Source of the DNA: Fretibacter rubidus
Lineage (GTDB): Bacteria; Pseudomonadota; Alphaproteobacteria; Caulobacterales; Maricaulaceae
Assembly: GCF_041429785.1 (NCBI RefSeq)
Contig: NZ_CP163423.1
Coordinates: 1,240,001 to 1,304,000, forward strand
DNA length: 64,000 nt
Reading direction: 5' to 3'
Position 1 is the first letter of the stretch. Each line of letters begins with the position of its first letter. Positions 1 to 64,000 of this stretch are shown here, piece after piece. The notes below the pieces were generated by a model, which saw only the letters and a list, made by a program, of their open reading frames with translations, was not told the DNA's origin and made no database searches. Made by a program: the position numbers and the translations under genes.

Positions 1-780
1 GGCGGTAACGGTGCGGCGGTCTTTGCCTTCTGGGCCGGCGTTGTCGCCGCTCTGATGACGAGCTTTTATAGCTGGCGTCTTATCTTTATGACATTTCACG
101 GCAAATACCGCGGTGACAAGCATACGATTGATCACGCCCATGAAAGCCCGCAAGTCATGTTAATCCCGCTTTATGCGCTGTCTTTCGGTGCCGTGTTTGC
201 GGGGGCTTATTTCTACGGCAAGTTTATGGGCTATGACGCGGTCGCGTTTTGGAATGGCGCATTGCCCGGCGGTTATGGATCTGAACCCCACGCAGGCTTG
301 CTGGCCGCTGATAATTTATATGCGGCCGCGGACACAGGCACAGCGTCAGACGCGGGTCACGGCGGCGGACACAAATATCCGGTTTGGGTGCTGGTGCTGC
401 CTGTCTTGGTGTCCGCCTTTGGGTTTATCATTGCATGGTTCATGTATATGCGCGGCGAGGGCGCGGCCAAACATATCCGCAATGTCGAAGAGACAGGAGG
501 CGGCGTGCTTTACCGTTTCCTTCTCAATAAGTGGTATATTGACGAGCTTTATGATGCGACGATTGTGCGGGCCACACGCTGGCTTGGGGATGTATTCTGG
601 AAAATCGGCGACCAAAAAATAATTGACGGGCTCGGTCCGAATGGTGTGGCCGCTTTTGCAGCAGGTGCAGCGAAGCGCGTCTCAAAGCTCCAGACAGGGT
701 ATGTCTATCACGCGGCGTTCGTCATGTTGCTCGGTGTGGCGTTGATCATCGCCCTCGTCTTTAGAACAGTGGGAGGCTAG
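1..780 (+). CDS. nuoL: NADH-quinone oxidoreductase subunit L (C-terminal part)
   Basis: The reading frame is open from the first base of the window, so the gene is cut at its 5' end; about 259 codons are visible. NuoL is the largest antiporter-like membrane subunit of complex I and takes part in proton pumping in the inner membrane. What is seen is the tail of the protein: hydrophobic helices, a polar Gly/His-rich loop (about codons 115-125), and a last helix before the stop, consistent with the NuoL C-terminus. nuoM starts 2 bases after the stop, and the nuoL-nuoM-nuoN order is the standard end of the complex I operon. Family assignment rests on position and the visible tail. Confidence 0.93.
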
Positions 781-782
781 CC

Positions 783-2330
783 ATGTTTGAAGGTTTGCCA
801 ATTCTATCCCTGATTACGTTCATCCCATTATTGGGTGCGTTGATTTTAATGGGCGTATCTTATTTCTCCCGTTCGGAACAAGCCAAAGCACAAATTGCGC
901 TTAACGCCCCTTGGGTCGCGTTGATCATTTCGGGCGTTGTCTTTGTGCTGTCTTTACTGCTGGTCATGTCCTTTGACAGATCAACGGCCGATTTTCAATT
1001 TTATGAAGACGCGGCCTGGCTGGGCGGCGGTATATCTTACCGCATGGGCGTGGACGGGATTTCCGTTCTCTTTATCCTACTGACTGCGTTTTTAACACCG
1101 CTTTGTATTCTTGCCAGCGCGACATCCATCAAAGACCGTATGCTGGAATATATGGTCGCGTTTCTCATCTTGGAAACACTGATGATTGGCGTGTTCTGCG
1201 CTATGGATCTTGTCCTGTTTTACCTCTTCTTTGAAGCTGTGCTCATACCGATGTATATCATCATTGGCGTTTGGGGCGGGAAGAACCGCGTTTATGCGTC
1301 GTATAAATTCTTCCTATACACGCTGCTTGGCTCTGTGCTGATGCTCGCAGCCATCTTCTGGATTTATAACTACAGCGGCCAAGTGCTGGGCGAACCAACA
1401 ACCGATATGCGTGTGTTGATGACAGAGGTCAAAATACCGGGCGGCGTACAAAACCTCCTGTGGCTGGCGTTCTTTGCCTCATTTGCTGTGAAGATGCCGA
1501 TGTGGCCCGTTCATACATGGTTGCCCGACGCCCACGTCGAAGCACCGACAGGTGGCTCTGTTATCCTTGCGGGTATCTTGCTAAAACTCGGTGGTTACGG
1601 CTTGCTGCGGTTCTCGCTGCCGCTCTTCCCAGAGGCGTCACTGAGCTTCGCGCCGCTCGTGTTTTGGATGTCCATTATTGCTATTGTCTACACATCGCTC
1701 GTCGCCTACCGCCAGAATGATATGAAAAAGCTGATTGCTTACTCATCAGTGGCCCATATGGGGTTTGTGACCATGGGTATTTTCGCGATGAATGTGCAGG
1801 GCTTGCAAGGCGCGATCTTCCAAATGCTCAGCCACGGGCTTATCTCTGGCGCGCTGTTTTTCTGTGTGGGTGTGATTTATGACCGGATGCACACACGCGA
1901 AATCTCGTTTTACGGTGGTATTGTCAAATATATGCCGGTTTATGCGACGTTCTTCTTGTTCTTTACGATGGCCAATGTCGGCTTGCCGGGGACGTCTGGC
2001 TTTATCGGTGAAATCCTAACCATGATTGGGGCCTATCAAGTTAATCCGTGGATTGCCTTTGGTGCCGCACTGGGCATGATTTTATCGGCTGTCTATGCGC
2101 TGCATCTTTACCGCGAAGTCGTGTTTGGCGAGGTGACTAATGATAAGCTTGACGGCATTGCTGATATGACCCGCCGAGAGATTATTGTGATTGCGCCGCT
2201 GGCGGTGTTCACCCTCATCTTGGGTGTGTATCCGTCCTTGATTACCGATATTACGGCGGTTTCAGTTGATAACCTTATTGCAAATTTAGAGAGCGCGACA
2301 GCCGTCGCCTCAACCGTTGGGGGACAATAG
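783..2330 (+). CDS. nuoM: NADH-quinone oxidoreductase subunit M
   Basis: A 515-residue membrane protein of normal NuoM length with about 14 predicted helices. NuoM is one of the three antiporter-like proton-pumping subunits of complex I. The conserved channel region is visible, including the [19 protein letters not shown] segment (about residues 239-257) with a functional lysine and histidines, and the [19 protein letters not shown] segment after it. The ATG lies 2 bases after the nuoL stop and nuoN begins 2 bases after the nuoM stop, so the three are surely cotranscribed and probably translationally coupled. Confidence 0.98.
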
Positions 2331-2332
2331 TC

Positions 2333-3766
2333 ATGTGGGAAAAGATTATCTTCTTTTTGCCAGAACTTATCTTGGCGGTGACGGCCTCTAACCTCTTATT
2401 GTTTGGCGTATCGGGCGGCCAAAAGCGCACAGACTTGGTGCGTTACATTGGTATTCTTGCGCTTCTAGCTTTTGCGTTTTCCAGTTTCTTCCTCGGTATG
2501 CCTGTAGGCACCGCCTTTCATGATGCGCTGATTGTTGATAATTACGGCCATTACGCGAAGCTGATATTAGGCCTTGCTGCGGCGACGGCTTTGATTTTTG
2601 CGCGGCCTTATTTGCTGTCTGAAAAGCTTGATAAATACGAATATACCGTGCTGTTGCTCTATGCCGTTTTGGGGATGAGCATTATGGTTTCAGCCAATAA
2701 CCTGCTCGCCATTTACATTGGTATCGAGCTGCAAGCGCTGGCGCTTTACATCATGGCCGCATGGAACCGTGATAGCTTACGCGCATCAGAGGCGGGGCTT
2801 AAATATTTCGTGCTGGGTGCACTGTCATCGGGTTTGCTGCTTTACGGCCTATCCATGGTTTACGGATTTACAGGTTCGCTTGATTTTGACCGCATTGCTA
2901 CTGTAATTGAAGACGGCGCTTCGCCCGGCTTGATTGCGGGCATGGTCTTTATGCTGTGTGGTTTAGGCTTTAAAATTTCTGCTGCGCCGTTCCACATGTG
3001 GACGCCCGATGTTTATGAGGGATCACCAACGCCCGTGACGGGTTTCTTTGCGGGTGCGCCAAAGTTTGCAGCGATGATATTAATCGGCCGTGTGCTGGTG
3101 GGGCCGTTCGGCGGTATTGAAGATCAATGGCAGCAAGTGATTGTTGTCTTCGCCGTGCTGTCTATGTTTGTCGGTGCCATCGGGGCCTTGGCGCAAACCA
3201 ATATCAAACGCCTGATGGCTTATTCGTCTATTGCCAATATGGGCTATGCCCTTGTTCCTTTGGCCGCGGGCGGTGAAGCGGGTATTCGCGGTATGCTGAT
3301 TTTCATGTCGATTTACATCATTACGACGGTTGGTATCTTTGCCTGTATCCTGCAAATGCGTATCCGTAATGGCATGGTTGAACAGATCAGCGATCTGGCT
3401 GGCTTATCGAAATCCAATTCGGGCCTCGCGATTATCCTGACAATCCTTATGTTCTCCCTGGCGGGTATACCGCCGCTGCTGGGTTTCTTTGGTAAATGGT
3501 ATGCTTTCTCGACAGCCGCTGATGCAGGACTTCTATGGCTTGTTGTGTTGGCGCTAATCGCCTCTGTTATTGGTGCGTTCTATTACCTGCGTATTATCAA
3601 AAATATGTGGGGCGATGATGTGGTCAATGAATTTGTCGAAGCCCCACGCAGCTTACGTTTCATCACTTTGGCCTCGGCTCTGCTGATCCTGCCTCTGATG
3701 ATTTTGCCGTTCTCGGCCCAAGGCGCGCTTGGATTAATTTCAACCGCTGCGGCCAGCTTGTTCTAG
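2333..3766 (+). CDS. nuoN: NADH-quinone oxidoreductase subunit N
   Basis: A 477-residue polytopic membrane protein and the last antiporter-like subunit of complex I. Typical NuoN signatures are visible: the GLGFKISAAPFHMWTPDVYE stretch near residue 215 and QTNIKRLMAYSSIANMGYAL near residue 288. It starts 2 bases after nuoM. birA follows after 3 bases, so the complex I operon appears to read through into cofactor genes, a gene order common in alphaproteobacteria. Confidence 0.98.
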   Translation: MWEKIIFFLPELILAVTASNLLLFGVSGGQKRTDLVRYIGILALLAFAFSSFFLGMPVGTAFHDALIVDNYGHYAKLILGLAAATALIFARPYLLSEKLDKYEYTVLLLYAVLGMSIMVSANNLLAIYIGIELQALALYIMAAWNRDSLRASEAGLKYFVLGALSSGLLLYGLSMVYGFTGSLDFDRIATVIEDGASPGLIAGMVFMLCGLGFKISAAPFHMWTPDVYEGSPTPVTGFFAGAPKFAAMILIGRVLVGPFGGIEDQWQQVIVVFAVLSMFVGAIGALAQTNIKRLMAYSSIANMGYALVPLAAGGEAGIRGMLIFMSIYIITTVGIFACILQMRIRNGMVEQISDLAGLSKSNSGLAIILTILMFSLAGIPPLLGFFGKWYAFSTAADAGLLWLVVLALIASVIGAFYYLRIIKNMWGDDVVNEFVEAPRSLRFITLASALLILPLMILPFSAQGALGLISTAAASLF

Positions 3767-3769
3767 CGC

Positions 3770-4528
3770 TTGCGATTTATTCATAAGAGTAAGACGGCAT
3801 CAACCAATCTTGATGCCCACGCCCTTGCCAAAGCGGGTGATTTAGGTCCGCTTTGGGTACGCGCGGATGTTCAAAGTGCCGGTAAGGGCCGAATGGGACG
3901 GCAGTGGGTCTCGAAATCCGGCAACCTTTATGCGTCTGGATTATTTCCCATAGATGATACACCCTTAGCGTTGGTCGCGCAGCTAAGCTTCGCGGCTAGC
4001 CTTGCGATTTCAGATACCGTTGCCGTCTATGCGCCGGATGCGGATATCACCTTGAAATGGCCCAATGACGTCCTTGTGGGCGGTGCGAAAATTTCAGGCA
4101 TTTTGCTTGAAACAGGGCAGAGCCCATCGGGTGGTTACGTCATTGTCGGCATAGGTTTGAATGTAGAACATCATCCAGATACGACCCTATATCCCGCGAC
4201 ACATTTGCTTGCTCATATGAGCGCTGACGCGCTATCAAGCCACGAACCCCTCTATACAGGGCTAGAGGCAGTCCTAGCGACATTATCTGCACGGTTTGAG
4301 GTTTGGCGCGGACGTCACGCGAAAGACGGTTTTGCTCCCTTGAGAGAGGCTTGGTTATCGCGCGCCCACGGTATTGGGCAAGTCGCCACCATTGACGGTA
4401 AGCCGGTGATAATCAAAGGGCTCGGCGAAAATGGTGAGTTGCAGGTAAGCCGTGACAATGGCACGATAGACGAAATCTTTGCGGGCGATGTCTTCTTTGC
4501 CCAATCCGAGATTAAGCAGAAAGGCTGA
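3770..4528 (+). CDS. birA: Biotin--[acetyl-CoA-carboxylase] ligase
   Basis: A 252-residue protein that activates biotin with ATP and attaches it to the carboxyl carrier protein of acetyl-CoA carboxylase. The biotinyl-5'-AMP loop GKGRMGRQW (about residues 38-46), KWPNDVL (96-102) and KISGILLE (107-114) are all present. It lacks the N-terminal DNA-binding domain of E. coli BirA, so it is the monofunctional type and not a repressor. The start is a TTG at 3770, 3 bases after the nuoN stop; no better ATG lies ahead of the conserved N-terminal STN motif. coaX follows after 2 bases. Confidence 0.95.
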
Positions 4529-4530
4529 CT

Positions 4531-5304
4531 ATGTTGCTAGCAATCGATAGCGGGAACACCAATACGCTGTTCGCCATACATGACGGCACAGATTGGGTCG
4601 TTGAATGGCGCATCGCAACAGACGCCACGCGGACTGCGGATGAATATTCTGTTTGGTTTTTTCAACTGCTCGCTATGCGCGGATTGTCGTTTAAAGACAT
4701 CAAGCGCTGCGTGATTTCCACCGTTGTGCCGCAAGCCCTGTTCAATTTACGTAATCTAACGCGGCGTCATTTGGCAGTTGAGCCTATTATTATTGGCGAT
4801 CCAGATGTTGAGGTTGGTATTGGCGTTGATATTGATAACCCTAAACAAGTGGGCGCAGACCGCCTGGTCACCGCCCTTGGCGCCGTGCTGACATATCCTG
4901 GCAACCTTATTATTATTGATAGCGGCACAGCGACCACCTTTGACGTTGTTTCCAAAGACCGCGTCTTTGAAGGCGGCATCATATCACCGGGTATCAATCT
5001 ATCCGTGAAAGCGCTGCACGAGGCGGCTGCGCAATTGCCGCGTATTGCTATCCAGAGACCAGAGCGCGTTGTCGGTAAAGACACAATCTCGGCGATGCAG
5101 TCGGGGATTTTCTGGGGCTATATAGGTCTTATTGACGGCCTTGTGAATAAAATCAAAGAAGAAGACGGTCGCGATTTCACGGTCATTGGCACGGGCGGTG
5201 TTGCGTCTTTGTTTGAAGGGGCATCGGATACAATTGATGTTTATGATCAAAACCTGACAATCAACGGCCTGTTGGAAATATCACGGATAAACAAACATTT
5301 ATAA
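4531..5304 (+). CDS. coaX: Type III pantothenate kinase
   Basis: A 257-residue kinase for the first step of coenzyme A synthesis, phosphorylating pantothenate. The N-terminal phosphate-binding motif DSGNTNT (residues 6-12), GADR (108-111) and DSGTATTFD (about 130-138) are the three type III (CoaX) signatures of the acetate kinase/Hsp70 fold. CoaX enzymes are not inhibited by CoA (known for the family). It is coupled to birA by a 2-base gap, giving a cofactor pair downstream of complex I. Confidence 0.96.
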
Positions 5305-5368
5305 GACGTCACGCGTAATCATGTTAACGGGCGTCACGTGATTACAATAAAACAATAAAAGAAAATTT

Positions 5369-7051
5369 ATGTCAAAAAATCAAGACGAGCTCGTATTTCT
5401 TCCCCTCGGTGGGAGTGGTGAAATTGGCATGAATTTGAACTTGTTTGGGTTCGGTCCTGCCCATAACCGCAAGTGGCTTATCATTGATATTGGCGTCACT
5501 TTTGGCGGCCCTGATACGCCGGGCGTTGATATCATCATGCCAGATACGCAATTTATCGAAGATAATGTTGATGACTTGCTGGGCATTGTTTTGACCCATG
5601 CGCATGAAGATCATATGGGCGCGCTGGCCCGTCTTTGGCCGCGCCTAAAATGCCCTGTCTGGGCCACGCCTTTTACCATGTATTTGGTCAAAGACCGCCT
5701 GTCCGAAGTTGGATTATTGGGCGAGGTCGAACTTCACGAAGTGCCGTTGAAATCCCGCTTTTCAATCGGTGATTTTGATTTGGAACTGGTCAGCCTGACC
5801 CATTCTATTCCTGAACCCAATGCGGTGGCCATTCGTACGCCGCTTGGCATGATACTCCATACTGGGGATTGGAAGATTGATCATGATCCGCAGATTGGCG
5901 ACCCTGTAGACGCCAAAGCCCTGACGGCGCTGGGGGATGAGGGGATACGCGCGATGATTTGCGACAGTACCAATGTCTTTACCCCTGGCTATGCAGGGTC
6001 CGAGGCAGGCGTGCGCAAAGAACTGACTAAGTTAATTGGGGAATTTCCGGGCCAAGCCGTAGCTGTGGCATCGTTCGCGTCTAATGTCGCGCGGCTCGAA
6101 TCTGTGATGATGGCGGCGCGCGAAAATGACCGCTCTGTCTGTCTTATTGGGCGGTCTATGCACCGTATGGTCGGTGCGGCTAAGGCTGTTGGGCTGCTGG
6201 ATGGTGTCGGGCACTTGCTGGATGAAGAAGAAGCGGTCTCTATGCCGCAGGGCCATGTGCTTTATTTATGTACGGGTAGCCAAGGCGAGCCTCGCGCAGC
6301 GCTGTCGCGGATTGCGAACGGCAGCCACCGTCACTTGAAACTGTCCAAAGGCGACGTGGTTATCTTTAGCTCCAAGATTATTCCCGGCAATGAAAAAGGT
6401 ATTTTCGCTCTGCAAAATGCGTTGGCGGACGAGGGCATTGATATTGTCACAGAGAAAGACCGTGATATCCATGTGTCCGGCCACCCGTGCCGGGGCGAGC
6501 TAAGCCAGATGTATGAATGGGCGCGACCCGAAATTGCGATACCTGTGCATGGTGAACGTCGGCACCTTTTGGAACATGCGAAGCTCGCGCGTACATTAGG
6601 CGTGAAAAAAGCGCTCGCGCCGCATAACGGAGAAATGATCAAGCTTGCGCCTGGTGGGCCAGAGATTGTGGATATTGTGCCAAATGGTCGCCTGCATCAG
6701 GACGGCAATGTTATCGTATCCTCGGCTGATGAGGGCCTGCGGAAACGCCTGAAAATGGCCTATGCTGGGCAGGTTGCGATTAGCCTTGTGTTTAATAGCA
6801 AAGGTCAAATTATCTCTGGACCAGACCCACGTATTGATGGATTTCCAGAAGGCCCCCATGGTGACCACCTGGAGGCAATGATGGATGATGTGGCAGACGC
6901 AGCAGAAGATGCCTATATGTCATTGGGGCGCAATGGTCGCCTTGATGAAGACATTGTCGAGGACCGTATTCGGTCCAAAGTGCGCAAATTGATAAAGACC
7001 CATACGGGTAAACGCCCTGTCGTGAATGTCATCGCGCATAAGGTGAAATAG
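5369..7051 (+). CDS. rnj: Ribonuclease J
   Basis: A 560-residue metallo-beta-lactamase/beta-CASP ribonuclease with endo- and 5'-3' exonuclease activity in RNA maturation and decay. The zinc motif HAHEDH is at residues 77-82, and later HTGDWKID, DSTN and SGHPCRGEL match beta-CASP motifs. The length is usual for the family. A 64-base gap separates it from coaX; it contains an inverted repeat (GTAATCA at 5315-5321 with TGATTAC at 5339-5345) and two copies of GCGTCACG-like sequence, which could be a regulatory or end-of-operon signal. mce follows after 8 bases. Confidence 0.97.
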   Translation: MSKNQDELVFLPLGGSGEIGMNLNLFGFGPAHNRKWLIIDIGVTFGGPDTPGVDIIMPDTQFIEDNVDDLLGIVLTHAHEDHMGALARLWPRLKCPVWATPFTMYLVKDRLSEVGLLGEVELHEVPLKSRFSIGDFDLELVSLTHSIPEPNAVAIRTPLGMILHTGDWKIDHDPQIGDPVDAKALTALGDEGIRAMICDSTNVFTPGYAGSEAGVRKELTKLIGEFPGQAVAVASFASNVARLESVMMAARENDRSVCLIGRSMHRMVGAAKAVGLLDGVGHLLDEEEAVSMPQGHVLYLCTGSQGEPRAALSRIANGSHRHLKLSKGDVVIFSSKIIPGNEKGIFALQNALADEGIDIVTEKDRDIHVSGHPCRGELSQMYEWARPEIAIPVHGERRHLLEHAKLARTLGVKKALAPHNGEMIKLAPGGPEIVDIVPNGRLHQDGNVIVSSADEGLRKRLKMAYAGQVAISLVFNSKGQIISGPDPRIDGFPEGPHGDHLEAMMDDVADAAEDAYMSLGRNGRLDEDIVEDRIRSKVRKLIKTHTGKRPVVNVIAHKVK

Positions 7052-7059
7052 GAGCGCAT

Positions 7060-7497
7060 ATGCCCAAATTTAATGTTGGCCCGCTTAATCATGTCGGCGT
7101 GGCTGTGCCCGATATCGACGCGGCGATTGCCATGTACCGCGAAAAATTCGGCGTTACAGACATAACAGAACCCAAAGATTTGCCGCCTCAAGGCGTGACC
7201 TATGCCTTTGTGAACCTCCCGAGTGGTCAGGTCGAACTTATCACGCCTTATGGCGATAATTCGCCGATTACCAAATATCTAGAGCGTAATCCCAAAGGCG
7301 GACAGCATCACCTGTGTTTTGAGGTCGAAGATATTCGTGAGGCTGTGACCGCCATGGAAACGCGCGGGATGCGGGTGTTAAATGAGCCGCGTATTGGCGC
7401 GCATGGAACGCTCGTTGTGTTTTTGCACCCGGGTGATGCGGGCGGTGTTTTGATTGAACTGATGGAAACGCCCAAAGCTGATGCGTCTCACGCCTAA
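7060..7497 (+). CDS. mce: Methylmalonyl-CoA epimerase
   Basis: A 145-residue vicinal oxygen chelate (glyoxalase-fold) protein. It interconverts (2R)- and (2S)-methylmalonyl-CoA on the propionyl-CoA to succinyl-CoA route. Metal ligands are visible as His11 in LNHVGVAVPD, a histidine in QHHLCFEVED near residue 86, and the glutamate of GGVLIELME near the C-terminus. The ATG follows a GGAGCG ribosome binding site. Its place between rnj and the DUF1467 gene is typical of alphaproteobacteria. Confidence 0.93.
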   Translation: MPKFNVGPLNHVGVAVPDIDAAIAMYREKFGVTDITEPKDLPPQGVTYAFVNLPSGQVELITPYGDNSPITKYLERNPKGGQHHLCFEVEDIREAVTAMETRGMRVLNEPRIGAHGTLVVFLHPGDAGGVLIELMETPKADASHA

Positions 7498-7506
7498 GGA
7501 TCCGCT

Positions 7507-7794
7507 ATGAACCCTTTTTCCGCATTTGTGATGTACCTCATCGTCTGGTGGCTGACGCTGTTTATGATACTGCCGATTGGTGTGCGCGGCCAAGCCGAAG
7601 AGAATGATATCGTTGAGGGGAGCGAGCCGGGAGCGCCAGTGAATTCTGACATGTGGCGCAAGATCAAACTGACCACTATCATTGGCACAATCCTTTGGGT
7701 GATTGTTTGCACGATTATCATTACGGGCATCTTTAATTGGGATGATCTCGCGCGGTTGATGGGTGTCCCCGTGGACAGCGGCGGCCCAAGCTAA
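7507..7794 (+). CDS. DUF1467 family small membrane protein
   Basis: A 95-residue protein with two predicted membrane helices (about residues 5-25 and 55-78) around a polar, acidic loop. It matches the DUF1467 family by the early VWWLTLFMILPIGVRGQ stretch, known to me as an alphaproteobacterial family between mce and proS. Function unknown. It starts 9 bases after mce, with an AAGGA Shine-Dalgarno spanning the mce stop codon, so it is likely cotranscribed. The 85 bases after it probably carry the proS promoter. Confidence 0.85.
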   Translation: MNPFSAFVMYLIVWWLTLFMILPIGVRGQAEENDIVEGSEPGAPVNSDMWRKIKLTTIIGTILWVIVCTIIITGIFNWDDLARLMGVPVDSGGPS

Positions 7795-7879
7795 ATCACA
7801 CCGTAACCATATTATTCAAAGTCTTGTTTGAGAGCAGGCAAGCGGCTAAGGCTAGTCCAACGTCACAAAGGATTCGACT

Positions 7880-9208
7880 ATGCGTTTATCCCGCTACTTT
7901 CTGCCTGTTTTAAAAGAAACACCAGCGGACGCGACCATCGCCTCGCATCAATATATGCTGCGCGCGGGCATGATGAAACAAAATAGCGCGGGTATCTACA
8001 GCTGGCTGCCGCTGGGTTATAAAGTGCTTAAAAATATCGAAGCCATTGTACGTGATGAGCAAAACAAAGCTGGCGCCAATGAAATGTTGATGCCGACGAT
8101 ACAATCGGCGGATTTATGGAAAGAAACGGGCCGTTATGATGACTACGGCCCAGAGATGCTACGTATTACAGATCGTCACGAACGCGAGATGTTATATGGT
8201 CCCACCAATGAGGATATGATAACCGACATATTCCGGTCTTTTGTGCGCTCTTACAAAGACTTACCGCAGCTTCTTTATCATATTCAGTGGAAATTTCGTG
8301 ATGAACGCCGCCCCCGTTTTGGTGTGATGCGTGGCCGTGAATTTTTGATGAAAGATGCCTATAGCTTTGATCTGACCAAGGAAGACGCGGTCAAAAGCTA
8401 TAACCGTATGTTTGTGGCTTACCTCAACACATTCGCACGGTTAGGCCTCAAAGCTGTGCCGATGCGCGCAGATACAGGACCGATTGGCGGCGACCTTAGC
8501 CATGAGTTTTTAATTCTGGCCGATACGGGCGAAAGCGAAGTATTCTGCCATTCCGATTTGGTTGATATGGCCGCACCCGGTGATGTGGATTACGATAGTG
8601 ATTTACAGAGCTTTGTCGATGCGCGCACATCGCTTTATGCGGCGACTGACGAAATGCACGAGCCTGATGAATTTGCTAAAGTTCCGGGTGACAAGCAGCT
8701 ATCCGCGCGCGGTATTGAAGTCGGGCATATCTTTTACTTTGGCGATAAATATTCTGGCCCTATGGGCGCAAAAGTTATGGGCTCTGACGGCAAGGAAAGT
8801 AATGTCATGATGGGGAGCTACGGTATCGGTGTGTCGCGCCTTGTCGGCGGCATCATCGAGGCGAGCCATGATGAAAATGGTATCATCTGGCCCAAATCGG
8901 TCACGCCCTTTGGCGCAGGTATCATCAATCTGAAAGCAGGCGACGATGGCACTGATGCGGCCTGTGAGGATTTATACGGCAAACTATCCAAAGCGGGCAT
9001 CGACCCGCTCTATGACGACAAAGCCGATCGTGGCGGCGTGAAATTCGGTCGTATGGACCTTATCGGCTTGCCATACCAACTGGTCATTGGCCCGCGCGGT
9101 GTCAAAGACGGCATTGTCGAGGTCAAAGACCGCAAGACGGGCGAGAAGCAAAATCTGTCATATGACGAAACTTTAAATTACATTACTGCGCAATATCGGG
9201 ATAAGTAG
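7880..9208 (+). CDS. proS: Prolyl-tRNA synthetase (short type)
   Basis: A 442-residue class II synthetase that charges tRNA-Pro. Class II motif 2 is seen in [20 protein letters not shown] and motif 3 in [17 protein letters not shown], followed by the anticodon-binding domain. At 442 residues it lacks the roughly 180-residue editing insertion of E. coli-type ProS, which is the usual alphaproteobacterial form, so editing of Ala-tRNA-Pro must be done elsewhere if at all. The start has an AAGGA ribosome binding site. lolC begins 5 bases downstream. Confidence 0.97.
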
Positions 9209-9213
9209 CGCCC

Positions 9214-10545
9214 ATGAACGCGCAAACGCCCCATATGAAAGCCGACATTCCGCCGCAAATGATTGGCGCGCAAAATGCGCCCTTTGGCAAAGTCGAGCGG
9301 ATGATTTCGCGCAGATATTTAGGCGCGAAGAAAAAAGACGGCGGCGTTGGCCTCATCGCGGCGTTGTCCTTTATCTGTATTATGCTGGCTGTGGCGGCGA
9401 TGATTATCATCATGTCGATTATGAACGGCTTTCGCGGTGAAATGATCCGCCTGACCATTGGGTCTGAAGGCCATATGTATGTCGCCTCTTCATCCCCGCA
9501 GCCCACCCCCGATAGCGTTGCGCAGCTAGAACGTCGTGTGGCGACTGTGGAGGGTATCGAAAAAGTGTTTGAAATGACGCAAGCCAATACCATGGTGCAA
9601 ACGAGTAGTGGTGTCACAGGCGTGCAAGTCATCGGCATTACCCCTGCGAGTATGAAGGATTTTGCCCTAATCTCTGACAATCTTGTCCTCGGCTCTCTTG
9701 ATGGTTTCGGGGAGGGACGCGGCCAAGACAACCAAGTTGCAATGGGTAGCGGCGTCGCGCGGCAATTAAACGTCACAGCCGGCGATACAGTCGTGGTCTA
9801 TAGCCCCCGTGTCCGCGCGAGCCCCATGGGGTCGACCCCTATTCGCAAGACGTTCACTGTGGGGGCTATTTATGAAATTGGTCTGCTGCAAGCTGATACG
9901 CTTTATATGTATATGGGGCTAGAACAGGCGCAGCTTTTGTTTAACGACGGAAAGACGGACGGGACGCTGCAAATCCGTTTGGACAACCCTGACGAGATTG
10001 ATGCCATGGTGCAAAAGGTTGCTAATGCGGCGGGTGAGCCATTGTTTATTGAGACATGGCGTGACCGCAACCAAAGCACAGCAACAGCGCTTCGGACCGA
10101 GCAAATCGTGATGCGTATGATCTTCATGATCGTCGTCATAATTGCGACGTTTCCTGTGCTGTCGGCGATGATTATGCTTGTGAAGAACAAATCGCGCGAT
10201 ATCGCCGTGCTGCGCACGATTGGCGCGACACAGGCGGGGATATTACGGATATTTTTAATGTCAGGTGCCGCAATTGGTGTGTTGGGAACACTCGCGGGTC
10301 TTATCTTTGGTATTCTATTTTGCCTGAATATTGAACCGATACAAAAGGCAATTGAATTTGTCTCTGGCGCGCCTTTATTTCCTGCCGATGTCTACGGCTT
10401 GTCGGGGATTATCCCTGTTAAAATCGTCTGGACAGAGGTACTAGGCGTGGCGTTTTGGGGATTTCTAATCACGACACTCGCCACATATTTACCCGCGCGC
10501 AATGCCTCCAAAATCGACCCTGTGGACGCGCTGAGGTATGAGTAG
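9214..10545 (+). CDS. lolC: Lipoprotein-releasing ABC transporter permease LolC/LolE
   Basis: A 443-residue inner-membrane permease that, with LolD, releases mature lipoproteins to LolA for transport to the outer membrane. Four membrane helices are visible: one near residues 45-70 after an ISRRYLG motif, then three in the C-terminal third, with a large periplasmic domain between. The FtsX-like KNKSRDIAVLRTIGAT motif is typical. Only one LolC/E-type gene is here, as is common in alphaproteobacteria. The extended N-terminus makes the exact start uncertain. It overlaps lolD by 8 bases. Confidence 0.95.
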   Translation: MNAQTPHMKADIPPQMIGAQNAPFGKVERMISRRYLGAKKKDGGVGLIAALSFICIMLAVAAMIIIMSIMNGFRGEMIRLTIGSEGHMYVASSSPQPTPDSVAQLERRVATVEGIEKVFEMTQANTMVQTSSGVTGVQVIGITPASMKDFALISDNLVLGSLDGFGEGRGQDNQVAMGSGVARQLNVTAGDTVVVYSPRVRASPMGSTPIRKTFTVGAIYEIGLLQADTLYMYMGLEQAQLLFNDGKTDGTLQIRLDNPDEIDAMVQKVANAAGEPLFIETWRDRNQSTATALRTEQIVMRMIFMIVVIIATFPVLSAMIMLVKNKSRDIAVLRTIGATQAGILRIFLMSGAAIGVLGTLAGLIFGILFCLNIEPIQKAIEFVSGAPLFPADVYGLSGIIPVKIVWTEVLGVAFWGFLITTLATYLPARNASKIDPVDALRYE

Positions 10546-11293
10546 AACGATGAATAATCAATTCGACCATATGCCAGAGGCCAAACGCCCTATCCTGTCT
10601 GTGCGAAATTTGCACCGTCATTACAAATCAGGCGAGGGAACGCTGACCGTGCTGAACGGTGCGGATATCGATATTTATCCCGGCGAAATGGTCGGCCTCG
10701 TCGGGCCGTCTGGCTCTGGCAAGTCGACACTCTTGCATGCAGCGGGACTGCTCGAGCAACCTGACGCGGGCAAGGTTTATATCAATGGGCGAGAGTGCTT
10801 GAAGCTAAATGACGCGACCCGCACATCAATCCGCCGTCAAACTATTGGCATGGTCTATCAATTTCATCACCTTCTCAAAGAATTCACAGCGCTAGATAAT
10901 GTCGCCATACCGCAGATGATTGCGGGTAAGAGCCAAACCAAGGCGCGGGCTGAGGCAGACCGTCTTTTGTCTCTTATGGGGCTCGCTGAACGGCTTGATC
11001 ATACGCCGTCCCAAATGTCGGGTGGGGAACAGCAACGCGTTGCCATTGCACGGGCCATTGCCAATAAACCGCAGCTTCTTTTGGCTGATGAACCCACGGG
11101 TAACCTTGACCCCGCGACCTCGACGCGCGTGTTCCAAAGCTTGCTAGATCTAACGCGGCGCGAAGGTGTGTCTGCGCTGGTGGCCACGCATAACATGGAA
11201 CTGACCCGCTTTATGGACCGCGTGCTGACCGTGCGAAATGGCCAAGTGGTGGCGGTTGCGAAAAATGCCATTCAAGGCGGGATTGTCGTCTAG
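10538..11293 (+). CDS. lolD: Lipoprotein-releasing ABC transporter ATPase LolD
   Basis: A 251-residue ATP-binding cassette protein that powers LolC. Walker A GPSGSGKS is at residues 56-63, the signature SGGEQQR at 161-167 and Walker B LLLADE at 180-185, followed by a switch histidine in VATHN. The start overlaps the end of lolC by 8 bases; a second ATG at 10550 is also possible. The stop overlaps the stop of the oppositely oriented permease gene by 4 bases. Confidence 0.96.
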
Positions 11294-12594
11294 CGACCAA
11301 GCCGTTTTGAGAGCCAGTAAAACACCCCGCCCAGCGCAATCAGCCCCGCCGCAAAGCCCGCTTGTAACGGCTTTTCCATCACCACAAAGACCAATGTGAA
11401 AACGGTCAGCGCGATGTAAATTAGCGGCGTGACCGGGTAGCCCCACGTGCGGTAGGGGCGCGGTAGATCGGGTTCGCGGTAACGCAACACGAATACGCCT
11501 ACGACCGCCAAGAGGCTATTTAAGGCGAGCATAGCCCCTGCAAAAATCACGATAAATTCGAAGCTGCTGGTCAGGATGAAAATCAGCGTGACAGCAGATT
11601 GGAAATAAATCGCATTGCGCGGCACACCTGCACCGTTCACGCGTCCCAAAAAGCCTAGCGCGGGGAAGTCTTCGCCGACACCTTGCAAAGCGCGCGGCCC
11701 CGCGAGCACCATGGCGCTGACCGTGGATACGAGTAACAGCGCCAGCGCCATCCCTGTTACCCGCGCTGCTGTATCGCCAAAGATATAGGTGGCCGCGATA
11801 TAACCGATTTCTTCGCGGCCCGTCATCGCATCAATAGGGGCAACGCGTAAAAACACATAATTCAGCGCAACATAAAGCGCCATGACAATGGCTGTGCCGA
11901 CCAGCAAGACACGCGGTAGGTCGCGCTGCGGGTTTTTCATCTCGCCGCTGATATAGGTTGCGGCGTTCCATCCCGTATAGGCATAGGACACGTAAATAAG
12001 GGCGACGGCGTATGAACCGCTGGTCATGGCATCAAAACCGCTGGCCGAAGGGGCAAAGGATATGGGTTGAGCGTCTGCCACGAGCAAAAGTCCCGCTAGG
12101 CAAAAAGCCACAATCATAATGACTTTGATGAGAGTGAAGCTTGACTGAAACGCGCCGCTGCTCCCCCGATTACGACCATGAATTAGCGTCGCAATGATAA
12201 CAACGCTTGCCGCTAACCCTTTGGTGACCCACGGCCCGTAATCACCGGGCAGGGCAGCCGTGGCATAGGTGCCAAACACAATGGCGGAAGCTGCTATGGG
12301 GGCCGCAAAACCGATAACAGCGGAAATCCAGCCGGATATGAACCCCGCCGCAGGATGATAGATGCGGCCCAGAAAGTTATACTCACCGCCAGATCGGGGC
12401 AGGGCTGCGCCAAGCTCGCCGTAGGACGCCGCCCCGCAGAGCGCCGCGACACCGCCCAGCACCCATAACATCAGCAGCGCAAAGCCGTCTTGTATGTCCA
12501 AAAGCTGGAACCCAAGGCTCGTAAACACGCCCGTGCCGACCATATTGGCAATGATAATGGCGGTCGCCGTGCGCGGTTTATAATGGTCTGACAT
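11290..12594 (-). CDS. APC superfamily amino-acid permease
   Basis: A 434-residue polytopic transporter with about 12 helices. The start ATARIAT-like segment TATAIIIANMVGTGVFTSLG, with a glycine-rich unwound first helix, is typical of the amino acid-polyamine-organocation superfamily (LAT/basic amino acid branch). The substrate cannot be read from sequence. I chose ATG at 12594 because AGGGGA lies just upstream; the open frame extends further but contains no family sequence. It lies on the minus strand between lolD and dnaE, overlapping the lolD stop by 4 bases, and interrupts an otherwise conserved block. Confidence 0.88.
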   Translation of the reverse strand: MSDHYKPRTATAIIIANMVGTGVFTSLGFQLLDIQDGFALLMLWVLGGVAALCGAASYGELGAALPRSGGEYNFLGRIYHPAAGFISGWISAVIGFAAPIAASAIVFGTYATAALPGDYGPWVTKGLAASVVIIATLIHGRNRGSSGAFQSSFTLIKVIMIVAFCLAGLLLVADAQPISFAPSASGFDAMTSGSYAVALIYVSYAYTGWNAATYISGEMKNPQRDLPRVLLVGTAIVMALYVALNYVFLRVAPIDAMTGREEIGYIAATYIFGDTAARVTGMALALLLVSTVSAMVLAGPRALQGVGEDFPALGFLGRVNGAGVPRNAIYFQSAVTLIFILTSSFEFIVIFAGAMLALNSLLAVVGVFVLRYREPDLPRPYRTWGYPVTPLIYIALTVFTLVFVVMEKPLQAGFAAGLIALGGVFYWLSKRLGR

Positions 12595-12669
12595 TGTGGT
12601 CCCCTTGGTTGGACTATCTTGCGGGAATAACGCTGTGTCTAGGGTTTTCGCAGGCCTTGACGATTTCTG

Positions 12670-12713
12670 TTGACTTATCTGTGGGCGGTTATGTATAAGA
12701 ACAAAACAAGAAC
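12670..12713 (+). promoter_or_regulatory. LexA-controlled promoter (SOS box) for the small ORF and dnaE
   Basis: TTGACT at 12670-12675, a 17-base spacer, and GTATAA at 12693-12698 form a sigma70-type promoter. Directly after it, at 12699-12713, is GAAC-AAAACAA-GAAC, a perfect match to the alphaproteobacterial SOS box (GTTC-N7-GTTC read on the other strand). LexA bound there would block the start site. The downstream genes are the 30-codon ORF at 12751 and dnaE. Confidence 0.8.
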
Positions 12714-12750
12714 ATATATTGTGTTCACACAAACCAGTTGGGGATAAGCC

Positions 12751-12843
12751 ATGAAGCAAGTTGTATCAGACCTAAGCGCCGCTATTGTGATGGCAGGATT
12801 CGTCACAATGATGACTATGTGGATGATGGTGCTATCCGCCTAA
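12751..12843 (+). CDS. SidA-like SOS-induced small membrane protein (30 aa)
   Basis: A 30-codon ORF with a GGGGAT ribosome binding site 7 bases before its ATG. The product has a short polar start (MKQVVSDLS) and then one hydrophobic helix (about residues 9-29) rich in methionine (7 Met in total) with one Trp and no charged residue. It sits under a promoter with a perfect SOS box and 22 bases before dnaE. I recall that Caulobacter SidA is a 29-residue inner-membrane peptide, induced by DNA damage through LexA, that blocks division through FtsW/FtsN, and that it is encoded next to dnaE. Size, topology, regulation and neighbour all fit; sequence similarity was not tested. Confidence 0.68.
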   Translation: MKQVVSDLSAAIVMAGFVTMMTMWMMVLSA

Positions 12844-12865
12844 TAGACACCAAAGGAGGGGACAT

Positions 12866-15800
12866 ATGGCCGCCAAGCCCGTTCAATTTGTTCACCTCCG
12901 CGCACGTACGCCTTACTCTATTCTAGAGGGCGCAACAAAAATTGGCGATATGGCCAAGCGGGCCAAAGAATACCGTATGCCCGCCATTGCCATGACCGAC
13001 ACCCATAATATGTGTGCAGCGCTGGAATTTTCCGGCACAATGGTCAGCAACGGCTTGCAGCCTATTATTGGCGTTACGCTGTCAGTTGATTTAGAACTAG
13101 ATGACCAACCTGGGCAGCTTCGCCGCGATCCTGACGGTATGCTGGTCTTATTGGCGCAAGATGATCTCGGCTATGAAAACTTGATGGAGTTATCCTCCGC
13201 CAGCTATCTTGATATTTCGCCGACAGACCTACCGCATATCAAAGCGGCGCGCATGAACGGCAATACAGACGGCGTGATTGCTTTGACGGGCGGCCCTGAC
13301 GGGGCGCTGAACCGCCTGATATGCAAAGGACAACTGGCAGAGGCGGAGGCGTGGCTTGATAAGCTGGCAGCCTTATTCCCGAACCGCTTATATATAGAGT
13401 TACAACGCCACGGCCTCGCCCATGAAATAGAAGCCGAAAAAGTTCTGATTGATTGGGCTTATGCCAAGGATTTGCCGCTGGTTGCGACGAATGAGCCCTA
13501 TTTCCTCGACCCTGATATGCACGAAGCCCATGACGCACTTTTGGCGATATCAGAGGGCAGTTACCTGTTGGAGAAAGACCGCCGTAAGGTGTCTAATCAG
13601 CATTATTTCAAAACATCAGAGCAAATGGCTGAGGTGTTTAAAGACATTCCCGAAGCCATTGAAAACACTGTGGATATTGCGCGGCGTTGTGCGGTTCGTT
13701 CTGTGGCGCGGGATCCTATTTTGCCCAATTTTGGCGACGGCAGCTTATCAGAAGGTGACATCCTGGCTCAGCAAGCCCGTGACGGTCTGCGCGAACGCCT
13801 AGACGCTGTGCCGCCCGCCGATGATGAACAAGCCTATTTTGATAGGCTGGATTTCGAACTCGACGTTATTCGTCAAATGGGCTTTCCGGGTTACTTTCTT
13901 ATCGTTTCCGATTTTATCAAATGGGCCAAAAATGAGGGGATTCCTGTGGGGCCGGGCCGGGGGTCTGGTGCGGGTTCTGTTGTCGCGTGGGCGCTTACGA
14001 TTACGGATTTGGACCCGTTGCGTTACGGTCTGCTGTTTGAGCGCTTCCTGAACCCCGAGCGGGTGTCCATGCCCGATTTCGATATCGATTTCTGCCAAGA
14101 ACGGCGCGGCGAAGTCATTAAATATGTGCAGCAAAAATACGGTACCGCCCAAGTCGCGCATATTATCACTTTCGGGACGCTGCAAGCGCGCGCCGTGGTG
14201 CGTGATGTTGGCCGTGTTATGCAAATGCCGCTCGGCCAAGTCGACAGGCTTGCCAAGCTTGTCCCGTCAAATCCCGCTAGTCCCGTAACGTTAGGCGAAG
14301 CGATTACGATGGAGAAAGGCCTGCGTGAGGCGCGCGATTCTGAACCTGCCGTGCGTAAACTCCTGGATGTCGCGCTAAAGCTGGAGGGGTTATACCGCAA
14401 TGCCTCGACCCATGCGGCGGGTGTCGTGATTGGTGACCGTCCCTTGACCAAGCTTGTCCCGCTCTATCTTGACCCGCGCTCTGAAATTCCCGCGACGCAA
14501 TTCACAATGAAATATGCGGAAAAAGCCGGGCTAGTGAAATTTGACTTTTTGGGCCTTAAAACCCTGACTGTGATTGATCGGGCGCTGAAATATCTCGTGC
14601 AGCAGGGGCGCCCCATCGACCTTGACGCCATTTCAACGGACACGCCAGACGCTTACACCAATCTTGCGCTGGGGCTGTCTGCGGGCGTGTTTCAGCTTGA
14701 GAGCTCGGGCATGCGCGATGTGCTGCGTAAAATGGCACCCGACACGATTGAGGAATTAACCGCCCTTATCTCGCTATATCGTCCAGGGCCGATGAAAAAC
14801 ATCGACACTTATATTGACCGTAAATATGGCCGCGTAAAAATTGAATATCCGCACCCTAGCTTGGAAGATATACTGAAAGAAACCTACGGCATTATTATCT
14901 ATCAAGAACAGGTGATGCAAATCGCGCAGGTCTTGTCAGGGTATTCACTCGGCGAGGCGGATATGCTCCGCCGTGCCATGGGTAAAAAAGACCAAGCGGA
15001 AATGAACCGCCAAAAATCACGCTTTGTTGACGGTGCGGTCAAACGCAATGTTGATGCAAAACTCGCGTCTGATATCTTCGAGTTGGTCAATGAATTCGCG
15101 GGCTATGGTTTTAACAAATCACACGCCGCCGCCTATGCGATGATATCGTTTCGCACGGCCTATTTAAAAGCCGTTTATCCCACAGAATTTATTGCCGCGA
15201 CGATGAGCCTTGATATCGCTAATGTCGAAAAACTGGCGCAGTTTTATCAAGAGGGTAAACGGCTCGATTTGACCATATTGCCGCCTTGCGTGAACCGCTC
15301 TGGCGCAGATTTTGAAGTCACCGACAATGCTGTGCTCTACGCTTTGGGGGCTTTGAAAAACGTCGGTGTCGAAGCGATGCGCCATGTGGTGGCTGTTCGC
15401 GAAGACGGCGGACCGTTTAAAGATTTGTTCGATTTTGCCCGTCGCGTGGATAGCCGTATTGTCAATAAACGCGCGATTGAAAATCTCGCGCGCGGCGGGG
15501 CGTTTGATTGCCTTGAACCTAACCGGGCCAAAACGCTGGCGTCTGCGGGAATTTTGCAATCAATCGGCTCTCGCGCTGCCGAAGAACGCCAATCCGCCCA
15601 AGTGGGCCTATTTGGTGACGCCGTGGACGCAATGGCTGAGCCGGATTTGAAGGACGCTGCGCCTTGGGGCAATATCGAGCAACTCGACCATGAATTAGGG
15701 GCCGTTGGTTTTTACCTCGGCGGCCACCCGCTAGAGACTTATGCCAATACCACTGATGTGAAGCAGTCTATTCCTGCCATTGAGATCGAAGAACGGTTCA

Positions 15801-16321
15801 CACGCTCTGGACAAGCTGTGAAATTGGCGGGCGTTGTCCGTAAACGCCAAGAACGCATGAGCAAGCGCGGCAAGCGGTTTGCTTATGTCGGAATTTCAGA
15901 TCCCACAGGTGATTTTGAAATCTTTGTCGGCGAGGGCTTATTGGCCGTATCGCGTGAAATTCTAACGGCCGGGGCGGTGGTCGTCGTAAAAGCGAAGCTT
16001 GAGCAGCGAGACGGCGATATTAAAATCTTCGCGGACGAGATTCGCTCGCTGGATACAACAGAAACAGCTCCTAAAATCGCGGGTCTTAAAATCCGTCTGC
16101 GCTCGGCGACGATAGAAAGCTTAGACGCGCTTGAAAAAGCGCTCGAATCATTGCGCGAAGCGCCGTCGGAAAACTCGGGTTATATAGAGATTGTGGCCCC
16201 GCTTGACGGTGCACGCGAAGGACAATGGCGTTTGCCCAATCGTTTTGGTATCGATCCGTCCATTCAGGCGGCCCTCAAAGCATCGAAAATGATTGAAATG
16301 ATCGAAGAAATCGCCGCCTAG
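12866..16321 (+). CDS. dnaE: DNA polymerase III subunit alpha
   Basis: An 1151-residue replicative polymerase (DnaE1). The N-terminal PHP domain begins at once (VHLRARTPYSILEGA), the catalytic PDFDIDF motif places aspartates at about residues 404 and 406, and there is a helix-hairpin-helix region and a C-terminal OB fold (KLAGVVRKR, about residue 985 on). Length and N-terminus fit the replicative enzyme and not DnaE2/ImuC. An AGGAGG ribosome binding site precedes ATG 12866. With no terminator seen between the small SOS ORF and dnaE, at least part of its transcription may be LexA-controlled. Confidence 0.97.
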   Translation: MAAKPVQFVHLRARTPYSILEGATKIGDMAKRAKEYRMPAIAMTDTHNMCAALEFSGTMVSNGLQPIIGVTLSVDLELDDQPGQLRRDPDGMLVLLAQDDLGYENLMELSSASYLDISPTDLPHIKAARMNGNTDGVIALTGGPDGALNRLICKGQLAEAEAWLDKLAALFPNRLYIELQRHGLAHEIEAEKVLIDWAYAKDLPLVATNEPYFLDPDMHEAHDALLAISEGSYLLEKDRRKVSNQHYFKTSEQMAEVFKDIPEAIENTVDIARRCAVRSVARDPILPNFGDGSLSEGDILAQQARDGLRERLDAVPPADDEQAYFDRLDFELDVIRQMGFPGYFLIVSDFIKWAKNEGIPVGPGRGSGAGSVVAWALTITDLDPLRYGLLFERFLNPERVSMPDFDIDFCQERRGEVIKYVQQKYGTAQVAHIITFGTLQARAVVRDVGRVMQMPLGQVDRLAKLVPSNPASPVTLGEAITMEKGLREARDSEPAVRKLLDVALKLEGLYRNASTHAAGVVIGDRPLTKLVPLYLDPRSEIPATQFTMKYAEKAGLVKFDFLGLKTLTVIDRALKYLVQQGRPIDLDAISTDTPDAYTNLALGLSAGVFQLESSGMRDVLRKMAPDTIEELTALISLYRPGPMKNIDTYIDRKYGRVKIEYPHPSLEDILKETYGIIIYQEQVMQIAQVLSGYSLGEADMLRRAMGKKDQAEMNRQKSRFVDGAVKRNVDAKLASDIFELVNEFAGYGFNKSHAAAYAMISFRTAYLKAVYPTEFIAATMSLDIANVEKLAQFYQEGKRLDLTILPPCVNRSGADFEVTDNAVLYALGALKNVGVEAMRHVVAVREDGGPFKDLFDFARRVDSRIVNKRAIENLARGGAFDCLEPNRAKTLASAGILQSIGSRAAEERQSAQVGLFGDAVDAMAEPDLKDAAPWGNIEQLDHELGAVGFYLGGHPLETYANTTDVKQSIPAIEIEERFTRSGQAVKLAGVVRKRQERMSKRGKRFAYVGISDPTGDFEIFVGEGLLAVSREILTAGAVVVVKAKLEQRDGDIKIFADEIRSLDTTETAPKIAGLKIRLRSATIESLDALEKALESLREAPSENSGYIEIVAPLDGAREGQWRLPNRFGIDPSIQAALKASKMIEMIEEIAA

Positions 16322-16395
16322 CGCGTATTTAGCGTCGATTGTCTCTTATTCAGCCGTTCACGGCCTTCTATGGTTGTCTTTGGTCAGAAAAGGGC

Positions 16396-16423
16396 TTGAA
16401 CCTTTTAAAATCCCTGTTATACG
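16396..16423 (+). promoter_or_regulatory. Probable promoter of rpsB
   Basis: TTGAAC at 16396-16401, a 16-base spacer and TATACG at 16418-16423 form a good sigma70-type promoter 119 bases before the rpsB ATG, leaving a long 5' leader. Confidence 0.55.
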
Positions 16424-16438
16424 CGCCGCTTAAATTCG

Positions 16439-16515
16439 CATATGGGTGACGGGTTTGATCATATAGGTCTTACTCTCTTCCGGTGAAGTCGGGCGATCCG
16501 CTTTCACACCCATAT
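16439..16515 (+). promoter_or_regulatory. Structured 5' leader of rpsB
   Basis: The leader can fold: GTGAAGTCGG (16483-16492) pairs with CCGCTTTCAC (16498-16507) around a 5-base loop with one mismatch and one wobble, and ATATGGGTG (16440-16448) can pair with CACCCATAT (16507-16515) to close the region. A structured leader just before the rpsB ribosome binding site (AAAGGAAAT) is where autogenous control by S2 would act, as known in other bacteria. Function here is inferred. Confidence 0.4.
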
Positions 16516-16541
16516 CGGCCAACCGGACAAAGGAAATATCC

Positions 16542-17723
16542 ATGGCACTACCTGAATTCTCTATGCGTCAACTCCTGGAAGCAGGCGTTCACTTTGGTCA
16601 CCAGACACACCGCTGGAACCCGAAAATGGCACCTTACATCTTTGGTGCGCGTTCAAATATTCATATCATGGACCTGTCCCAAACTGTGCCTTTGTTGCAC
16701 CAAGCACTGGTTCAAGCCCGCGAAGTTGCTTCTAAAGGCGGCCGTATTCTTTTCGTTGGCACAAAGCGTGCTGCGTCTGAACCTGTCGCGACAGCAGCGC
16801 AGCGTTGTGCACAATATTACGTGAACCACCGTTGGCTTGGCGGTATGCTGACCAACTGGCAGACAGTGTCTGGTTCTATTTCTCGTCTGCGCGAACTGGA
16901 AACAACCTTGGGTGAAGGCGGTGCAACCGGTCTTACGAAAAAAGAATTGCTTCAGCTAACGCGTGAGCAAGAAAAGCTTGATAAAGCGCTTGGCGGTATC
17001 AAAGATATGGGCGGAAAGCCTGATTTGATGTTCGTTATCGACACGAACAAAGAATCGATTGCGATTAAAGAAGCGCGCCGGTTGAACATTCCTGTGATCG
17101 CTATCCTCGATACAAATTGTGATCCATCTGCGGCTGATTTCCCAATTCCGGGTAATGATGATGCGGCTCGGGCTATCTCTCTTTATTGCGACCTTATTGC
17201 TGATGCTGTTTTAGACGGCATGACCGAGTCTGCGGCTAAAATGGGTATGGACATCGGCGCGGCTGAAAACCCTGTCGAAGTCGCGCTTGACCTTCCAGAG
17301 GCAACGCCAGCTTCGGCTCCTGCACCTGCTGCAAAAGTGCCTGCTGTGGAACCTGCAACGGCGACTGTTAAAGAAGAAGCTGCACCTGTTGCCGCGACTG
17401 CTGATGCAGAGGAAAGCGAATATTTACGCGTAACCCGTGAATATGACGCAGAGGTTGACCCGGCTGTCGTTGACAAAATCGTCAAACACCTCGGCGCGTC
17501 GCTCTCTAATCGCGATAGCAAATATGTGGCGTGTTCTGACGAGACTGAGCTTGAGACGATTGTCAAAGGCTTCATGAAGAAGAAAATCGGTATTGATGAC
17601 GCGGCTGCCGCGATGGAAAAAGTCAAAGCCGTTTGCACAACAATGAAGCCAACACGCATGAAGAACCGCGTGACGTTTTATTACCTTCTTGCGAAAAACG
17701 AAGGCAAATTGGGCGAATTTTAA
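16542..17723 (+). CDS. rpsB: 30S ribosomal protein S2 with C-terminal DUF2853-like domain
   Basis: 393 residues, far longer than the roughly 240-260 of a normal S2. The S2 core is clear from residue 1 ([38 protein letters not shown], then the nucleotide-fold end [11 protein letters not shown] near 225-235). After an Ala/Pro/Glu linker (about 240-290), residues about 293-393 form a second domain with [25 protein letters not shown] and [16 protein letters not shown], which resembles DUF2853 as I remember it. The fusion is one continuous frame without a visible frameshift. It leads the rpsB-tsf-pyrH-frr block. Confidence 0.94.
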
Positions 17724-17740
17724 TCAGTCCAATCTGACGC

Positions 17741-17791
17741 GGCGCTTGCGCCCTCTTTAAATATGACCTGGCCGCCCCTATATGGCGGTCA
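17741..17791 (+). terminator. Two stem-loops between rpsB and tsf
   Basis: GGCGC (17741-17745) pairs with GCGCC (17748-17752), followed by CTCTTT, and TGGCCGCC (17769-17776) pairs with GGCGGTCA (17784-17791). Neither has a long T run, so they look like an attenuator or RNA-stability element in the rpsB-tsf transcript and not a full stop. Confidence 0.35.
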
Positions 17792-17832
17792 GTATTCACT
17801 TATAGATATAGACCCCTCTTAGGAGATATGAC

Positions 17833-18756
17833 ATGGCACAAATTACAGCTGCATTGGTAAAAGAACTGCGCGATAAAACATCCGCAGGCATGATGGATTG
17901 CAAGAAAGCCCTTAATGAGACAGGCGGCGACCTAGAAGCTGCTGTTGATTGGTTGCGGACCAAAGGTATCGCGAAAGCCGACAAAAAAGCCGGTCGCGTA
18001 GCGGCAGAAGGTCTTGTGGGTTATGCGCTTAACGGCACAAAGGGTGCTTTGGTCGAAGTCAATTCAGAGACTGACTTTGTGGCCCGTAACGAAGGCTTCC
18101 AAGCTGCGGTTGAAGAAGTCACAAATCTAGCGCTGACTTGTGATTCAACCGAGGAACTTGCCGCTGCCAAAACATCGACGGGTGAAACCGTTACGGAATT
18201 TTTCACGACTCTTGTAGCGAAAATTGGTGAAAACATGGGCTTACGCCGCATGGATAGCGTCAGTGTCGGCTCTGGTACGGTCACAGGCTATATGCACAAT
18301 GCTGTTGCGGGTAACATGGGCAAAATCGGCGTGCTTGTTGGCCTTGAGTCGACAGCGGATACAGCCAAACTTGACGCGCTTGGCAAGAAGATTGCCATGC
18401 ACATTGCGGCGACAAACCCGCTCGCGCTCAACGTTGAAGATTTGGACCAAAGCGTTGTCGCAAAAGAGCGTGAAATGCTAAAAGCTGAAGCGTTAGAATC
18501 TGGCAAGCCAGAAGCTATTGTGGACAAAATGGTTGATGGTCGCATGACAAAATTCTTCAAAGAATCTGTTTTGATGACTCAAATCTTTGTCATGGACGGT
18601 GAACGCTCTATCGAACAAGTGATTGCTGATGAAGCCAAAGCGCTTGGTACAGACGTTAAACTTACGGGCTATGTCCGCATGGCGCTGGGCGACGGCATTG
18701 AGAAAGAAGAAGAAGATTTCGCAGCAGAAGTCGCTAAAACAGCGGCTGGCGGCTAA
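17833..18756 (+). CDS. tsf: Translation elongation factor Ts
   Basis: A 307-residue nucleotide exchange factor for EF-Tu. The N-terminal UBA-like domain (VKELRDKTSAGMMDCKKAL) and the core signature (VNSETDFVARNEGF) are visible, and the C-terminal dimerisation region ends in an acidic stretch (EKEEEDF). A TTAGGAG ribosome binding site precedes the ATG. Its place after rpsB is near universal. Confidence 0.98.
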   Translation: MAQITAALVKELRDKTSAGMMDCKKALNETGGDLEAAVDWLRTKGIAKADKKAGRVAAEGLVGYALNGTKGALVEVNSETDFVARNEGFQAAVEEVTNLALTCDSTEELAAAKTSTGETVTEFFTTLVAKIGENMGLRRMDSVSVGSGTVTGYMHNAVAGNMGKIGVLVGLESTADTAKLDALGKKIAMHIAATNPLALNVEDLDQSVVAKEREMLKAEALESGKPEAIVDKMVDGRMTKFFKESVLMTQIFVMDGERSIEQVIADEAKALGTDVKLTGYVRMALGDGIEKEEEDFAAEVAKTAAGG

Positions 18757-18782
18757 TCAGCCTTCAAAAAAGTGTAAAAAAC

Positions 18783-18822
18783 CACAGCCCCGTGCGCCTA
18801 TAGACTGGCGCGCGGGGCTGTG
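18783..18822. terminator. Strong hairpin between tsf and pyrH
   Basis: CACAGCCCCGTGCGCC (18783-18798) pairs with GGCGCGCGGGGCTGTG (18807-18822): 16 pairs with one G-T wobble and an 8-base loop. Downstream on the plus strand there is no T run; upstream is an A-rich stretch, so on the minus strand the hairpin is followed by T runs. It may be an attenuator for plus-strand transcription and a real terminator for antisense transcription. Confidence 0.5.
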
Positions 18823-18903
18823 TGCGTCTATTCCTAGAGAAATTCGCGAGTCGCTCAGTGTTTGTCTGGGCGCTTTCAAAGCCGAGTGCCGGGGAGGTTG
18901 CCA

Positions 18904-19626
18904 ATGGGGCAAGACTATAAATTCAAACGCGTGCTGTTAAAGCTATCCGGCGAGGCCCTGATGGGTAATCAGGATTACGGTATTGACGTTGATATGACCT
19001 CACGCGTCGCGAAAGAAATCAAAGCCGCTCACGACAACGGCCTCCAAATTGCGCTCGTCATTGGTGGCGGTAATATTTTTCGCGGCCTTTCGGCACAAGC
19101 GGGCGGTATTGAACGCTCGACGGCTGATTATATGGGAATGCTCGCGACTGTTATGAACGCGCTCGCCATGCAAAGCGCGCTAGAGCAGGCTGGTGTTGAT
19201 ACGCGCGTAATGTCAGCCATTCCCATGACGACAGTATGCGAGCCTTATATTCGTCGCCGTGCCGTAAGACATATGGAAAAAGGCCGCGTTGTGATTTTCG
19301 CGGCGGGCACAGGCAATCCATACTTTACAACGGATACGGCAGCCGCACTTCGCGCGGCAGAGATGAATTGCCAAGCTTTGTTAAAAGGCACCCAAGTTGA
19401 CGGCGTTTATTCGGCTGATCCGAAAAAAGACCCAAATGCCAAGCGTTATGACACATTATCCTATCACACGGTTCTGGCCGAAGATTTGCGCGTCATGGAT
19501 GCGTCAGCTGTGACCTTGATGCGTGACAATAATATCCCCATAATCGTATTCTCATTATCGCAAAAAGGTGGTTTTGACGCCGTTATGCGCGGGCAGAGCG
19601 TCTGCACCACGATAAAAACACAATAG
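18904..19626 (+). CDS. pyrH: UMP kinase
   Basis: A 240-residue hexameric UMP kinase of the amino-acid kinase fold, making UDP for pyrimidine nucleotide synthesis. [11 protein letters not shown] at the N-terminus and [10 protein letters not shown] near residue 55 are family motifs; [13 protein letters not shown] and [14 protein letters not shown] lie further on. I chose ATG 18904 because GGGGAGG lies 5 bases upstream and homologues start here; an upstream in-frame start would add 14 unrelated residues. Confidence 0.97.
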
Positions 19627-19665
19627 CGCCACGACGGCGCCCAAAGTAAAAGCAAAGAGGCTCAT

Positions 19666-20223
19666 ATGGCTGATTTTAATTTAAAAGATTACCGCAAACG
19701 GATGGACGGGGCCGTCGCCTCGCTTAAATCTGAATTTGCAGGTTTGCGTACAGGGCGTGCCAATGCGGCGCTGCTCGACGGTATCATGGTGCCAGCTTAT
19801 GGTTCTGAAGTGCCGCTAAACCAAGTGGGGTCTGTCAGTGTGCCAGAGCCACGTATGCTCTGCGTGAGTATTTGGGACAAACAAATGGTTGGTGCGGTCG
19901 AAAAAGCACTCCGCGTGTCTAACCTTGGCATCAATCCCGTAACGGATGGTCAGACAGTTCGCATTCCTATGCCGCCTCTGACCGAAGAACGCCGCCGTGA
20001 CCTTGTGAAAGTGGCGGGTGGCTACGCTGAACACGCCAAAATCGCTGTGCGTAATGTTCGCCGTGACGCCATGGACGCGCTTAAGAAAGGCGAGAAAGAC
20101 GGCGATATGAGCGAAGATGAGCAGAAGGCGCATTCGAGCGATGTGCAAAAAGCAACAGACTCCGTGATTGATACCATTGACGAGACGCTGAAAATTAAAT
20201 CAGACGAGATTATGCAGGTCTAA
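19666..20223 (+). CDS. frr: Ribosome recycling factor
   Basis: 185 residues, exactly the usual family length. Together with EF-G it splits the post-termination ribosome. The typical [17 protein letters not shown] start region and [33 protein letters not shown] motifs are present. uppS follows after 2 bases. Confidence 0.98.
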
Positions 20224-20225
20224 GT

Positions 20226-20963
20226 TTGAGCCAATCCCGGACATATCAACCAACGGTTCCGTTGCACGTTGCCATTATTATGGACGGCAATGGACGCTGG
20301 GCGCAGGCGCGTCGTCGTCCGCGTGTGTTCGGACATCAGGCCGGCGTTAAAACCGTACGACGCATTGTCGAGGACGCCGCCGATATTGGGATTAAACATC
20401 TGACGCTCTATAGTTTTTCGACCGAGAATTGGACGCGACCTAAAACAGAAATTGCCGCCTTGTTCCAACTGCTAAAGTCTTATGTCGCAGATGACCTTGA
20501 TACGCTAAACGCAAATAATGTCCGCATTCGTATTTTGGGATCGCGCGAAGGCCTGACGAACGACCTGCTGCAAACCATTGAAAAGGTTGAAAAGACGACT
20601 CAGTCAAATACTGATTTCTTTTTAAATATTGCTTTTAACTACGGTGGCCGTGACGAAATTATGCGGGCGGTCAAGACGGCAGTAAAACGCTTTGATGTTG
20701 ACACTATGACTGAAAGTGACTTCTCGTCCTGCCTCGATACGAGTGACATTCCCGATCCTGATATGGTCATCCGCACATCAGGCGAAAAACGCATAAGCAA
20801 TTTTTTGATGTGGCAGGCGGCTTACGCTGAATTTATCTTCACCGATGTTTTGTGGCCCGACTTTACGCGTCAAGATCTTGAAGATGCGATTTCTGAATAC
20901 GGCACGCGTCGTCGTCGTTTTGGAGCGCTTGATGTGGATGCAAACGCTGCGGATGTTGCCTAA
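20226..20963 (+). CDS. uppS: Undecaprenyl diphosphate synthase
   Basis: A 245-residue cis-prenyltransferase making the C55 lipid carrier for peptidoglycan and O-antigen. IMDGNGRWA holds the catalytic Asp20, and later ALYSFSTENW-like and RTSGEKRISNFLMWQ motifs are family signatures. The start is TTG at 20226, 2 bases after frr; the next in-frame ATG falls inside the catalytic motif, so the TTG is needed. cdsA follows after 2 bases. Confidence 0.97.
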   Translation: MSQSRTYQPTVPLHVAIIMDGNGRWAQARRRPRVFGHQAGVKTVRRIVEDAADIGIKHLTLYSFSTENWTRPKTEIAALFQLLKSYVADDLDTLNANNVRIRILGSREGLTNDLLQTIEKVEKTTQSNTDFFLNIAFNYGGRDEIMRAVKTAVKRFDVDTMTESDFSSCLDTSDIPDPDMVIRTSGEKRISNFLMWQAAYAEFIFTDVLWPDFTRQDLEDAISEYGTRRRRFGALDVDANAADVA

Positions 20964-20965
20964 TT

Positions 20966-21832
20966 ATGGCCCCGCAAAACCCGTCTGAAACTGCCCCGTC
21001 TTCGCCTGTAAAGGCCAAACCCATTTGGAAAAATTTAGGCGTTCGATTTTGGTCGGCCATAGTATTTTCAGCAATTTGCCTCGTTCCGTTTTACTTTGGC
21101 GGCCTGGCTTGGGCAGCGTTCGTTGCATTGCTCGCGGCGAGGCTGACGTGGGAATGGGTGCGTATGTCGGACCCCGCCCCAACGCCGCTGGCTTTTGCAA
21201 TCCCGATTATTGGTATTATTATCGCGGTTATCCTTGCCGCCTTCATGGATTATAATTTTGCCGTGCTTAGCCTTGTGATAGCCGCCCTGATCGCGGCAGT
21301 TGAACGGTTTAAGCGCAAGGGTATATTGTGGGCCGCGTTGGGTTACATCTATGTCGCCGTGCCGACCCTAATGATTGTTTGGTTGCGCGGCGCTGAAACA
21401 GGCTTTGGTGCGCTCGGGCTACAGCAATTATTCTTTGTTATTTTGGTCGTTGTTGCGGCCGATACAGGGGCTTACTTCGGGGGGTCCTTGATGAAAGGCC
21501 CCAAAATTGCACCAAAGCTTAGTCCGAATAAAACATGGTCAGGCTTTATGACAGGCTTGGTCTTTGGGATATTCATCGGCGTCGTCACGGGGCATGTTAT
21601 GGGGTTAGCATGGGGATTGGCAGCGGCATTATCCGTGCCCATCGTCATATTCTCAGTCGTTGGTGATTTTCTGGAAAGTGGCCTAAAGCGCCGCCTTAAT
21701 GTGAAAGATGCGGGCGATTTGCTCCCTGGGCACGGCGGACTTCTTGACCGCTTGGACGGCCTCATGCTTGCTGTGGTCGCAGCAGGACTGATTTTAATGG
21801 TCTATCCGCAGATTTGGACGACAGTCTCGTGA
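20966..21832 (+). CDS. cdsA: Phosphatidate cytidylyltransferase
   Basis: A 288-residue membrane enzyme that makes CDP-diacylglycerol, the branch point of phospholipid synthesis. Several helices are followed by the C-terminal signature with KDAGDLLPGHGGLLDRLDGL near residues 251-270. Its stop codon overlaps the dxr GTG start (GTGA), so translation is coupled. Confidence 0.96.
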   Translation: MAPQNPSETAPSSPVKAKPIWKNLGVRFWSAIVFSAICLVPFYFGGLAWAAFVALLAARLTWEWVRMSDPAPTPLAFAIPIIGIIIAVILAAFMDYNFAVLSLVIAALIAAVERFKRKGILWAALGYIYVAVPTLMIVWLRGAETGFGALGLQQLFFVILVVVAADTGAYFGGSLMKGPKIAPKLSPNKTWSGFMTGLVFGIFIGVVTGHVMGLAWGLAAALSVPIVIFSVVGDFLESGLKRRLNVKDAGDLLPGHGGLLDRLDGLMLAVVAAGLILMVYPQIWTTVS

Positions 21833-23001
21833 GCCGTAAAATCTCCGTGCTAGGCTCAACGGGCTCAATCGGCGATAGCACGCTCGATATCATAGGTCGC
21901 GCGGAAGACGGTGCTTTTGATGTTGTTGCGCTTACGGCCAACCGCAATTCCAAAAAGCTCGCTGAACAGGCCGTGAAATTTAATGCTGATTTTGTCGCGC
22001 TTGCCGACCCCGCGAATGAGGGTGATCTCCGCGCGCGGCTAAGCGGCACAGGTATTGAGATCGGCATAGGGCCACAAGCCTTAATAGAAGCGGCCGCACG
22101 GCCTGCTGATTTTACAATGGCCGCCATTATTGGCGCAGCGGGCTTAGAGCCAACTTTGGCAGCTGTTGATCAAGGTCATCATGTTGGGCTGGCCAATAAA
22201 GAATGCCTGGTCTGTGCGGGTGATTTATTTATGGCGCGGGTCGCAGCGTCAGGCGCAAAATTGCTGCCTGTCGATTCTGAGCATAATGCGATATTCCAAG
22301 TCCTAGAGGCGGATGCCCCAAAAGGGGTACGCCGATTGATTTTAACGGCAAGCGGCGGGCCGTTTCGCGAGACATCATTGGATGTCCTTAAGACTGTCAA
22401 ACCGAGCGATGCCTTGGCGCATCCTGTCTGGGATATGGGCGCGAAAATATCGATTGATTCCGCGACACTCATGAATAAAGGCCTTGAATTGATTGAGGCC
22501 GCTTACTTATTTTCCCGTCCGTCATCCGAAGTGGATGTGGTGGTGCATCCACAATCAATTGTTCATTCTATGGTCGAATATATTGACGGCTCGGTTTTGT
22601 CGCAAATGGGCTCACCCGATATGCGCACGCCAATTGCTTATGCGATTGGCTGGCCAGCGCGGATGGAGGCGCCGGTCGAGCGGCTGGATTTGACTAAACT
22701 GTCTGGGCTGACGTTTTTTGAACCTGATACGACCCGCTTTTCCGCGCTTCGGCTAGCGCGCGACGCGCTAGAGGCGGGCGGGCAGGCGATGTGCGTACTT
22801 AATGCGGCTAATGAAATTGCGGTTGCGGCGTTTCTGCGCGAAGAAATTGCCTTTCTCGATATTCCGCGCCTTGTCGAGCGAACCTTGGACAGCCATGCGA
22901 AGGCGGCCTGTTTTACAAAGCCTAATGCGAGCGTTGAGGCTGCAATCGACTGTGACGGGGCGGCGCGAGCGACTGCAACAGAGTTGATTGCGGGCTTGTA
23001 A
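21829..23001 (+). CDS. dxr: 1-deoxy-D-xylulose 5-phosphate reductoisomerase
   Basis: A 390-residue NADPH enzyme of the MEP isoprenoid pathway, supplying the precursors used by UppS. The NADP motif GSTGSIGDST is near residues 9-18, and the metal-binding VDSEHNAIFQ, the SGGPFR loop and MNKGLELIEA are present. I chose GTG 21829, which overlaps the cdsA stop by 4 bases; a TTG 15 bases upstream is also open. Confidence 0.97.
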   Translation: MSRKISVLGSTGSIGDSTLDIIGRAEDGAFDVVALTANRNSKKLAEQAVKFNADFVALADPANEGDLRARLSGTGIEIGIGPQALIEAAARPADFTMAAIIGAAGLEPTLAAVDQGHHVGLANKECLVCAGDLFMARVAASGAKLLPVDSEHNAIFQVLEADAPKGVRRLILTASGGPFRETSLDVLKTVKPSDALAHPVWDMGAKISIDSATLMNKGLELIEAAYLFSRPSSEVDVVVHPQSIVHSMVEYIDGSVLSQMGSPDMRTPIAYAIGWPARMEAPVERLDLTKLSGLTFFEPDTTRFSALRLARDALEAGGQAMCVLNAANEIAVAAFLREEIAFLDIPRLVERTLDSHAKAACFTKPNASVEAAIDCDGAARATATELIAGL

Positions 23002-23030
23002 AGGCGCGCTTTTGGGCGCAAATTGACGAT

Positions 23031-24221
23031 ATGGCAGCGATTTTTAATATCATCCTTTTTGTTAGTAGCTTCCTTGTGGTGCTAGGCGGGCTCGTGTTCT
23101 TTCACGAACTGGGTCACTATTCTGTTGCGCGCCTATTCAAAACATCGGTCGAGCGCTTCTCGATTGGTTTTGGGAAGCCTATCAAACAATGGACACGCAA
23201 AAACGGCGAGGTTTGGAGCATTGGCCGCATACCGCTGGGGGGCTATGTCAAGTTCTTGGGGGATGCAGGCGCGGCGAGTAACCCTGATGTTTCTGAGCTA
23301 AAGACCATTAAAACCACCTTAGAGGCGCAGGGGCAAAGCGTTGAGAATTGCTTTCATTTTAAGCCCCTATATCAGCGCGTTTTAATTGTTCTTGCGGGGC
23401 CTATGGCGAACTTCATCCTCGCCATTATTCTAGGGGCCATTGTCGCTATGAGCTTTGGCACGGTGAGCCTTAAATCTGTGGTGAACTCTGTGTCGCCGGG
23501 CGGCGCGGCAGAGGCGGCGGGCGTGATGCCAGGGGATCATCTTTTGCGCCTTGACGGAAAAGACGTCAGCGTGTTTGAAAAACTCGGGCCTTACGTATCT
23601 GTGCGTAGCGACGTTGAAATGCTGCTAGAGTTAGATCGTGACGGCAATGTTATGAGCATGCCGATCACGCCGCAGCGGTTGGAGCGCGAAGATTTCATTG
23701 GCGGGAAAAACAAGGTTGGCACATTGGGTATTCGCGTGGCCAATTCACCAGAAACACGCACGACGCTACGCCACGGGCCCATATCGGCGCTGGGTCACGG
23801 CACAGATCAATTTGTCTCCACGATCAGCGCGACGGGTACCTATATGGCCCGCATATTCCAAGCCAAAGAGGACGGCAAAGCCTTTGGTGGAATTTTGCGA
23901 ATCGCAACAATTACAGGTAAATCCACAGTCGATATATCCAATGCAGAGATAACAGTCGGGCAGAAATTACGCGGCATGATTTACATGCTTTTATCCCTCT
24001 CTGCGGCGCTATCCATAGGGTTAGGTGTCGCAAATTTAATGCCTATACCCGCACTCGACGGTGGACATTTACTCTACTACGGTTATGAAGCTGTTGCGGG
24101 TCGTCCGTTAAGTGAACAAAAACAGGAGTTTGGGTTTAGAATCGGGTTTGCTGTTCTGTTGGGATTGATGGTTGTGCTAACAATCAATGACATCGGATAT
24201 ATACGCAGCCTTTTCACCTAA
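23031..24221 (+). CDS. rseP: RIP metalloprotease RseP (site-2 protease)
   Basis: A 396-residue inner-membrane zinc protease. The HELGH active site is at residues 25-29 within the first helix, a PDZ domain lies at about 130-220, and the second metal motif NLMPIPALDGGH is near 340, followed by two last helices. RseP family members cleave anti-sigma factors and signal peptide remnants in the membrane. The rseP-bamA order is conserved. Confidence 0.96.
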   Translation: MAAIFNIILFVSSFLVVLGGLVFFHELGHYSVARLFKTSVERFSIGFGKPIKQWTRKNGEVWSIGRIPLGGYVKFLGDAGAASNPDVSELKTIKTTLEAQGQSVENCFHFKPLYQRVLIVLAGPMANFILAIILGAIVAMSFGTVSLKSVVNSVSPGGAAEAAGVMPGDHLLRLDGKDVSVFEKLGPYVSVRSDVEMLLELDRDGNVMSMPITPQRLEREDFIGGKNKVGTLGIRVANSPETRTTLRHGPISALGHGTDQFVSTISATGTYMARIFQAKEDGKAFGGILRIATITGKSTVDISNAEITVGQKLRGMIYMLLSLSAALSIGLGVANLMPIPALDGGHLLYYGYEAVAGRPLSEQKQEFGFRIGFAVLLGLMVVLTINDIGYIRSLFT

Positions 24222-24237
24222 GCAAGACAAGCGGACT

Positions 24238-26655
24238 ATGAGATTAATGACCCATTCTCTTCGGACATATTTGAAAGCTATTGTCGTTTCAGTCTTACTG
24301 CTGGCTGCGCCGCTGTGGGCTGTGTCTGCGTCTGCACAGCAATCGACACCAGATGCTGCACCCGCAGCACCCCAAGCCCCGACTGTTATTCGCACGGTTC
24401 AAGTGCAAGGCAACCAACGGGTCGAGGCCAATACGGTCGCGTCTTACCTTCTATTTGGTCGCGGCGATCCTTATTCCGAAGAACGCATCGATATGTCGGT
24501 CAAGACGCTTTATGCGACGGGATTGTTCGCTGATGTCGAGATTGACCCGCGTGACGGCAATGTCCTGATTAGTGTTGTTGAAAACCCGATTATCAACCGC
24601 GTTATTCTTGAGGGTAATAAATCCCTGAAGTCCGATAAAATTACTGACGAAATCGAAGCCGAGCCGCGCGCGATTTTCACACGGTCTAAAGTCCAAGAAG
24701 ACGTACAGCGCATTATCGAGCTTTACCGTCAATCAGGCCGCTTTGCTGCCAATGTCGTTCCAAAGGTCGTGCAGCAACCGCAAAACCGTATCGATTTAAT
24801 CTTTGAGATTACCGAAGGCCCAGTGACAGGCGTCAAGCGTATCAATTTTATCGGTAACAACGAATATTCAGACCGTAAGCTTCGCGGCGAAGTCGTGACT
24901 GAGGAATCAATCTGGTACAAATTTTTCTCCTCTAATGATAACTATGACCCAGGTCGTCTAGAATTTGACCGCGAGCAACTGCGGAAATTTTACACGGACC
25001 GCGGCTTTGCCGACTTCCGTGTGGTGTCTGCGGTCGCAGAACTAACCCCCGATCAAGAAGACTTCTACATTACTTTCACGCTGGACGAGGGCGAAGAGTA
25101 CCGCTGGGGTGATATCAAAGTGAAAACAGAGCTTGAGTCGCTTGACCAAGACCTGCTGCGCCGTCTTGTTCCGATTAGAGAAGGTGAGCTTTACCGCGCT
25201 AGCGACGTCGAGAGCGCCATTGATACGCTAACCTTCGCGGCAGGCACGTCAGGTTTTGCTTTTGTTGACATTCAGCCAGAGATTAAACGTAACCGCGATA
25301 CTAAAACTGTTGATCTTGTCTTTAACATGGTCGAAGGCCCGCGTGTTTACATCGAACGTATCGACATCATTGGTAATACAACCACACTTGATTACGTTAT
25401 CCGCCGCGAAATGGAGTTGGTCGAAGGCGATGCCTTTAACCGTATCCTGCTTGATCGTTCGCGTAACCGTGTGCGTGCGCTACGCTTCTTTGAAGAAGTT
25501 GAGATTACAGAGACACAAGGCACATCCGCTGATCGTGCGATTGTCGAGGTAAACGTCACCGAGCAACCAACGGGTGAAGTTTCGTTCTCGGCGGGTTTCT
25601 CATCGGCTGACCAATTCCTTGTCGATCTGTCTATCACACAGCGTAACCTGCGTGGACGGGGACAGTTAATGCGCTTTGTTATTCGCGCGAGTTCAAACCG
25701 CCGCGAAATTGATTTACGCTTCACGGAACCGCGCTTCTTGGGCCGTAACTTAGCGGCTGGTATAGAGCTATTTGATGTCACTATTGATTTCCTTGACGAA
25801 GCGGGTTTCCGCCAGTCCCGCACGGGTGGACAAATCAGTCTCGGCTTCCCGCTCACGGAAAATACATCGCTGACGGCGCGTTATTCACTCCGTACGGAAG
25901 GTGTTGACGTTCCCGGACTGAACTGTGCCGCGATTTTGGCAGATCCTGTTGCTGGCGCGCAAAACAACCTCTGTCTACAAGAGGGTGACCGTCTGTCATC
26001 CATCGGTGGTTTCACATTTGGCTGGGACCGTCGTAACGACCCTATTACGCCGACCCGTGGTTTTGATGTCCGCTTTAGCCAGGATTTCGCTGGTATCGGC
26101 GGTGACGTGCAGTATTTACGTTCTGATGTTCAGGCCAACTTCTACCGCGGTCTTTTAAAGAATGTTGTGGCCTCTGGTAAGCTTTACGGCGGTTATATCG
26201 AGGGTTGGGGCGGCGATCCCGTCAATGTTAATGACCGCTTTTTCAAAGGCTCTTTTGATTTCCGCGGCTATGAAAACGCTGGTATCGGACCCCGTGTGCT
26301 GCAAACCAATGAGCTGACAGGTGAAGTGCGACGTGGCCAAGCCCTCGGTGGTAATGCCTACGGCCTTGCTGCACTTGAGGTGAGTTTTCCGCTTTTCGTT
26401 CCTTCACTTTTGGGTAGTGTGTTCGCAGAGGCAGGCACAGTGGGCTTGCTTGATGACCAATTTAAGTTTGAGACTGTTGATGGCAATTTACGCACCGAGA
26501 CAATTGATGACCTATCTATTCGCGCCATGTTGGGGGCCAGTGTTTTCTGGGAAAGCCCATTTGGCCCGATCCGGTTTGATTTCACAAAGCCGCTCAAGCA
26601 ATATGAATATGATGAGCGCACATCCTTCCAATTCACGACAAGAACAAGGTTCTAA
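24238..26655 (+). CDS. bamA: Outer membrane protein assembly factor BamA
   Basis: An 805-residue Omp85 protein inserting beta-barrel proteins into the outer membrane. After a signal peptide (about residues 1-34, ending ASAQ) come five POTRA repeats (about 50-420) and a C-terminal beta barrel ending in a terminal phenylalanine (TRF). The VRGF-like motif in the barrel reads FDFRGYENAGIGPR. I chose ATG 24238, after the rseP stop; earlier in-frame codons overlap rseP and add no signal-like sequence. Confidence 0.97.
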   Translation: MRLMTHSLRTYLKAIVVSVLLLAAPLWAVSASAQQSTPDAAPAAPQAPTVIRTVQVQGNQRVEANTVASYLLFGRGDPYSEERIDMSVKTLYATGLFADVEIDPRDGNVLISVVENPIINRVILEGNKSLKSDKITDEIEAEPRAIFTRSKVQEDVQRIIELYRQSGRFAANVVPKVVQQPQNRIDLIFEITEGPVTGVKRINFIGNNEYSDRKLRGEVVTEESIWYKFFSSNDNYDPGRLEFDREQLRKFYTDRGFADFRVVSAVAELTPDQEDFYITFTLDEGEEYRWGDIKVKTELESLDQDLLRRLVPIREGELYRASDVESAIDTLTFAAGTSGFAFVDIQPEIKRNRDTKTVDLVFNMVEGPRVYIERIDIIGNTTTLDYVIRREMELVEGDAFNRILLDRSRNRVRALRFFEEVEITETQGTSADRAIVEVNVTEQPTGEVSFSAGFSSADQFLVDLSITQRNLRGRGQLMRFVIRASSNRREIDLRFTEPRFLGRNLAAGIELFDVTIDFLDEAGFRQSRTGGQISLGFPLTENTSLTARYSLRTEGVDVPGLNCAAILADPVAGAQNNLCLQEGDRLSSIGGFTFGWDRRNDPITPTRGFDVRFSQDFAGIGGDVQYLRSDVQANFYRGLLKNVVASGKLYGGYIEGWGGDPVNVNDRFFKGSFDFRGYENAGIGPRVLQTNELTGEVRRGQALGGNAYGLAALEVSFPLFVPSLLGSVFAEAGTVGLLDDQFKFETVDGNLRTETIDDLSIRAMLGASVFWESPFGPIRFDFTKPLKQYEYDERTSFQFTTRTRF

Positions 26656-26656
26656 T

Positions 26657-27232
26657 ATGTCTATATTTACACTCACGCGCCGGGCAGTTTTCGGCGTCAT
26701 CGCAATGTTTGCTGTCACCACGGCGGCCTATGCACAATCAACAATCTTGGTCGTTGACCAAGCCCGCGTCATTCGCGAGTCGGCTGTTGGGAAACACATC
26801 GCTTCACAACTAAAATCCATTGGTACCAGCATGGAATCAGAGCTGAAAGCTAAAGCGTCTCCTATTGAATCAGAGCGTGACCGTCTGGTGAATGAGCTTA
26901 AGAATATGGATCAGAACGCGCTGAAATCTCGCCCTGATTTACAAAAACGCGCACAAGATTTGATGACAAAAGGTCAGCAAACACAGGTCGAAGCGCAATA
27001 TCTTCAGCGTGAGTTGCAAATTACTGAAGCCAAAGCCATGCAAAAAGTGAATGAGCGTATGGCCAAAATTTTGGAAGCCATTGTTGCGGAACGGGGTGCT
27101 GATATCATCGTAGACCGTCAATTGGTCATTTATGGCGGTAAGACAGCCGATATCACCGATACAGTAAAATCGCGCTTAGACAGCCAGATGCGCACTGTGT
27201 CCGTTATCCGTGAGCGCTTGCCGCGACAGTAG
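26657..27232 (+). CDS. skp: OmpH/Skp-family periplasmic chaperone
   Basis: 191 residues with an N-terminal signal peptide (to about residue 26, TAAYAQ) followed by a short beta region (ILVVDQARV) and a long charged coiled-coil region (about 50-150), the shape of Skp, which holds unfolded outer-membrane proteins in the periplasm for BamA. It starts 1 base after the bamA stop. A terminator-like hairpin follows. Confidence 0.9.
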   Translation: MSIFTLTRRAVFGVIAMFAVTTAAYAQSTILVVDQARVIRESAVGKHIASQLKSIGTSMESELKAKASPIESERDRLVNELKNMDQNALKSRPDLQKRAQDLMTKGQQTQVEAQYLQRELQITEAKAMQKVNERMAKILEAIVAERGADIIVDRQLVIYGGKTADITDTVKSRLDSQMRTVSVIRERLPRQ

Positions 27233-27258
27233 AACGGTCACACATTGTAAAAATTTCG

Positions 27259-27289
27259 TGGCGCGGACATTTGTTCGCGCCATATTTTT
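27259..27289 (+). terminator. Terminator after skp
   Basis: TGGCGCG (27259-27265) pairs with CGCGCCA (27276-27282) around a 10-base loop and is followed by TATTTTT. It separates the bamA-skp transcript from lpxD, at least partly. Confidence 0.65.
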
Positions 27290-27386
27290 AGGATAATAGA
27301 ACATAGCAGACCCCGGTTTATGCATCGGGGCCCAAACAAAGGATAATAGACATGATCGACCCCCGGTTTTACTCCGTTAAGGGCCC
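27290..27386 (+). repeat. Imperfect tandem duplication at the lpxD start
   Basis: AGGATAATAGA occurs at 27290-27300 and again at 27340-27350, CCCCGGTTT at 27311-27319 and 27361-27369 (both offset by exactly 50), and GGGCCC at 27328-27333 and 27381-27386 (offset 53). The second copy carries the true lpxD ribosome binding site, ATG and first codons; in the first the ATG has become ATA. Confidence 0.7.
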
Positions 27387-28356
27387 GTTATGTCTTGGTC
27401 ATTTACTCGATGGTCTGGCTGTCGATACCCCAGACCCGAAATTCAACGACGTCATGATCACAGCGCCCAGCGCCTTAGCGGGCAGCAAAACGGGTGACAT
27501 TACCTTTCTTGGTTCAAAGAAAAATCTGCCCCAGTTAGATAAGTCCAAAGCGAGCGCTTGTTTTGTAACTGAGGACTTGGCCCCGATGGTCGGGGCGCGG
27601 CATATTCTGCCCATTATATCTAAACACCCCAGGGCGCATTTTTCCCGCACTATTGACCGTTTGGTTGTGCCTCATCCTACGCGCGGCATTGGCGTTACAA
27701 TCCATCCTAACGCCAATATTCACGCAACCGCAGTCATTGGTGACGGCGCCGCTATAGAAGAGGGGGCCGTCATTGGGCCATATGCCGTGATAGGGGCAGG
27801 CGTTCATATCGGTGCAAACACGCGTATTGACGCCCATTGCGTTGTCGAGTTTTGCGAGATAGCACGCGAATGCCGTGTCAAATCGGGTGCCATCATCGGT
27901 GGTCGCGGCTTTGGCGTAGACGCGGATGAGCGAGGTTTGGTTGATATCGCCCATATCGGACGTGTGATTATTGGTGAGCGCGTAAGCATCGGATCGGGGA
28001 GTTGCATTGACCGTGCTCAACTGGGCGACACAAGGCTTGGGGATGATGTCAAAATCGATAACCTTGTGCAGATTGCGCATAATGTCACCATTGGTGCAGG
28101 CACGATGATCGCCGCCCAAACCGGTATTTCGGGGAGCTGCGTCATCGGCAAAGGCGTCATAATGGGCGGCAGTGTCGGGCTTGCTGATCATCTGACGATT
28201 GGTGACGGTGTGGTTATCGCGGCTCGGTCTGGCCTCATGCATAATATTCCAGCGGGTGAAAAATGGGGCGGTACGCCAGCCATGCCAATGCGTGACTTTA
28301 TGAAGACTGTGGCCGCCACACGACGCCTGATAAAACCCAAAAAGACAAAGGGGTAA
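27352..28356 (+). CDS. lpxD: UDP-3-O-(3-hydroxyacyl)glucosamine N-acyltransferase
   Basis: A 334-residue acyltransferase for the third step of lipid A synthesis. An N-terminal uridine-binding domain (to about residue 105) is followed by left-handed beta-helix hexapeptide repeats (NIHATAVIGDGAAIEEGAVIG and on). The catalytic histidine region is QIAHNVTIGAGTMIAAQTGIS near residues 240-260. It leads the lpxD-fabZ-lpxA-lpxI-lpxB cluster. The start region is part of a tandem duplication. Confidence 0.97.
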   Translation: MIDPRFYSVKGPLCLGHLLDGLAVDTPDPKFNDVMITAPSALAGSKTGDITFLGSKKNLPQLDKSKASACFVTEDLAPMVGARHILPIISKHPRAHFSRTIDRLVVPHPTRGIGVTIHPNANIHATAVIGDGAAIEEGAVIGPYAVIGAGVHIGANTRIDAHCVVEFCEIARECRVKSGAIIGGRGFGVDADERGLVDIAHIGRVIIGERVSIGSGSCIDRAQLGDTRLGDDVKIDNLVQIAHNVTIGAGTMIAAQTGISGSCVIGKGVIMGGSVGLADHLTIGDGVVIAARSGLMHNIPAGEKWGGTPAMPMRDFMKTVAATRRLIKPKKTKG

Positions 28357-28360
28357 CACC

Positions 28361-28819
28361 ATGAAAACAGATTATACCCTGCCCATTTCGCGCGAGACAG
28401 TTCAGAATTATCTGCCCCATCGTGATCCGATGCTATTCATTGATAGCGTGACCGCGCTATCCGAGGATCAGATTACCGTGATATCGGATGTGAAGGCAGA
28501 TGCTAATTATTTCAAAGGTCATTTCCCTGACATGCCGATCATGCCGGGTGTGCTGATGGTCGAAACGGCGGCTCAGGCGGGTGCCTTGCTCGTTTCGCTC
28601 ACGCGCGGGTTAGAAGACGGAAAATTCATCGCCTTTTCCAGCGTTGATAACGCCAAGTTTAAACGCCCTGTCTATCCGGGTGACCAGTTACGGGTCGAGG
28701 TGTCCATTGAGAAAATACGGCTGCCATTTTACCGCTTTTCGGGTAAGCTTTATGTGAAAGATACGCTGGTCTGTTCGCTGCAATTTGCGGCGGCGCAAAT
28801 GGATTTTCCGAACGCTTAA
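28361..28819 (+). CDS. fabZ: 3-hydroxyacyl-ACP dehydratase FabZ
   Basis: A 152-residue hot-dog fold dehydratase of fatty acid elongation. The active-site stretch GHFPDMPIMPGVLMVE holds the catalytic histidine and glutamate. It competes with LpxD/LpxA for the 3-hydroxyacyl-ACP pool (known for the family), which explains its place between them. It starts 4 bases after lpxD; lpxA follows after 15. Confidence 0.98.
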   Translation: MKTDYTLPISRETVQNYLPHRDPMLFIDSVTALSEDQITVISDVKADANYFKGHFPDMPIMPGVLMVETAAQAGALLVSLTRGLEDGKFIAFSSVDNAKFKRPVYPGDQLRVEVSIEKIRLPFYRFSGKLYVKDTLVCSLQFAAAQMDFPNA

Positions 28820-28834
28820 CAAAGGGCTGAGCTA

Positions 28835-29632
28835 ATGAGTATTACGATACATCCCTCGGCCCATGTCGATCCTGCGGCAACGATTGCTGACGGCGTGACA
28901 ATTGGCCCGCTTTGCGTTGTTGGCCCTGACGTGTCGTTGGGCGCAAACACGACATTGGTTAGCCAAGTCAATTTGGCGGGACACACCACGATTGGGGCGG
29001 ATTGTGAACTTTATCCTTTTGTGTCCATGGGGCATCCCCCACAGGATTTTAAACACAAAGGTGGCCCTGTCAGCATCACAATTGGGGACCGCAATACATT
29101 TCGGGAACTTGTCAATATTCACCCCGGCACAGATGCAGGGCGGCCAGAGACAACGATCGGCAATGATTGTTACTTTATGGTCGGGAGCCACTTGGCCCAT
29201 GAAGGGCGCGTCGGCAATAAGGTGGTAATCTCCAATGGGGTGCAAATCGGCGGCTGCGTCAGCATCGGTGATCACGCGATTTTGGGGGGGCTCTGTGCGG
29301 TACATCAGTTCACACGGATTGGCGCCCATGCCTTTGTCGGCGGGATGGCCACTGTGACGTCCGATGTCATTCCTTATGGCTCTGTTGTTGGCAATACGGC
29401 TCATTTAGCGGGATTGAATGTTGTCGGTCTGAAACGCCGCGGATTTGACCGCAAAGCCGTGCGAGACTTACGGTCAGCGTACCGCCTTTTATTCGCGCAA
29501 GAAGGCACATTTGCCGAACGGCTAGAGGATACAGCGCGACTATATAAGGACCATGGTTTGGTGATGGAAATCGTCGATTTTATCCGCGACCAAGATAAAC
29601 GGCATATCTGTATGCCGCCGTTAGGGGGCTAA
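28835..29632 (+). CDS. lpxA: UDP-N-acetylglucosamine O-acyltransferase
   Basis: A 265-residue first enzyme of lipid A synthesis. Beta-helix hexapeptide repeats begin at once (IHPSAHVDPAATIADGVTIG), the active-site region VGSHLAHEGRVGN is near residues 114-126, and a C-terminal helical bundle follows (KRRGFDRKAVRDLRSAYRLL). Chain-length preference cannot be read safely from sequence. Confidence 0.97.
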   Translation: MSITIHPSAHVDPAATIADGVTIGPLCVVGPDVSLGANTTLVSQVNLAGHTTIGADCELYPFVSMGHPPQDFKHKGGPVSITIGDRNTFRELVNIHPGTDAGRPETTIGNDCYFMVGSHLAHEGRVGNKVVISNGVQIGGCVSIGDHAILGGLCAVHQFTRIGAHAFVGGMATVTSDVIPYGSVVGNTAHLAGLNVVGLKRRGFDRKAVRDLRSAYRLLFAQEGTFAERLEDTARLYKDHGLVMEIVDFIRDQDKRHICMPPLGG

Positions 29633-29643
29633 GGGGATAGTGC

Positions 29644-30495
29644 ATGTCTGATGCCATGAAAGTTGGTCTGGTTATGGGCGGCGGCGATTTACCCGCTGCC
29701 GTCATAGAGGGCTGCGCGCGCGCAGGGCATGATATTTTTATCGTCCGTCTGGACGGTTATGCGGATGATATTGAGCAGGGTCTTGATAGTGAGATTATTG
29801 GGCTGGCCAAATTTGGTACCATGATTAAACGGTTTCGCGCAAAAAACTGTACCCATATATGCTTTGCCGGTGATGTAAAAAGGCCTGATTTTAAGACGCT
29901 TAAGCCTGACTTTGGCGGCTGGCGGAAATTACCGGGCGCTTTGTCGGCGGCACGCCAAGGGGATGACGCGTTATTATCATATATCTTAGAAATGTTTGAG
30001 GCTGCGGGGTTTGAGATTATCGCGCCGCAGACACTATCGGCTCATATCCTCATGCCGGATGGGCATTTGGGGCGGATGAAGATGTCGCCAGACATGCGTG
30101 CAGATGCGGAAAAAGCCTGCCGCATTGCCAAGGATATGGGGGCGCTTGATATTGGGCAGGGCGCGGTCGTTTGCGCGGGGCTTACCCTCGCTGTCGAAGC
30201 GGCAGAGGGCACGGATATGATGCTGGAGCGTATTGCGCATTTACCCGAAGCCATACGCGGAACAGAGGCATCGCGGCGGGGCGTTTTGGCCAAAATGGTC
30301 AAACCTGGCCAAGAGACGCGTGTCGACCTCCCGACAATTGGTCTGAAAACCGTCGAACTCGCCGCCCGTGCGGGGCTGGCAGGTATTGTGACCGAAGGGG
30401 GTCGCAGCTTTCTTCTTGACCGCGAAGCTGTGATTAAGGCGGCTGACGCGGCGGGTATATTTATCGCCGGTCTGCCGTCCGGTGATAGTCTTTAG
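29644..30495 (+). CDS. lpxI: UDP-2,3-diacylglucosamine pyrophosphatase LpxI
   Basis: A 283-residue LpxI (DUF1009) protein, which hydrolyses UDP-2,3-diacylglucosamine to lipid X. The typical GLVMGGGDLPAAVIEGCARAG start is present, with a KMVKPGQETRVDLPTIGLKT motif near 218-238. Alphaproteobacteria use LpxI in place of the LpxH of E. coli (established). It lies 11 bases after lpxA and 2 bases before lpxB. Confidence 0.96.
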   Translation: MSDAMKVGLVMGGGDLPAAVIEGCARAGHDIFIVRLDGYADDIEQGLDSEIIGLAKFGTMIKRFRAKNCTHICFAGDVKRPDFKTLKPDFGGWRKLPGALSAARQGDDALLSYILEMFEAAGFEIIAPQTLSAHILMPDGHLGRMKMSPDMRADAEKACRIAKDMGALDIGQGAVVCAGLTLAVEAAEGTDMMLERIAHLPEAIRGTEASRRGVLAKMVKPGQETRVDLPTIGLKTVELAARAGLAGIVTEGGRSFLLDREAVIKAADAAGIFIAGLPSGDSL

Positions 30496-30497
30496 TC

Positions 30498-31673
30498 ATG
30501 TCCCCTGCGTCAAAGCCCAGACCCACATCCAAATCCGTTTTCATAATTGCCGTTGAAAATTCAGGTGACCAACTGGGGGCAGGCTTAATCCGGGCGATAC
30601 GGGCACAAAACGCCGATGTCATGTTATCAGGCATTGGCGGCGCGGCCATGGCAGGCGAAGGTGTCTCTAGTGATATCGACATTTCCGCCCTGTCAATCTT
30701 AGGCTTTGTCGAGGCGGTGAAAGTCTACCCCACAGTGTTAAAGCGTGTGAAAGAGGTTGTCGCCGTCGTTAAGGCGCAGGGCCCTGACGCGGTCATTCTT
30801 ATCGATAGTTGGGGATTTATGATCCGAGTGGCGCAGCGTTTGAAAGAAGCGGGCTATACAGGTCAAATAATCAAATATGTCGCCCCGCAAGTCTGGGCGA
30901 TGCGTGAGGGGCGGGCAAAAATATTGGCCAAGGCTGTTGATCATCTTTTGACCATCCATAGCTTTGATGCGCCTTACTTTACGCGTCACGGCTTGCCGGT
31001 GACCTATGTCGGTAATCCCGTCTTTGATACGGATTACCGGAGCGGGGACGGCGCAGCGTTTCGCAAGGCGCATAATATTGCCAAACAAAGTTCTGTTATT
31101 GGCGTGATGTTCGGGAGCCGCCAAGGCGAGATTGCGCGTCTTGCGCCGACCCTAGCGGCAGCTGCGGGGGATTTACAAAACAAACATACAGACGCCGTTT
31201 TGATTGCGCCCGTTGCGACATCCATCAAAGACCACCTTTTACGGTTGGCGAAAACAGATCCAAACGTCGCGCGGATAAAATTTGTTGATCAAGGTGAATT
31301 AGTGGGGGCTATGGCGGCGATGGATGTGGGTTTGGCCTGTTCTGGCACGGTCACGACGCAACTGGCCTCTGCTGGTGTGCCCACTGTGGTGGCTTACAAA
31401 CTCGCGCCAATGACATTTTTTGTAGCTAAGCGTTTGTTCAAACCAGACTATATTTCAATCGTGAATATTGCCGCTGGCAAAGCGTTGATGCCTGAATTTA
31501 TCCAGGATAATGCGACGGCCGTTAACATGGCTGCGGCGGCAGATAACTATCTTTCAAGTCCTGAGACGGCCCAAAGAACGCGCGATGCGCTACGGGCGCA
31601 AACACAGACTATGCAAGCAAAAGGCGGCACTGCGAGTGAGCAGGCCGCCTTACAAATTCTAAAGCTGATTTAA
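30498..31673 (+). CDS. lpxB: Lipid-A-disaccharide synthase
   Basis: A 391-residue GT19 glycosyltransferase that joins lipid X and UDP-diacylglucosamine. AVENSGDQLGAGLI near the N-terminus, YVAPQVWAMREGRA (about 130-143) and GNPVFDT are family motifs; the C-terminal domain has the conserved ACSGTVTTQLASAGVPTVV segment. Coupled to lpxI by a 2-base gap. gltA converges on it from the other strand. Confidence 0.97.
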   Translation: MSPASKPRPTSKSVFIIAVENSGDQLGAGLIRAIRAQNADVMLSGIGGAAMAGEGVSSDIDISALSILGFVEAVKVYPTVLKRVKEVVAVVKAQGPDAVILIDSWGFMIRVAQRLKEAGYTGQIIKYVAPQVWAMREGRAKILAKAVDHLLTIHSFDAPYFTRHGLPVTYVGNPVFDTDYRSGDGAAFRKAHNIAKQSSVIGVMFGSRQGEIARLAPTLAAAAGDLQNKHTDAVLIAPVATSIKDHLLRLAKTDPNVARIKFVDQGELVGAMAAMDVGLACSGTVTTQLASAGVPTVVAYKLAPMTFFVAKRLFKPDYISIVNIAAGKALMPEFIQDNATAVNMAAAADNYLSSPETAQRTRDALRAQTQTMQAKGGTASEQAALQILKLI

Positions 31674-31687
31674 ACGATTATCGTTTT
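31672..31687. terminator. Short hairpin between convergent lpxB and gltA
   Basis: AAACGA (31672-31677) pairs with TCGTTT (31681-31686) around a 3-base loop. The hairpin lies over both stop codons and would be read with a few T residues on either strand. Weak evidence. Confidence 0.35.
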
Positions 31688-32987
31688 AGCGTTCGTTCAT
31701 GGGGATGAAATCACGCGGCGTTGCACCAGAATAAAGCTGACGCGGACGCCCAATACGCTGGCTTGGGTCTTCCAGCATTTCATTCCACTGCGAAATCCAA
31801 CCGACTGTCCGCGCAAGCGCGAATAGCACTGTGAACATAGATGTCGGGAAGCCAAGGGCGGATAGAACAATACCAGAGTAGAAATCAACATTGGGATAAA
31901 GCTTCTTAGAGATGAAATATTCATCCTCAAGCGCGATTTTCTCAAGCTCTTTCGCAACATCCAAGATTGGGTTTTTAAGGTCTAACTCTTCGAGCACTTC
32001 ATGCGCGACTTTTTGCAAGACACGAGAGCGGGGATCAAAGTTTTTATAAACGCGGTGACCAAAGCCCATAAGGCGGAAAGGGTCTGATTTATCTTTTGCG
32101 CGTGCGATAAACTCTGGAATACGGTCCACCGTCCCAATTTCGCGGAGCATGTTAAGACACGCTTCATTGGCGCCGCCGTGGCTTGGCCCCCAAAGACAAG
32201 CAACACCCGCCGCGATACAGGCGTAAGGATTGGCACCCGATGAACCCGCGAGGCGTACAGTTGATGTCGATGCATTTTGCTCGTGATCGGCATGCAGAAT
32301 AAAGATTTTATCCATGGCACGCGAGATTGTGGGGCTAATTTTATATTGCTCTGCCGGGACAGAGAAACACATATTCAAGAAGTTCTCTGAATATGACAGA
32401 TCATTGCGGGGGAACACGGTCGGTTGACCGATAGAATATTTATACGCCCGCGCCGCCAATGTCGGCATTTTCGCGATGAGGCGGTGGATGGCCATGTTGC
32501 GCGCTTCGTCTTCGGTCGTATGGGCATCATCATGATAAAAACCAGATAGCGCACCCACTGTGCCGCATAACATCGCCATAGGGTGAGCATCGCGGCGGAA
32601 CCCATGAAAGAAGCTCTCAATCTGGTCATGGAGCATGGTGTGATTGGTAATGGTGTTTGTAAACTCGTTGCTCTGCGCTTGGTTAGGCAGTTCGCCGTGA
32701 ATCATCAAATAGGCGACTTCGAGAAAAGTTGAATTTTCTGCGAGTTGGTCAATTGGATATCCGCGGTGAAGCAACTGGCCTTTTTGACCATCGATAAATG
32801 TAATCTGGCTCTCTGTGGAACAGGTTGATGTATAACCTGGGTCAAAGGTAAAATGGCCTGTATGCTTATGCAATGCGCGCACATCAATACCTGGGGCGCC
32901 CATTGACCCTGCCATTATAGGAAGATCATAGCTTTTATCGCCAATTGTGACTTTCGCCGTGCCTGTTTGTTTGATTTTGTTTTCCAT
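31686..32987 (-). CDS. gltA: Citrate synthase
   Basis: A 433-residue hexameric-type citrate synthase, entry of the TCA cycle. Active-site histidine regions [16 protein letters not shown] and [15 protein letters not shown] are present, and the protein ends with [15 protein letters not shown]. It starts 9 bases after gltX, so the two form a minus-strand operon gltX-gltA. The N-terminal beta domain ([18 protein letters not shown]) is typical of the allosteric type. Confidence 0.98.
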
Positions 32988-32996
32988 CTCTTTTTC

Positions 32997-34412
32997 CTAT
33001 TCTGTCAAAGCGTGACCGCTTAATACGTCATCAATTCGTCCTATCACCTCGTCTTTGCCCAAGAGAGCCAGCACGAGGGATAAATCCGGTGACGGTGCGC
33101 CCGCCGTTAATGCGGCCCTAACCGGTTGCCCGATTTTGCCAAAGCCAATGTCGTTTTGCTCAGCAAATTTAGTAATTGCGGATTGCAGGCTATCCTGCGT
33201 CCATTGGCTGTCTTTTAAGGACTTAAGGGTCAAAGTGAAAGACCGCAAAAGGTCTAAAACGCCGTCTTTTCTAAATATTTTAGCAGATTTTCCCGAAATA
33301 GAGAGCGGACGCGTCGATAAGAGGTATTCTGCCTGTTCAGGCAAGTCTTTTAGTATCTTGGCGCGTGGTTTTAGGCTGTCCATTGCGGCCTTTACGCGGT
33401 TAGTCTGTATCGCGTTCAAAACCGCTCCATTGGCGGTCTCAAAAAACGGCTGGGCCTTTGCAAATAAGTCGGCGTTATCTGCCTGCGCGATATGTTGGGC
33501 GTTAATGTAATCCATTTTATCAAAATCAAGGCGGGCAGGGGCGCTATTGATACCGTCTAAGGTGAACACTTTCGCGATATCGTCATCGGTAAAGAACAAC
33601 TCATTATCACCATGTGCCCAGCCAAGCTTGAGCAGGTAATTGCGTAGCCCGCCTGGCAGATAGCCCATATCGCGGTAGGCCTCGACACCCAAGGCGCCGT
33701 GGCGTTTAGATAATTTCTTCCCATCTGGCCCGTGGATAAGCGGCACATGCGCCCAATCGGGTATATCCCACTCCAGCGCGTCATATATCTGGCTCTGGCG
33801 GCCCGCATTGATCAAGTGGTCATCGCCGCGCACAACATGGGTCACGCCCATATTATGATCATCAACAACAACGGCCAACATATAGGTCGGTGTGCCGTCT
33901 GCGCGCAGCAAGACAAGATCATCAAAGTTCTCATTATCCCACGTGATATCACCCTGTACATGGTCATGAATTTTGGTTTGCCCATCAGGCACACGAAAAC
34001 GCACGGTAAAAGGTTTGTCCAGCACCTCTGTGCTATCCCTATAAGGCGACCGGAAAGCCGTGTCGGACGGGGTTTCGCGTATCGCCTCAAGCTCTTTAGG
34101 GGTTAGGTAACAACGGTAGGCCTTGCCACTCTCCAAAAGTGCGTGTGCGGCCGCCACATGGGCCTCTGCGTTCCGGCTCTGGAAAACAATATCGCCGTCA
34201 TAAGACAGGCCAAGCCAGTCTAGGCCGTCTAGTATTGCTTGCGTCGCGGCCTCTGTCGAGCGCGCTTTATCTGTATCTTCAATACGTAGATGAAATTCGC
34301 CGCCAACATGTTTGGCAAAGTAGTAATTAAACAATGCGGTGCGCGCCCCGCCGATATGTAAAAACCCGGTAGGGGAGGGCGCAAACCGCGTAATAATTTT
34401 AGGCTTTGTCAT
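32997..34412 (-). CDS. gltX: Glutamyl-tRNA synthetase (copy 1)
   Basis: A 471-residue class I synthetase. The HIGH motif is in APSPTGFLHIGGARTAL and the KMSKS-like motif is KKLSKRHGALG. A second paralogue lies at 59214-60578. In alphaproteobacteria with two GluRS enzymes, one may charge tRNA-Gln for GatCAB amidation (known elsewhere); which copy does so here cannot be said from sequence alone. Next to gltA and lexA it holds the conserved genomic place of the main enzyme. Confidence 0.96.
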   Translation of the reverse strand: MTKPKIITRFAPSPTGFLHIGGARTALFNYYFAKHVGGEFHLRIEDTDKARSTEAATQAILDGLDWLGLSYDGDIVFQSRNAEAHVAAAHALLESGKAYRCYLTPKELEAIRETPSDTAFRSPYRDSTEVLDKPFTVRFRVPDGQTKIHDHVQGDITWDNENFDDLVLLRADGTPTYMLAVVVDDHNMGVTHVVRGDDHLINAGRQSQIYDALEWDIPDWAHVPLIHGPDGKKLSKRHGALGVEAYRDMGYLPGGLRNYLLKLGWAHGDNELFFTDDDIAKVFTLDGINSAPARLDFDKMDYINAQHIAQADNADLFAKAQPFFETANGAVLNAIQTNRVKAAMDSLKPRAKILKDLPEQAEYLLSTRPLSISGKSAKIFRKDGVLDLLRSFTLTLKSLKDSQWTQDSLQSAITKFAEQNDIGFGKIGQPVRAALTAGAPSPDLSLVLALLGKDEVIGRIDDVLSGHALTE

Positions 34413-34577
34413 AACATTGCAACATCTGGTAGATTGATGTAAATACTGGCGTTCATATCACATAAGGCGGGGCGGATTCATAGGGTAAATCGTGATAAAC
34501 GGGCTATCGCCGCGAACTCTACGCCCGCTTTGGCTGGGCTAGAGGGCCGCTATGATGATAGAGCGGCGCCCGACTCC

Positions 34578-36695
34578 ATGGTATCAAAAGCCCGCGCTTT
34601 GTGGGCGACAGTCTGGCAACGCCCCACGCGCATAATCGCCTATGATTTTGAATGGGGTGTGGCGGCATTCGCAGCGGGTATCGCGCTTTACTTTGCTCTA
34701 CCGTTCGAGCCCGCATGGCGAATTTTGGTTTTGATAAGTGTGTCAATTTACGCCCTTTATGTCCTGTCTTCGCGCTTTGACCAATCAAGACGTGCATTAT
34801 GGTTGGTTGTGCCGCTTCTGAGTGCGTCACTCGGACTGTTCCGTGCGACATGGCATAGTGATGCTGTCGCTGAGCCTTCCGTGCGTGAAAGCGCCTATAC
34901 GGTGACAGGGTGGATAGAGGCGGTGGAACGGTCAGGCACGGGATATCGTTGGCGTATTCGAGTCACTGAATTTGACGGTTACGGCGACCCGCCAAAGCCG
35001 TATCGCGTGCGTATATCCGTGCGCAAGGCCGAAGCGATGGCGGGTGACGCCGTCCGTCTTCGCGCGATTTTGGCCCCACCCCCACCCCCCGTCATGCCAG
35101 GCGGTTATGATCCTGCGCGCAAAGCCTATTTTGACGGCATTAGTGCTTACGGTTTTCGCATTGGAACGCCTGAGTTTGTGGATTTGAACGGCTTGTCATG
35201 GGAGGCGCGGGCGCAGCGCTCACTTGCGAAATTTCGTTACCAATTGGCTGACCGTATCTTGGCCAGCTCGCCAGAGGCCACGGCAGGCCTGCAAGTTGCG
35301 CTACTAACGGGTGTGCGTAGCTACATCCCGGAAGAGCAAATCATCGCTCTACGCACGGCGGGATTAGCCCATGTTTTGGCAATCTCAGGGTTGCATATGG
35401 GGTTGATGTCGGGCGGGGCGTTTTATCTTGCGACCCTACTGCTCGTCTTAATCGCACCCTTGTCGCGGCGTTACGACGTGCGAAAGCCTGCAGCCATTAT
35501 CGGTGCGTTGGTGGCCACCGCCTATCTCGCGCTAAGCGGGGCGTCTGTCGCCACGCAGCGGGCTTTCATTATGGTGATCATCGTCTATCTGGCGGTGATT
35601 CTAGACAGGCGGGCGTTTTCTATGCGCTCTGTGTCATTGGCGGCCTTAATCACGCTGCTCTTGCATCCCGAAAGCCTAGTCTCCGCTGGATTTCAAATGT
35701 CCTTTGCGGCTGTGGCTGCGCTCGTTGTGGTTTATCAATATTGGCAGGGTGGGCGGCAAGCCTATGCCCAAGGGCTTGTTGCGCGTACAAAATCAGGTCT
35801 CGTCACGCTGAGTATCACAAGCCTAGTGGCGGGTTCAGCAACTGGCGGTTACGCGATTATGCATTTTGGGCGTATGGCGACATATGGTTTTTTAGGCAAC
35901 TTGCTGGCTATGCCCGTCTTTACATTTGTGGTGATGCCGGCGGCTCTTGCAACGCTGATTGCCATCCCATTAGGCCTTGAGGCTGTACCGCTTTACGTGA
36001 TGGGGCAAGCGCTAAACGTGGTCATTATTGTGTCCGATTGGGTCAGCGGCTGGCCGGGGGCACTGGGACATGTGAAGGCCGCGCCCGGTTGGGTTTTGGG
36101 TCTCTATAGCGTCGCGTTTTTGTGGATGTGTCTTGGTGGGCCCCGGTTGCGGATCGCCGCTGTTGTGCTCAGTGGCCTTTGCTTCGTGGCTTGGGCTACG
36201 CATCCTGTTCCGAACATGCGTGTATCAGACCAGGGCCGCATCGCCTTTTGGGAGGCGAAAGACGGCACGCAAGATGCCCAAACGCTCTATGTCAGTTCTA
36301 AACGCGCTGACCGTTATGGTCGCGAGCAATTCATGCAGCGCGCAGGTGAGGGCGAAGAGGCAGTGACAATCACGCCTTATCAAGACGCTCGCGCCTTATG
36401 CGATGCGCTAGCGTGCCGCTTTAAGGTATCAGGGCATTGGATCAGTATCATCAGCCACCCCTCCGAAGTGATGGAGGCGTGTGAAAATTCTGATTTAGTC
36501 GTCTTAACGCAACGCCAAGCAGGCCCCGTCGCACGGCGCGGATGCGGTGATAAATTACTCGATCGCCGCAATTTCGCCAGAGGCGGTGCGCATGATATCT
36601 ACCTATCAGGGGACACAATAAAAACCGTACCCGCTGTCACTGACGCTCGCAAAGAACGGCCGTGGGGCAAGGCCCCGGTGTTACGGCGGCGATAG
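34578..36695 (+). CDS. comEC: ComEC/Rec2 family competence protein
   Basis: About 705 residues. An N-terminal DUF4131-like region with membrane helices is followed by the competence domain with the motif LAHVLAISGLHMGLMSG (about residue 265) and several helices. The C-terminal region keeps only traces of a metallo-beta-lactamase domain. ComEC forms the inner-membrane channel for DNA uptake in competent bacteria. The start is uncertain: ATG 34578 is chosen, a TTG at 34530 is in frame. It lies in the conserved gltX-comEC-lexA neighbourhood and is convergent with lexA. Confidence 0.9.
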   Translation: MVSKARALWATVWQRPTRIIAYDFEWGVAAFAAGIALYFALPFEPAWRILVLISVSIYALYVLSSRFDQSRRALWLVVPLLSASLGLFRATWHSDAVAEPSVRESAYTVTGWIEAVERSGTGYRWRIRVTEFDGYGDPPKPYRVRISVRKAEAMAGDAVRLRAILAPPPPPVMPGGYDPARKAYFDGISAYGFRIGTPEFVDLNGLSWEARAQRSLAKFRYQLADRILASSPEATAGLQVALLTGVRSYIPEEQIIALRTAGLAHVLAISGLHMGLMSGGAFYLATLLLVLIAPLSRRYDVRKPAAIIGALVATAYLALSGASVATQRAFIMVIIVYLAVILDRRAFSMRSVSLAALITLLLHPESLVSAGFQMSFAAVAALVVVYQYWQGGRQAYAQGLVARTKSGLVTLSITSLVAGSATGGYAIMHFGRMATYGFLGNLLAMPVFTFVVMPAALATLIAIPLGLEAVPLYVMGQALNVVIIVSDWVSGWPGALGHVKAAPGWVLGLYSVAFLWMCLGGPRLRIAAVVLSGLCFVAWATHPVPNMRVSDQGRIAFWEAKDGTQDAQTLYVSSKRADRYGREQFMQRAGEGEEAVTITPYQDARALCDALACRFKVSGHWISIISHPSEVMEACENSDLVVLTQRQAGPVARRGCGDKLLDRRNFARGGAHDIYLSGDTIKTVPAVTDARKERPWGKAPVLRRR

Positions 36696-36724
36696 TGTGC
36701 CGCTTTGCCGCTCTTTGAAAATTG

Positions 36725-37372
36725 CTAGTGGTATTTACGCACCAAACCGACCAAAACGCCTTGAACTTCAACCCGATCAGGGCCGAATGTGCGCGTCGGA
36801 AAATCAGGGTTTTCCGCAATTAATTCAATGCTCTGTCCCGATTTGCGCAAGGTCTTGAGGGTTGCTTCCTCGCCGTCGACGAGGGCCACAACAATTTGAC
36901 CATTACGCGCTGTATCAGCTTTGCGCACCACGACGATATCACCGTCAAGAATGCCAACGCCGGTCATCGACTCGCCTTCAATCTCTAGCGCAAAGTGATC
37001 ACCGCGACCCATCATGTTGGGCGGAACAGCGATCATATTATAGCTATCTTCTAGCGCTGCGATGGGATTACCCGCTGCGATTTTACCGACAAAGGGTATT
37101 TCGGTATCATTGGCGGCGTCCATCATCGCGACAGGGGCTGACGTTGCAGGGCGCGCATCTTCGGGAACTTTAAGGACCTCTAGCGCACGCGCTTTATTGG
37201 GGAGGCGGCGGATAAAGCCGCGTTCTTCTAAGGCTGTAATTAAACGGTGAATACCGGATTTAGAGGCCAGACCCAAAGCATCTTTCATTTCGTCATAACT
37301 CGGCGGGACACCTGTCGCGCGGATTTTCTTGTCGATGAGTAAAAGAAGGTCTTTTTGCTTTTGCGTTAACAT
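36725..37372 (-). CDS. lexA: LexA repressor
   Basis: A 215-residue SOS master repressor. The N-terminal winged helix covers about residues 1-65 ([23 protein letters not shown]), the self-cleavage site is Ala100-Gly101 in KIAAGNP, and the catalytic pair is Ser135 (EGESMTG) and Lys173 (EATLKTL). Its own promoter holds a perfect SOS box, so it is autoregulated. The second target in the window is the small ORF before dnaE. Confidence 0.98.
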
Positions 37373-37452
37373 GAACAGGCTCCAAATAGTGTGCCGTTTC
37401 GGTGATCACGCGGAGGCGAATCAATCTGAACAAAACAGCAACATGCGATTTT

Positions 37453-37480
37453 GTTCTAGCATTGTTCACGCGACTGTCAA
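37453..37480 (-). promoter_or_regulatory. lexA promoter with SOS box
   Basis: On the minus strand TTGACA (37475-37480), a 16-base spacer and TAGAAC (37453-37458) form the promoter. GTTC-TAGCATT-GTTC at 37453-37467 (plus-strand reading) is a perfect alphaproteobacterial SOS box and covers the -10 and part of the spacer. A further inverted repeat, GAACAAAA (37428-37435) with TTTTGTTC (37449-37456), shares one half-site. Confidence 0.82.
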
Positions 37481-37481
37481 G

Positions 37482-38285
37482 TCACTCTGCTATCAAGCCT
37501 CGTAACGCCGCCTCAACGTCTGGCTCCCGCATCAAACTTTCGCCAATCAGAAACCCTTGCGCGCCTTGGGCCGTCAGCGTGTCGATATGGTTACGTGTGA
37601 AAATTCCGCTCTCAGCAATGAGGGTTTTGCCGCGGCCGACTTTGCCGGATAACCGTGCGAAAGTCTCAAGGCTTGTATCGAACGTGCGTAGATCCCGATT
37701 ATTAATCCCGATAAGCGTTCCGCCGAGGCTACGCGCGCGCAGAAGCTCTGTTTCGTCATGCGTCTCAATTAGTGCATCGAGACCTAATGCGGTCGCCTCA
37801 TCAAGCAAGGCCTTGGCCGTATCGTCATCAATCATGCCCATGATAATCAGCACGCAATCCGCGCCCATCGCTGCGCTTTCAACGATTTGAATGGGGTCAA
37901 TCATGAAATCTTTGCGCAGGAGGGGCAGGGTGGTGGCGCGGCGCACGGCTTTAAATATCGCGTTGCTACCTTGAAACCCTGGGCCGTCGGTGAGCACAGA
38001 CAGGCAGGTCGCGCCGCCATCGTGATAGGCTTTTGCAATGGCGACAGCGTCAAAATCTTCACGGATGATGCCTTTGGACGGGCTGGCCTTTTTGACTTCT
38101 GCAATGATGGCCGTATGGGGCGCGGCTTTAATGGCGGCCTCAAACCCGCGCGGGCGGGCTTGGTCACGGGCAATCTCGCGCAACTCTTCGATTGAGATGT
38201 CGTCATAAAGCGCTTCGACTTCACCGACTTTATAGGCCGCGATTTTGCGCAGGACATCGGGGGCATCCATTAAAGTATTACGCAT
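37482..38285 (-). CDS. trpC: Indole-3-glycerol phosphate synthase
   Basis: A 267-residue (beta/alpha)8 enzyme of tryptophan synthesis. Catalytic and phosphate-binding motifs EVKKASPSKGIIRED, LRKDFMID and LIAESGIFTRN are visible. It is monofunctional, not fused to trpF. I chose ATG 38285, which overlaps the trpD stop by 8 bases and has TGAGG upstream; ATG 38270 is an alternative. The lexA promoter begins 2 bases after its stop codon. Confidence 0.96.
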   Translation of the reverse strand: MRNTLMDAPDVLRKIAAYKVGEVEALYDDISIEELREIARDQARPRGFEAAIKAAPHTAIIAEVKKASPSKGIIREDFDAVAIAKAYHDGGATCLSVLTDGPGFQGSNAIFKAVRRATTLPLLRKDFMIDPIQIVESAAMGADCVLIIMGMIDDDTAKALLDEATALGLDALIETHDETELLRARSLGGTLIGINNRDLRTFDTSLETFARLSGKVGRGKTLIAESGIFTRNHIDTLTAQGAQGFLIGESLMREPDVEAALRGLIAE

Positions 38286-39285
38286 TGGAGACCTCAATGA
38301 GCGTGGCGAGCGCAGCGCGCGCTTTGAAACTATCAATCGACTCGCGTGCCCTATCTATGCCAGTTGGAATGTCTTTCGCGAGCCCCGCGATCATCAAAGC
38401 CGCCCCTGCATTCAGCAGCACAATATCGCGATATTCAGACGCGTCACCATTAAGGAGAGCGGTCAAGGCTTGCGCATTTTGCGTGGGCTTACCGCCGCGC
38501 AATGTGTCAATCGTCGTCATTTCTAGGCCGTAGGATAGCGGGCTAATCTCAAAATCTGTCACCGCACCGTCTTTAACCTCAGATACGGACGTCAGACCTG
38601 TTGTCGTAATCTCGTCAAGCCCGTCATGGCCATGCACGACCCAAATATGCACCGCGCCCAAATCGCGCAACGCTTCGGCCATAGAGCGGCGAAAACGGTC
38701 ATCAGATACACCGAGCAGCATACGCTTCGCGCCCGCAGGATTACTCATTGGGCCGAGCAGGTTAAACAGCGTGCGAATACCGAGCGCTTTGCGCGCAGGG
38801 CCAACATGGCGCATGGCGGGGTGGTGATTAGGCGCAAACAGGAAACCGACCCCCGCTTTATCCAGGCAGTCTGCTGCCTTTTCAGGTGATATGGCTAGGT
38901 TTACGCCAAGCTCTGAGAGCGTATCAGCGGTACCCGTCAGGCTACTGGCCGCGCGGTTCCCGTGCTTGGCGACTTTTGCGCCAGCGCCCGCACAGACCAG
39001 CGCTGTGGCGGTAGAAATCGACAACGTATGCAGCCCTGTTCCGCCTGTGCCGACAATATCAATCACGTCATAGGGGATATCGACGGGTGTCATATGGGCG
39101 CGCATCACCGATGTGCCGACGCGGATATCATCTGCGGTGATGCCTTTAACCTCTAGCCCCATCAGCAGGGCGGCGACTTGGGCATCGTCGCTCTCGCCGC
39201 GCAGGATCGTCTCTAACGCCTCGGTCAATTGCTCAGGGGTCAGGGTTCCGTCGCGTAAGGCGGCAAATGTCTGCGCTGCTATCAC
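38278..39285 (-). CDS. trpD: Anthranilate phosphoribosyltransferase
   Basis: A 335-residue enzyme transferring phosphoribose to anthranilate. The PRPP motif VGTGGTGLHTLSISTATA is near residues 79-96 and KHGNRAASSLTGTADTL near 108-124. It overlaps trpG by 4 bases and trpC by 8, so the operon is tightly coupled. Confidence 0.97.
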   Translation of the reverse strand: MIAAQTFAALRDGTLTPEQLTEALETILRGESDDAQVAALLMGLEVKGITADDIRVGTSVMRAHMTPVDIPYDVIDIVGTGGTGLHTLSISTATALVCAGAGAKVAKHGNRAASSLTGTADTLSELGVNLAISPEKAADCLDKAGVGFLFAPNHHPAMRHVGPARKALGIRTLFNLLGPMSNPAGAKRMLLGVSDDRFRRSMAEALRDLGAVHIWVVHGHDGLDEITTTGLTSVSEVKDGAVTDFEISPLSYGLEMTTIDTLRGGKPTQNAQALTALLNGDASEYRDIVLLNAGAALMIAGLAKDIPTGIDRARESIDSFKARAALATLIEVSNA

Positions 39286-39860
39286 AGCTCAATCCCGGCA
39301 AGACCCAGGAAGGCTGCAATCAAGTCATGCCCATGTTCAGACGCAATGCTTTCGGGATGAAATTGCAAACCGTGGATGGGACGCGTTTTATGGCGCAGCC
39401 CCATAATCTCTCCGTCTTCCGTCCACGCATTCACGTGCAACTCATTGGGCAGGCTTTCGCGTTCAACAGATAGGCTGTGGTAGCGCGTGGCTTTGAACGG
39501 ATTGGGCAGGCCGTTAAACAATCCCGTATTATCGTGATGAATGTCAGACACCTTGCCGTGCATAATGGTCTTGGCACGAATGACTTTCCCGCCAAAGGCT
39601 TGACCGATAGATTGCTGACCCAAGCAAATGCCAAGGATCGGCAGCGTGTCAGGAGCCTTGGCGATAAGGTCAAGGCAAATGCCCGCTTCATTAGGGGTGC
39701 AAGGGCCAGGGGATAGCAAGACGGCCTGCGCGGCCATCGCCAACGCCGCGTCGGCAGTCAGCGCGTCATTGCGAACAACCTGCGTTTCTGCCCCCATTTC
39801 CTGCGCGTAATGCACTAGATTGTAGGTAAAGCTGTCGTAATTATCGATGACGAGGAGCAT
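39282..39860 (-). CDS. trpG: Anthranilate synthase glutamine amidotransferase component
   Basis: A 192-residue class I glutamine amidotransferase. The nucleophile Cys79 is in LGICLGQQ and the His-Glu pair in LQFHPESIASEHG. In many bacteria the same subunit also serves p-aminobenzoate synthesis. The start codon shares a base with the trpE stop. Confidence 0.96.
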   Translation of the reverse strand: MLLVIDNYDSFTYNLVHYAQEMGAETQVVRNDALTADAALAMAAQAVLLSPGPCTPNEAGICLDLIAKAPDTLPILGICLGQQSIGQAFGGKVIRAKTIMHGKVSDIHHDNTGLFNGLPNPFKATRYHSLSVERESLPNELHVNAWTEDGEIMGLRHKTRPIHGLQFHPESIASEHGHDLIAAFLGLAGIEL

Positions 39861-41377
39861 TAGCGCGGCCTATTGGATTTTACAGATGGTTCAAACCGCA
39901 CGGATTGTTCAGCCGCGCGAAACAGGGCAGCAGATTTGTGCAAGGTTTCTTCAAATTCCATTTTAGGCACAGAATCCATCACAATGCCTGCTCCCGCGCG
40001 CACATGAAGCGTGCCGTCTTTGATAATGGCGGTGCGCAGGGCAATGGCGGTATCCATTTCGCCTTCAACAGAAATATAACCCACCGCGCCCGCGTAAATC
40101 CCGCGCTTTTCATCTTCTAGCTCGTCAATGATTTCCATCGCGCGAACCTTGGGCGCGCCGGATACTGTGCCTGCCGGGAAACCCGCAAATAGGGCAGATA
40201 GCGCGTCGTGTTCGTCTAGCAAGTCGCCTTCGACATTGGATACGATGTGCATGACATGGCTATAGCGTTCAATTGTGAAGCGCTCTGTGACCCGCACTGT
40301 GCCGCCTTTGGACACGCGTCCGACATCATTACGGCCTAGATCTAACAGCATCAAATGTTCGGCGCATTCTTTGGGGTCAGCCAACAAATCCGTCTCATGC
40401 GCAGCGTCTTGAATCGCTGTTTTACCGCGTGGCCGTGTGCCTGCGATAGGACGGATTGTGACCACGCCGTCCCGAGACCGTACAAGGATTTCAGGGCTAG
40501 AGCCGACAATGTTGTGGTCATCAAAATCAAGAAAATAGAGAAAGGGCGATGGGTTCATGCGGCGCAAACTGCGGTAAAAGGCAAAGGGTGAGGCGGGCAA
40601 AGGTGCGGATAAGCGCTGCCCTATCACGACTTGGAACACGTCACCTGCCAATATGTAGTCTTTGGCCTTTTTCACGCGCTCTGAGAAGGCAGCCTCTGTT
40701 GTCCCAAGTTTGGGTGTAATGGTCGGGATGGGATTGTCGCTGATGGGCAGGGCTGGCGTCTGCTTTTCCATGTCAGCAATGACAGAGTTTAAGCGCGCCG
40801 TGGCAGCGTCATAGGCCGCTTCTACGCTTTGGTGGTTGGGATAGACAGGTGTTGCGATAATCACTTCTTGGGCGATCAGGTCAAAAATGGCGATAATAGT
40901 CGGGCGTACCATAATCGCGTCAGGTGTGCCAATAGGATCGGGATTACCCCCGGGTAGATGCTCGACCTGGCGTATCATGTCATAACCTAGATAGCCAAAT
41001 AGCCCCGCGGCCATGGGGGGGATGCCCTCGGGTAGGTCAAAGGCGCTTTCAGATTGCAGCTCTCGCAGCACATCAAGTGGTTTACCGACTTGGGTCTCAA
41101 ACTGCTTAACCGCTATATTGTCTTGGCCCCGCGCGATTTCACAGCTGTCGCCAAAACTGCGGTAAACAACATCAGGCGCGAAGCCAAGGAAGCTGTACCG
41201 CCCGCGTTGTTCGCCGCCTTGAACGCTTTCAAACAAAAATGCATAGGGCTGACCCAGCGCAATTTTGAGGTAAGCCGACACAGGCGTGTCGAGGTCATTG
41301 ACGACGCGCGCATAGACTAGCTGCGGTTGTCCCGCAGCGTAATGACGCGAAAACTCATCAAGAGGCGGAAAAACCAC
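39860..41377 (-). CDS. trpE: Anthranilate synthase component I
   Basis: About 505 residues; makes anthranilate from chorismate with ammonia from TrpG. Chorismate-binding motifs IAGTRPRGKT, LLDLGRNDVGRV and GFPAGTVSGAPKVRAMEII are present. The N-terminus has no ATG at the right place; I chose GTG 41377, directly after the ppiD stop, because residues before it are ppiD read in another frame. No Trp-rich leader peptide is seen, and coupling to ppiD suggests no separate attenuator here. Confidence 0.93.
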   Translation of the reverse strand: MVFPPLDEFSRHYAAGQPQLVYARVVNDLDTPVSAYLKIALGQPYAFLFESVQGGEQRGRYSFLGFAPDVVYRSFGDSCEIARGQDNIAVKQFETQVGKPLDVLRELQSESAFDLPEGIPPMAAGLFGYLGYDMIRQVEHLPGGNPDPIGTPDAIMVRPTIIAIFDLIAQEVIIATPVYPNHQSVEAAYDAATARLNSVIADMEKQTPALPISDNPIPTITPKLGTTEAAFSERVKKAKDYILAGDVFQVVIGQRLSAPLPASPFAFYRSLRRMNPSPFLYFLDFDDHNIVGSSPEILVRSRDGVVTIRPIAGTRPRGKTAIQDAAHETDLLADPKECAEHLMLLDLGRNDVGRVSKGGTVRVTERFTIERYSHVMHIVSNVEGDLLDEHDALSALFAGFPAGTVSGAPKVRAMEIIDELEDEKRGIYAGAVGYISVEGEMDTAIALRTAIIKDGTLHVRAGAGIVMDSVPKMEFEETLHKSAALFRAAEQSVRFEPSVKSNRPR

Positions 41378-41378
41378 C

Positions 41379-43319
41379 TTAGCTGCCGCTATCGATGCCA
41401 AGGACTGATTTAATCTTCGCTTGGTTCTCAACAAGAGGGTTTTCAGCCAAAATAGCGTCTTGGTAAGCGCGCTGAATATCAGAGCGAATGGCGACGCTGG
41501 CTTGGTCTTGCAGCACATCTGCAAATTGACCCGACAATCCGTCATTATTGGACACAATCGCGGTTAGCTCTGCGATTTGACGGGTGAGGGGTTTTGCCCC
41601 TGCGCCGCGGTCAACATCGCCAACATTGGCTTCTAGCAAAGCCACTGTAAGGGCGGGGCCGACTTGCTCGCTCGGTGCAGAGCGCACGAGGATTACGTCC
41701 TCAACGACGGCCCCGTCACCAATCTCTGCGGCTAGTGCTTCCAGGTCTGTGCCGGATTGAGCTTTGGCGGTTACATCGAGCATTTTCTCTTGCAACGCGG
41801 TGTCAATTTCGAGCGTTTTCCACATGGCTGTGGCTTGTTCTTTAACCTCTTCAAAGGGGCGAAGCTCTGAATTGATCACGTCATCAACACGAATAGCAGC
41901 AAAGCCACCTGTGGAGGTTTCAAACAAATCAGTCTCAAAACCGATGTCGTTTGTAAAAATCTCGGTCAGCAAGATATCATCTTCGGCCACGCCCTTGATA
42001 TAGGCAATGCCCGATAATTTAACACCGTCCTGTGTTTCGCCAAGGCGGTTGATAAAGTCGATGCTTTGGAGGGGTAATCCAACTTGTTCTGATATTTCTT
42101 TAAAGGTCAGACCCTCATCCATACCGTCTTCGATTTTAGCTGTAATGTCGTACAGCCCTTCTAGTGCATATTGATCAAGCAATTCTTGGCGAAGCTCTTC
42201 TTTCATGGCCTCATAATCGGGCACAATGGCGGGTGTAATACCGGTCACTTTGACGGCATACCATTGACCGAGGCTGCCGAGCAGAACTTTGATATCACCA
42301 TCAGCCATTTCAAAGGCCGCTTTGGATGTTTCAGGGTCGATAATATCGGCGGCGACAACATCGTCATATGTATCGGGTTCAATGAGACCCAAGCCGGATG
42401 CGATAACCGCGGGGTCTTGGTCTGTTGCCAGTAATTCGGCGGCTTGTTTAGCCGTATCTTCATCATTGGCAATGATTTGAACGAGAGAGCGTTTTTCGGG
42501 CGCACCAACGTCGCCAAGCTCGACTTTATAATCAAATGCACCGCGTAGGGCGTCTTCTTCAACGTCAATATCAGGGGTTAGGTCAAATGTTTCCAGACGG
42601 ATCATTGTGACGCTGCGATATTCGGGGGCTGTAAAGCTTACCGCACGCTCGCTGATGAAACTTTTAAGCGTGTCTTCATCCGGCTCTGGCGGGGCTGGTA
42701 CAGCGTCACGCGACAAGGTTAGCACGCGGGCTTTGCGCTGTTCTGTCAGGAACTTATAACGCTGCGCCGCAAACTCACTCGGCGCTTCAACGCCACCGAT
42801 AATGGCGGGAATTGTTTGTGCGCGGCGAAGGTTGCGAAATACGTCCGTTTCAAACTCTTCTCGAGTGATACGGTTTTGCGCCAGGATATTGACGTATTTT
42901 TGTTCTGAAAACTCGCCAGTTAACTCATCACGAAAGACATCAATTTTGGCAACTTCCTGGCGGGCAAGCTTGCGGTTTACGCCAATCCCAAGAACATCAG
43001 CATCAACGCCCAGCACAGATTGCTGGATAAGATCGCTTAGGACTGCCGTGTGCACGCCGCGCGCATAGGCTTCGTCATGAGATAGCGATTGTCCATCATT
43101 GCGGGCCATAACTTCCAATTCGCGTTTAAAGGCAACTTCAAACTCTGCGGCCAGAACTTCGGTCTTGCCCACATTGGCGACAGCCCGGTCACTGCGTTGT
43201 GAAAACACATCCTCAACACCCCAAACAGCAAAGGCTAGAACCAATAAAGCAATGAGAGTACCAACCATCAATGTGCGGACTTTGCCACCAATTGTCGTCG
43301 ATTTGATTTTATCTGCCAT
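41379..43319 (-). CDS. ppiD: PpiD/SurA_N-type periplasmic peptidyl-prolyl isomerase
   Basis: A 646-residue membrane-anchored folding factor. One helix at about residues 16-34 is followed by a SurA-N-like helical domain (VGKTEVLAAEFEVAFKREL), a parvulin-like region near residues 240-350 (SLVQIIANDEDTAKQAAELL) and a C-terminal helical part. I chose ATG 43319 (MADKIKST) with GAAAG upstream. Its place before trpE and divergent from tpiA is conserved in alphaproteobacteria. Confidence 0.9.
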   Translation of the reverse strand: MADKIKSTTIGGKVRTLMVGTLIALLVLAFAVWGVEDVFSQRSDRAVANVGKTEVLAAEFEVAFKRELEVMARNDGQSLSHDEAYARGVHTAVLSDLIQQSVLGVDADVLGIGVNRKLARQEVAKIDVFRDELTGEFSEQKYVNILAQNRITREEFETDVFRNLRRAQTIPAIIGGVEAPSEFAAQRYKFLTEQRKARVLTLSRDAVPAPPEPDEDTLKSFISERAVSFTAPEYRSVTMIRLETFDLTPDIDVEEDALRGAFDYKVELGDVGAPEKRSLVQIIANDEDTAKQAAELLATDQDPAVIASGLGLIEPDTYDDVVAADIIDPETSKAAFEMADGDIKVLLGSLGQWYAVKVTGITPAIVPDYEAMKEELRQELLDQYALEGLYDITAKIEDGMDEGLTFKEISEQVGLPLQSIDFINRLGETQDGVKLSGIAYIKGVAEDDILLTEIFTNDIGFETDLFETSTGGFAAIRVDDVINSELRPFEEVKEQATAMWKTLEIDTALQEKMLDVTAKAQSGTDLEALAAEIGDGAVVEDVILVRSAPSEQVGPALTVALLEANVGDVDRGAGAKPLTRQIAELTAIVSNNDGLSGQFADVLQDQASVAIRSDIQRAYQDAILAENPLVENQAKIKSVLGIDSGS

Positions 43320-43397
43320 AGTGCTGCTTTCAAAACTGCATAGCCCTATCATTTCTGACATGACTTTGATTTGGTTTTACATAGCCATGACCGCTTC

Positions 43398-43465
43398 TAT
43401 TCGCAAGCATTGGCCGTGCTTAATTAAGGGCGCAGCCCGATAATATCGCTTTGGGCTTGCGAATA
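43398..43465. repeat. Nested palindromes between ppiD and tpiA
   Basis: An 11-base perfect inverted repeat, TATTCGCAAGC (43398-43408) and GCTTGCGAATA (43455-43465), encloses CTTAATTAAG (43419-43428), the hairpin GGGC-GCA-GCCC (43428-43438) and CGATAATATCG (43438-43448). It lies in the divergent promoter region of ppiD-trp and tpiA. It may be an operator set or a palindromic repeat element. Confidence 0.55.
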
Positions 43466-43503
43466 AGGCACGCTTCAGCATTATGGCCAGAAAGGAGTCC
43501 GTC

Positions 43504-44223
43504 ATGAAGATGTTAATTGCTGCTAATTGGAAGATGCACGGCGCAATGGATTGGATCAAAAAACCCGTCCATTTTGATACTGTCTTACCCGCCAAAGACC
43601 GCAAGGCGATTGACGTGCTTATTTGTCCACCTGCGCTATACCTCGCAGCTATGGTTGAGCCCGCGATGGATAATAACGTTTTTATCGGTGCACAAGACTG
43701 TCATGCGGCTGATGAGGGCGCGCATACAGGTGATATTAGTGCCAAGCAGATTGCAGAAACGGGTGCGCGCTACGTTATTAATGGCCATTCGGAACGCCGC
43801 GCAAATGGCGAGACGGACGCCAATGTCAAAGCGAAGGCAGAAGCCGCGCTGCGTCACGCCCTAACACCCATTATCTGTGTCGGCGAAACACTGGATCAAC
43901 GCGAATCAGGTGAGGCGCAAGCGGTTGTGGCTAAGCAGTTATCGGGGAGCCTGCCAGAGGTGGAGGGCAAGAGCTTTGTCGTCGCCTATGAACCCGTTTG
44001 GGCCATTGGCACGGGCAAAACGGCAACGCCCTCTGATATTGCGGATATGCATAATTTCATCCGGACGATTGTGGGGCCTGACACGCGCATATTATACGGC
44101 GGCTCTGTTAAGCCTGCCAATGCGGCGGCTATTTTCGCCGTCGAGACCGTCAACGGTGCGCTAATCGGCGGCGCGGGGCTAGATATGTATAGCCTTGCTG
44201 ATATTGCCCAAGCTGCCCTCTAG
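43504..44223 (+). CDS. tpiA: Triosephosphate isomerase
   Basis: A 239-residue TIM barrel glycolytic enzyme. The catalytic lysine is in ANWKMHG near residue 10, the histidine in INGHSERR and the glutamate in AYEPVWAIGTGK. I chose ATG 43504 with AAGGAG 7 bases upstream. It is divergent from ppiD and followed by a terminator-like hairpin before secG. Confidence 0.97.
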   Translation: MKMLIAANWKMHGAMDWIKKPVHFDTVLPAKDRKAIDVLICPPALYLAAMVEPAMDNNVFIGAQDCHAADEGAHTGDISAKQIAETGARYVINGHSERRANGETDANVKAKAEAALRHALTPIICVGETLDQRESGEAQAVVAKQLSGSLPEVEGKSFVVAYEPVWAIGTGKTATPSDIADMHNFIRTIVGPDTRILYGGSVKPANAAAIFAVETVNGALIGGAGLDMYSLADIAQAAL

Positions 44224-44252
44224 GGCGCAATAGCGGCGCTTTGCCCTGTTTT
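44222..44252 (+). terminator. Probable terminator after tpiA
   Basis: AGGGC (44222-44226) pairs with GCCCT (44243-44247), with possible further pairing inside, followed by GTTTT. The stem starts in the tpiA stop codon. Confidence 0.4.
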
Positions 44253-44313
44253 GGCCTTGAAAGTCACATATTTATCACCAACTGCACTGGTGTTGGCCCT
44301 GCAATTAGGCTAA

Positions 44314-44355
44314 GCCGCGCAAAATTCCGCTTTCGCCAGCGCAGACCTGCGCGGC
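44314..44355 (+). promoter_or_regulatory. Inverted repeat in the secG leader
   Basis: GCCGCGC (44314-44320) pairs with GCGCGGC (44349-44355), 21 bases before the secG ATG. It could fold in the leader RNA. Function not known. Confidence 0.35.
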
Positions 44356-44376
44356 CCCGTTTATAAGAGACCCGCT

Positions 44377-44799
44377 ATGGCTAACGTCCTTCTTGTTATA
44401 CAGCTTCTTTTGTCAATTGTTCTGACAGGTCTTATCCTGATTCAGCGCTCAGAGGGCGGTGCCTTGGGAATTGGCGGCGGCGGTGGTGGTGGCGGATTTA
44501 TGTCTGGACGCTCTGCGACAAATTCAATTTCAAAGATGACAGGTATTATTGGCGCTCTGTTTATCATCAATGCGATGGCGCTTTCCGTGGTTTTCAACAA
44601 AGAAAATCAGTCAATTTCACAAATTGATGATTCAAATGCGGTTGAGGCCTTGACGATTGATACCGAAACCCCTGACAACACAAACCCGTTAGCTGACGAA
44701 ACTGTCACTGCGCCAAATCCGGTTAATACCGATGATGACGCGACGCCAGACGCCAGCCAAAGTGAGTCAGAGCAAAAGCCCAAGCCAGAAAACGAATAA
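44377..44799 (+). CDS. secG: Preprotein translocase subunit SecG
   Basis: A 140-residue SecYEG subunit assisting protein export. Two membrane helices (about residues 2-22 and 55-72) surround the family's glycine-rich loop (a run of Gly then FMSGRSATN). The C-terminal tail of about 65 residues is acidic and low in complexity, a common variable extension. The secG-pyrG order is conserved in alphaproteobacteria. Confidence 0.94.
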   Translation: MANVLLVIQLLLSIVLTGLILIQRSEGGALGIGGGGGGGGFMSGRSATNSISKMTGIIGALFIINAMALSVVFNKENQSISQIDDSNAVEALTIDTETPDNTNPLADETVTAPNPVNTDDDATPDASQSESEQKPKPENE

Positions 44800-46464
<1,665 letters not shown>

Positions 46465-46667
46465 GATATATTTGGATTGGCTTTTACCGAAGTTTAATTC
46501 CAATAAAGTCATGCGACTTCATCCTATTGAAGCGGCTTGCGGGCCTTGCTGGCGTGCTCATGACGTCAAACTGTCGTAAAGCTGACGTAGTCTGCGGGGT
46601 CTATTTTGTTAATGTCCTACTATGATCTACGCTAACATTGCGCCTAGACATGGTAAAGGAGAAGAAC

Positions 46668-47132
46668 ATGCATCTAAGCATAGACACTAAAAAAATGAAA
46701 CGCTTAAGAGAAGACCGAAGCTGGTCTCAAGAGCATTTAGCAGAAGCCGCAGGCGTTAGTCTTCGCACTGTCCAGCGCATCGAAACAGGCGATAACGCCT
46801 CACGCGACACCCTAATGGCTTTGGCGGCAGCTTTCAACGTAGAGGTGATAGCTTTAACCATTGACCCGCGCATACAAGCCGCAAAGATTGCGCAGGAAGA
46901 GAGGGATAAAATAATTAACGCTCTGCGGCTTGGGTTTTTGATAAATTTGGCCTGTTACATATTCGGTTTAATTGTATTCGCCGTTATTAGCATTGGGGAT
47001 GGCGTGCCAGGTTTCGCGATGAAGGTGCCTGCTATATGGTGGGGCGTTGGACTAGCGGGTTTCGCATTGGTTATTGTACTTGTGCAACTCACCACATATT
47101 ACAAAGATGAATCAGACCAGAGTGATTGGTAA
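46668..47132 (+). CDS. Membrane-anchored XRE-family regulator
   Basis: 154 residues. An N-terminal XRE helix-turn-helix at about residues 6-62 (LREDRSWSQEHLAEAAGVSL, then RTVQRIETG) is followed by a charged linker and two membrane helices (about 87-108 and 120-142), ending in an acidic tail. AAAGGAG lies 6 bases before ATG 46668. A DNA-binding domain tethered to the membrane could sense envelope or membrane state; the targets are unknown. It stands alone after pyrG, and the 203 bases before it hold no other gene. Confidence 0.82.
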   Translation: MHLSIDTKKMKRLREDRSWSQEHLAEAAGVSLRTVQRIETGDNASRDTLMALAAAFNVEVIALTIDPRIQAAKIAQEERDKIINALRLGFLINLACYIFGLIVFAVISIGDGVPGFAMKVPAIWWGVGLAGFALVIVLVQLTTYYKDESDQSDW

Positions 47133-47161
47133 GACTCTATTTAAGCGTATTTTGCACGACA

Positions 47162-49294
47162 CTACCCATACCGACTACCCACACGTAGGTCGCGATCGAT
47201 TCTGTTGGGGGCTGTGCCGCCGCTGCGTCTGGCGCGGTAGATTTGCATGTTCTCAATCACGCGCTGCACGTAATTGCGGGTTTCTGAAAACGGAATGGAT
47301 TCGAGGAAATCAATGGGGTCAATTTCGCCTTTGCGCGGGTCGCCGTAGTCTTTCGTCCAACGGGTGACGCGGCGCGGCCCCGCGTTATAGGCGATGCAGG
47401 CCATGATATAGCTGCCGTCATAGTCTTTGAGCAGGTCATGTAGGTGATGCGCGCCCAAATTCGCGCTGTAATTAATATCTGTTGTCATGGTCGTACGGCT
47501 ATAGGGTATGCGGTGGCGGCGAGCGGTGCTGCGTGCTGTGGCGTTAATCATTTGCATCAGGCCGTAAGCATTGGCGTGACTAACCGCGCTGTAGTTAAAT
47601 TCGCTTTCTTGGCGCGCGATGCCGTAGACAAAGGCCTTCTCAAAACGGTCATCCAGACCCTCAATGGCCGGTACAATCGGATAGCCTGACTCGGTCAGCA
47701 TGGTCTGCAAACGTCCCGCCTGTTTCGCGGCCCGCACGGACGGTTTCATATAGCCAAAATCACGACCCATTTCCGCCAGTAATGATAGCTGTTCTGGGCG
47801 TTCAAATTCATCATCCAAGTGAAAAGACATTTGCGTGTAAAAGAGTTCTTGATTGGCTTCGGCAAATAGCCGCGCCGCTTGCACACGCGGGTCAGCATTG
47901 AAGCTCGCACGCTCGAAATTAACATTGGGTTCTGGTGGCAAAACAATCTGCGCTCCGCCAGAGGATAATTTATCGGCCGCCAGCAGGCCGTAAAAGGTAT
48001 TCACATGTTGCGCTGCGTCTGCGTAATATAATTGTTCCTGACCATCACGCAGCGCCTCTGATGCGCGGCCCTGCCAATAGGCAGCCCGGCTTAACGATAC
48101 GGGCAAGCCCACATTATTACGAAGCGTTGTAAAATGCTCCATCGCGCGGCGCGGATTATTCAGCTTGGTCAGCGATAACCAGCCCGCCAAAAACTCAACG
48201 CCTGCAAAGCCGCCCCCGCGTGTCATGCCGTGATTACGGGTGAGTTGATAGGCCGTTTCAAAGTTGCGTTCTGATATCGCCCAATAGGCCATAAGGCGGC
48301 GCTCATTCCACAGTCGTTCTTGGCCGCGTTCTGTTTTGGGCGCAGCGTTGATGTTTAAGAGCACGGGCAGGGCATAGTCTTTGGACTTGCGTTTGCGCCG
48401 CCAATAGGCGCGCTCATAACTAAAGCCTGGATCCCCCTGTAGCGCCGAAGGAACGGCGTCCACCGCCGCATTCATAGCACGCGAATTTTGCCGCAAAGCC
48501 ATACGCGCCGCGATAAGTTTCGCGTCATTGCGCGGCATAAGGGACAAAAGCCCTTGGGCAGAGTCAAAATAACGCCGCCCCTGCCAGACCAGATAATCCG
48601 CGCGCGCTGCGTGATCTTGTGGCGTTAAATGCTTGCCGTAGGTTTTGAAAACGCTGCGCTGCAAATCCCGGGTTAGCCTGGCTTCGCGCCAGCCAAGTTT
48701 CAGCCATTTCTTTGCAAGATCATCATTGCCTTGTCTGAAATAATCTTGCGCGAGCGCGATGCGTCCTTCGCCCGATACGGGGTCATAGCCGCGAAACCAT
48801 TCCGCAATACTGGTGATGCCGACAGGATTGCTTAGCAATTTCTTTTCGGCCTTAGAACGTATCGTCGTCATGCGCGGCCAATCCGTCAGATTATGCACGG
48901 CATAAGTTAGGTCTGATAAGGGTGCGTTGGGGTCGCGTGCGGCCCGCAGCCATAAAAGCGCATCTTTTGCAGCAGAATTAGAGAGGCTACGGCGAGCGGC
49001 CATGACACTGGACCACTGTCCGCGCCGTGCATCAGACGTTGCTTTGCGAAATAATTTGGCATCAGCGTCTGATAGTATCTTAGACAGGTTCGGTGCCGGT
49101 GGCTTAACGCGCGGCGTCGGTATCATAGCGGTTGCTGAGGCCGTGCTGGACAGAGTGAGCGCCGCCGCCGCACAGAGAAGGCGACGTCGTGAAAAATCAC
49201 TCTTGATTGAGGGTAAAGTGACCCCAGTCCCACCCGTCTTACCGTTGTGTGGGGGTAAATCACCAGAAGTGTCATTGAATCGTCGGAATTTCAT
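47162..49294 (-). CDS. slt: Soluble lytic murein transglycosylase
   Basis: About 710 residues. A long alpha-helical superhelix (TPR-like, residues about 80-520) is followed by the SLT catalytic domain with ARQESEFN near residue 560, whose glutamate is catalytic, and the AYGLMQMINATA and IMACIAYNAGP motifs. It cleaves peptidoglycan glycan strands. An SRRRLL-AAAAL stretch near residue 35-55 looks like a twin-arginine or ordinary signal, so the true start may be later than ATG 49294. Confidence 0.93.
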   Translation of the reverse strand: MKFRRFNDTSGDLPPHNGKTGGTGVTLPSIKSDFSRRRLLCAAAALTLSSTASATAMIPTPRVKPPAPNLSKILSDADAKLFRKATSDARRGQWSSVMAARRSLSNSAAKDALLWLRAARDPNAPLSDLTYAVHNLTDWPRMTTIRSKAEKKLLSNPVGITSIAEWFRGYDPVSGEGRIALAQDYFRQGNDDLAKKWLKLGWREARLTRDLQRSVFKTYGKHLTPQDHAARADYLVWQGRRYFDSAQGLLSLMPRNDAKLIAARMALRQNSRAMNAAVDAVPSALQGDPGFSYERAYWRRKRKSKDYALPVLLNINAAPKTERGQERLWNERRLMAYWAISERNFETAYQLTRNHGMTRGGGFAGVEFLAGWLSLTKLNNPRRAMEHFTTLRNNVGLPVSLSRAAYWQGRASEALRDGQEQLYYADAAQHVNTFYGLLAADKLSSGGAQIVLPPEPNVNFERASFNADPRVQAARLFAEANQELFYTQMSFHLDDEFERPEQLSLLAEMGRDFGYMKPSVRAAKQAGRLQTMLTESGYPIVPAIEGLDDRFEKAFVYGIARQESEFNYSAVSHANAYGLMQMINATARSTARRHRIPYSRTTMTTDINYSANLGAHHLHDLLKDYDGSYIMACIAYNAGPRRVTRWTKDYGDPRKGEIDPIDFLESIPFSETRNYVQRVIENMQIYRARRSGGTAPNRIDRDLRVGSRYG

Positions 49295-49438
49295 ACCACA
49301 TAGTAAGCCAAGTCGCGCAATGGGCAAGAAAAGAAAGCTATGCCTTTGCTGTCGTGACTGTTATTTGATGCGGCGAATTGACTCGATTAGTTTATATGCG
49401 TCAGGATTTTGGCGCGGGTCATAAATAGAAAGATTACC

Positions 49439-50314
49439 ATGATTTACGGATCAATGACGGCGCTTGTGACGCCCTTTAAAGACGGCGGCATTGACGAGAC
49501 GGCGTTTCAAGACTTTGTCGAATGGCAAATCAATAGCGGCACGCACGGTCTTGTCCCCTGCGGCACGACGGGTGAAAGCTCGACTCTGACCGATTCAGAG
49601 CACCAACGCGTGATTGCGCTCTGTGTCGAAGCCGCCGCTGGACGGGTGCCCGTTGTGGCGGGCGCAGGATCGAATGAGACCACAGTATCGATCAAATATG
49701 CGGCGCACGCCAAAAAGCTCGGCGCGGATGCCGCGCTTGTCGTGACGCCTTATTATAACAAACCTAATCAAGAAGGTATCTATCAGCATTTTAAGGCCAT
49801 CGCTGATGCTGTGGATATTCCTATCGTTGTTTATAACATCCCGGGCCGCAGTGTGGTGGATATTACCAATGACACGATGGGGCGCTTGGCTAAATTACCC
49901 ACGGTTATTGGATGCAAAGACGCGACAGGTGACGTTTCGCGGGTCAGCGGGTTGATTGATCGCTGCGGCGAAGATTTTATCCAACTGTCTGGTGATGATG
50001 GCACCTCTATGGGTCATGCGGCCCACGGCGGGCGTGGTGCGATTTCTGTTGGTTCTAATATCGCCCCAGCGCAATATGCGGCGTTTCATAATGCCTGCCA
50101 AGCCGGTGAGTTTACCCACGCGCGTGATGTGCATATGACGCTCGACCGTCTGCACAAAGACTTATTCCTCGACCCAAGCCCCGCGCCAGCAAAATACGGC
50201 CTTAGCCTATTGGGAAAAATGGAACCAACGGTACGCCTACCCATTACGCCCTGTAGCGAGACAACAAAAGACGCGGTAAAAGCCGCAATGACCCGCGCGG
50301 GAGTAAAGGTCTAA
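49439..50314 (+). CDS. dapA: 4-hydroxy-tetrahydrodipicolinate synthase
   Basis: A 291-residue TIM barrel aldolase, first step of the lysine/diaminopimelate branch. The Schiff-base lysine is in [10 protein letters not shown] near residue 161, and the tyrosine motif [13 protein letters not shown] near 130 is present. I chose ATG 49439 ([13 protein letters not shown]), where homologues begin. smpB follows after 4 bases. Confidence 0.97.
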
Positions 50315-50318
50315 GGCT

Positions 50319-50795
50319 ATGGCCAAAAAGAAACCGACAATGAAAGGCACGTTGATCGCGGATAACAAACGCGCGCGATTTGACTATGCTATCGAGGACA
50401 CGTTTGAGGCCGGCATCATGCTGGTTGGGACAGAGGTCAAAGCCCTGCGTGAAGGTCGTGCCAATATTGTCGAAAGCTACGCGACGATTGATGGTGACGA
50501 AGCCTATATTATCAACGCTAATATCCCGATTTACGCGCCCGCAAGTCAGTTCAATCACCTCCCGACACGTCCGCGCAAGCTGCTTTTAAAACGGCGTGAA
50601 ATCAATAAGTTAATTGGTGAAGTTCAACGCAAAGGCCGCACCATTGTGCCGCTTAAAATGTATTTTAACGAAAAAGGCATCGCCAAACTGCTCATCGGTG
50701 TCGGCACAGGTAAGCGCGACATTGACAAGCGCGATACGCAAAAGAAACGCGACTGGCAGCGCGATAAAGCAAGGCTGATGCGCGAGCGGGGCTAG
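50319..50795 (+). CDS. smpB: SsrA-binding protein SmpB
   Basis: A 158-residue partner of tmRNA in ribosome rescue. [34 protein letters not shown] and the basic tail ([16 protein letters not shown]) are typical. dapA-smpB is a conserved alphaproteobacterial pair. The tmRNA gene itself was not seen in the window. Confidence 0.98.
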
Positions 50796-50828
50796 GGGCT
50801 TTTAATTTGAACCCGTGTTCTATTTATC

Positions 50829-50954
50829 GTCATTCCGTCGCGGCGCAGCCGCCCGGAATCCATGTCGCAATATATCCGCTCAAACAAATATTGTTTGTCT
50901 ACGAAAGTTCATGACATGGTTTCCGGGCAGCCTTTCAGGCTGCGTCGGAATGAC
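50829..50954. repeat. Cloverleaf-like palindromic repeat
   Basis: The outer stem GTCATTCCG (50829-50837) pairs with CGGAATGAC (50946-50954). Inside are hairpin GCGGC-GCA-GCCGC (50840-50852), a second stem CCCGGAATCCATGTC (50852-50866) with GACATGGTTTCCGGG (50913-50927, one mismatch), a central hairpin CAAACAA-ATA-TTGTTTG (50881-50897), and hairpin GCAGCCT-TTC-AGGCTGC (50927-50943). It fills the middle of the 316-base gap after smpB. GTCATTCC-type ends are common in dispersed repeats of proteobacterial genomes. Confidence 0.75.
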
Positions 50955-51056
50955 AGTGTTCTTAAGCGTAAGGCCTAGGTTAAGTGCCGCTGAATGTTCT
51001 CAGGTACTGCAATGAATTTACGATTAGGGCTAGGTGACTTATAGGAATTTAATTTT

Positions 51057-51083
51057 GTCACCCTAAGGCTTGACCCGAGGATC
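51057..51083. repeat. Degenerate intergenic repeat
   Basis: GTCACCCTAAGGCTTGACCC followed by GAGGATC resembles the dispersed alphaproteobacterial repeat built on CCTCGGG..CTTGA..CCCGAGG; the left arm is degenerate (CCTAAGG). Together with the cloverleaf repeat it accounts for much of the gap between smpB and the glycosylase gene; nothing else is seen there. Confidence 0.45.
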
Positions 51084-51111
51084 ACGACGATTGTCGCTAG
51101 GACACTGACGC

Positions 51112-51747
51112 TTAATTCAAGTATTCCTGAATATCCTTAAACACCCCGAAAAACATATCTTCCGTCAACCGCTTGGTGTTGGTGTTGTAACGCGAACAAT
51201 GGTAGCTGGAATAAAGCCTCATGCCATTTGGCAGGTCATAAATTTTATGATGCCCGAAGGGATAGTCTTTCAGCCGTAGGCCTAGCGCACGCAGCGTATT
51301 ATCATGCGAGATTTTGCCCAGTGTCAGCAGCACCTTTATCGACGGTAAGCCGTTGATTTGATCTGTAAGAAACGGGCGGCAATTGGTGCATTCTGCGCCG
51401 ACAGGTTTGTTCTGCGGCGGGAGGCAGCGCACAGCGTTGGTTATCATGGCGCGCTCTAACGTTAGCCCGTCATCGGCTGTTGCGCCGTATTGGCCCTTTG
51501 AAAAACCGTGGGCGGCTATGGCGTTATAGAGTAAATCTCCCGCCCAATCACCTGTAAACGGGCGGCCTGTGGCATTGGCTCCATGCATACCAGGCGCAAG
51601 GCCGATGATTAAAAGCGCGGGCGCGGGGTCGCCAAAACTGCGTACAGGCGCATTGTGATAATCGGGGTAGGTCTCTTTTAATTCCAGCAAAAATTTTCGC
51701 AGCCTTGGGCAACGATCACAATCCAGCGGTGGTTCGGTAAACCCCAT
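51112..51747 (-). CDS. Type 5 uracil-DNA glycosylase (UDGb)
   Basis: 211 residues. Motif 1 GLAPGMHGANATGRPFTGD (residues 49-67) and motif 2 SYHCSRYNTNTKRLT (about 181-195) match family 5 glycosylases, which remove uracil, hypoxanthine and similar bases. Cys10, Cys13, Cys108 and Cys120/Cys123 fit the four-cysteine iron-sulfur site. The asparagine found in motif 1 of family 1/4 enzymes is replaced, as usual in UDGb. Its ATG overlaps the stop of the NYN gene (TAATG), so the two are coupled. Confidence 0.9.
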   Translation of the reverse strand: MGFTEPPLDCDRCPRLRKFLLELKETYPDYHNAPVRSFGDPAPALLIIGLAPGMHGANATGRPFTGDWAGDLLYNAIAAHGFSKGQYGATADDGLTLERAMITNAVRCLPPQNKPVGAECTNCRPFLTDQINGLPSIKVLLTLGKISHDNTLRALGLRLKDYPFGHHKIYDLPNGMRLYSSYHCSRYNTNTKRLTEDMFFGVFKDIQEYLN

Positions 51748-52316
51748 TAATCCTCGTCCCAACTATCATCATAATCACCGCCACCAGATTTCGGACGCCC
51801 AATGAGCTTGTCCATATCGGCAAGCTCTATAAAGGTATCGGCCTGGCGGCGTAGTTCATCGGCGAGCATGGCGGGCTTTGATTTTATCGTCGACAGCACA
51901 GTCACGCGGCAGCCTTGCTTTTGCACGGCTTCGACCACGGCTTTGAAATCACCGTCACCTGTAAAGAGTAAAAAGTGATCAATATGCGGGGCGAGGGTCA
52001 TCATATCCACCGCAATTTCCATATCCATATTGCCTTTGATTTTGCGGCGTCCGTCGCGGTCTTTATATTCTTTCGTGGGTTTAGAGATGATGTGATAGCC
52101 GTTATAATCCAGCCAATCGATAAGTTGTTTCAAAGGCGAAAAATCATCATTGTCTATTAAGGCGGTATAATAATAGGCGCGCTGTAAACGGCCTTTGCCC
52201 TGAAATAATTCCAATAACTTCTTGTAATCTATATCAAAATCGAGTGTCTTGGTGGTTGAGTAAAGGTTGGCACCGTCAATAAAAATCGCGATACGCTCAT
52301 CAGGATAAAATGCCAT
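51747..52316 (-). CDS. NYN domain (LabA/DUF88-like) protein
   Basis: 189 residues of the PIN-like NYN fold. IAIFIDGANLY (Asp14), GNMDMEIAVDMM and FTGDGDFKAVVEAV carry the conserved acidic residues of a metal-dependent nuclease; the C-terminus is an acidic Gly/Asp tail. LabA-like proteins are predicted RNA nucleases. It is divergent from folK with only 23 bases between and is translationally coupled to the glycosylase gene. Confidence 0.9.
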   Translation of the reverse strand: MAFYPDERIAIFIDGANLYSTTKTLDFDIDYKKLLELFQGKGRLQRAYYYTALIDNDDFSPLKQLIDWLDYNGYHIISKPTKEYKDRDGRRKIKGNMDMEIAVDMMTLAPHIDHFLLFTGDGDFKAVVEAVQKQGCRVTVLSTIKSKPAMLADELRRQADTFIELADMDKLIGRPKSGGGDYDDSWDED

Positions 52317-52339
52317 ATGGCCCCCAATTATGTGTAAAA

Positions 52340-52858
52340 ATGTCTAAAATATATCCTGTCTATATCGCCTTTGGCGCCAATTTGGCAAATCCTACGCAAA
52401 GTTTTAACGCGGCGCTGATCCGGCTAGAGGCTTTGGGATTTGATATTCAAGCGCGTTCTGGCCTGTGGCAAAGTCCTGCTTGGCCAGCGGGCAGTGGGCA
52501 GCCCGACTATATTAATGCGGTCGTGCGCGCTTCATTTACGGGGGATGCGCGGCAAGCTCTTGCGCATTTGCACACGGTCGAGGCGGCATTGGGGCGGGTC
52601 CGCGGCGTTCAAAATGCAGCGCGCATGCTTGATTTGGATTTGCTAGATTTTGGTGGGCAAGTCATTGATGACGACGATATCATAATTCCTCATCCCCGCA
52701 TGATGACGCGCGGATTTGTGCTTTTTCCATTGTCCCAACTGTCCGCTGATTGGGTGCATCCTGTAAGCCAAAGAGCCCTTCGAGAGGCCACGGCGCGACT
52801 GCCACTGGATGACGTTGCGCCTATGCAATATTTAGGGCCTTGGGTCATTCAATCCTGA
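52340..52858 (+). CDS. folK: 2-amino-4-hydroxy-6-hydroxymethyldihydropteridine pyrophosphokinase
   Basis: A 172-residue folate-pathway enzyme. VYIAFGANLANP at the N-terminus, the PDYINAVV motif, and the RMLDLDLLDFG and IPHPRMMTRGFVLFPL signatures are all present. I chose ATG 52340, where the family N-terminus begins. It is not fused to FolP or FolB. A stem-loop follows it. Confidence 0.95.
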   Translation: MSKIYPVYIAFGANLANPTQSFNAALIRLEALGFDIQARSGLWQSPAWPAGSGQPDYINAVVRASFTGDARQALAHLHTVEAALGRVRGVQNAARMLDLDLLDFGGQVIDDDDIIIPHPRMMTRGFVLFPLSQLSADWVHPVSQRALREATARLPLDDVAPMQYLGPWVIQS

Positions 52859-52859
52859 T

Positions 52860-52906
52860 CCGCGGCAAAACTGCCTAAAATGCAAGACTATGATAGGCAA
52901 GCGCGG
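52860..52906 (+). other. Nested stem-loop after folK
   Basis: CCGCG (52860-52864) pairs with CGCGG (52902-52906) and, inside, TGCCTA (52872-52877) with TAGGCA (52894-52899). There is no T run, so it is not a classical terminator. A TATAAT at 52941-52946 downstream probably belongs to the DAHP synthase promoter. Confidence 0.35.
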
Positions 52907-52961
52907 TAAATTCGTGCTAAGCAGACCCTTGTTTTAAAATTATAATCTATCGGACCGACCA

Positions 52962-54341
52962 ATGAGTAAATGGACACCATCAAGCTGGCGCGCAAAACCC
53001 GCAAAGCACATTCCCGACGACTACCCTGACGTAAAGGCGTTGTCAGATGTCGAGCAGACGCTAAAGGGCTATCCGCCGCTCGTTTTTGCCGGTGAAGCGC
53101 GACGCTTAAAAGCCAAGCTCGCCGATGTGGCGATGGGGAAATCATTCCTGTTGCAAGGCGGTGATTGCGCGGAAAGTTTCAAGGAATTTCATCCCGATAA
53201 TTTACGCGACATGTTCCGCGTCATGATGCAAATGGCGGTGGTACTAACGTATGGGGCAGGGCAACCTGTTGTGAAAGTCGGGCGTATCGCAGGCCAATTT
53301 GGTAAACCGCGCAGCTCACCCATAGAAGAACGCGACGGCATGACGCTACCAAGCTACCGTGGTGATAACATCAACGGTATGGCGTTCACGCCGGAGGCTC
53401 GTATCCCAGATCCGGAGCGCCTGTTAAAAGCTTACGGCCAATCGGCGGCAACGCTGAACCTACTGCGGGCGTTCTCCACCGGGGGGTATGCGGATTTGCG
53501 CAATATCCATAAATGGACGCTGGGTTTTGTTGGCGATAACGCCACCAATGCGAAATATGAAGCCCTGTGCGAGAAAATCTCTGACGCGCTGGATTTCATG
53601 GAAGCCTGCGGTGTTACGGCCCAAAGCACACCGCAAATGGCCAGCACCGATTACTACACCAGTCACGAAGGGCTGCTGTTAGGTTATGAAGAAGCCATGA
53701 CCCGTATCGATAGCACCACTGGGCGCTGGTACGACACATCGGCCCATATGTTATGGATTGGCAACCGGACGCGCCAACTTGACCATGCTCACGTTGAATT
53801 CATGCGCGGGATTGAAAACCCAATCGCGATGAAAGTCGGTGAAGGCCTAGAGGGTGATGAATTGCTCCGCCTGTTGGATACGCTAAACCCCAATAATGAG
53901 GCGGGCCGCATCACACTGATCGCGCGCTATGGCCATGACAAAGTCGCCAAAGGGCTACCAACATTGGCGCGCGCTGTGAAAGCGGCGGGTCGCCACGTCG
54001 TTTGGTCTTGTGATCCTATGCACGGTAATACCGTCAAAACGGACACGGGCTATAAGACGCGTCCGTTTAATAATATTCTGTCGGAAGTGCAGCAATTTAT
54101 GCAAGTGCTCCATTCTGAGGGGTGCTGGCCGGGTGGTGTGCATTTTGAAATGACAGGTCAGAACGTGACGGAATGTCTTGGAGGCTCTGCCCGCGAAGTG
54201 CGCGAAGAAGATCTATCATCTCGCTATCATACCCATTGCGATCCGCGCCTTAACGCTGACCAAGCGCTAGAGCTTGCCTTCCTTATCGCCGAAGAACTGC
54301 GTGGTTACCGCAAAGAAGACGCGTCAAGGCTAGCGAGCTAA
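52962..54341 (+). CDS. Class II 3-deoxy-D-arabino-heptulosonate 7-phosphate synthase
   Basis: A 459-residue plant-like (type II) DAHP synthase, first step of the shikimate pathway feeding the trp operon upstream. [17 protein letters not shown] at the N-terminus, [11 protein letters not shown] near residue 62, [14 protein letters not shown] and [10 protein letters not shown] are family signatures. Feedback control cannot be told from sequence. A good terminator follows. Confidence 0.96.
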
Positions 54342-54362
54342 GTCACAGTAAAGTTATCATAG

Positions 54363-54398
54363 AAAAGACCCGCGAGCCTTAACTCTCGCGGGTCTTTT
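54363..54398. terminator. Bidirectional terminator between DAHP synthase and HU
   Basis: AAAAGACCCGCGAG (54363-54376) pairs perfectly with CTCGCGGGTCTTTT (54385-54398) around an 8-base loop, giving 14 pairs and T runs on both strands. It serves both convergent genes. Confidence 0.9.
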
Positions 54399-54419
54399 TA
54401 ATCAAAGCTGGGCGTAAAA

Positions 54420-54686
54420 CTACAGGTCTTTCAGGCCCACAGACGGCTTGAACTGTGCGGATGTTTTCGCTTTGCTCATCATCATTTTTCCTGTGGCAGG
54501 GTTACGCATTTCGCGCGACTCACGGTGCTTGGCGATAAATTGGCCAAAACCAGGAAGGGCAACAGGGTTACCGTCTTTGAGTGATTGCGTGACCGTTTCG
54601 GTAAAGGCATTCACGAATTCACCAGCTTGCGCTTGTGATGTTCCGCATTTGTCAGCCAGCGCTGCTACGAGTTCTTTTTTGTTCAT
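54420..54686 (-). CDS. hup: HU family DNA-binding protein
   Basis: An 88-residue histone-like dimer protein that bends DNA. MNKKELVAALADKCG at the N-terminus, VALPGFGQFIAKHRESREMR and the NPATGKMM arm motif are typical. An AGGGAG ribosome binding site lies 8 bases upstream of the ATG. The methionine-rich arm (GKMMMSKAK) is slightly unusual. Confidence 0.95.
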   Translation of the reverse strand: MNKKELVAALADKCGTSQAQAGEFVNAFTETVTQSLKDGNPVALPGFGQFIAKHRESREMRNPATGKMMMSKAKTSAQFKPSVGLKDL

Positions 54687-55320
54687 CGTTAATCTCCCTA
54701 ATCGATGTCGGCCCGCTCAATTCGTGTCAGGCGTTAACACCATCCTAACCAAAAGGGTTAATGGCAAGTTAAAACATGCGGTTTTATGGGGGTTTGCGAG
54801 CGGTGCATTCGGGTTTAGCCCAGTCGTTTGCCTCTTAATTTCATAGGGTCGGCGCCGTAATTTTTGTCTAGCTATGACAACAAATGAGGGTGCAATGATT
54901 GTGATGATGGCATCACGTCACAATGGCTGGCGTATCAGATTAAAAACCAATATGGGTTCTATAAAGTATTAAATTCAATAGCTTAGGCGAAACCGCACCC
55001 ATATATGCATGAAATCGCAGAGAATGATAGGGATTCCAGAGCTGTCGCGACCTCGCTTGCCCCTATGTCAGCAAAGAAGAAAACGATTTGACGTAAATAG
55101 CGTTTATTTTTGTTAAATCCGCTGTCAAAAGTCGCCCTATTTTAACTGCATTAAAATCGCTCCACCTAGGCTTAGAGGCGCCAAAACCTTCGTGAAAACG
55201 CGGTTTTACTCTAGTTTGGGGAGAATCGGATGATGTGATTCTAAGCGCGCCGCATGAGTTATTCTAACAGAATTTCACGCTAAGGCTTGCGAGTCTGCAC
55301 ACAATTGCGCAACGTAAGTC
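54687..55320. other. Long intergenic region upstream of the oxidoreductase gene
   Basis: 634 bases without a convincing gene. The left part carries the hup promoter on the minus strand. A 32-codon ORF at 54874-54972 has no clear ribosome binding site. TTGACG (55088-55093) with a 17-base spacer and TGTTAA (55111-55116) could be a plus-strand promoter. Inverted half-sites AGAAT/ATTCT lie at 55222-55273. The region looks somewhat AT-rich compared with its neighbours. Confidence 0.5.
55222..55273 (+). promoter_or_regulatory. Possible operator: two AGAAT/ATTCT dyads
   Basis: AGAATC (55222-55227) pairs with GATTCT (55237-55242), and ATTCT (55261-55265) with AGAAT (55269-55273). The four half-sites share one core and lie 48-100 bases before the oxidoreductase start, so a repressor or activator may bind here. 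Confidence 0.35.
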
Positions 55321-56244
55321 ATGGACAAAACATGCAAAATTGGAGTCGCAGGCGCGGGCGTGTTTGGCGGCTATCACGCAGGAAAATGCGCGGCGCATCC
55401 GCGTGTGGACTTTATCGGAATTTTTGATCCCAATGAAATAGCGCGCACGGCAGGGGCCGCAAAACATGGCGTCAAAGCCTATGCGGACTTCGCTGACATG
55501 CTGGATGATATAGACGCGGTTATCATTGCCGCACCTGCAAGTTATCACGGCGACATGGTGCTCGCGGCGCTGCGGGCGGGCAAACATGTGCTGGTTGAAA
55601 AACCGGTCGCCACAGATGTGGACACGGCAAAGGCCTGTATCGACCTTGCGGCGGATAAAGGCGTTGTCTTGCAAGTCGGACATCAAGAACGGTTCGTGGC
55701 GCGCGCCATCGGGCTCGATAAAATTACAGCCCGCCCGCGAAAGATTACGACAGAGCGCATGGGGCCGTTTAATCCGCGCGGACAAGATGTGTCAGTCACG
55801 CTGGATTTGATGACCCATGACCTTGATCTGGTCCTGATGATTATGGGCGAGATGCCAGAGCGGGTGGACGGCCAAGTGGCAGTGGTGTGCACAAACCACC
55901 CTGACACGGCGGATGCTGTGCTTCACTGGCGCGACGTAACCGCCCATATGCGGGCCAGCCGCGTGGCAGAGGCCTATTCGCGTAAAATGACATTGGAATA
56001 CGCCAGTGGTACAGTAAATATTGATTTTAACGGCAAGACATTGAGCCACGATACGCCGTTTGTGCTTAACGTGGACTTTGGCGCTGACCCGAGTGCGAGT
56101 GACAGTCTCGGCGCAGCGACAGATAGTTTCGTGCGGGCAATTTTGGACGGGGACGCCGTTGTGATCACAGGGCAAGACGGCTTGAACGCCATGCGACTTG
56201 CGCTCATGATAGACGCTAATCAAGAGGGAACATGTCATGAATAG
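55321..56244 (+). CDS. Gfo/Idh/MocA family oxidoreductase
   Basis: 307 residues. The N-terminal Rossmann fold has GAGVFG (residues 11-16) and the family lysine motif EKPVA (93-97); the C-terminal alpha/beta domain holds LMTHDLDLVLMIMG, with a conserved Asp/His pair. Members act on sugars, inositols or related compounds with NAD(P); the substrate cannot be read here. It overlaps the following serine hydrolase gene by 8 bases, so the two are probably translated together. Confidence 0.85.
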   Translation: MDKTCKIGVAGAGVFGGYHAGKCAAHPRVDFIGIFDPNEIARTAGAAKHGVKAYADFADMLDDIDAVIIAAPASYHGDMVLAALRAGKHVLVEKPVATDVDTAKACIDLAADKGVVLQVGHQERFVARAIGLDKITARPRKITTERMGPFNPRGQDVSVTLDLMTHDLDLVLMIMGEMPERVDGQVAVVCTNHPDTADAVLHWRDVTAHMRASRVAEAYSRKMTLEYASGTVNIDFNGKTLSHDTPFVLNVDFGADPSASDSLGAATDSFVRAILDGDAVVITGQDGLNAMRLALMIDANQEGTCHE

Positions 56245-57457
56245 ATTTGTAAAAGTTGCAGGCTTAACGGCGGCTGGCATGGCCATGCTTGTCGGGCTTA
56301 ATTGGACAAAAATCCAAAGACTGAATAACGTCAACAGCCTGTTTGATGCCGATAAAATCGTGCAGAACTTCTCCAATATGGATGGCGCGTTCTTGCATCA
56401 CGACCTGACGATTTCGGGCGAGCCTTTCATCTGGCCAGAAGCGCTAGAGCCGTTACCCGAAACGGTGACCATTAACGGCAAAGACTGGAATCTGGCCGAG
56501 GTGCTAGAGACACTCGACACAACGGCGCTCGTCGTCATCAAAGACGGAAAGATGGTGCATGAAAGTTATTACAAAGGCACCGACCGTGATGACCGCCGCA
56601 TTAGCTGGTCCGTGGCAAAGTCTTTCATGTCGGGGCTTTACGGTAATGCGCTGTCCATCGGGCAAGTGAAGTCGCTTGACGATACGGTCGAAAGCTACGT
56701 GCCGTCGCTCATCGGGTCAGCCTATGAAGGCGCGACCATCCGCAATGTTCTGAACATGGCGAGCGGCATCAAATTTGATGAAAATTATATGGATGCCAAT
56801 TCTGATATTAACGATATGGGCCGCGTGCTGGGCCTTGGTGGGTCGATGGATAAATATGCGTCTGAATTAACAGAGATTGAAGCGATGGCTGGCGAGCGTT
56901 GGAAATATGTGTCTATTGATACCCATGTTGCCGCCATGGTGCTGCGCGCTGCGACGGGGAAATCGCTGCATGAATTGTTTGAGCAGACCTATGGCGCGAA
57001 CCTCGGTTTTGAAATACCGCCGTTTTATATGACGGACGGCAAAGATGTGGCCTTTGCGCTCGGCGGGCTAAACCTTGCAACGCGCGATTACGCCAAATTT
57101 GGGCAGTTGTTTTTGGACGGTGGTCAGTTTAACGGCAAGCAAGTCGTGCCCGCCAATTGGGTCGCAGAGTCCACGGTCCACAGCGCGCCAAACCTCAACG
57201 GTCGCGGCACGGGCTACGGCTATCAATGGTGGGTGCCGATGCCGCAAGAGGGGCCCAATGCGGGCGACTTTTTCGCCGTCGGGATTTACGGGCAATATAT
57301 CTACATCAATCCGCGGGCAGGCCTCGTCATCGCCAAAAACGCCGCCGACCGAGAGTTCGCCTATCCCATGCCAGAGTTCGGCGAAACATTCGGCCATAGC
57401 ATGAATGTAAATGTCGCCATGTTCCGTTCCATGGCGGATTATTATGCGGGGGAATAG
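56237..57457 (+). CDS. Serine hydrolase of the beta-lactamase (class C-like) family
   Basis: 406 residues. An N-terminal hydrophobic segment (about residues 7-22) suggests membrane anchoring or export. The nucleophile motif is Ser125-Val-Ala-Lys128 (SVAK), and Tyr224-Val-Ser fits the second active-site element; GYGYQWWV follows near 325. Such proteins may be esterases, peptidases or penicillin-binding-like enzymes; no evidence favours antibiotic resistance. It overlaps the oxidoreductase by 8 bases. Confidence 0.85.
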   Translation: MNRFVKVAGLTAAGMAMLVGLNWTKIQRLNNVNSLFDADKIVQNFSNMDGAFLHHDLTISGEPFIWPEALEPLPETVTINGKDWNLAEVLETLDTTALVVIKDGKMVHESYYKGTDRDDRRISWSVAKSFMSGLYGNALSIGQVKSLDDTVESYVPSLIGSAYEGATIRNVLNMASGIKFDENYMDANSDINDMGRVLGLGGSMDKYASELTEIEAMAGERWKYVSIDTHVAAMVLRAATGKSLHELFEQTYGANLGFEIPPFYMTDGKDVAFALGGLNLATRDYAKFGQLFLDGGQFNGKQVVPANWVAESTVHSAPNLNGRGTGYGYQWWVPMPQEGPNAGDFFAVGIYGQYIYINPRAGLVIAKNAADREFAYPMPEFGETFGHSMNVNVAMFRSMADYYAGE

Positions 57458-57524
57458 TGGGCGGTCGAAGGCAAACCCTATCTCTTTGCTTGCCCCCAAT
57501 CGCGCTCGCCGCTAAACCGCGCTT

Positions 57525-59198
57525 ATGACTCAGACCACGCTTAAAATTGCCTCTGCCCAACTTAACCCCTGCGTTGGGGATTTGTCTGGGAATATGGCTA
57601 AGGCGCGGGAGGCGTTTGCGCGCGCCAAAGCGGGCGGGGCGGATATTCTGGTGCTGCCTGAGCAGTTCGTGATTGGTTACCCAGCCGAAGATCTTGTCCT
57701 AAAGCCCGCTGCGCTTGAGGATTGTAAGCGTGAGGCCGAGAAGTTCGCGTATCTGACCAAAGACGGCCCGGCGGTGATTTATAATTTGCCGTGGTTGCAA
57801 GACGGGAAGATTTATAATGCGGCGTTATTTATGCGCGGCGGGAAAATTACCGATGTGCGGCTAAAACATCATCTGCCCAATTACGGCGTATTTGACGAGG
57901 CGCGGATTTTCGCGCGCGGGCCATTGCCAGAACCGATTGAGTTTAACGGCATTAGTATCGGCATCCCGATTTGCGAAGATCTCTGGCAGCCGGGCGTGGC
58001 CGATCATCTGGCGGGACTTGGTGCTGAAATTCTGATTTCGCCGAACGGATCGCCTTGGCGGCGCACGGCACTCGTGGAGAGATCAACAACGCTGGGTGAA
58101 AAGGTCTTTAACGAAGGCTTGCCGCTGATTTACGTCAACCAGATTGGCGGGCAGGACGAGTTGGTCTTTGACGGCAGCAGCTTTTCTATGGCCGCCGACG
58201 GCACCATCGTTCAAAGCCTTAAATCTTTTGTCGAGGATTTTGACATTGCGACGTGGGAGAAAAAGGACGGCATTTGGGTCTGCATGGAGGCCAAGCGCGA
58301 GGCGCATTTATCAGGGCTAGAGGCCGATTGGCGCGCTATGTGCCTTGGTCTTGGCGATTACGTCAATAAGAACGGGTTCAAGCAGGTCGTGCTTGGGTTG
58401 TCGGGCGGGGTGGATAGCGCCGCAGTTGCGGCTATTGCCGCCGACGCGCTGGGGCCAGAGCGTGTGTGGTGCGTGATGATGCCGTCGCGATACACAGCGG
58501 GGGAAAGCCTTGGCGACGCGGAAGATTGCGCGAAACGCATCGGATGCCGCTATGACGTGATTGCGATTAAGCCTGCCTTTGATGCCTTTACAGAGATGCT
58601 GGCCCCGATGTTTGAAGGCACAGAGTTCGATACCACAGAGGAAAATATGCAGTCGCGCAGCCGCGCCCTGACGTTAATGGCGATATCGAATAAATTCGGG
58701 CCAATGGTCGTGACCACGGGTAACAAGTCTGAAATGGCAGTTGGCTATGCCACGCTTTACGGCGATATGTGCGGCGGTTATAATCCTGTGAAAGATATCT
58801 ATAAAACAGAGCTCTTCGCGCTGTGCCGCTGGCGCAATGAAAACACGCCCGCTGACCTTTTGGGTGGTGATTATCCTATTCCCGATAATATCATTACAAA
58901 ACCGCCGTCCGCCGAGCTGCGCGATGATCAAAAAGACAGCGATAGCCTGCCTGAATATGACGTGCTCGACGATATTTTACTAGGCCTCATCGAGCAAGAT
59001 TTACCGCTAGAGGTCATTATCGCGCGCGGGCATGATGTGGCCACCGTTAAGCGCATCCAACATTTGCTCTATATTGCTGAATATAAACGTCGACAGGCGC
59101 CGCCCGGTGTGAAAATAGGGTCAAAGAATTTTGGCCGTGACCGCCGTTACCCGATTACAAATCGGTACCGCGATAAATTGCCGTCCGAAGAAAACTAG
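57525..59198 (+). CDS. nadE: Glutamine-dependent NAD+ synthetase
   Basis: 557 residues in two domains. The N-terminal nitrilase-like glutaminase has the triad Glu46 (LPEQF), Lys114 (RLKHHLPNYG) and Cys150 (ICEDLW). The C-terminal synthetase has the ATP loop SGGVDS at 293-298 and TGNKSEMAVGY. It converts nicotinate adenine dinucleotide to NAD using glutamine. gltX2 follows after 15 bases. Confidence 0.97.
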   Translation: MTQTTLKIASAQLNPCVGDLSGNMAKAREAFARAKAGGADILVLPEQFVIGYPAEDLVLKPAALEDCKREAEKFAYLTKDGPAVIYNLPWLQDGKIYNAALFMRGGKITDVRLKHHLPNYGVFDEARIFARGPLPEPIEFNGISIGIPICEDLWQPGVADHLAGLGAEILISPNGSPWRRTALVERSTTLGEKVFNEGLPLIYVNQIGGQDELVFDGSSFSMAADGTIVQSLKSFVEDFDIATWEKKDGIWVCMEAKREAHLSGLEADWRAMCLGLGDYVNKNGFKQVVLGLSGGVDSAAVAAIAADALGPERVWCVMMPSRYTAGESLGDAEDCAKRIGCRYDVIAIKPAFDAFTEMLAPMFEGTEFDTTEENMQSRSRALTLMAISNKFGPMVVTTGNKSEMAVGYATLYGDMCGGYNPVKDIYKTELFALCRWRNENTPADLLGGDYPIPDNIITKPPSAELRDDQKDSDSLPEYDVLDDILLGLIEQDLPLEVIIARGHDVATVKRIQHLLYIAEYKRRQAPPGVKIGSKNFGRDRRYPITNRYRDKLPSEEN

Positions 59199-59213
59199 AA
59201 ACAAGATTTTATT

Positions 59214-60578
59214 ATGTCCACTCTTCCTAAAATTGATGCCCCTGTCATCGTGCGCTTTGCGCCCTCGCCAACGGGAAAGCTGCATGTGGGTAATGTCCGC
59301 ACGGCGTTGATGAACTGGTTATTTGTGCGCCAAAACGGGGGTCACATGATCTTGCGGATTGATGACACAGATTTGGAACGCAGTACCAAAGCCTATGAAG
59401 AGGGCATCAAGACAGACATGTCCTGGCTGGGCCTGAATTGGGATAGCAGCTTTAATCAATCCGCGCGGTTTGAGCGTTACGACGCTGTGCGTGACGAGTT
59501 GATCGCCAAGGGGCTTTTATACCCTTGTTACGAGACATCAGAGGATTTAGACCGCCAACGCAAATTACAGCGCGTAGCGGGAAAGCCGCCTGTTTATAAT
59601 CGTGCCGCCTTAGAGCTCACAGATTCAGACCGCGCAGCATTAGAAGCAGACGGCCGTAAGCCCCATTGGCGGTTTAAATTGTCGGGCGATAAGGTGAGCT
59701 GGACCGACCTTGTGCGCGGCGAGCAAAATGTCGATACAAGCTCTCTGTCTGATCCCGTCCTTATCCGCGCCGATGGGAGTTATCTTTACACGTTGCCGTC
59801 TGTTGTTGATGATATTGATGCGGGCATCACCCATGTTATTCGCGGCGAAGACCATGTGACAAATTCGGGCGCGCAGATAGAGATTTTCCGCGCCGTCTCT
59901 GACCACCTTCCGACATTTGCCCATACGCCGCTCCTGGTTGGTAAAGACGGGAAGGGGTTGTCCAAGCGCCTTGGGTCGTTGTCGATGGAAGAATTGCGCA
60001 AGGATTATTTCGAGCCGCTGGCGATTGCATCGCTGCTGGGTAAAATCGGGACATCAGACCCGATTGAAATTCGCCCCTCTATGGCTGTGTTAACGGAGGA
60101 GTTTTCCTTTGATAAAATTGGTCGTGCGCCCGCGCGCTTTGACGAGGACGAGCTTTTACTGCTCAATTCGCGCCTTCTGCATGAAACCGATTACGACGAC
60201 GTCAAAGACCGCCTTGATAAGTTGGGCGTCGCGGGCGGAGAACCACTTTGGACACTCGCGCGCGCTAATGTTTCAAAGCTGACCGATATGGCGGGATGGT
60301 CGACGGTTGTTTTTGCGCCGATGGCAGGACAGATCGCAGATGAAGACGCGGCATTTTGCAAAACCGCTGCTGACTGCCTGCCTGCCAAATTTGATGACGA
60401 AACTTGGTCCGAATGGACGTCAAAGCTAAAGTCTGAAACGGGCCGCAAAGGCAAAGGTTTATTTCTGCCGCTTCGCCTTGCGCTTACGGGGCGGGCTGGC
60501 GGTCCGTCTATGGGGGACATGTTGCAAATGTTGGGCCCGGATAAAGCCAAAGCGCGTCTGCGCGGAGAGGCGGCTTAG
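59214..60578 (+). CDS. gltX2: Glutamyl-tRNA synthetase (copy 2)
   Basis: 454 residues. The HIGH-equivalent is in APSPTGKLHVGNVRTALM, reading HVGN, and the KMSKS-equivalent is KGLSKRLGSLS. It is clearly diverged from copy 1 (HIGG, KLSKRHG). In two-GluRS bacteria the second copy may prefer tRNA-Gln, making Glu-tRNA-Gln for GatCAB (known in some species); here this is an inference. It is cotranscribed with nadE. Confidence 0.94.
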   Translation: MSTLPKIDAPVIVRFAPSPTGKLHVGNVRTALMNWLFVRQNGGHMILRIDDTDLERSTKAYEEGIKTDMSWLGLNWDSSFNQSARFERYDAVRDELIAKGLLYPCYETSEDLDRQRKLQRVAGKPPVYNRAALELTDSDRAALEADGRKPHWRFKLSGDKVSWTDLVRGEQNVDTSSLSDPVLIRADGSYLYTLPSVVDDIDAGITHVIRGEDHVTNSGAQIEIFRAVSDHLPTFAHTPLLVGKDGKGLSKRLGSLSMEELRKDYFEPLAIASLLGKIGTSDPIEIRPSMAVLTEEFSFDKIGRAPARFDEDELLLLNSRLLHETDYDDVKDRLDKLGVAGGEPLWTLARANVSKLTDMAGWSTVVFAPMAGQIADEDAAFCKTAADCLPAKFDDETWSEWTSKLKSETGRKGKGLFLPLRLALTGRAGGPSMGDMLQMLGPDKAKARLRGEAA

Positions 60579-60660
60579 TCACGCTTTCGTGAAAGCCTGT
60601 GTTTGGCTGTCATAGGCAAATAATGGCAATTCCCATTTGTCAATTTAAAGGGGATTTTCC

Positions 60661-61056
60661 ATGACGTCATTACGCATACCACTGTTTCTAACGCGCCTGT
60701 CTATCGTTGGCTTTTTGCTGCCATGGCAAATCATGCGTTTTACCAAGCCTGAATCTATCGCAGGCATTGCCAAAAAATATTACAACATCAGCAGCGTTCC
60801 AGAAATCGCGAGCACGATTACAGGGGTGCTAATGATGTCGCTTTTACTGGCGTTTCTTGTCGGTTTCAAAAAACGGATTAGCTACGGTCTTGTGATGGTG
60901 TTGCACGGCATCGGCACATTAATGACGCTGCCGAACCTCATTCCAGGGCTAGAGGGTTATAACCAGCTGTTCTTGGCGGCTGTGCCGACGTTCTTTGCGA
61001 TGCTGCTGCTTTATTGCCTACGTGATCAAGACACATTCTTTAGTTTGAACAAGTAA
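60661..61056 (+). CDS. Hypothetical four-helix membrane protein
   Basis: 131 residues with about four membrane helices (about 10-25, 50-68, 75-95 and 100-118). It begins MTSLRIPLFLTRLSIVGFLL and ends with a polar tail. A strong AAAGGGGA ribosome binding site precedes the ATG, and codon use is like its neighbours. The layout is like small DoxX-type proteins, but I do not recognise it with certainty. It stands alone, followed by hairpins. Confidence 0.75.
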   Translation: MTSLRIPLFLTRLSIVGFLLPWQIMRFTKPESIAGIAKKYYNISSVPEIASTITGVLMMSLLLAFLVGFKKRISYGLVMVLHGIGTLMTLPNLIPGLEGYNQLFLAAVPTFFAMLLLYCLRDQDTFFSLNK

Positions 61057-61062
61057 ATTGGC

Positions 61063-61181
61063 GGTTGGTCATAGAGCTCAATGGGATGAATGTGAGACCT
61101 ATGACCAACCCACCGTTTTACGACAATGAGCGTGGGGTTCATTGTCAATTACACCGGATGAGTTGGGATGAATAACCGGTG
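61063..61181 (+). repeat. Three consecutive hairpins with a shared loop motif
   Basis: GGTTGGTCATAG (61063-61074) pairs with CTATGACCAACC (61099-61110); GACAATGA (61122-61129) with TCATTGTC (61139-61146); CACCGG (61152-61157) with CCGGTG (61176-61181). All three stems are perfect. Loops 1 and 3 both contain TGGGATGAAT (61082-61091 and 61164-61173), and loop 2 contains GTGGGGT. The row starts just after the stop of the hypothetical membrane protein. Confidence 0.65.
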
Positions 61182-61289
61182 ACGAATTATAAATACACCA
61201 AAGGTTGTAAAAATCCAGTTAAATCGACTATAAATGCAACTCATGGTTTATAATTGGTATTTTTCCATAATAATCAAATTCTTCAAATC

Positions 61290-61418
61290 CAAAGTGTTCA
61301 GTCCCGCCGTAATAGACTTGTCAGTTACGCTGGTCCCGCATAGCTGCTACGTCCGGACCTATCCCCTTTGGTATGGACTTCTCTTAGCGCCCCGGTTCTG
61401 CCGGTGGCGCTTTTTTTT
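61290..61418 (+). ncRNA. Candidate small RNA ending at a strong terminator
   Basis: A plus-strand terminator at the end has no coding gene within 330 bases upstream. The stretch before it can fold: AGTCC (61300-61304) with GGACT (61375-61379) closes two hairpins, CGTAA..TTACG (61308-61329, with inner GAC/GTC) and GGTCC..GGACC (61332-61359). A perfect TATAAT lies at 61249-61254, with a weak -35. I could not match it to SRP RNA, 6S RNA, RNase P or tmRNA. The exact 5' end is a guess. Confidence 0.45.
61386..61418 (+). terminator. Rho-independent terminator
   Basis: AGCGCC-CCGG (61386-61395) pairs with CCGG-T-GGCGCT (61401-61411) around TTCTG, with one bulged T, followed by a run of T to 61418. 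It works only in the plus direction. Confidence 0.85.
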
Positions 61419-61440
61419 GGCTTAAGCTCGTCCTGTGGTT

Positions 61441-61641
61441 TTATTTGCGGGGCCGCTTTGACCACAAGCTTTGGGCCAAAATTCGCCAGATAGGATCAAA
61501 CACCAAAATCATGATAACCACAGCAAGGCCCAAACCCCAATGCGCGTCTTTGATATAAAGCCAGATAAACAACCCCAGCATGAGCGGGTAAAAGGCCAGC
61601 GCATGAAACATCCGCCAAAGGGCTGTTAGCGCTGCTTTCAT
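61441..61641 (-). CDS. Small two-helix membrane protein
   Basis: 66 residues with two hydrophobic segments (about 13-31 and 33-52) and a basic C-terminus (SKRPRK). It starts 2 bases after the sixA stop, so it is the last gene of the DUF3089-sixA operon. Function not recognised. Confidence 0.65.
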   Translation of the reverse strand: MKAALTALWRMFHALAFYPLMLGLFIWLYIKDAHWGLGLAVVIMILVFDPIWRILAQSLWSKRPRK

Positions 61642-61643
61642 TC

Positions 61644-62138
61644 TTATTCTGCCTCTAAGTCTCTAGGCAAAACCATATCAACAACGCGCCAGCTTTGTGG
61701 GTCATGCCACGGGGCTTTGCCGATACGTTTGAAGACAGCACAGGCACCCGTCGGGAAACGGTGATAATGGCCTGTAATCAGATTGTAAAGCTCTGCCATG
61801 CCGGGGTTATGGGCCATTATCATCAACCGCCCCCCAGGCTCGCTCTCTCGCTGCATGATCGTCAGCATCGTATTGGCACTGGCGTGATAAAGGGCGGGGT
61901 TGTGATGGACGGTCTGCGCACCAGGGATGATGCGGATAAGGCGTTTTGCTGTCTCTAAGGTGCGCGCCGCATCAGAGCTCCAGATAACGTCAGGCGCATA
62001 TCCGCGCGCAACAAGGGTGCGGGCCACCAACCCACTTGCACGCCGACCGCGCTTATTTAATGGCCGCTCATGATCGCTAAGGCCGCTATCATCCCATGAT
62101 GATTTTGCATGACGCATTAATAATAGGTGGCTGGCCAC
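61644..62138 (-). CDS. sixA: SixA-like histidine phosphatase
   Basis: A 164-residue histidine phosphatase superfamily protein. The catalytic motif is LMRHAKSSW (Arg9-His10) at the N-terminus, and LMIMAHNPGM gives the second histidine. SixA of E. coli removes phosphate from phosphohistidine in ArcB or PtsO-type proteins; the alphaproteobacterial target is unknown. It is coupled to its neighbours by 2-base gaps on both sides. Confidence 0.85.
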   Translation of the reverse strand: MASHLLLMRHAKSSWDDSGLSDHERPLNKRGRRASGLVARTLVARGYAPDVIWSSDAARTLETAKRLIRIIPGAQTVHHNPALYHASANTMLTIMQRESEPGGRLMIMAHNPGMAELYNLITGHYHRFPTGACAVFKRIGKAPWHDPQSWRVVDMVLPRDLEAE

Positions 62139-62140
62139 AG

Positions 62141-63337
62141 TTATTCCTTAACTGGCGTGACGGGACTCTCAATGATATCGATCACCTCTAAGTCATCAAG
62201 ACGTTTGACACGCGTCGGTAATTTACCTGTCGCGATAAGGCTCTGTACGCGTGCGCGCGCATTAATCCGTAAATCTTCAAAAAACAGATTGGACGGCAAT
62301 GTCCAGAACCGTGCGCCAAGGCCCAAGGGGCGACGCAGGGCTTTGCTGCGCGGCTTTCCAACTTGAAGGAGGCCGTCCTGACATTCGGCCCAACTTTGAC
62401 GCGGTAACGGTGGGGGCAGGCGGTCAGGCTCTATGCCCTCTGCGGCCATACCGCCTTTATGCTCTGTAGCATCGACTTTTTGGCCGTTTACTGTCCAAGA
62501 TAACGGATTAGTGCAAAGTAAGGGCTGGCGAGCCGTTTTCTCAAAATTTCGCCCGTTGTGATAGAGTGCATTGGTGGCAAACCGTTTGGCGTTCGCTTTA
62601 TCGCCCGGCATGAACGCCCCATAAGCGACCACACAGCCGTAATCAGTAGCAGAGCCGCAGGGCTTTAGATGGGAAAGGCTACTGTCAAATAATGACATCG
62701 GAACGGGATGATCGATAATATAGGCCACCGCTAGACGGTCTTTTAATGGTCCGTTGAAGTAATCAGACAAAAGACGTGTAACGTGATCTGCGCCTTGGCC
62801 ATGACCAGCAAGGATGATGGGGCGTTCTGGCGGACTGCTAGACAGGAAAACCTCAAAGGCGCGGCGAATATCTTTATAGGCAAAATCACGGGCGCGCTGG
62901 GCGTCCTCTCGGTTCGTCATATAGCTATACATGGCGGCGTGGCGGTAATAGGGCGCAAAGAGGCGGCCAGCATAACCGTAAGGCGCGACGTAGTTAGGTC
63001 GCACGATCCGTTGTAATCGTTCGCGGCGACGGTCGACGTCAACAGGCAAAACCCAATGCTTGCCGCCGCGGTAAACGCCCGGCACCACAATGAAGGCATC
63101 GGCGGGGGCGTCTGCGTCATAAACATCGGCAGATAGATCAGGAATAGCGAGCCATGATGTTGGGTCCGCATAGTCAGGGGCCACAGGTTTGTCATAGGTT
63201 TGAAAGGGAACGCCAGGGTCTTGCAAGGACTGAAAGATATCATTGCGGTAAAAAAACAGGCCCAAAGCAATCAAGACAATCAGGCCAGCCATAGTCGCGA
63301 CTATTTTTTTACCCTCGCCAAAGCTGAAATTTGCCAT
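62141..63337 (-). CDS. DUF3089 family alpha/beta hydrolase-like protein
   Basis: 398 residues. One N-terminal membrane helix (about 14-30) is followed by an alpha/beta-hydrolase-like domain with DAFIVVPGVYRGGKHWVLPV, YAGRLFAPYYRHAA and RPIILAGHGQGADHV. The nucleophile elbow reads His179-Gly180-Gln181-Gly182, where DUF3089 proteins I remember have GHSQG, so the catalytic serine seems to be missing. The DNA (GGC) supports glycine. It leads the operon with sixA and a small membrane protein. Confidence 0.82.
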   Translation of the reverse strand: MANFSFGEGKKIVATMAGLIVLIALGLFFYRNDIFQSLQDPGVPFQTYDKPVAPDYADPTSWLAIPDLSADVYDADAPADAFIVVPGVYRGGKHWVLPVDVDRRRERLQRIVRPNYVAPYGYAGRLFAPYYRHAAMYSYMTNREDAQRARDFAYKDIRRAFEVFLSSSPPERPIILAGHGQGADHVTRLLSDYFNGPLKDRLAVAYIIDHPVPMSLFDSSLSHLKPCGSATDYGCVVAYGAFMPGDKANAKRFATNALYHNGRNFEKTARQPLLCTNPLSWTVNGQKVDATEHKGGMAAEGIEPDRLPPPLPRQSWAECQDGLLQVGKPRSKALRRPLGLGARFWTLPSNLFFEDLRINARARVQSLIATGKLPTRVKRLDDLEVIDIIESPVTPVKE

Positions 63338-63356
63338 ATCAAAACCTTTAACTACG

Positions 63357-63395
63357 CCCTATAGACCTATACATATTTGGTGCGCGGTCATAGGG
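63357..63395. promoter_or_regulatory. Inverted repeat between divergent DUF3089 and DUF502 genes
   Basis: CCCTATAGACC (63357-63367) pairs with GGTCATAGGG (63386-63395) with one bulged base. It lies in the 95-base divergent promoter region and could be an operator for either gene. Confidence 0.35.
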
Positions 63396-63432
63396 GCCGT
63401 CAAAGATATAACTGTATTTTAATGGACGCAAG

Positions 63433-64000
63433 ATGAGCCAGGCCGAAGACCAAAATGCCCCATTGGGCCAGACCTCCGAAGAGGTTAAAAAGACAGGCTT
63501 TGTGCGCCATATCCGCAATAAGTTTCTGACCGGTATCGTCGTCTCACTACCCATACTTGTAACGATATTAGGTATTTCCGCAATCGTAGGTTGGTTTGAC
63601 GAAAAGGTTTTGGGGCTTGTCCCCGCGCGCTACAAAGGCATTCCGTGGGTGGATATGGTTCTCTCTATTCCAGGGTTAGGACTGATTGTTGTCTTTCTTG
63701 GTCTGATTATTTTAGGTATTTTGGCGTCCAATATTATTGGCACGTCTATCTTAAAGGCGGGTGAGCGAATTCTTGCGCGTGTGCCTGTGGTCAGCAACGT
63801 CTATAATTTCATGAAACAGATCGTCACGACAATCGCCCAGCAGGGCGAACGGTCTTTTAAAGAGGTGTGCTTGATTGAATATCCACGCCCCGGTCTATGG
63901 GCCGTGGCTTTTGTGACGTCAGATTTACAGGGCGCTCCAAAACGTCAATTGGGCGAGGGCTATGTTTGTGTCTTTGTGCCGACGACACCAAATCCGACAT
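63433..64000 (+). CDS. DUF502 family membrane protein (C-terminus cut off)
   Basis: The frame is open from ATG 63433 to the end of the window, about 189 codons. After a polar start come two membrane helices (about residues 32-55 and 75-100), then a VVSNVYNFMKQIVTTIAQQG segment and a soluble domain ending in FVPTTPNPT, the typical DUF502 pattern. Function unknown. It is divergent from the DUF3089 operon. Confidence 0.88.
   Translation, partial: MSQAEDQNAPLGQTSEEVKKTGFVRHIRNKFLTGIVVSLPILVTILGISAIVGWFDEKVLGLVPARYKGIPWVDMVLSIPGLGLIVVFLGLIILGILASNIIGTSILKAGERILARVPVVSNVYNFMKQIVTTIAQQGERSFKEVCLIEYPRPGLWAVAFVTSDLQGAPKRQLGEGYVCVFVPTTPNPT

Follow-up and report, generated by a model that had tools for sequence, protein, structure and literature searches.

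The 30-residue open reading frame (ORF) located directly upstream of dnaE in the window (the whole stretch of 64,000 nucleotides that was analysed) is most probably a divergent ortholog of sidA, through which LexA cleavage would induce a helix of the inner membrane that would keep FtsW/I/N from becoming active. To our knowledge, the way in which alphaproteobacteria beyond Caulobacter halt division after DNA damage is largely unknown. SidA itself is already known, and in Caulobacter it is an SOS-induced product of 29 amino acids (aa) that acts on FtsW/FtsN (PMC4211646). What is new here is the existence of divergent members in the family of the window, together with a wider set of candidates; our literature search found neither SidA outside Caulobacter nor a tie of SidA to dnaE, an absence that must not be taken as proof. 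The range of SidA-like genes is far wider than annotation shows, the NCBI model seeing only Caulobacteraceae in our sample. Ready candidates in many families are thus available, with a locus rule for finding others (to search the region ahead of dnaE for an ORF that follows a LexA box), and the diverged natural sequences indicate which residues matter.

Table 1. Features of the sidA-like locus and of lexA, in window positions
Feature	Positions	Strand	Basis
Promoter TTGACT-N17-GTATAA (TTGACT 12670-12675, GTATAA 12693-12698)	12670-12698	+	Direct reading
LexA (SOS) box GAACAAAACAAGAAC, GAAC-N7-GAAC	12699-12713	+	Direct reading and regulon motif
Ribosome-binding site GGGGAT	12740-12745	+	Direct reading
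sidA-like ORF, 30 aa MKQVVSDLSAAIVMAGFVTMMTMWMMVLSA, ATG to TAA	12751-12843	+	Single membrane helix
Ribosome-binding site of dnaE AAAGGAGGGG	12852-12861	+	Ahead of the dnaE start
dnaE (DNA polymerase III alpha)	12866-16321	+	Pfam DNA_pol3_alpha, 6.3e-100
lexA, presumed repressor of the sidA-like promoter	36728-37372	-	TIGR00498 (lexA), E 6e-57, above cut-off
Autoregulatory LexA box GAACAATGCTAGAAC preceding lexA	37453-37467	-	Motif search

The organization of the locus is provided in Table 1. A first-pass annotation of this DNA had described a TTGACT-N17-GTATAA promoter, a perfect SOS box, a ribosome-binding site and an ORF of 30 codons followed by dnaE, and every one of these elements was found in its place. 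Of 14 close relatives, 13 have a TTGAC no farther than 45 nt ahead of the box; a scan of the window for consensus sigma-70 promoters did not return the TTGACT/GTATAA pair. GGGGATAA or a near variant of it recurs 5' of the start codon in several relatives, as a ribosome-binding site. The ORF is separated from dnaE by 22 nt. Regarding the surroundings, lexA and its own LexA box are encoded in the same window as the sidA-like ORF. In many relatives lolD is found directly upstream of the sidA-dnaE pair; the window has an APC-like permease gene (10538-12594, minus strand) between them, divergent from the sidA promoter.

Since the box directly follows the −10 element on its 3' side, a repressor sitting on it would mask the start site and block transcription. 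It must be noted that the GAAC-N7-GAAC motif is not improbable by number: it occurs twice in the window, 1.67 occurrences being expected, and 47 times in the genome, less often than a reversed control motif. Box counts, being at chance level in both, were therefore dropped as evidence, and the box is meaningful because of its position, its conservation and its regulon context. In this respect, within the subset of the 47 occurrences that was inspected, the same motif precedes lexA, recA, uvrA/ssb (divergent), ruvC and an imuA-like gene, as well as dinB/two DNA polymerase IV-like genes and a comM-like ATPase, the gene identities having been assigned with NCBIfam. By this regulon, the motif ahead of the ORF is, as far as sequence can tell, a LexA box in this genome, and the promoter, with a perfect box, is of the LexA-controlled kind expected of sidA. 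A perfect box was present at 24 of the 33 peptide-bearing loci in the family of the window, leaving about a quarter of them without one. This genome also contains further AT-rich boxes of the LexA type (L158, L159, L172), which precede a small ORF that faces a gene of dipeptidase type, a GIY-YIG-like ORF and a comM-like ATPase. Instead of a single box, the sidA promoter of C. vibrioides (L110, about 990-1060) has several clustered LexA half-sites.

The identity of the Caulobacter gene was fixed by means of published locus tags and the NCBIfam model for SidA (NF033228). sidA is CCNA_02004 (PMC10769358), the nucleoside hydrolase gene is CCNA_02005 (PMC3667746) and dnaE is CC1926 (PMC1839093). 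Given that the published tags of lexA (CC1902/CCNA_01979) and recN (CC1983/CCNA_02062) bracket the numbering, dnaE must be one of CCNA_02003-02005, and with the two other genes already placed, the gene that precedes dnaE in Caulobacter is sidA. In agreement with this, the order in C. vibrioides DSM 9893 is inosine-uridine nucleoside hydrolase (PF01156, 5.7e-75), box, ORF of 29 aa and dnaE, and the product of this ORF matched NF033228 with 72.4 bits (E 2e-20; cut-off, 35 bits). The window peptide lies directly upstream of dnaE as in C. vibrioides, and orthology is therefore positional as well as by profile: comparison of the profile of the window family with that of Caulobacteraceae SidA (hhalign) gave a probability of 95.2 and an E-value of 2.9e-8 over 22 ungapped columns. 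This score alone would be weak, since hydrophobic helices of 30 residues can resemble each other by chance, and the shared position is needed beside it. The proposal of a SidA-type gene is thus supported by locus and profile, at the level of sequence; its assignment to a different lineage holds for the family, which is not that of Caulobacter, and does not hold for the order, which is the same.

NF033228 did not match the window peptide, its genome or any member of the window family, and among the 61 genomes sampled only three, all of them Caulobacteraceae, passed its 35-bit cut-off. The peptide, which fails that cut-off, was consequently filed under the wider SidA family and not under this model. 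Scans of the window peptide with NCBIfam, Pfam and PHROG returned no matches either, and the suggestion that the gene is too short for normal annotation is borne out by the failure of the NCBIfam SidA model to find anything in the genome. Only a single copy of the sidA-like ORF was found there. In Caulobacter sp. RI_161 (L279), a second SidA-like stretch, MTRLIRETLAFAAAATFVWAVCVGALVVGDLFRSLPA, without LexA box, lies away from dnaE and is a possible paralog.

The most hydrophobic stretch of the peptide comprises residues 10-28 (best 19-residue hydropathy, 1.99), and AlphaFold2 predicted one helix spanning residues 2-29 (pLDDT 95.9). With its 30 aa and this predicted helix, it resembles SidA in size (about 29 residues) and in having a single membrane helix. 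The helix had been called uncharged, which is correct for residues 8-30 and incorrect for K2 and D7. No residue of the family is better conserved than the latter, position 7 being D or E in 62 of 64 sequences. Conserved residues 7, 10/11, 14, 17 and 24 could lie along the same side of the helix, which would make a plausible contact surface. The window peptide has in common with SidA the location upstream of dnaE, the LexA box, the length, the single helix, the acidic position 7, the G16-F17-V18 core and an ungapped alignment over 22 columns. It differs from Caulobacter SidA in having Trp at position 24 rather than 19, in the second half of the helix, in the C-terminus, in a shorter gap to dnaE and in being missed by NF033228; intermediate sequences bear both tryptophans, 19 and 24.

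Other division inhibitors are less close. DidA of Caulobacter (71 aa, SOS-independent, acting on FtsN; PMC4211646) is likewise small and single-helix, but it is larger than the window peptide, is not LexA-controlled and is located at a different locus. YneA, SosA and ChiZ of Gram-positives and mycobacteria (PMC13396833) are damage-induced membrane helices that halt late division, a comparison by description and not by sequence which refers only to how they work; unlike the window peptide, they are longer and have extracellular parts. Their modelled contacts are on TM7 of FtsW, and the modelling of SidA puts it against the other side of that helix. SulA (PF03846) is also an SOS-induced division inhibitor, but a soluble one directed to FtsZ, and a search of the genome for PF03846 gave no match. 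FtsW is encoded in this genome.

In undamaged cells, LexA bound to its box would shut the promoter. Upon damage, RecA on single-stranded DNA would lead to the self-cleavage of LexA and hence to transcription of the sidA-like gene, whose 30-residue product would insert as a single helix into the inner membrane. Going by its orthology to SidA, this peptide would make contact with FtsW, perhaps with FtsN too, once the divisome is assembled, presumably at the septum, and would keep FtsW/I/N in an inactive state so that constriction would wait until repair is finished. An SOS-induced membrane peptide could instead act on something other than FtsW, for instance by lowering the membrane potential like DinQ or TisB of E. 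coli, and small SOS-induced single-helix peptides of the DinQ kind are indeed described (PMC3567139). We consider such an action unlikely for the window peptide, since both locus and profile make it an ortholog of SidA, and since the conserved acidic position 7 and the conserved Gly/Trp pattern suggest a specific protein contact.

The short distance to dnaE, and the fact that no terminator was predicted on the plus strand between the two genes, indicate that dnaE is probably cotranscribed, and so co-induced, with the sidA-like ORF. A LexA-controlled promoter that can read into dnaE would allow DNA damage to raise the replicative polymerase and to halt division at the same time. Our literature search found no paper testing co-induction of dnaE with sidA, and the reason for which the checkpoint is tied to the replicative polymerase gene is a question that these data raise. 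The same proximity, together with a linkage to dnaE kept across many families, would also fit a leader peptide or 5' leader that tunes dnaE, in which case the box would belong to dnaE and the ORF would do no more than regulate translation. This explanation is very improbable, considering that what is conserved is the amino-acid sequence and its membrane character, that the gap ranges from 7 to 140 nt among relatives of the window family and is larger elsewhere, that dnaE has its own strong ribosome-binding site, and that Caulobacter has sidA at this site, a gene acting through a protein that blocks division (PMC4211646).

The coding signal of the ORF is specific to its frame. Among 11 relatives of the same family, dN/dS was 0.131 in frame and 0.88 and 2.09 in the shifted frames, and for the Caulobacteraceae counterpart it ranged between 0.18 and 0.23 in frame (70 sequences). 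Mean identity in the window family was 0.66 within the ORF vs. 0.28 in the following 30 nt, the second codon position being the most conserved. Judging from these patterns, the ORF is a gene under purifying selection. By direct reading upstream of dnaE, with no profile used, a single-helix ORF of 30-31 residues was found in 33 of the 37 genomes of the window's family, and comparable ORFs occupy this place in Caulobacteraceae and two further families of the order. Both the conservation upstream of dnaE and the coding signal that the first-pass annotation had proposed to look for are therefore present. That the ORF arose by chance, behind a box that is itself either real or fortuitous, would agree with the box count in the window, but has a negligible probability and can be taken as already refuted by the comparative data, that is, by the conservation, the frame-specific selection and the occurrence at the same place in tens of genera. 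In family f2 of the same order, neither box nor peptide was found upstream of dnaE in the sampled genomes (L055, L059-L063), an apparent loss of the sidA-like gene. Weak profile matches in G130, G160, G294 and G304, as well as those in family f2, were rejected, as the box-peptide-dnaE arrangement is absent.

Outside the order, the region upstream of dnaE was read in 89 genomes of the class, representing 70 families. A perfect box was present in 20 genomes belonging to 11 of these families, and four permuted control motifs yielded no box upstream of dnaE in the same 89 genomes. A single-helix ORF followed the box in 19 of the 20 cases according to a script, and in the last one (L198) by eye, while such an ORF follows 12% of random positions. 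The SOS-boxed peptides measure 26-47 aa (L189-L217, L218, L237, L246, L273) and show a common [WFL]-x-[KQ]-D-x-x-A-[LG]-like start, often with a Trp in the second half; their profile matched that of the order with a probability of 96.4 and an E-value of 1.2e-9. Additionally, a search with the profile of the order's peptides retrieved two families, f7 and f13, with the box-peptide-dnaE arrangement, and a third, f20, in which lolC and lolD are followed by a box and peptide where the contig ends. Many families do not have the arrangement upstream of dnaE, and the distribution is therefore patchy. SidA may tentatively be regarded not as peculiar to Caulobacter but as an SOS division checkpoint that was ancestral in Alphaproteobacteria, remained beside a co-induced dnaE and was often lost or replaced, a possibility supported in part by the boxed peptides in 11 of the 70 families and by the profile match. 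In two genomes of f107 the script initially picked another frame, the conserved ORF being MSEWVKDTAALFVLGAVMWSGFALTAAAQAAG. Some of the peptides outside the order, those of f13, carry an N-terminal extension of about 15 residues.
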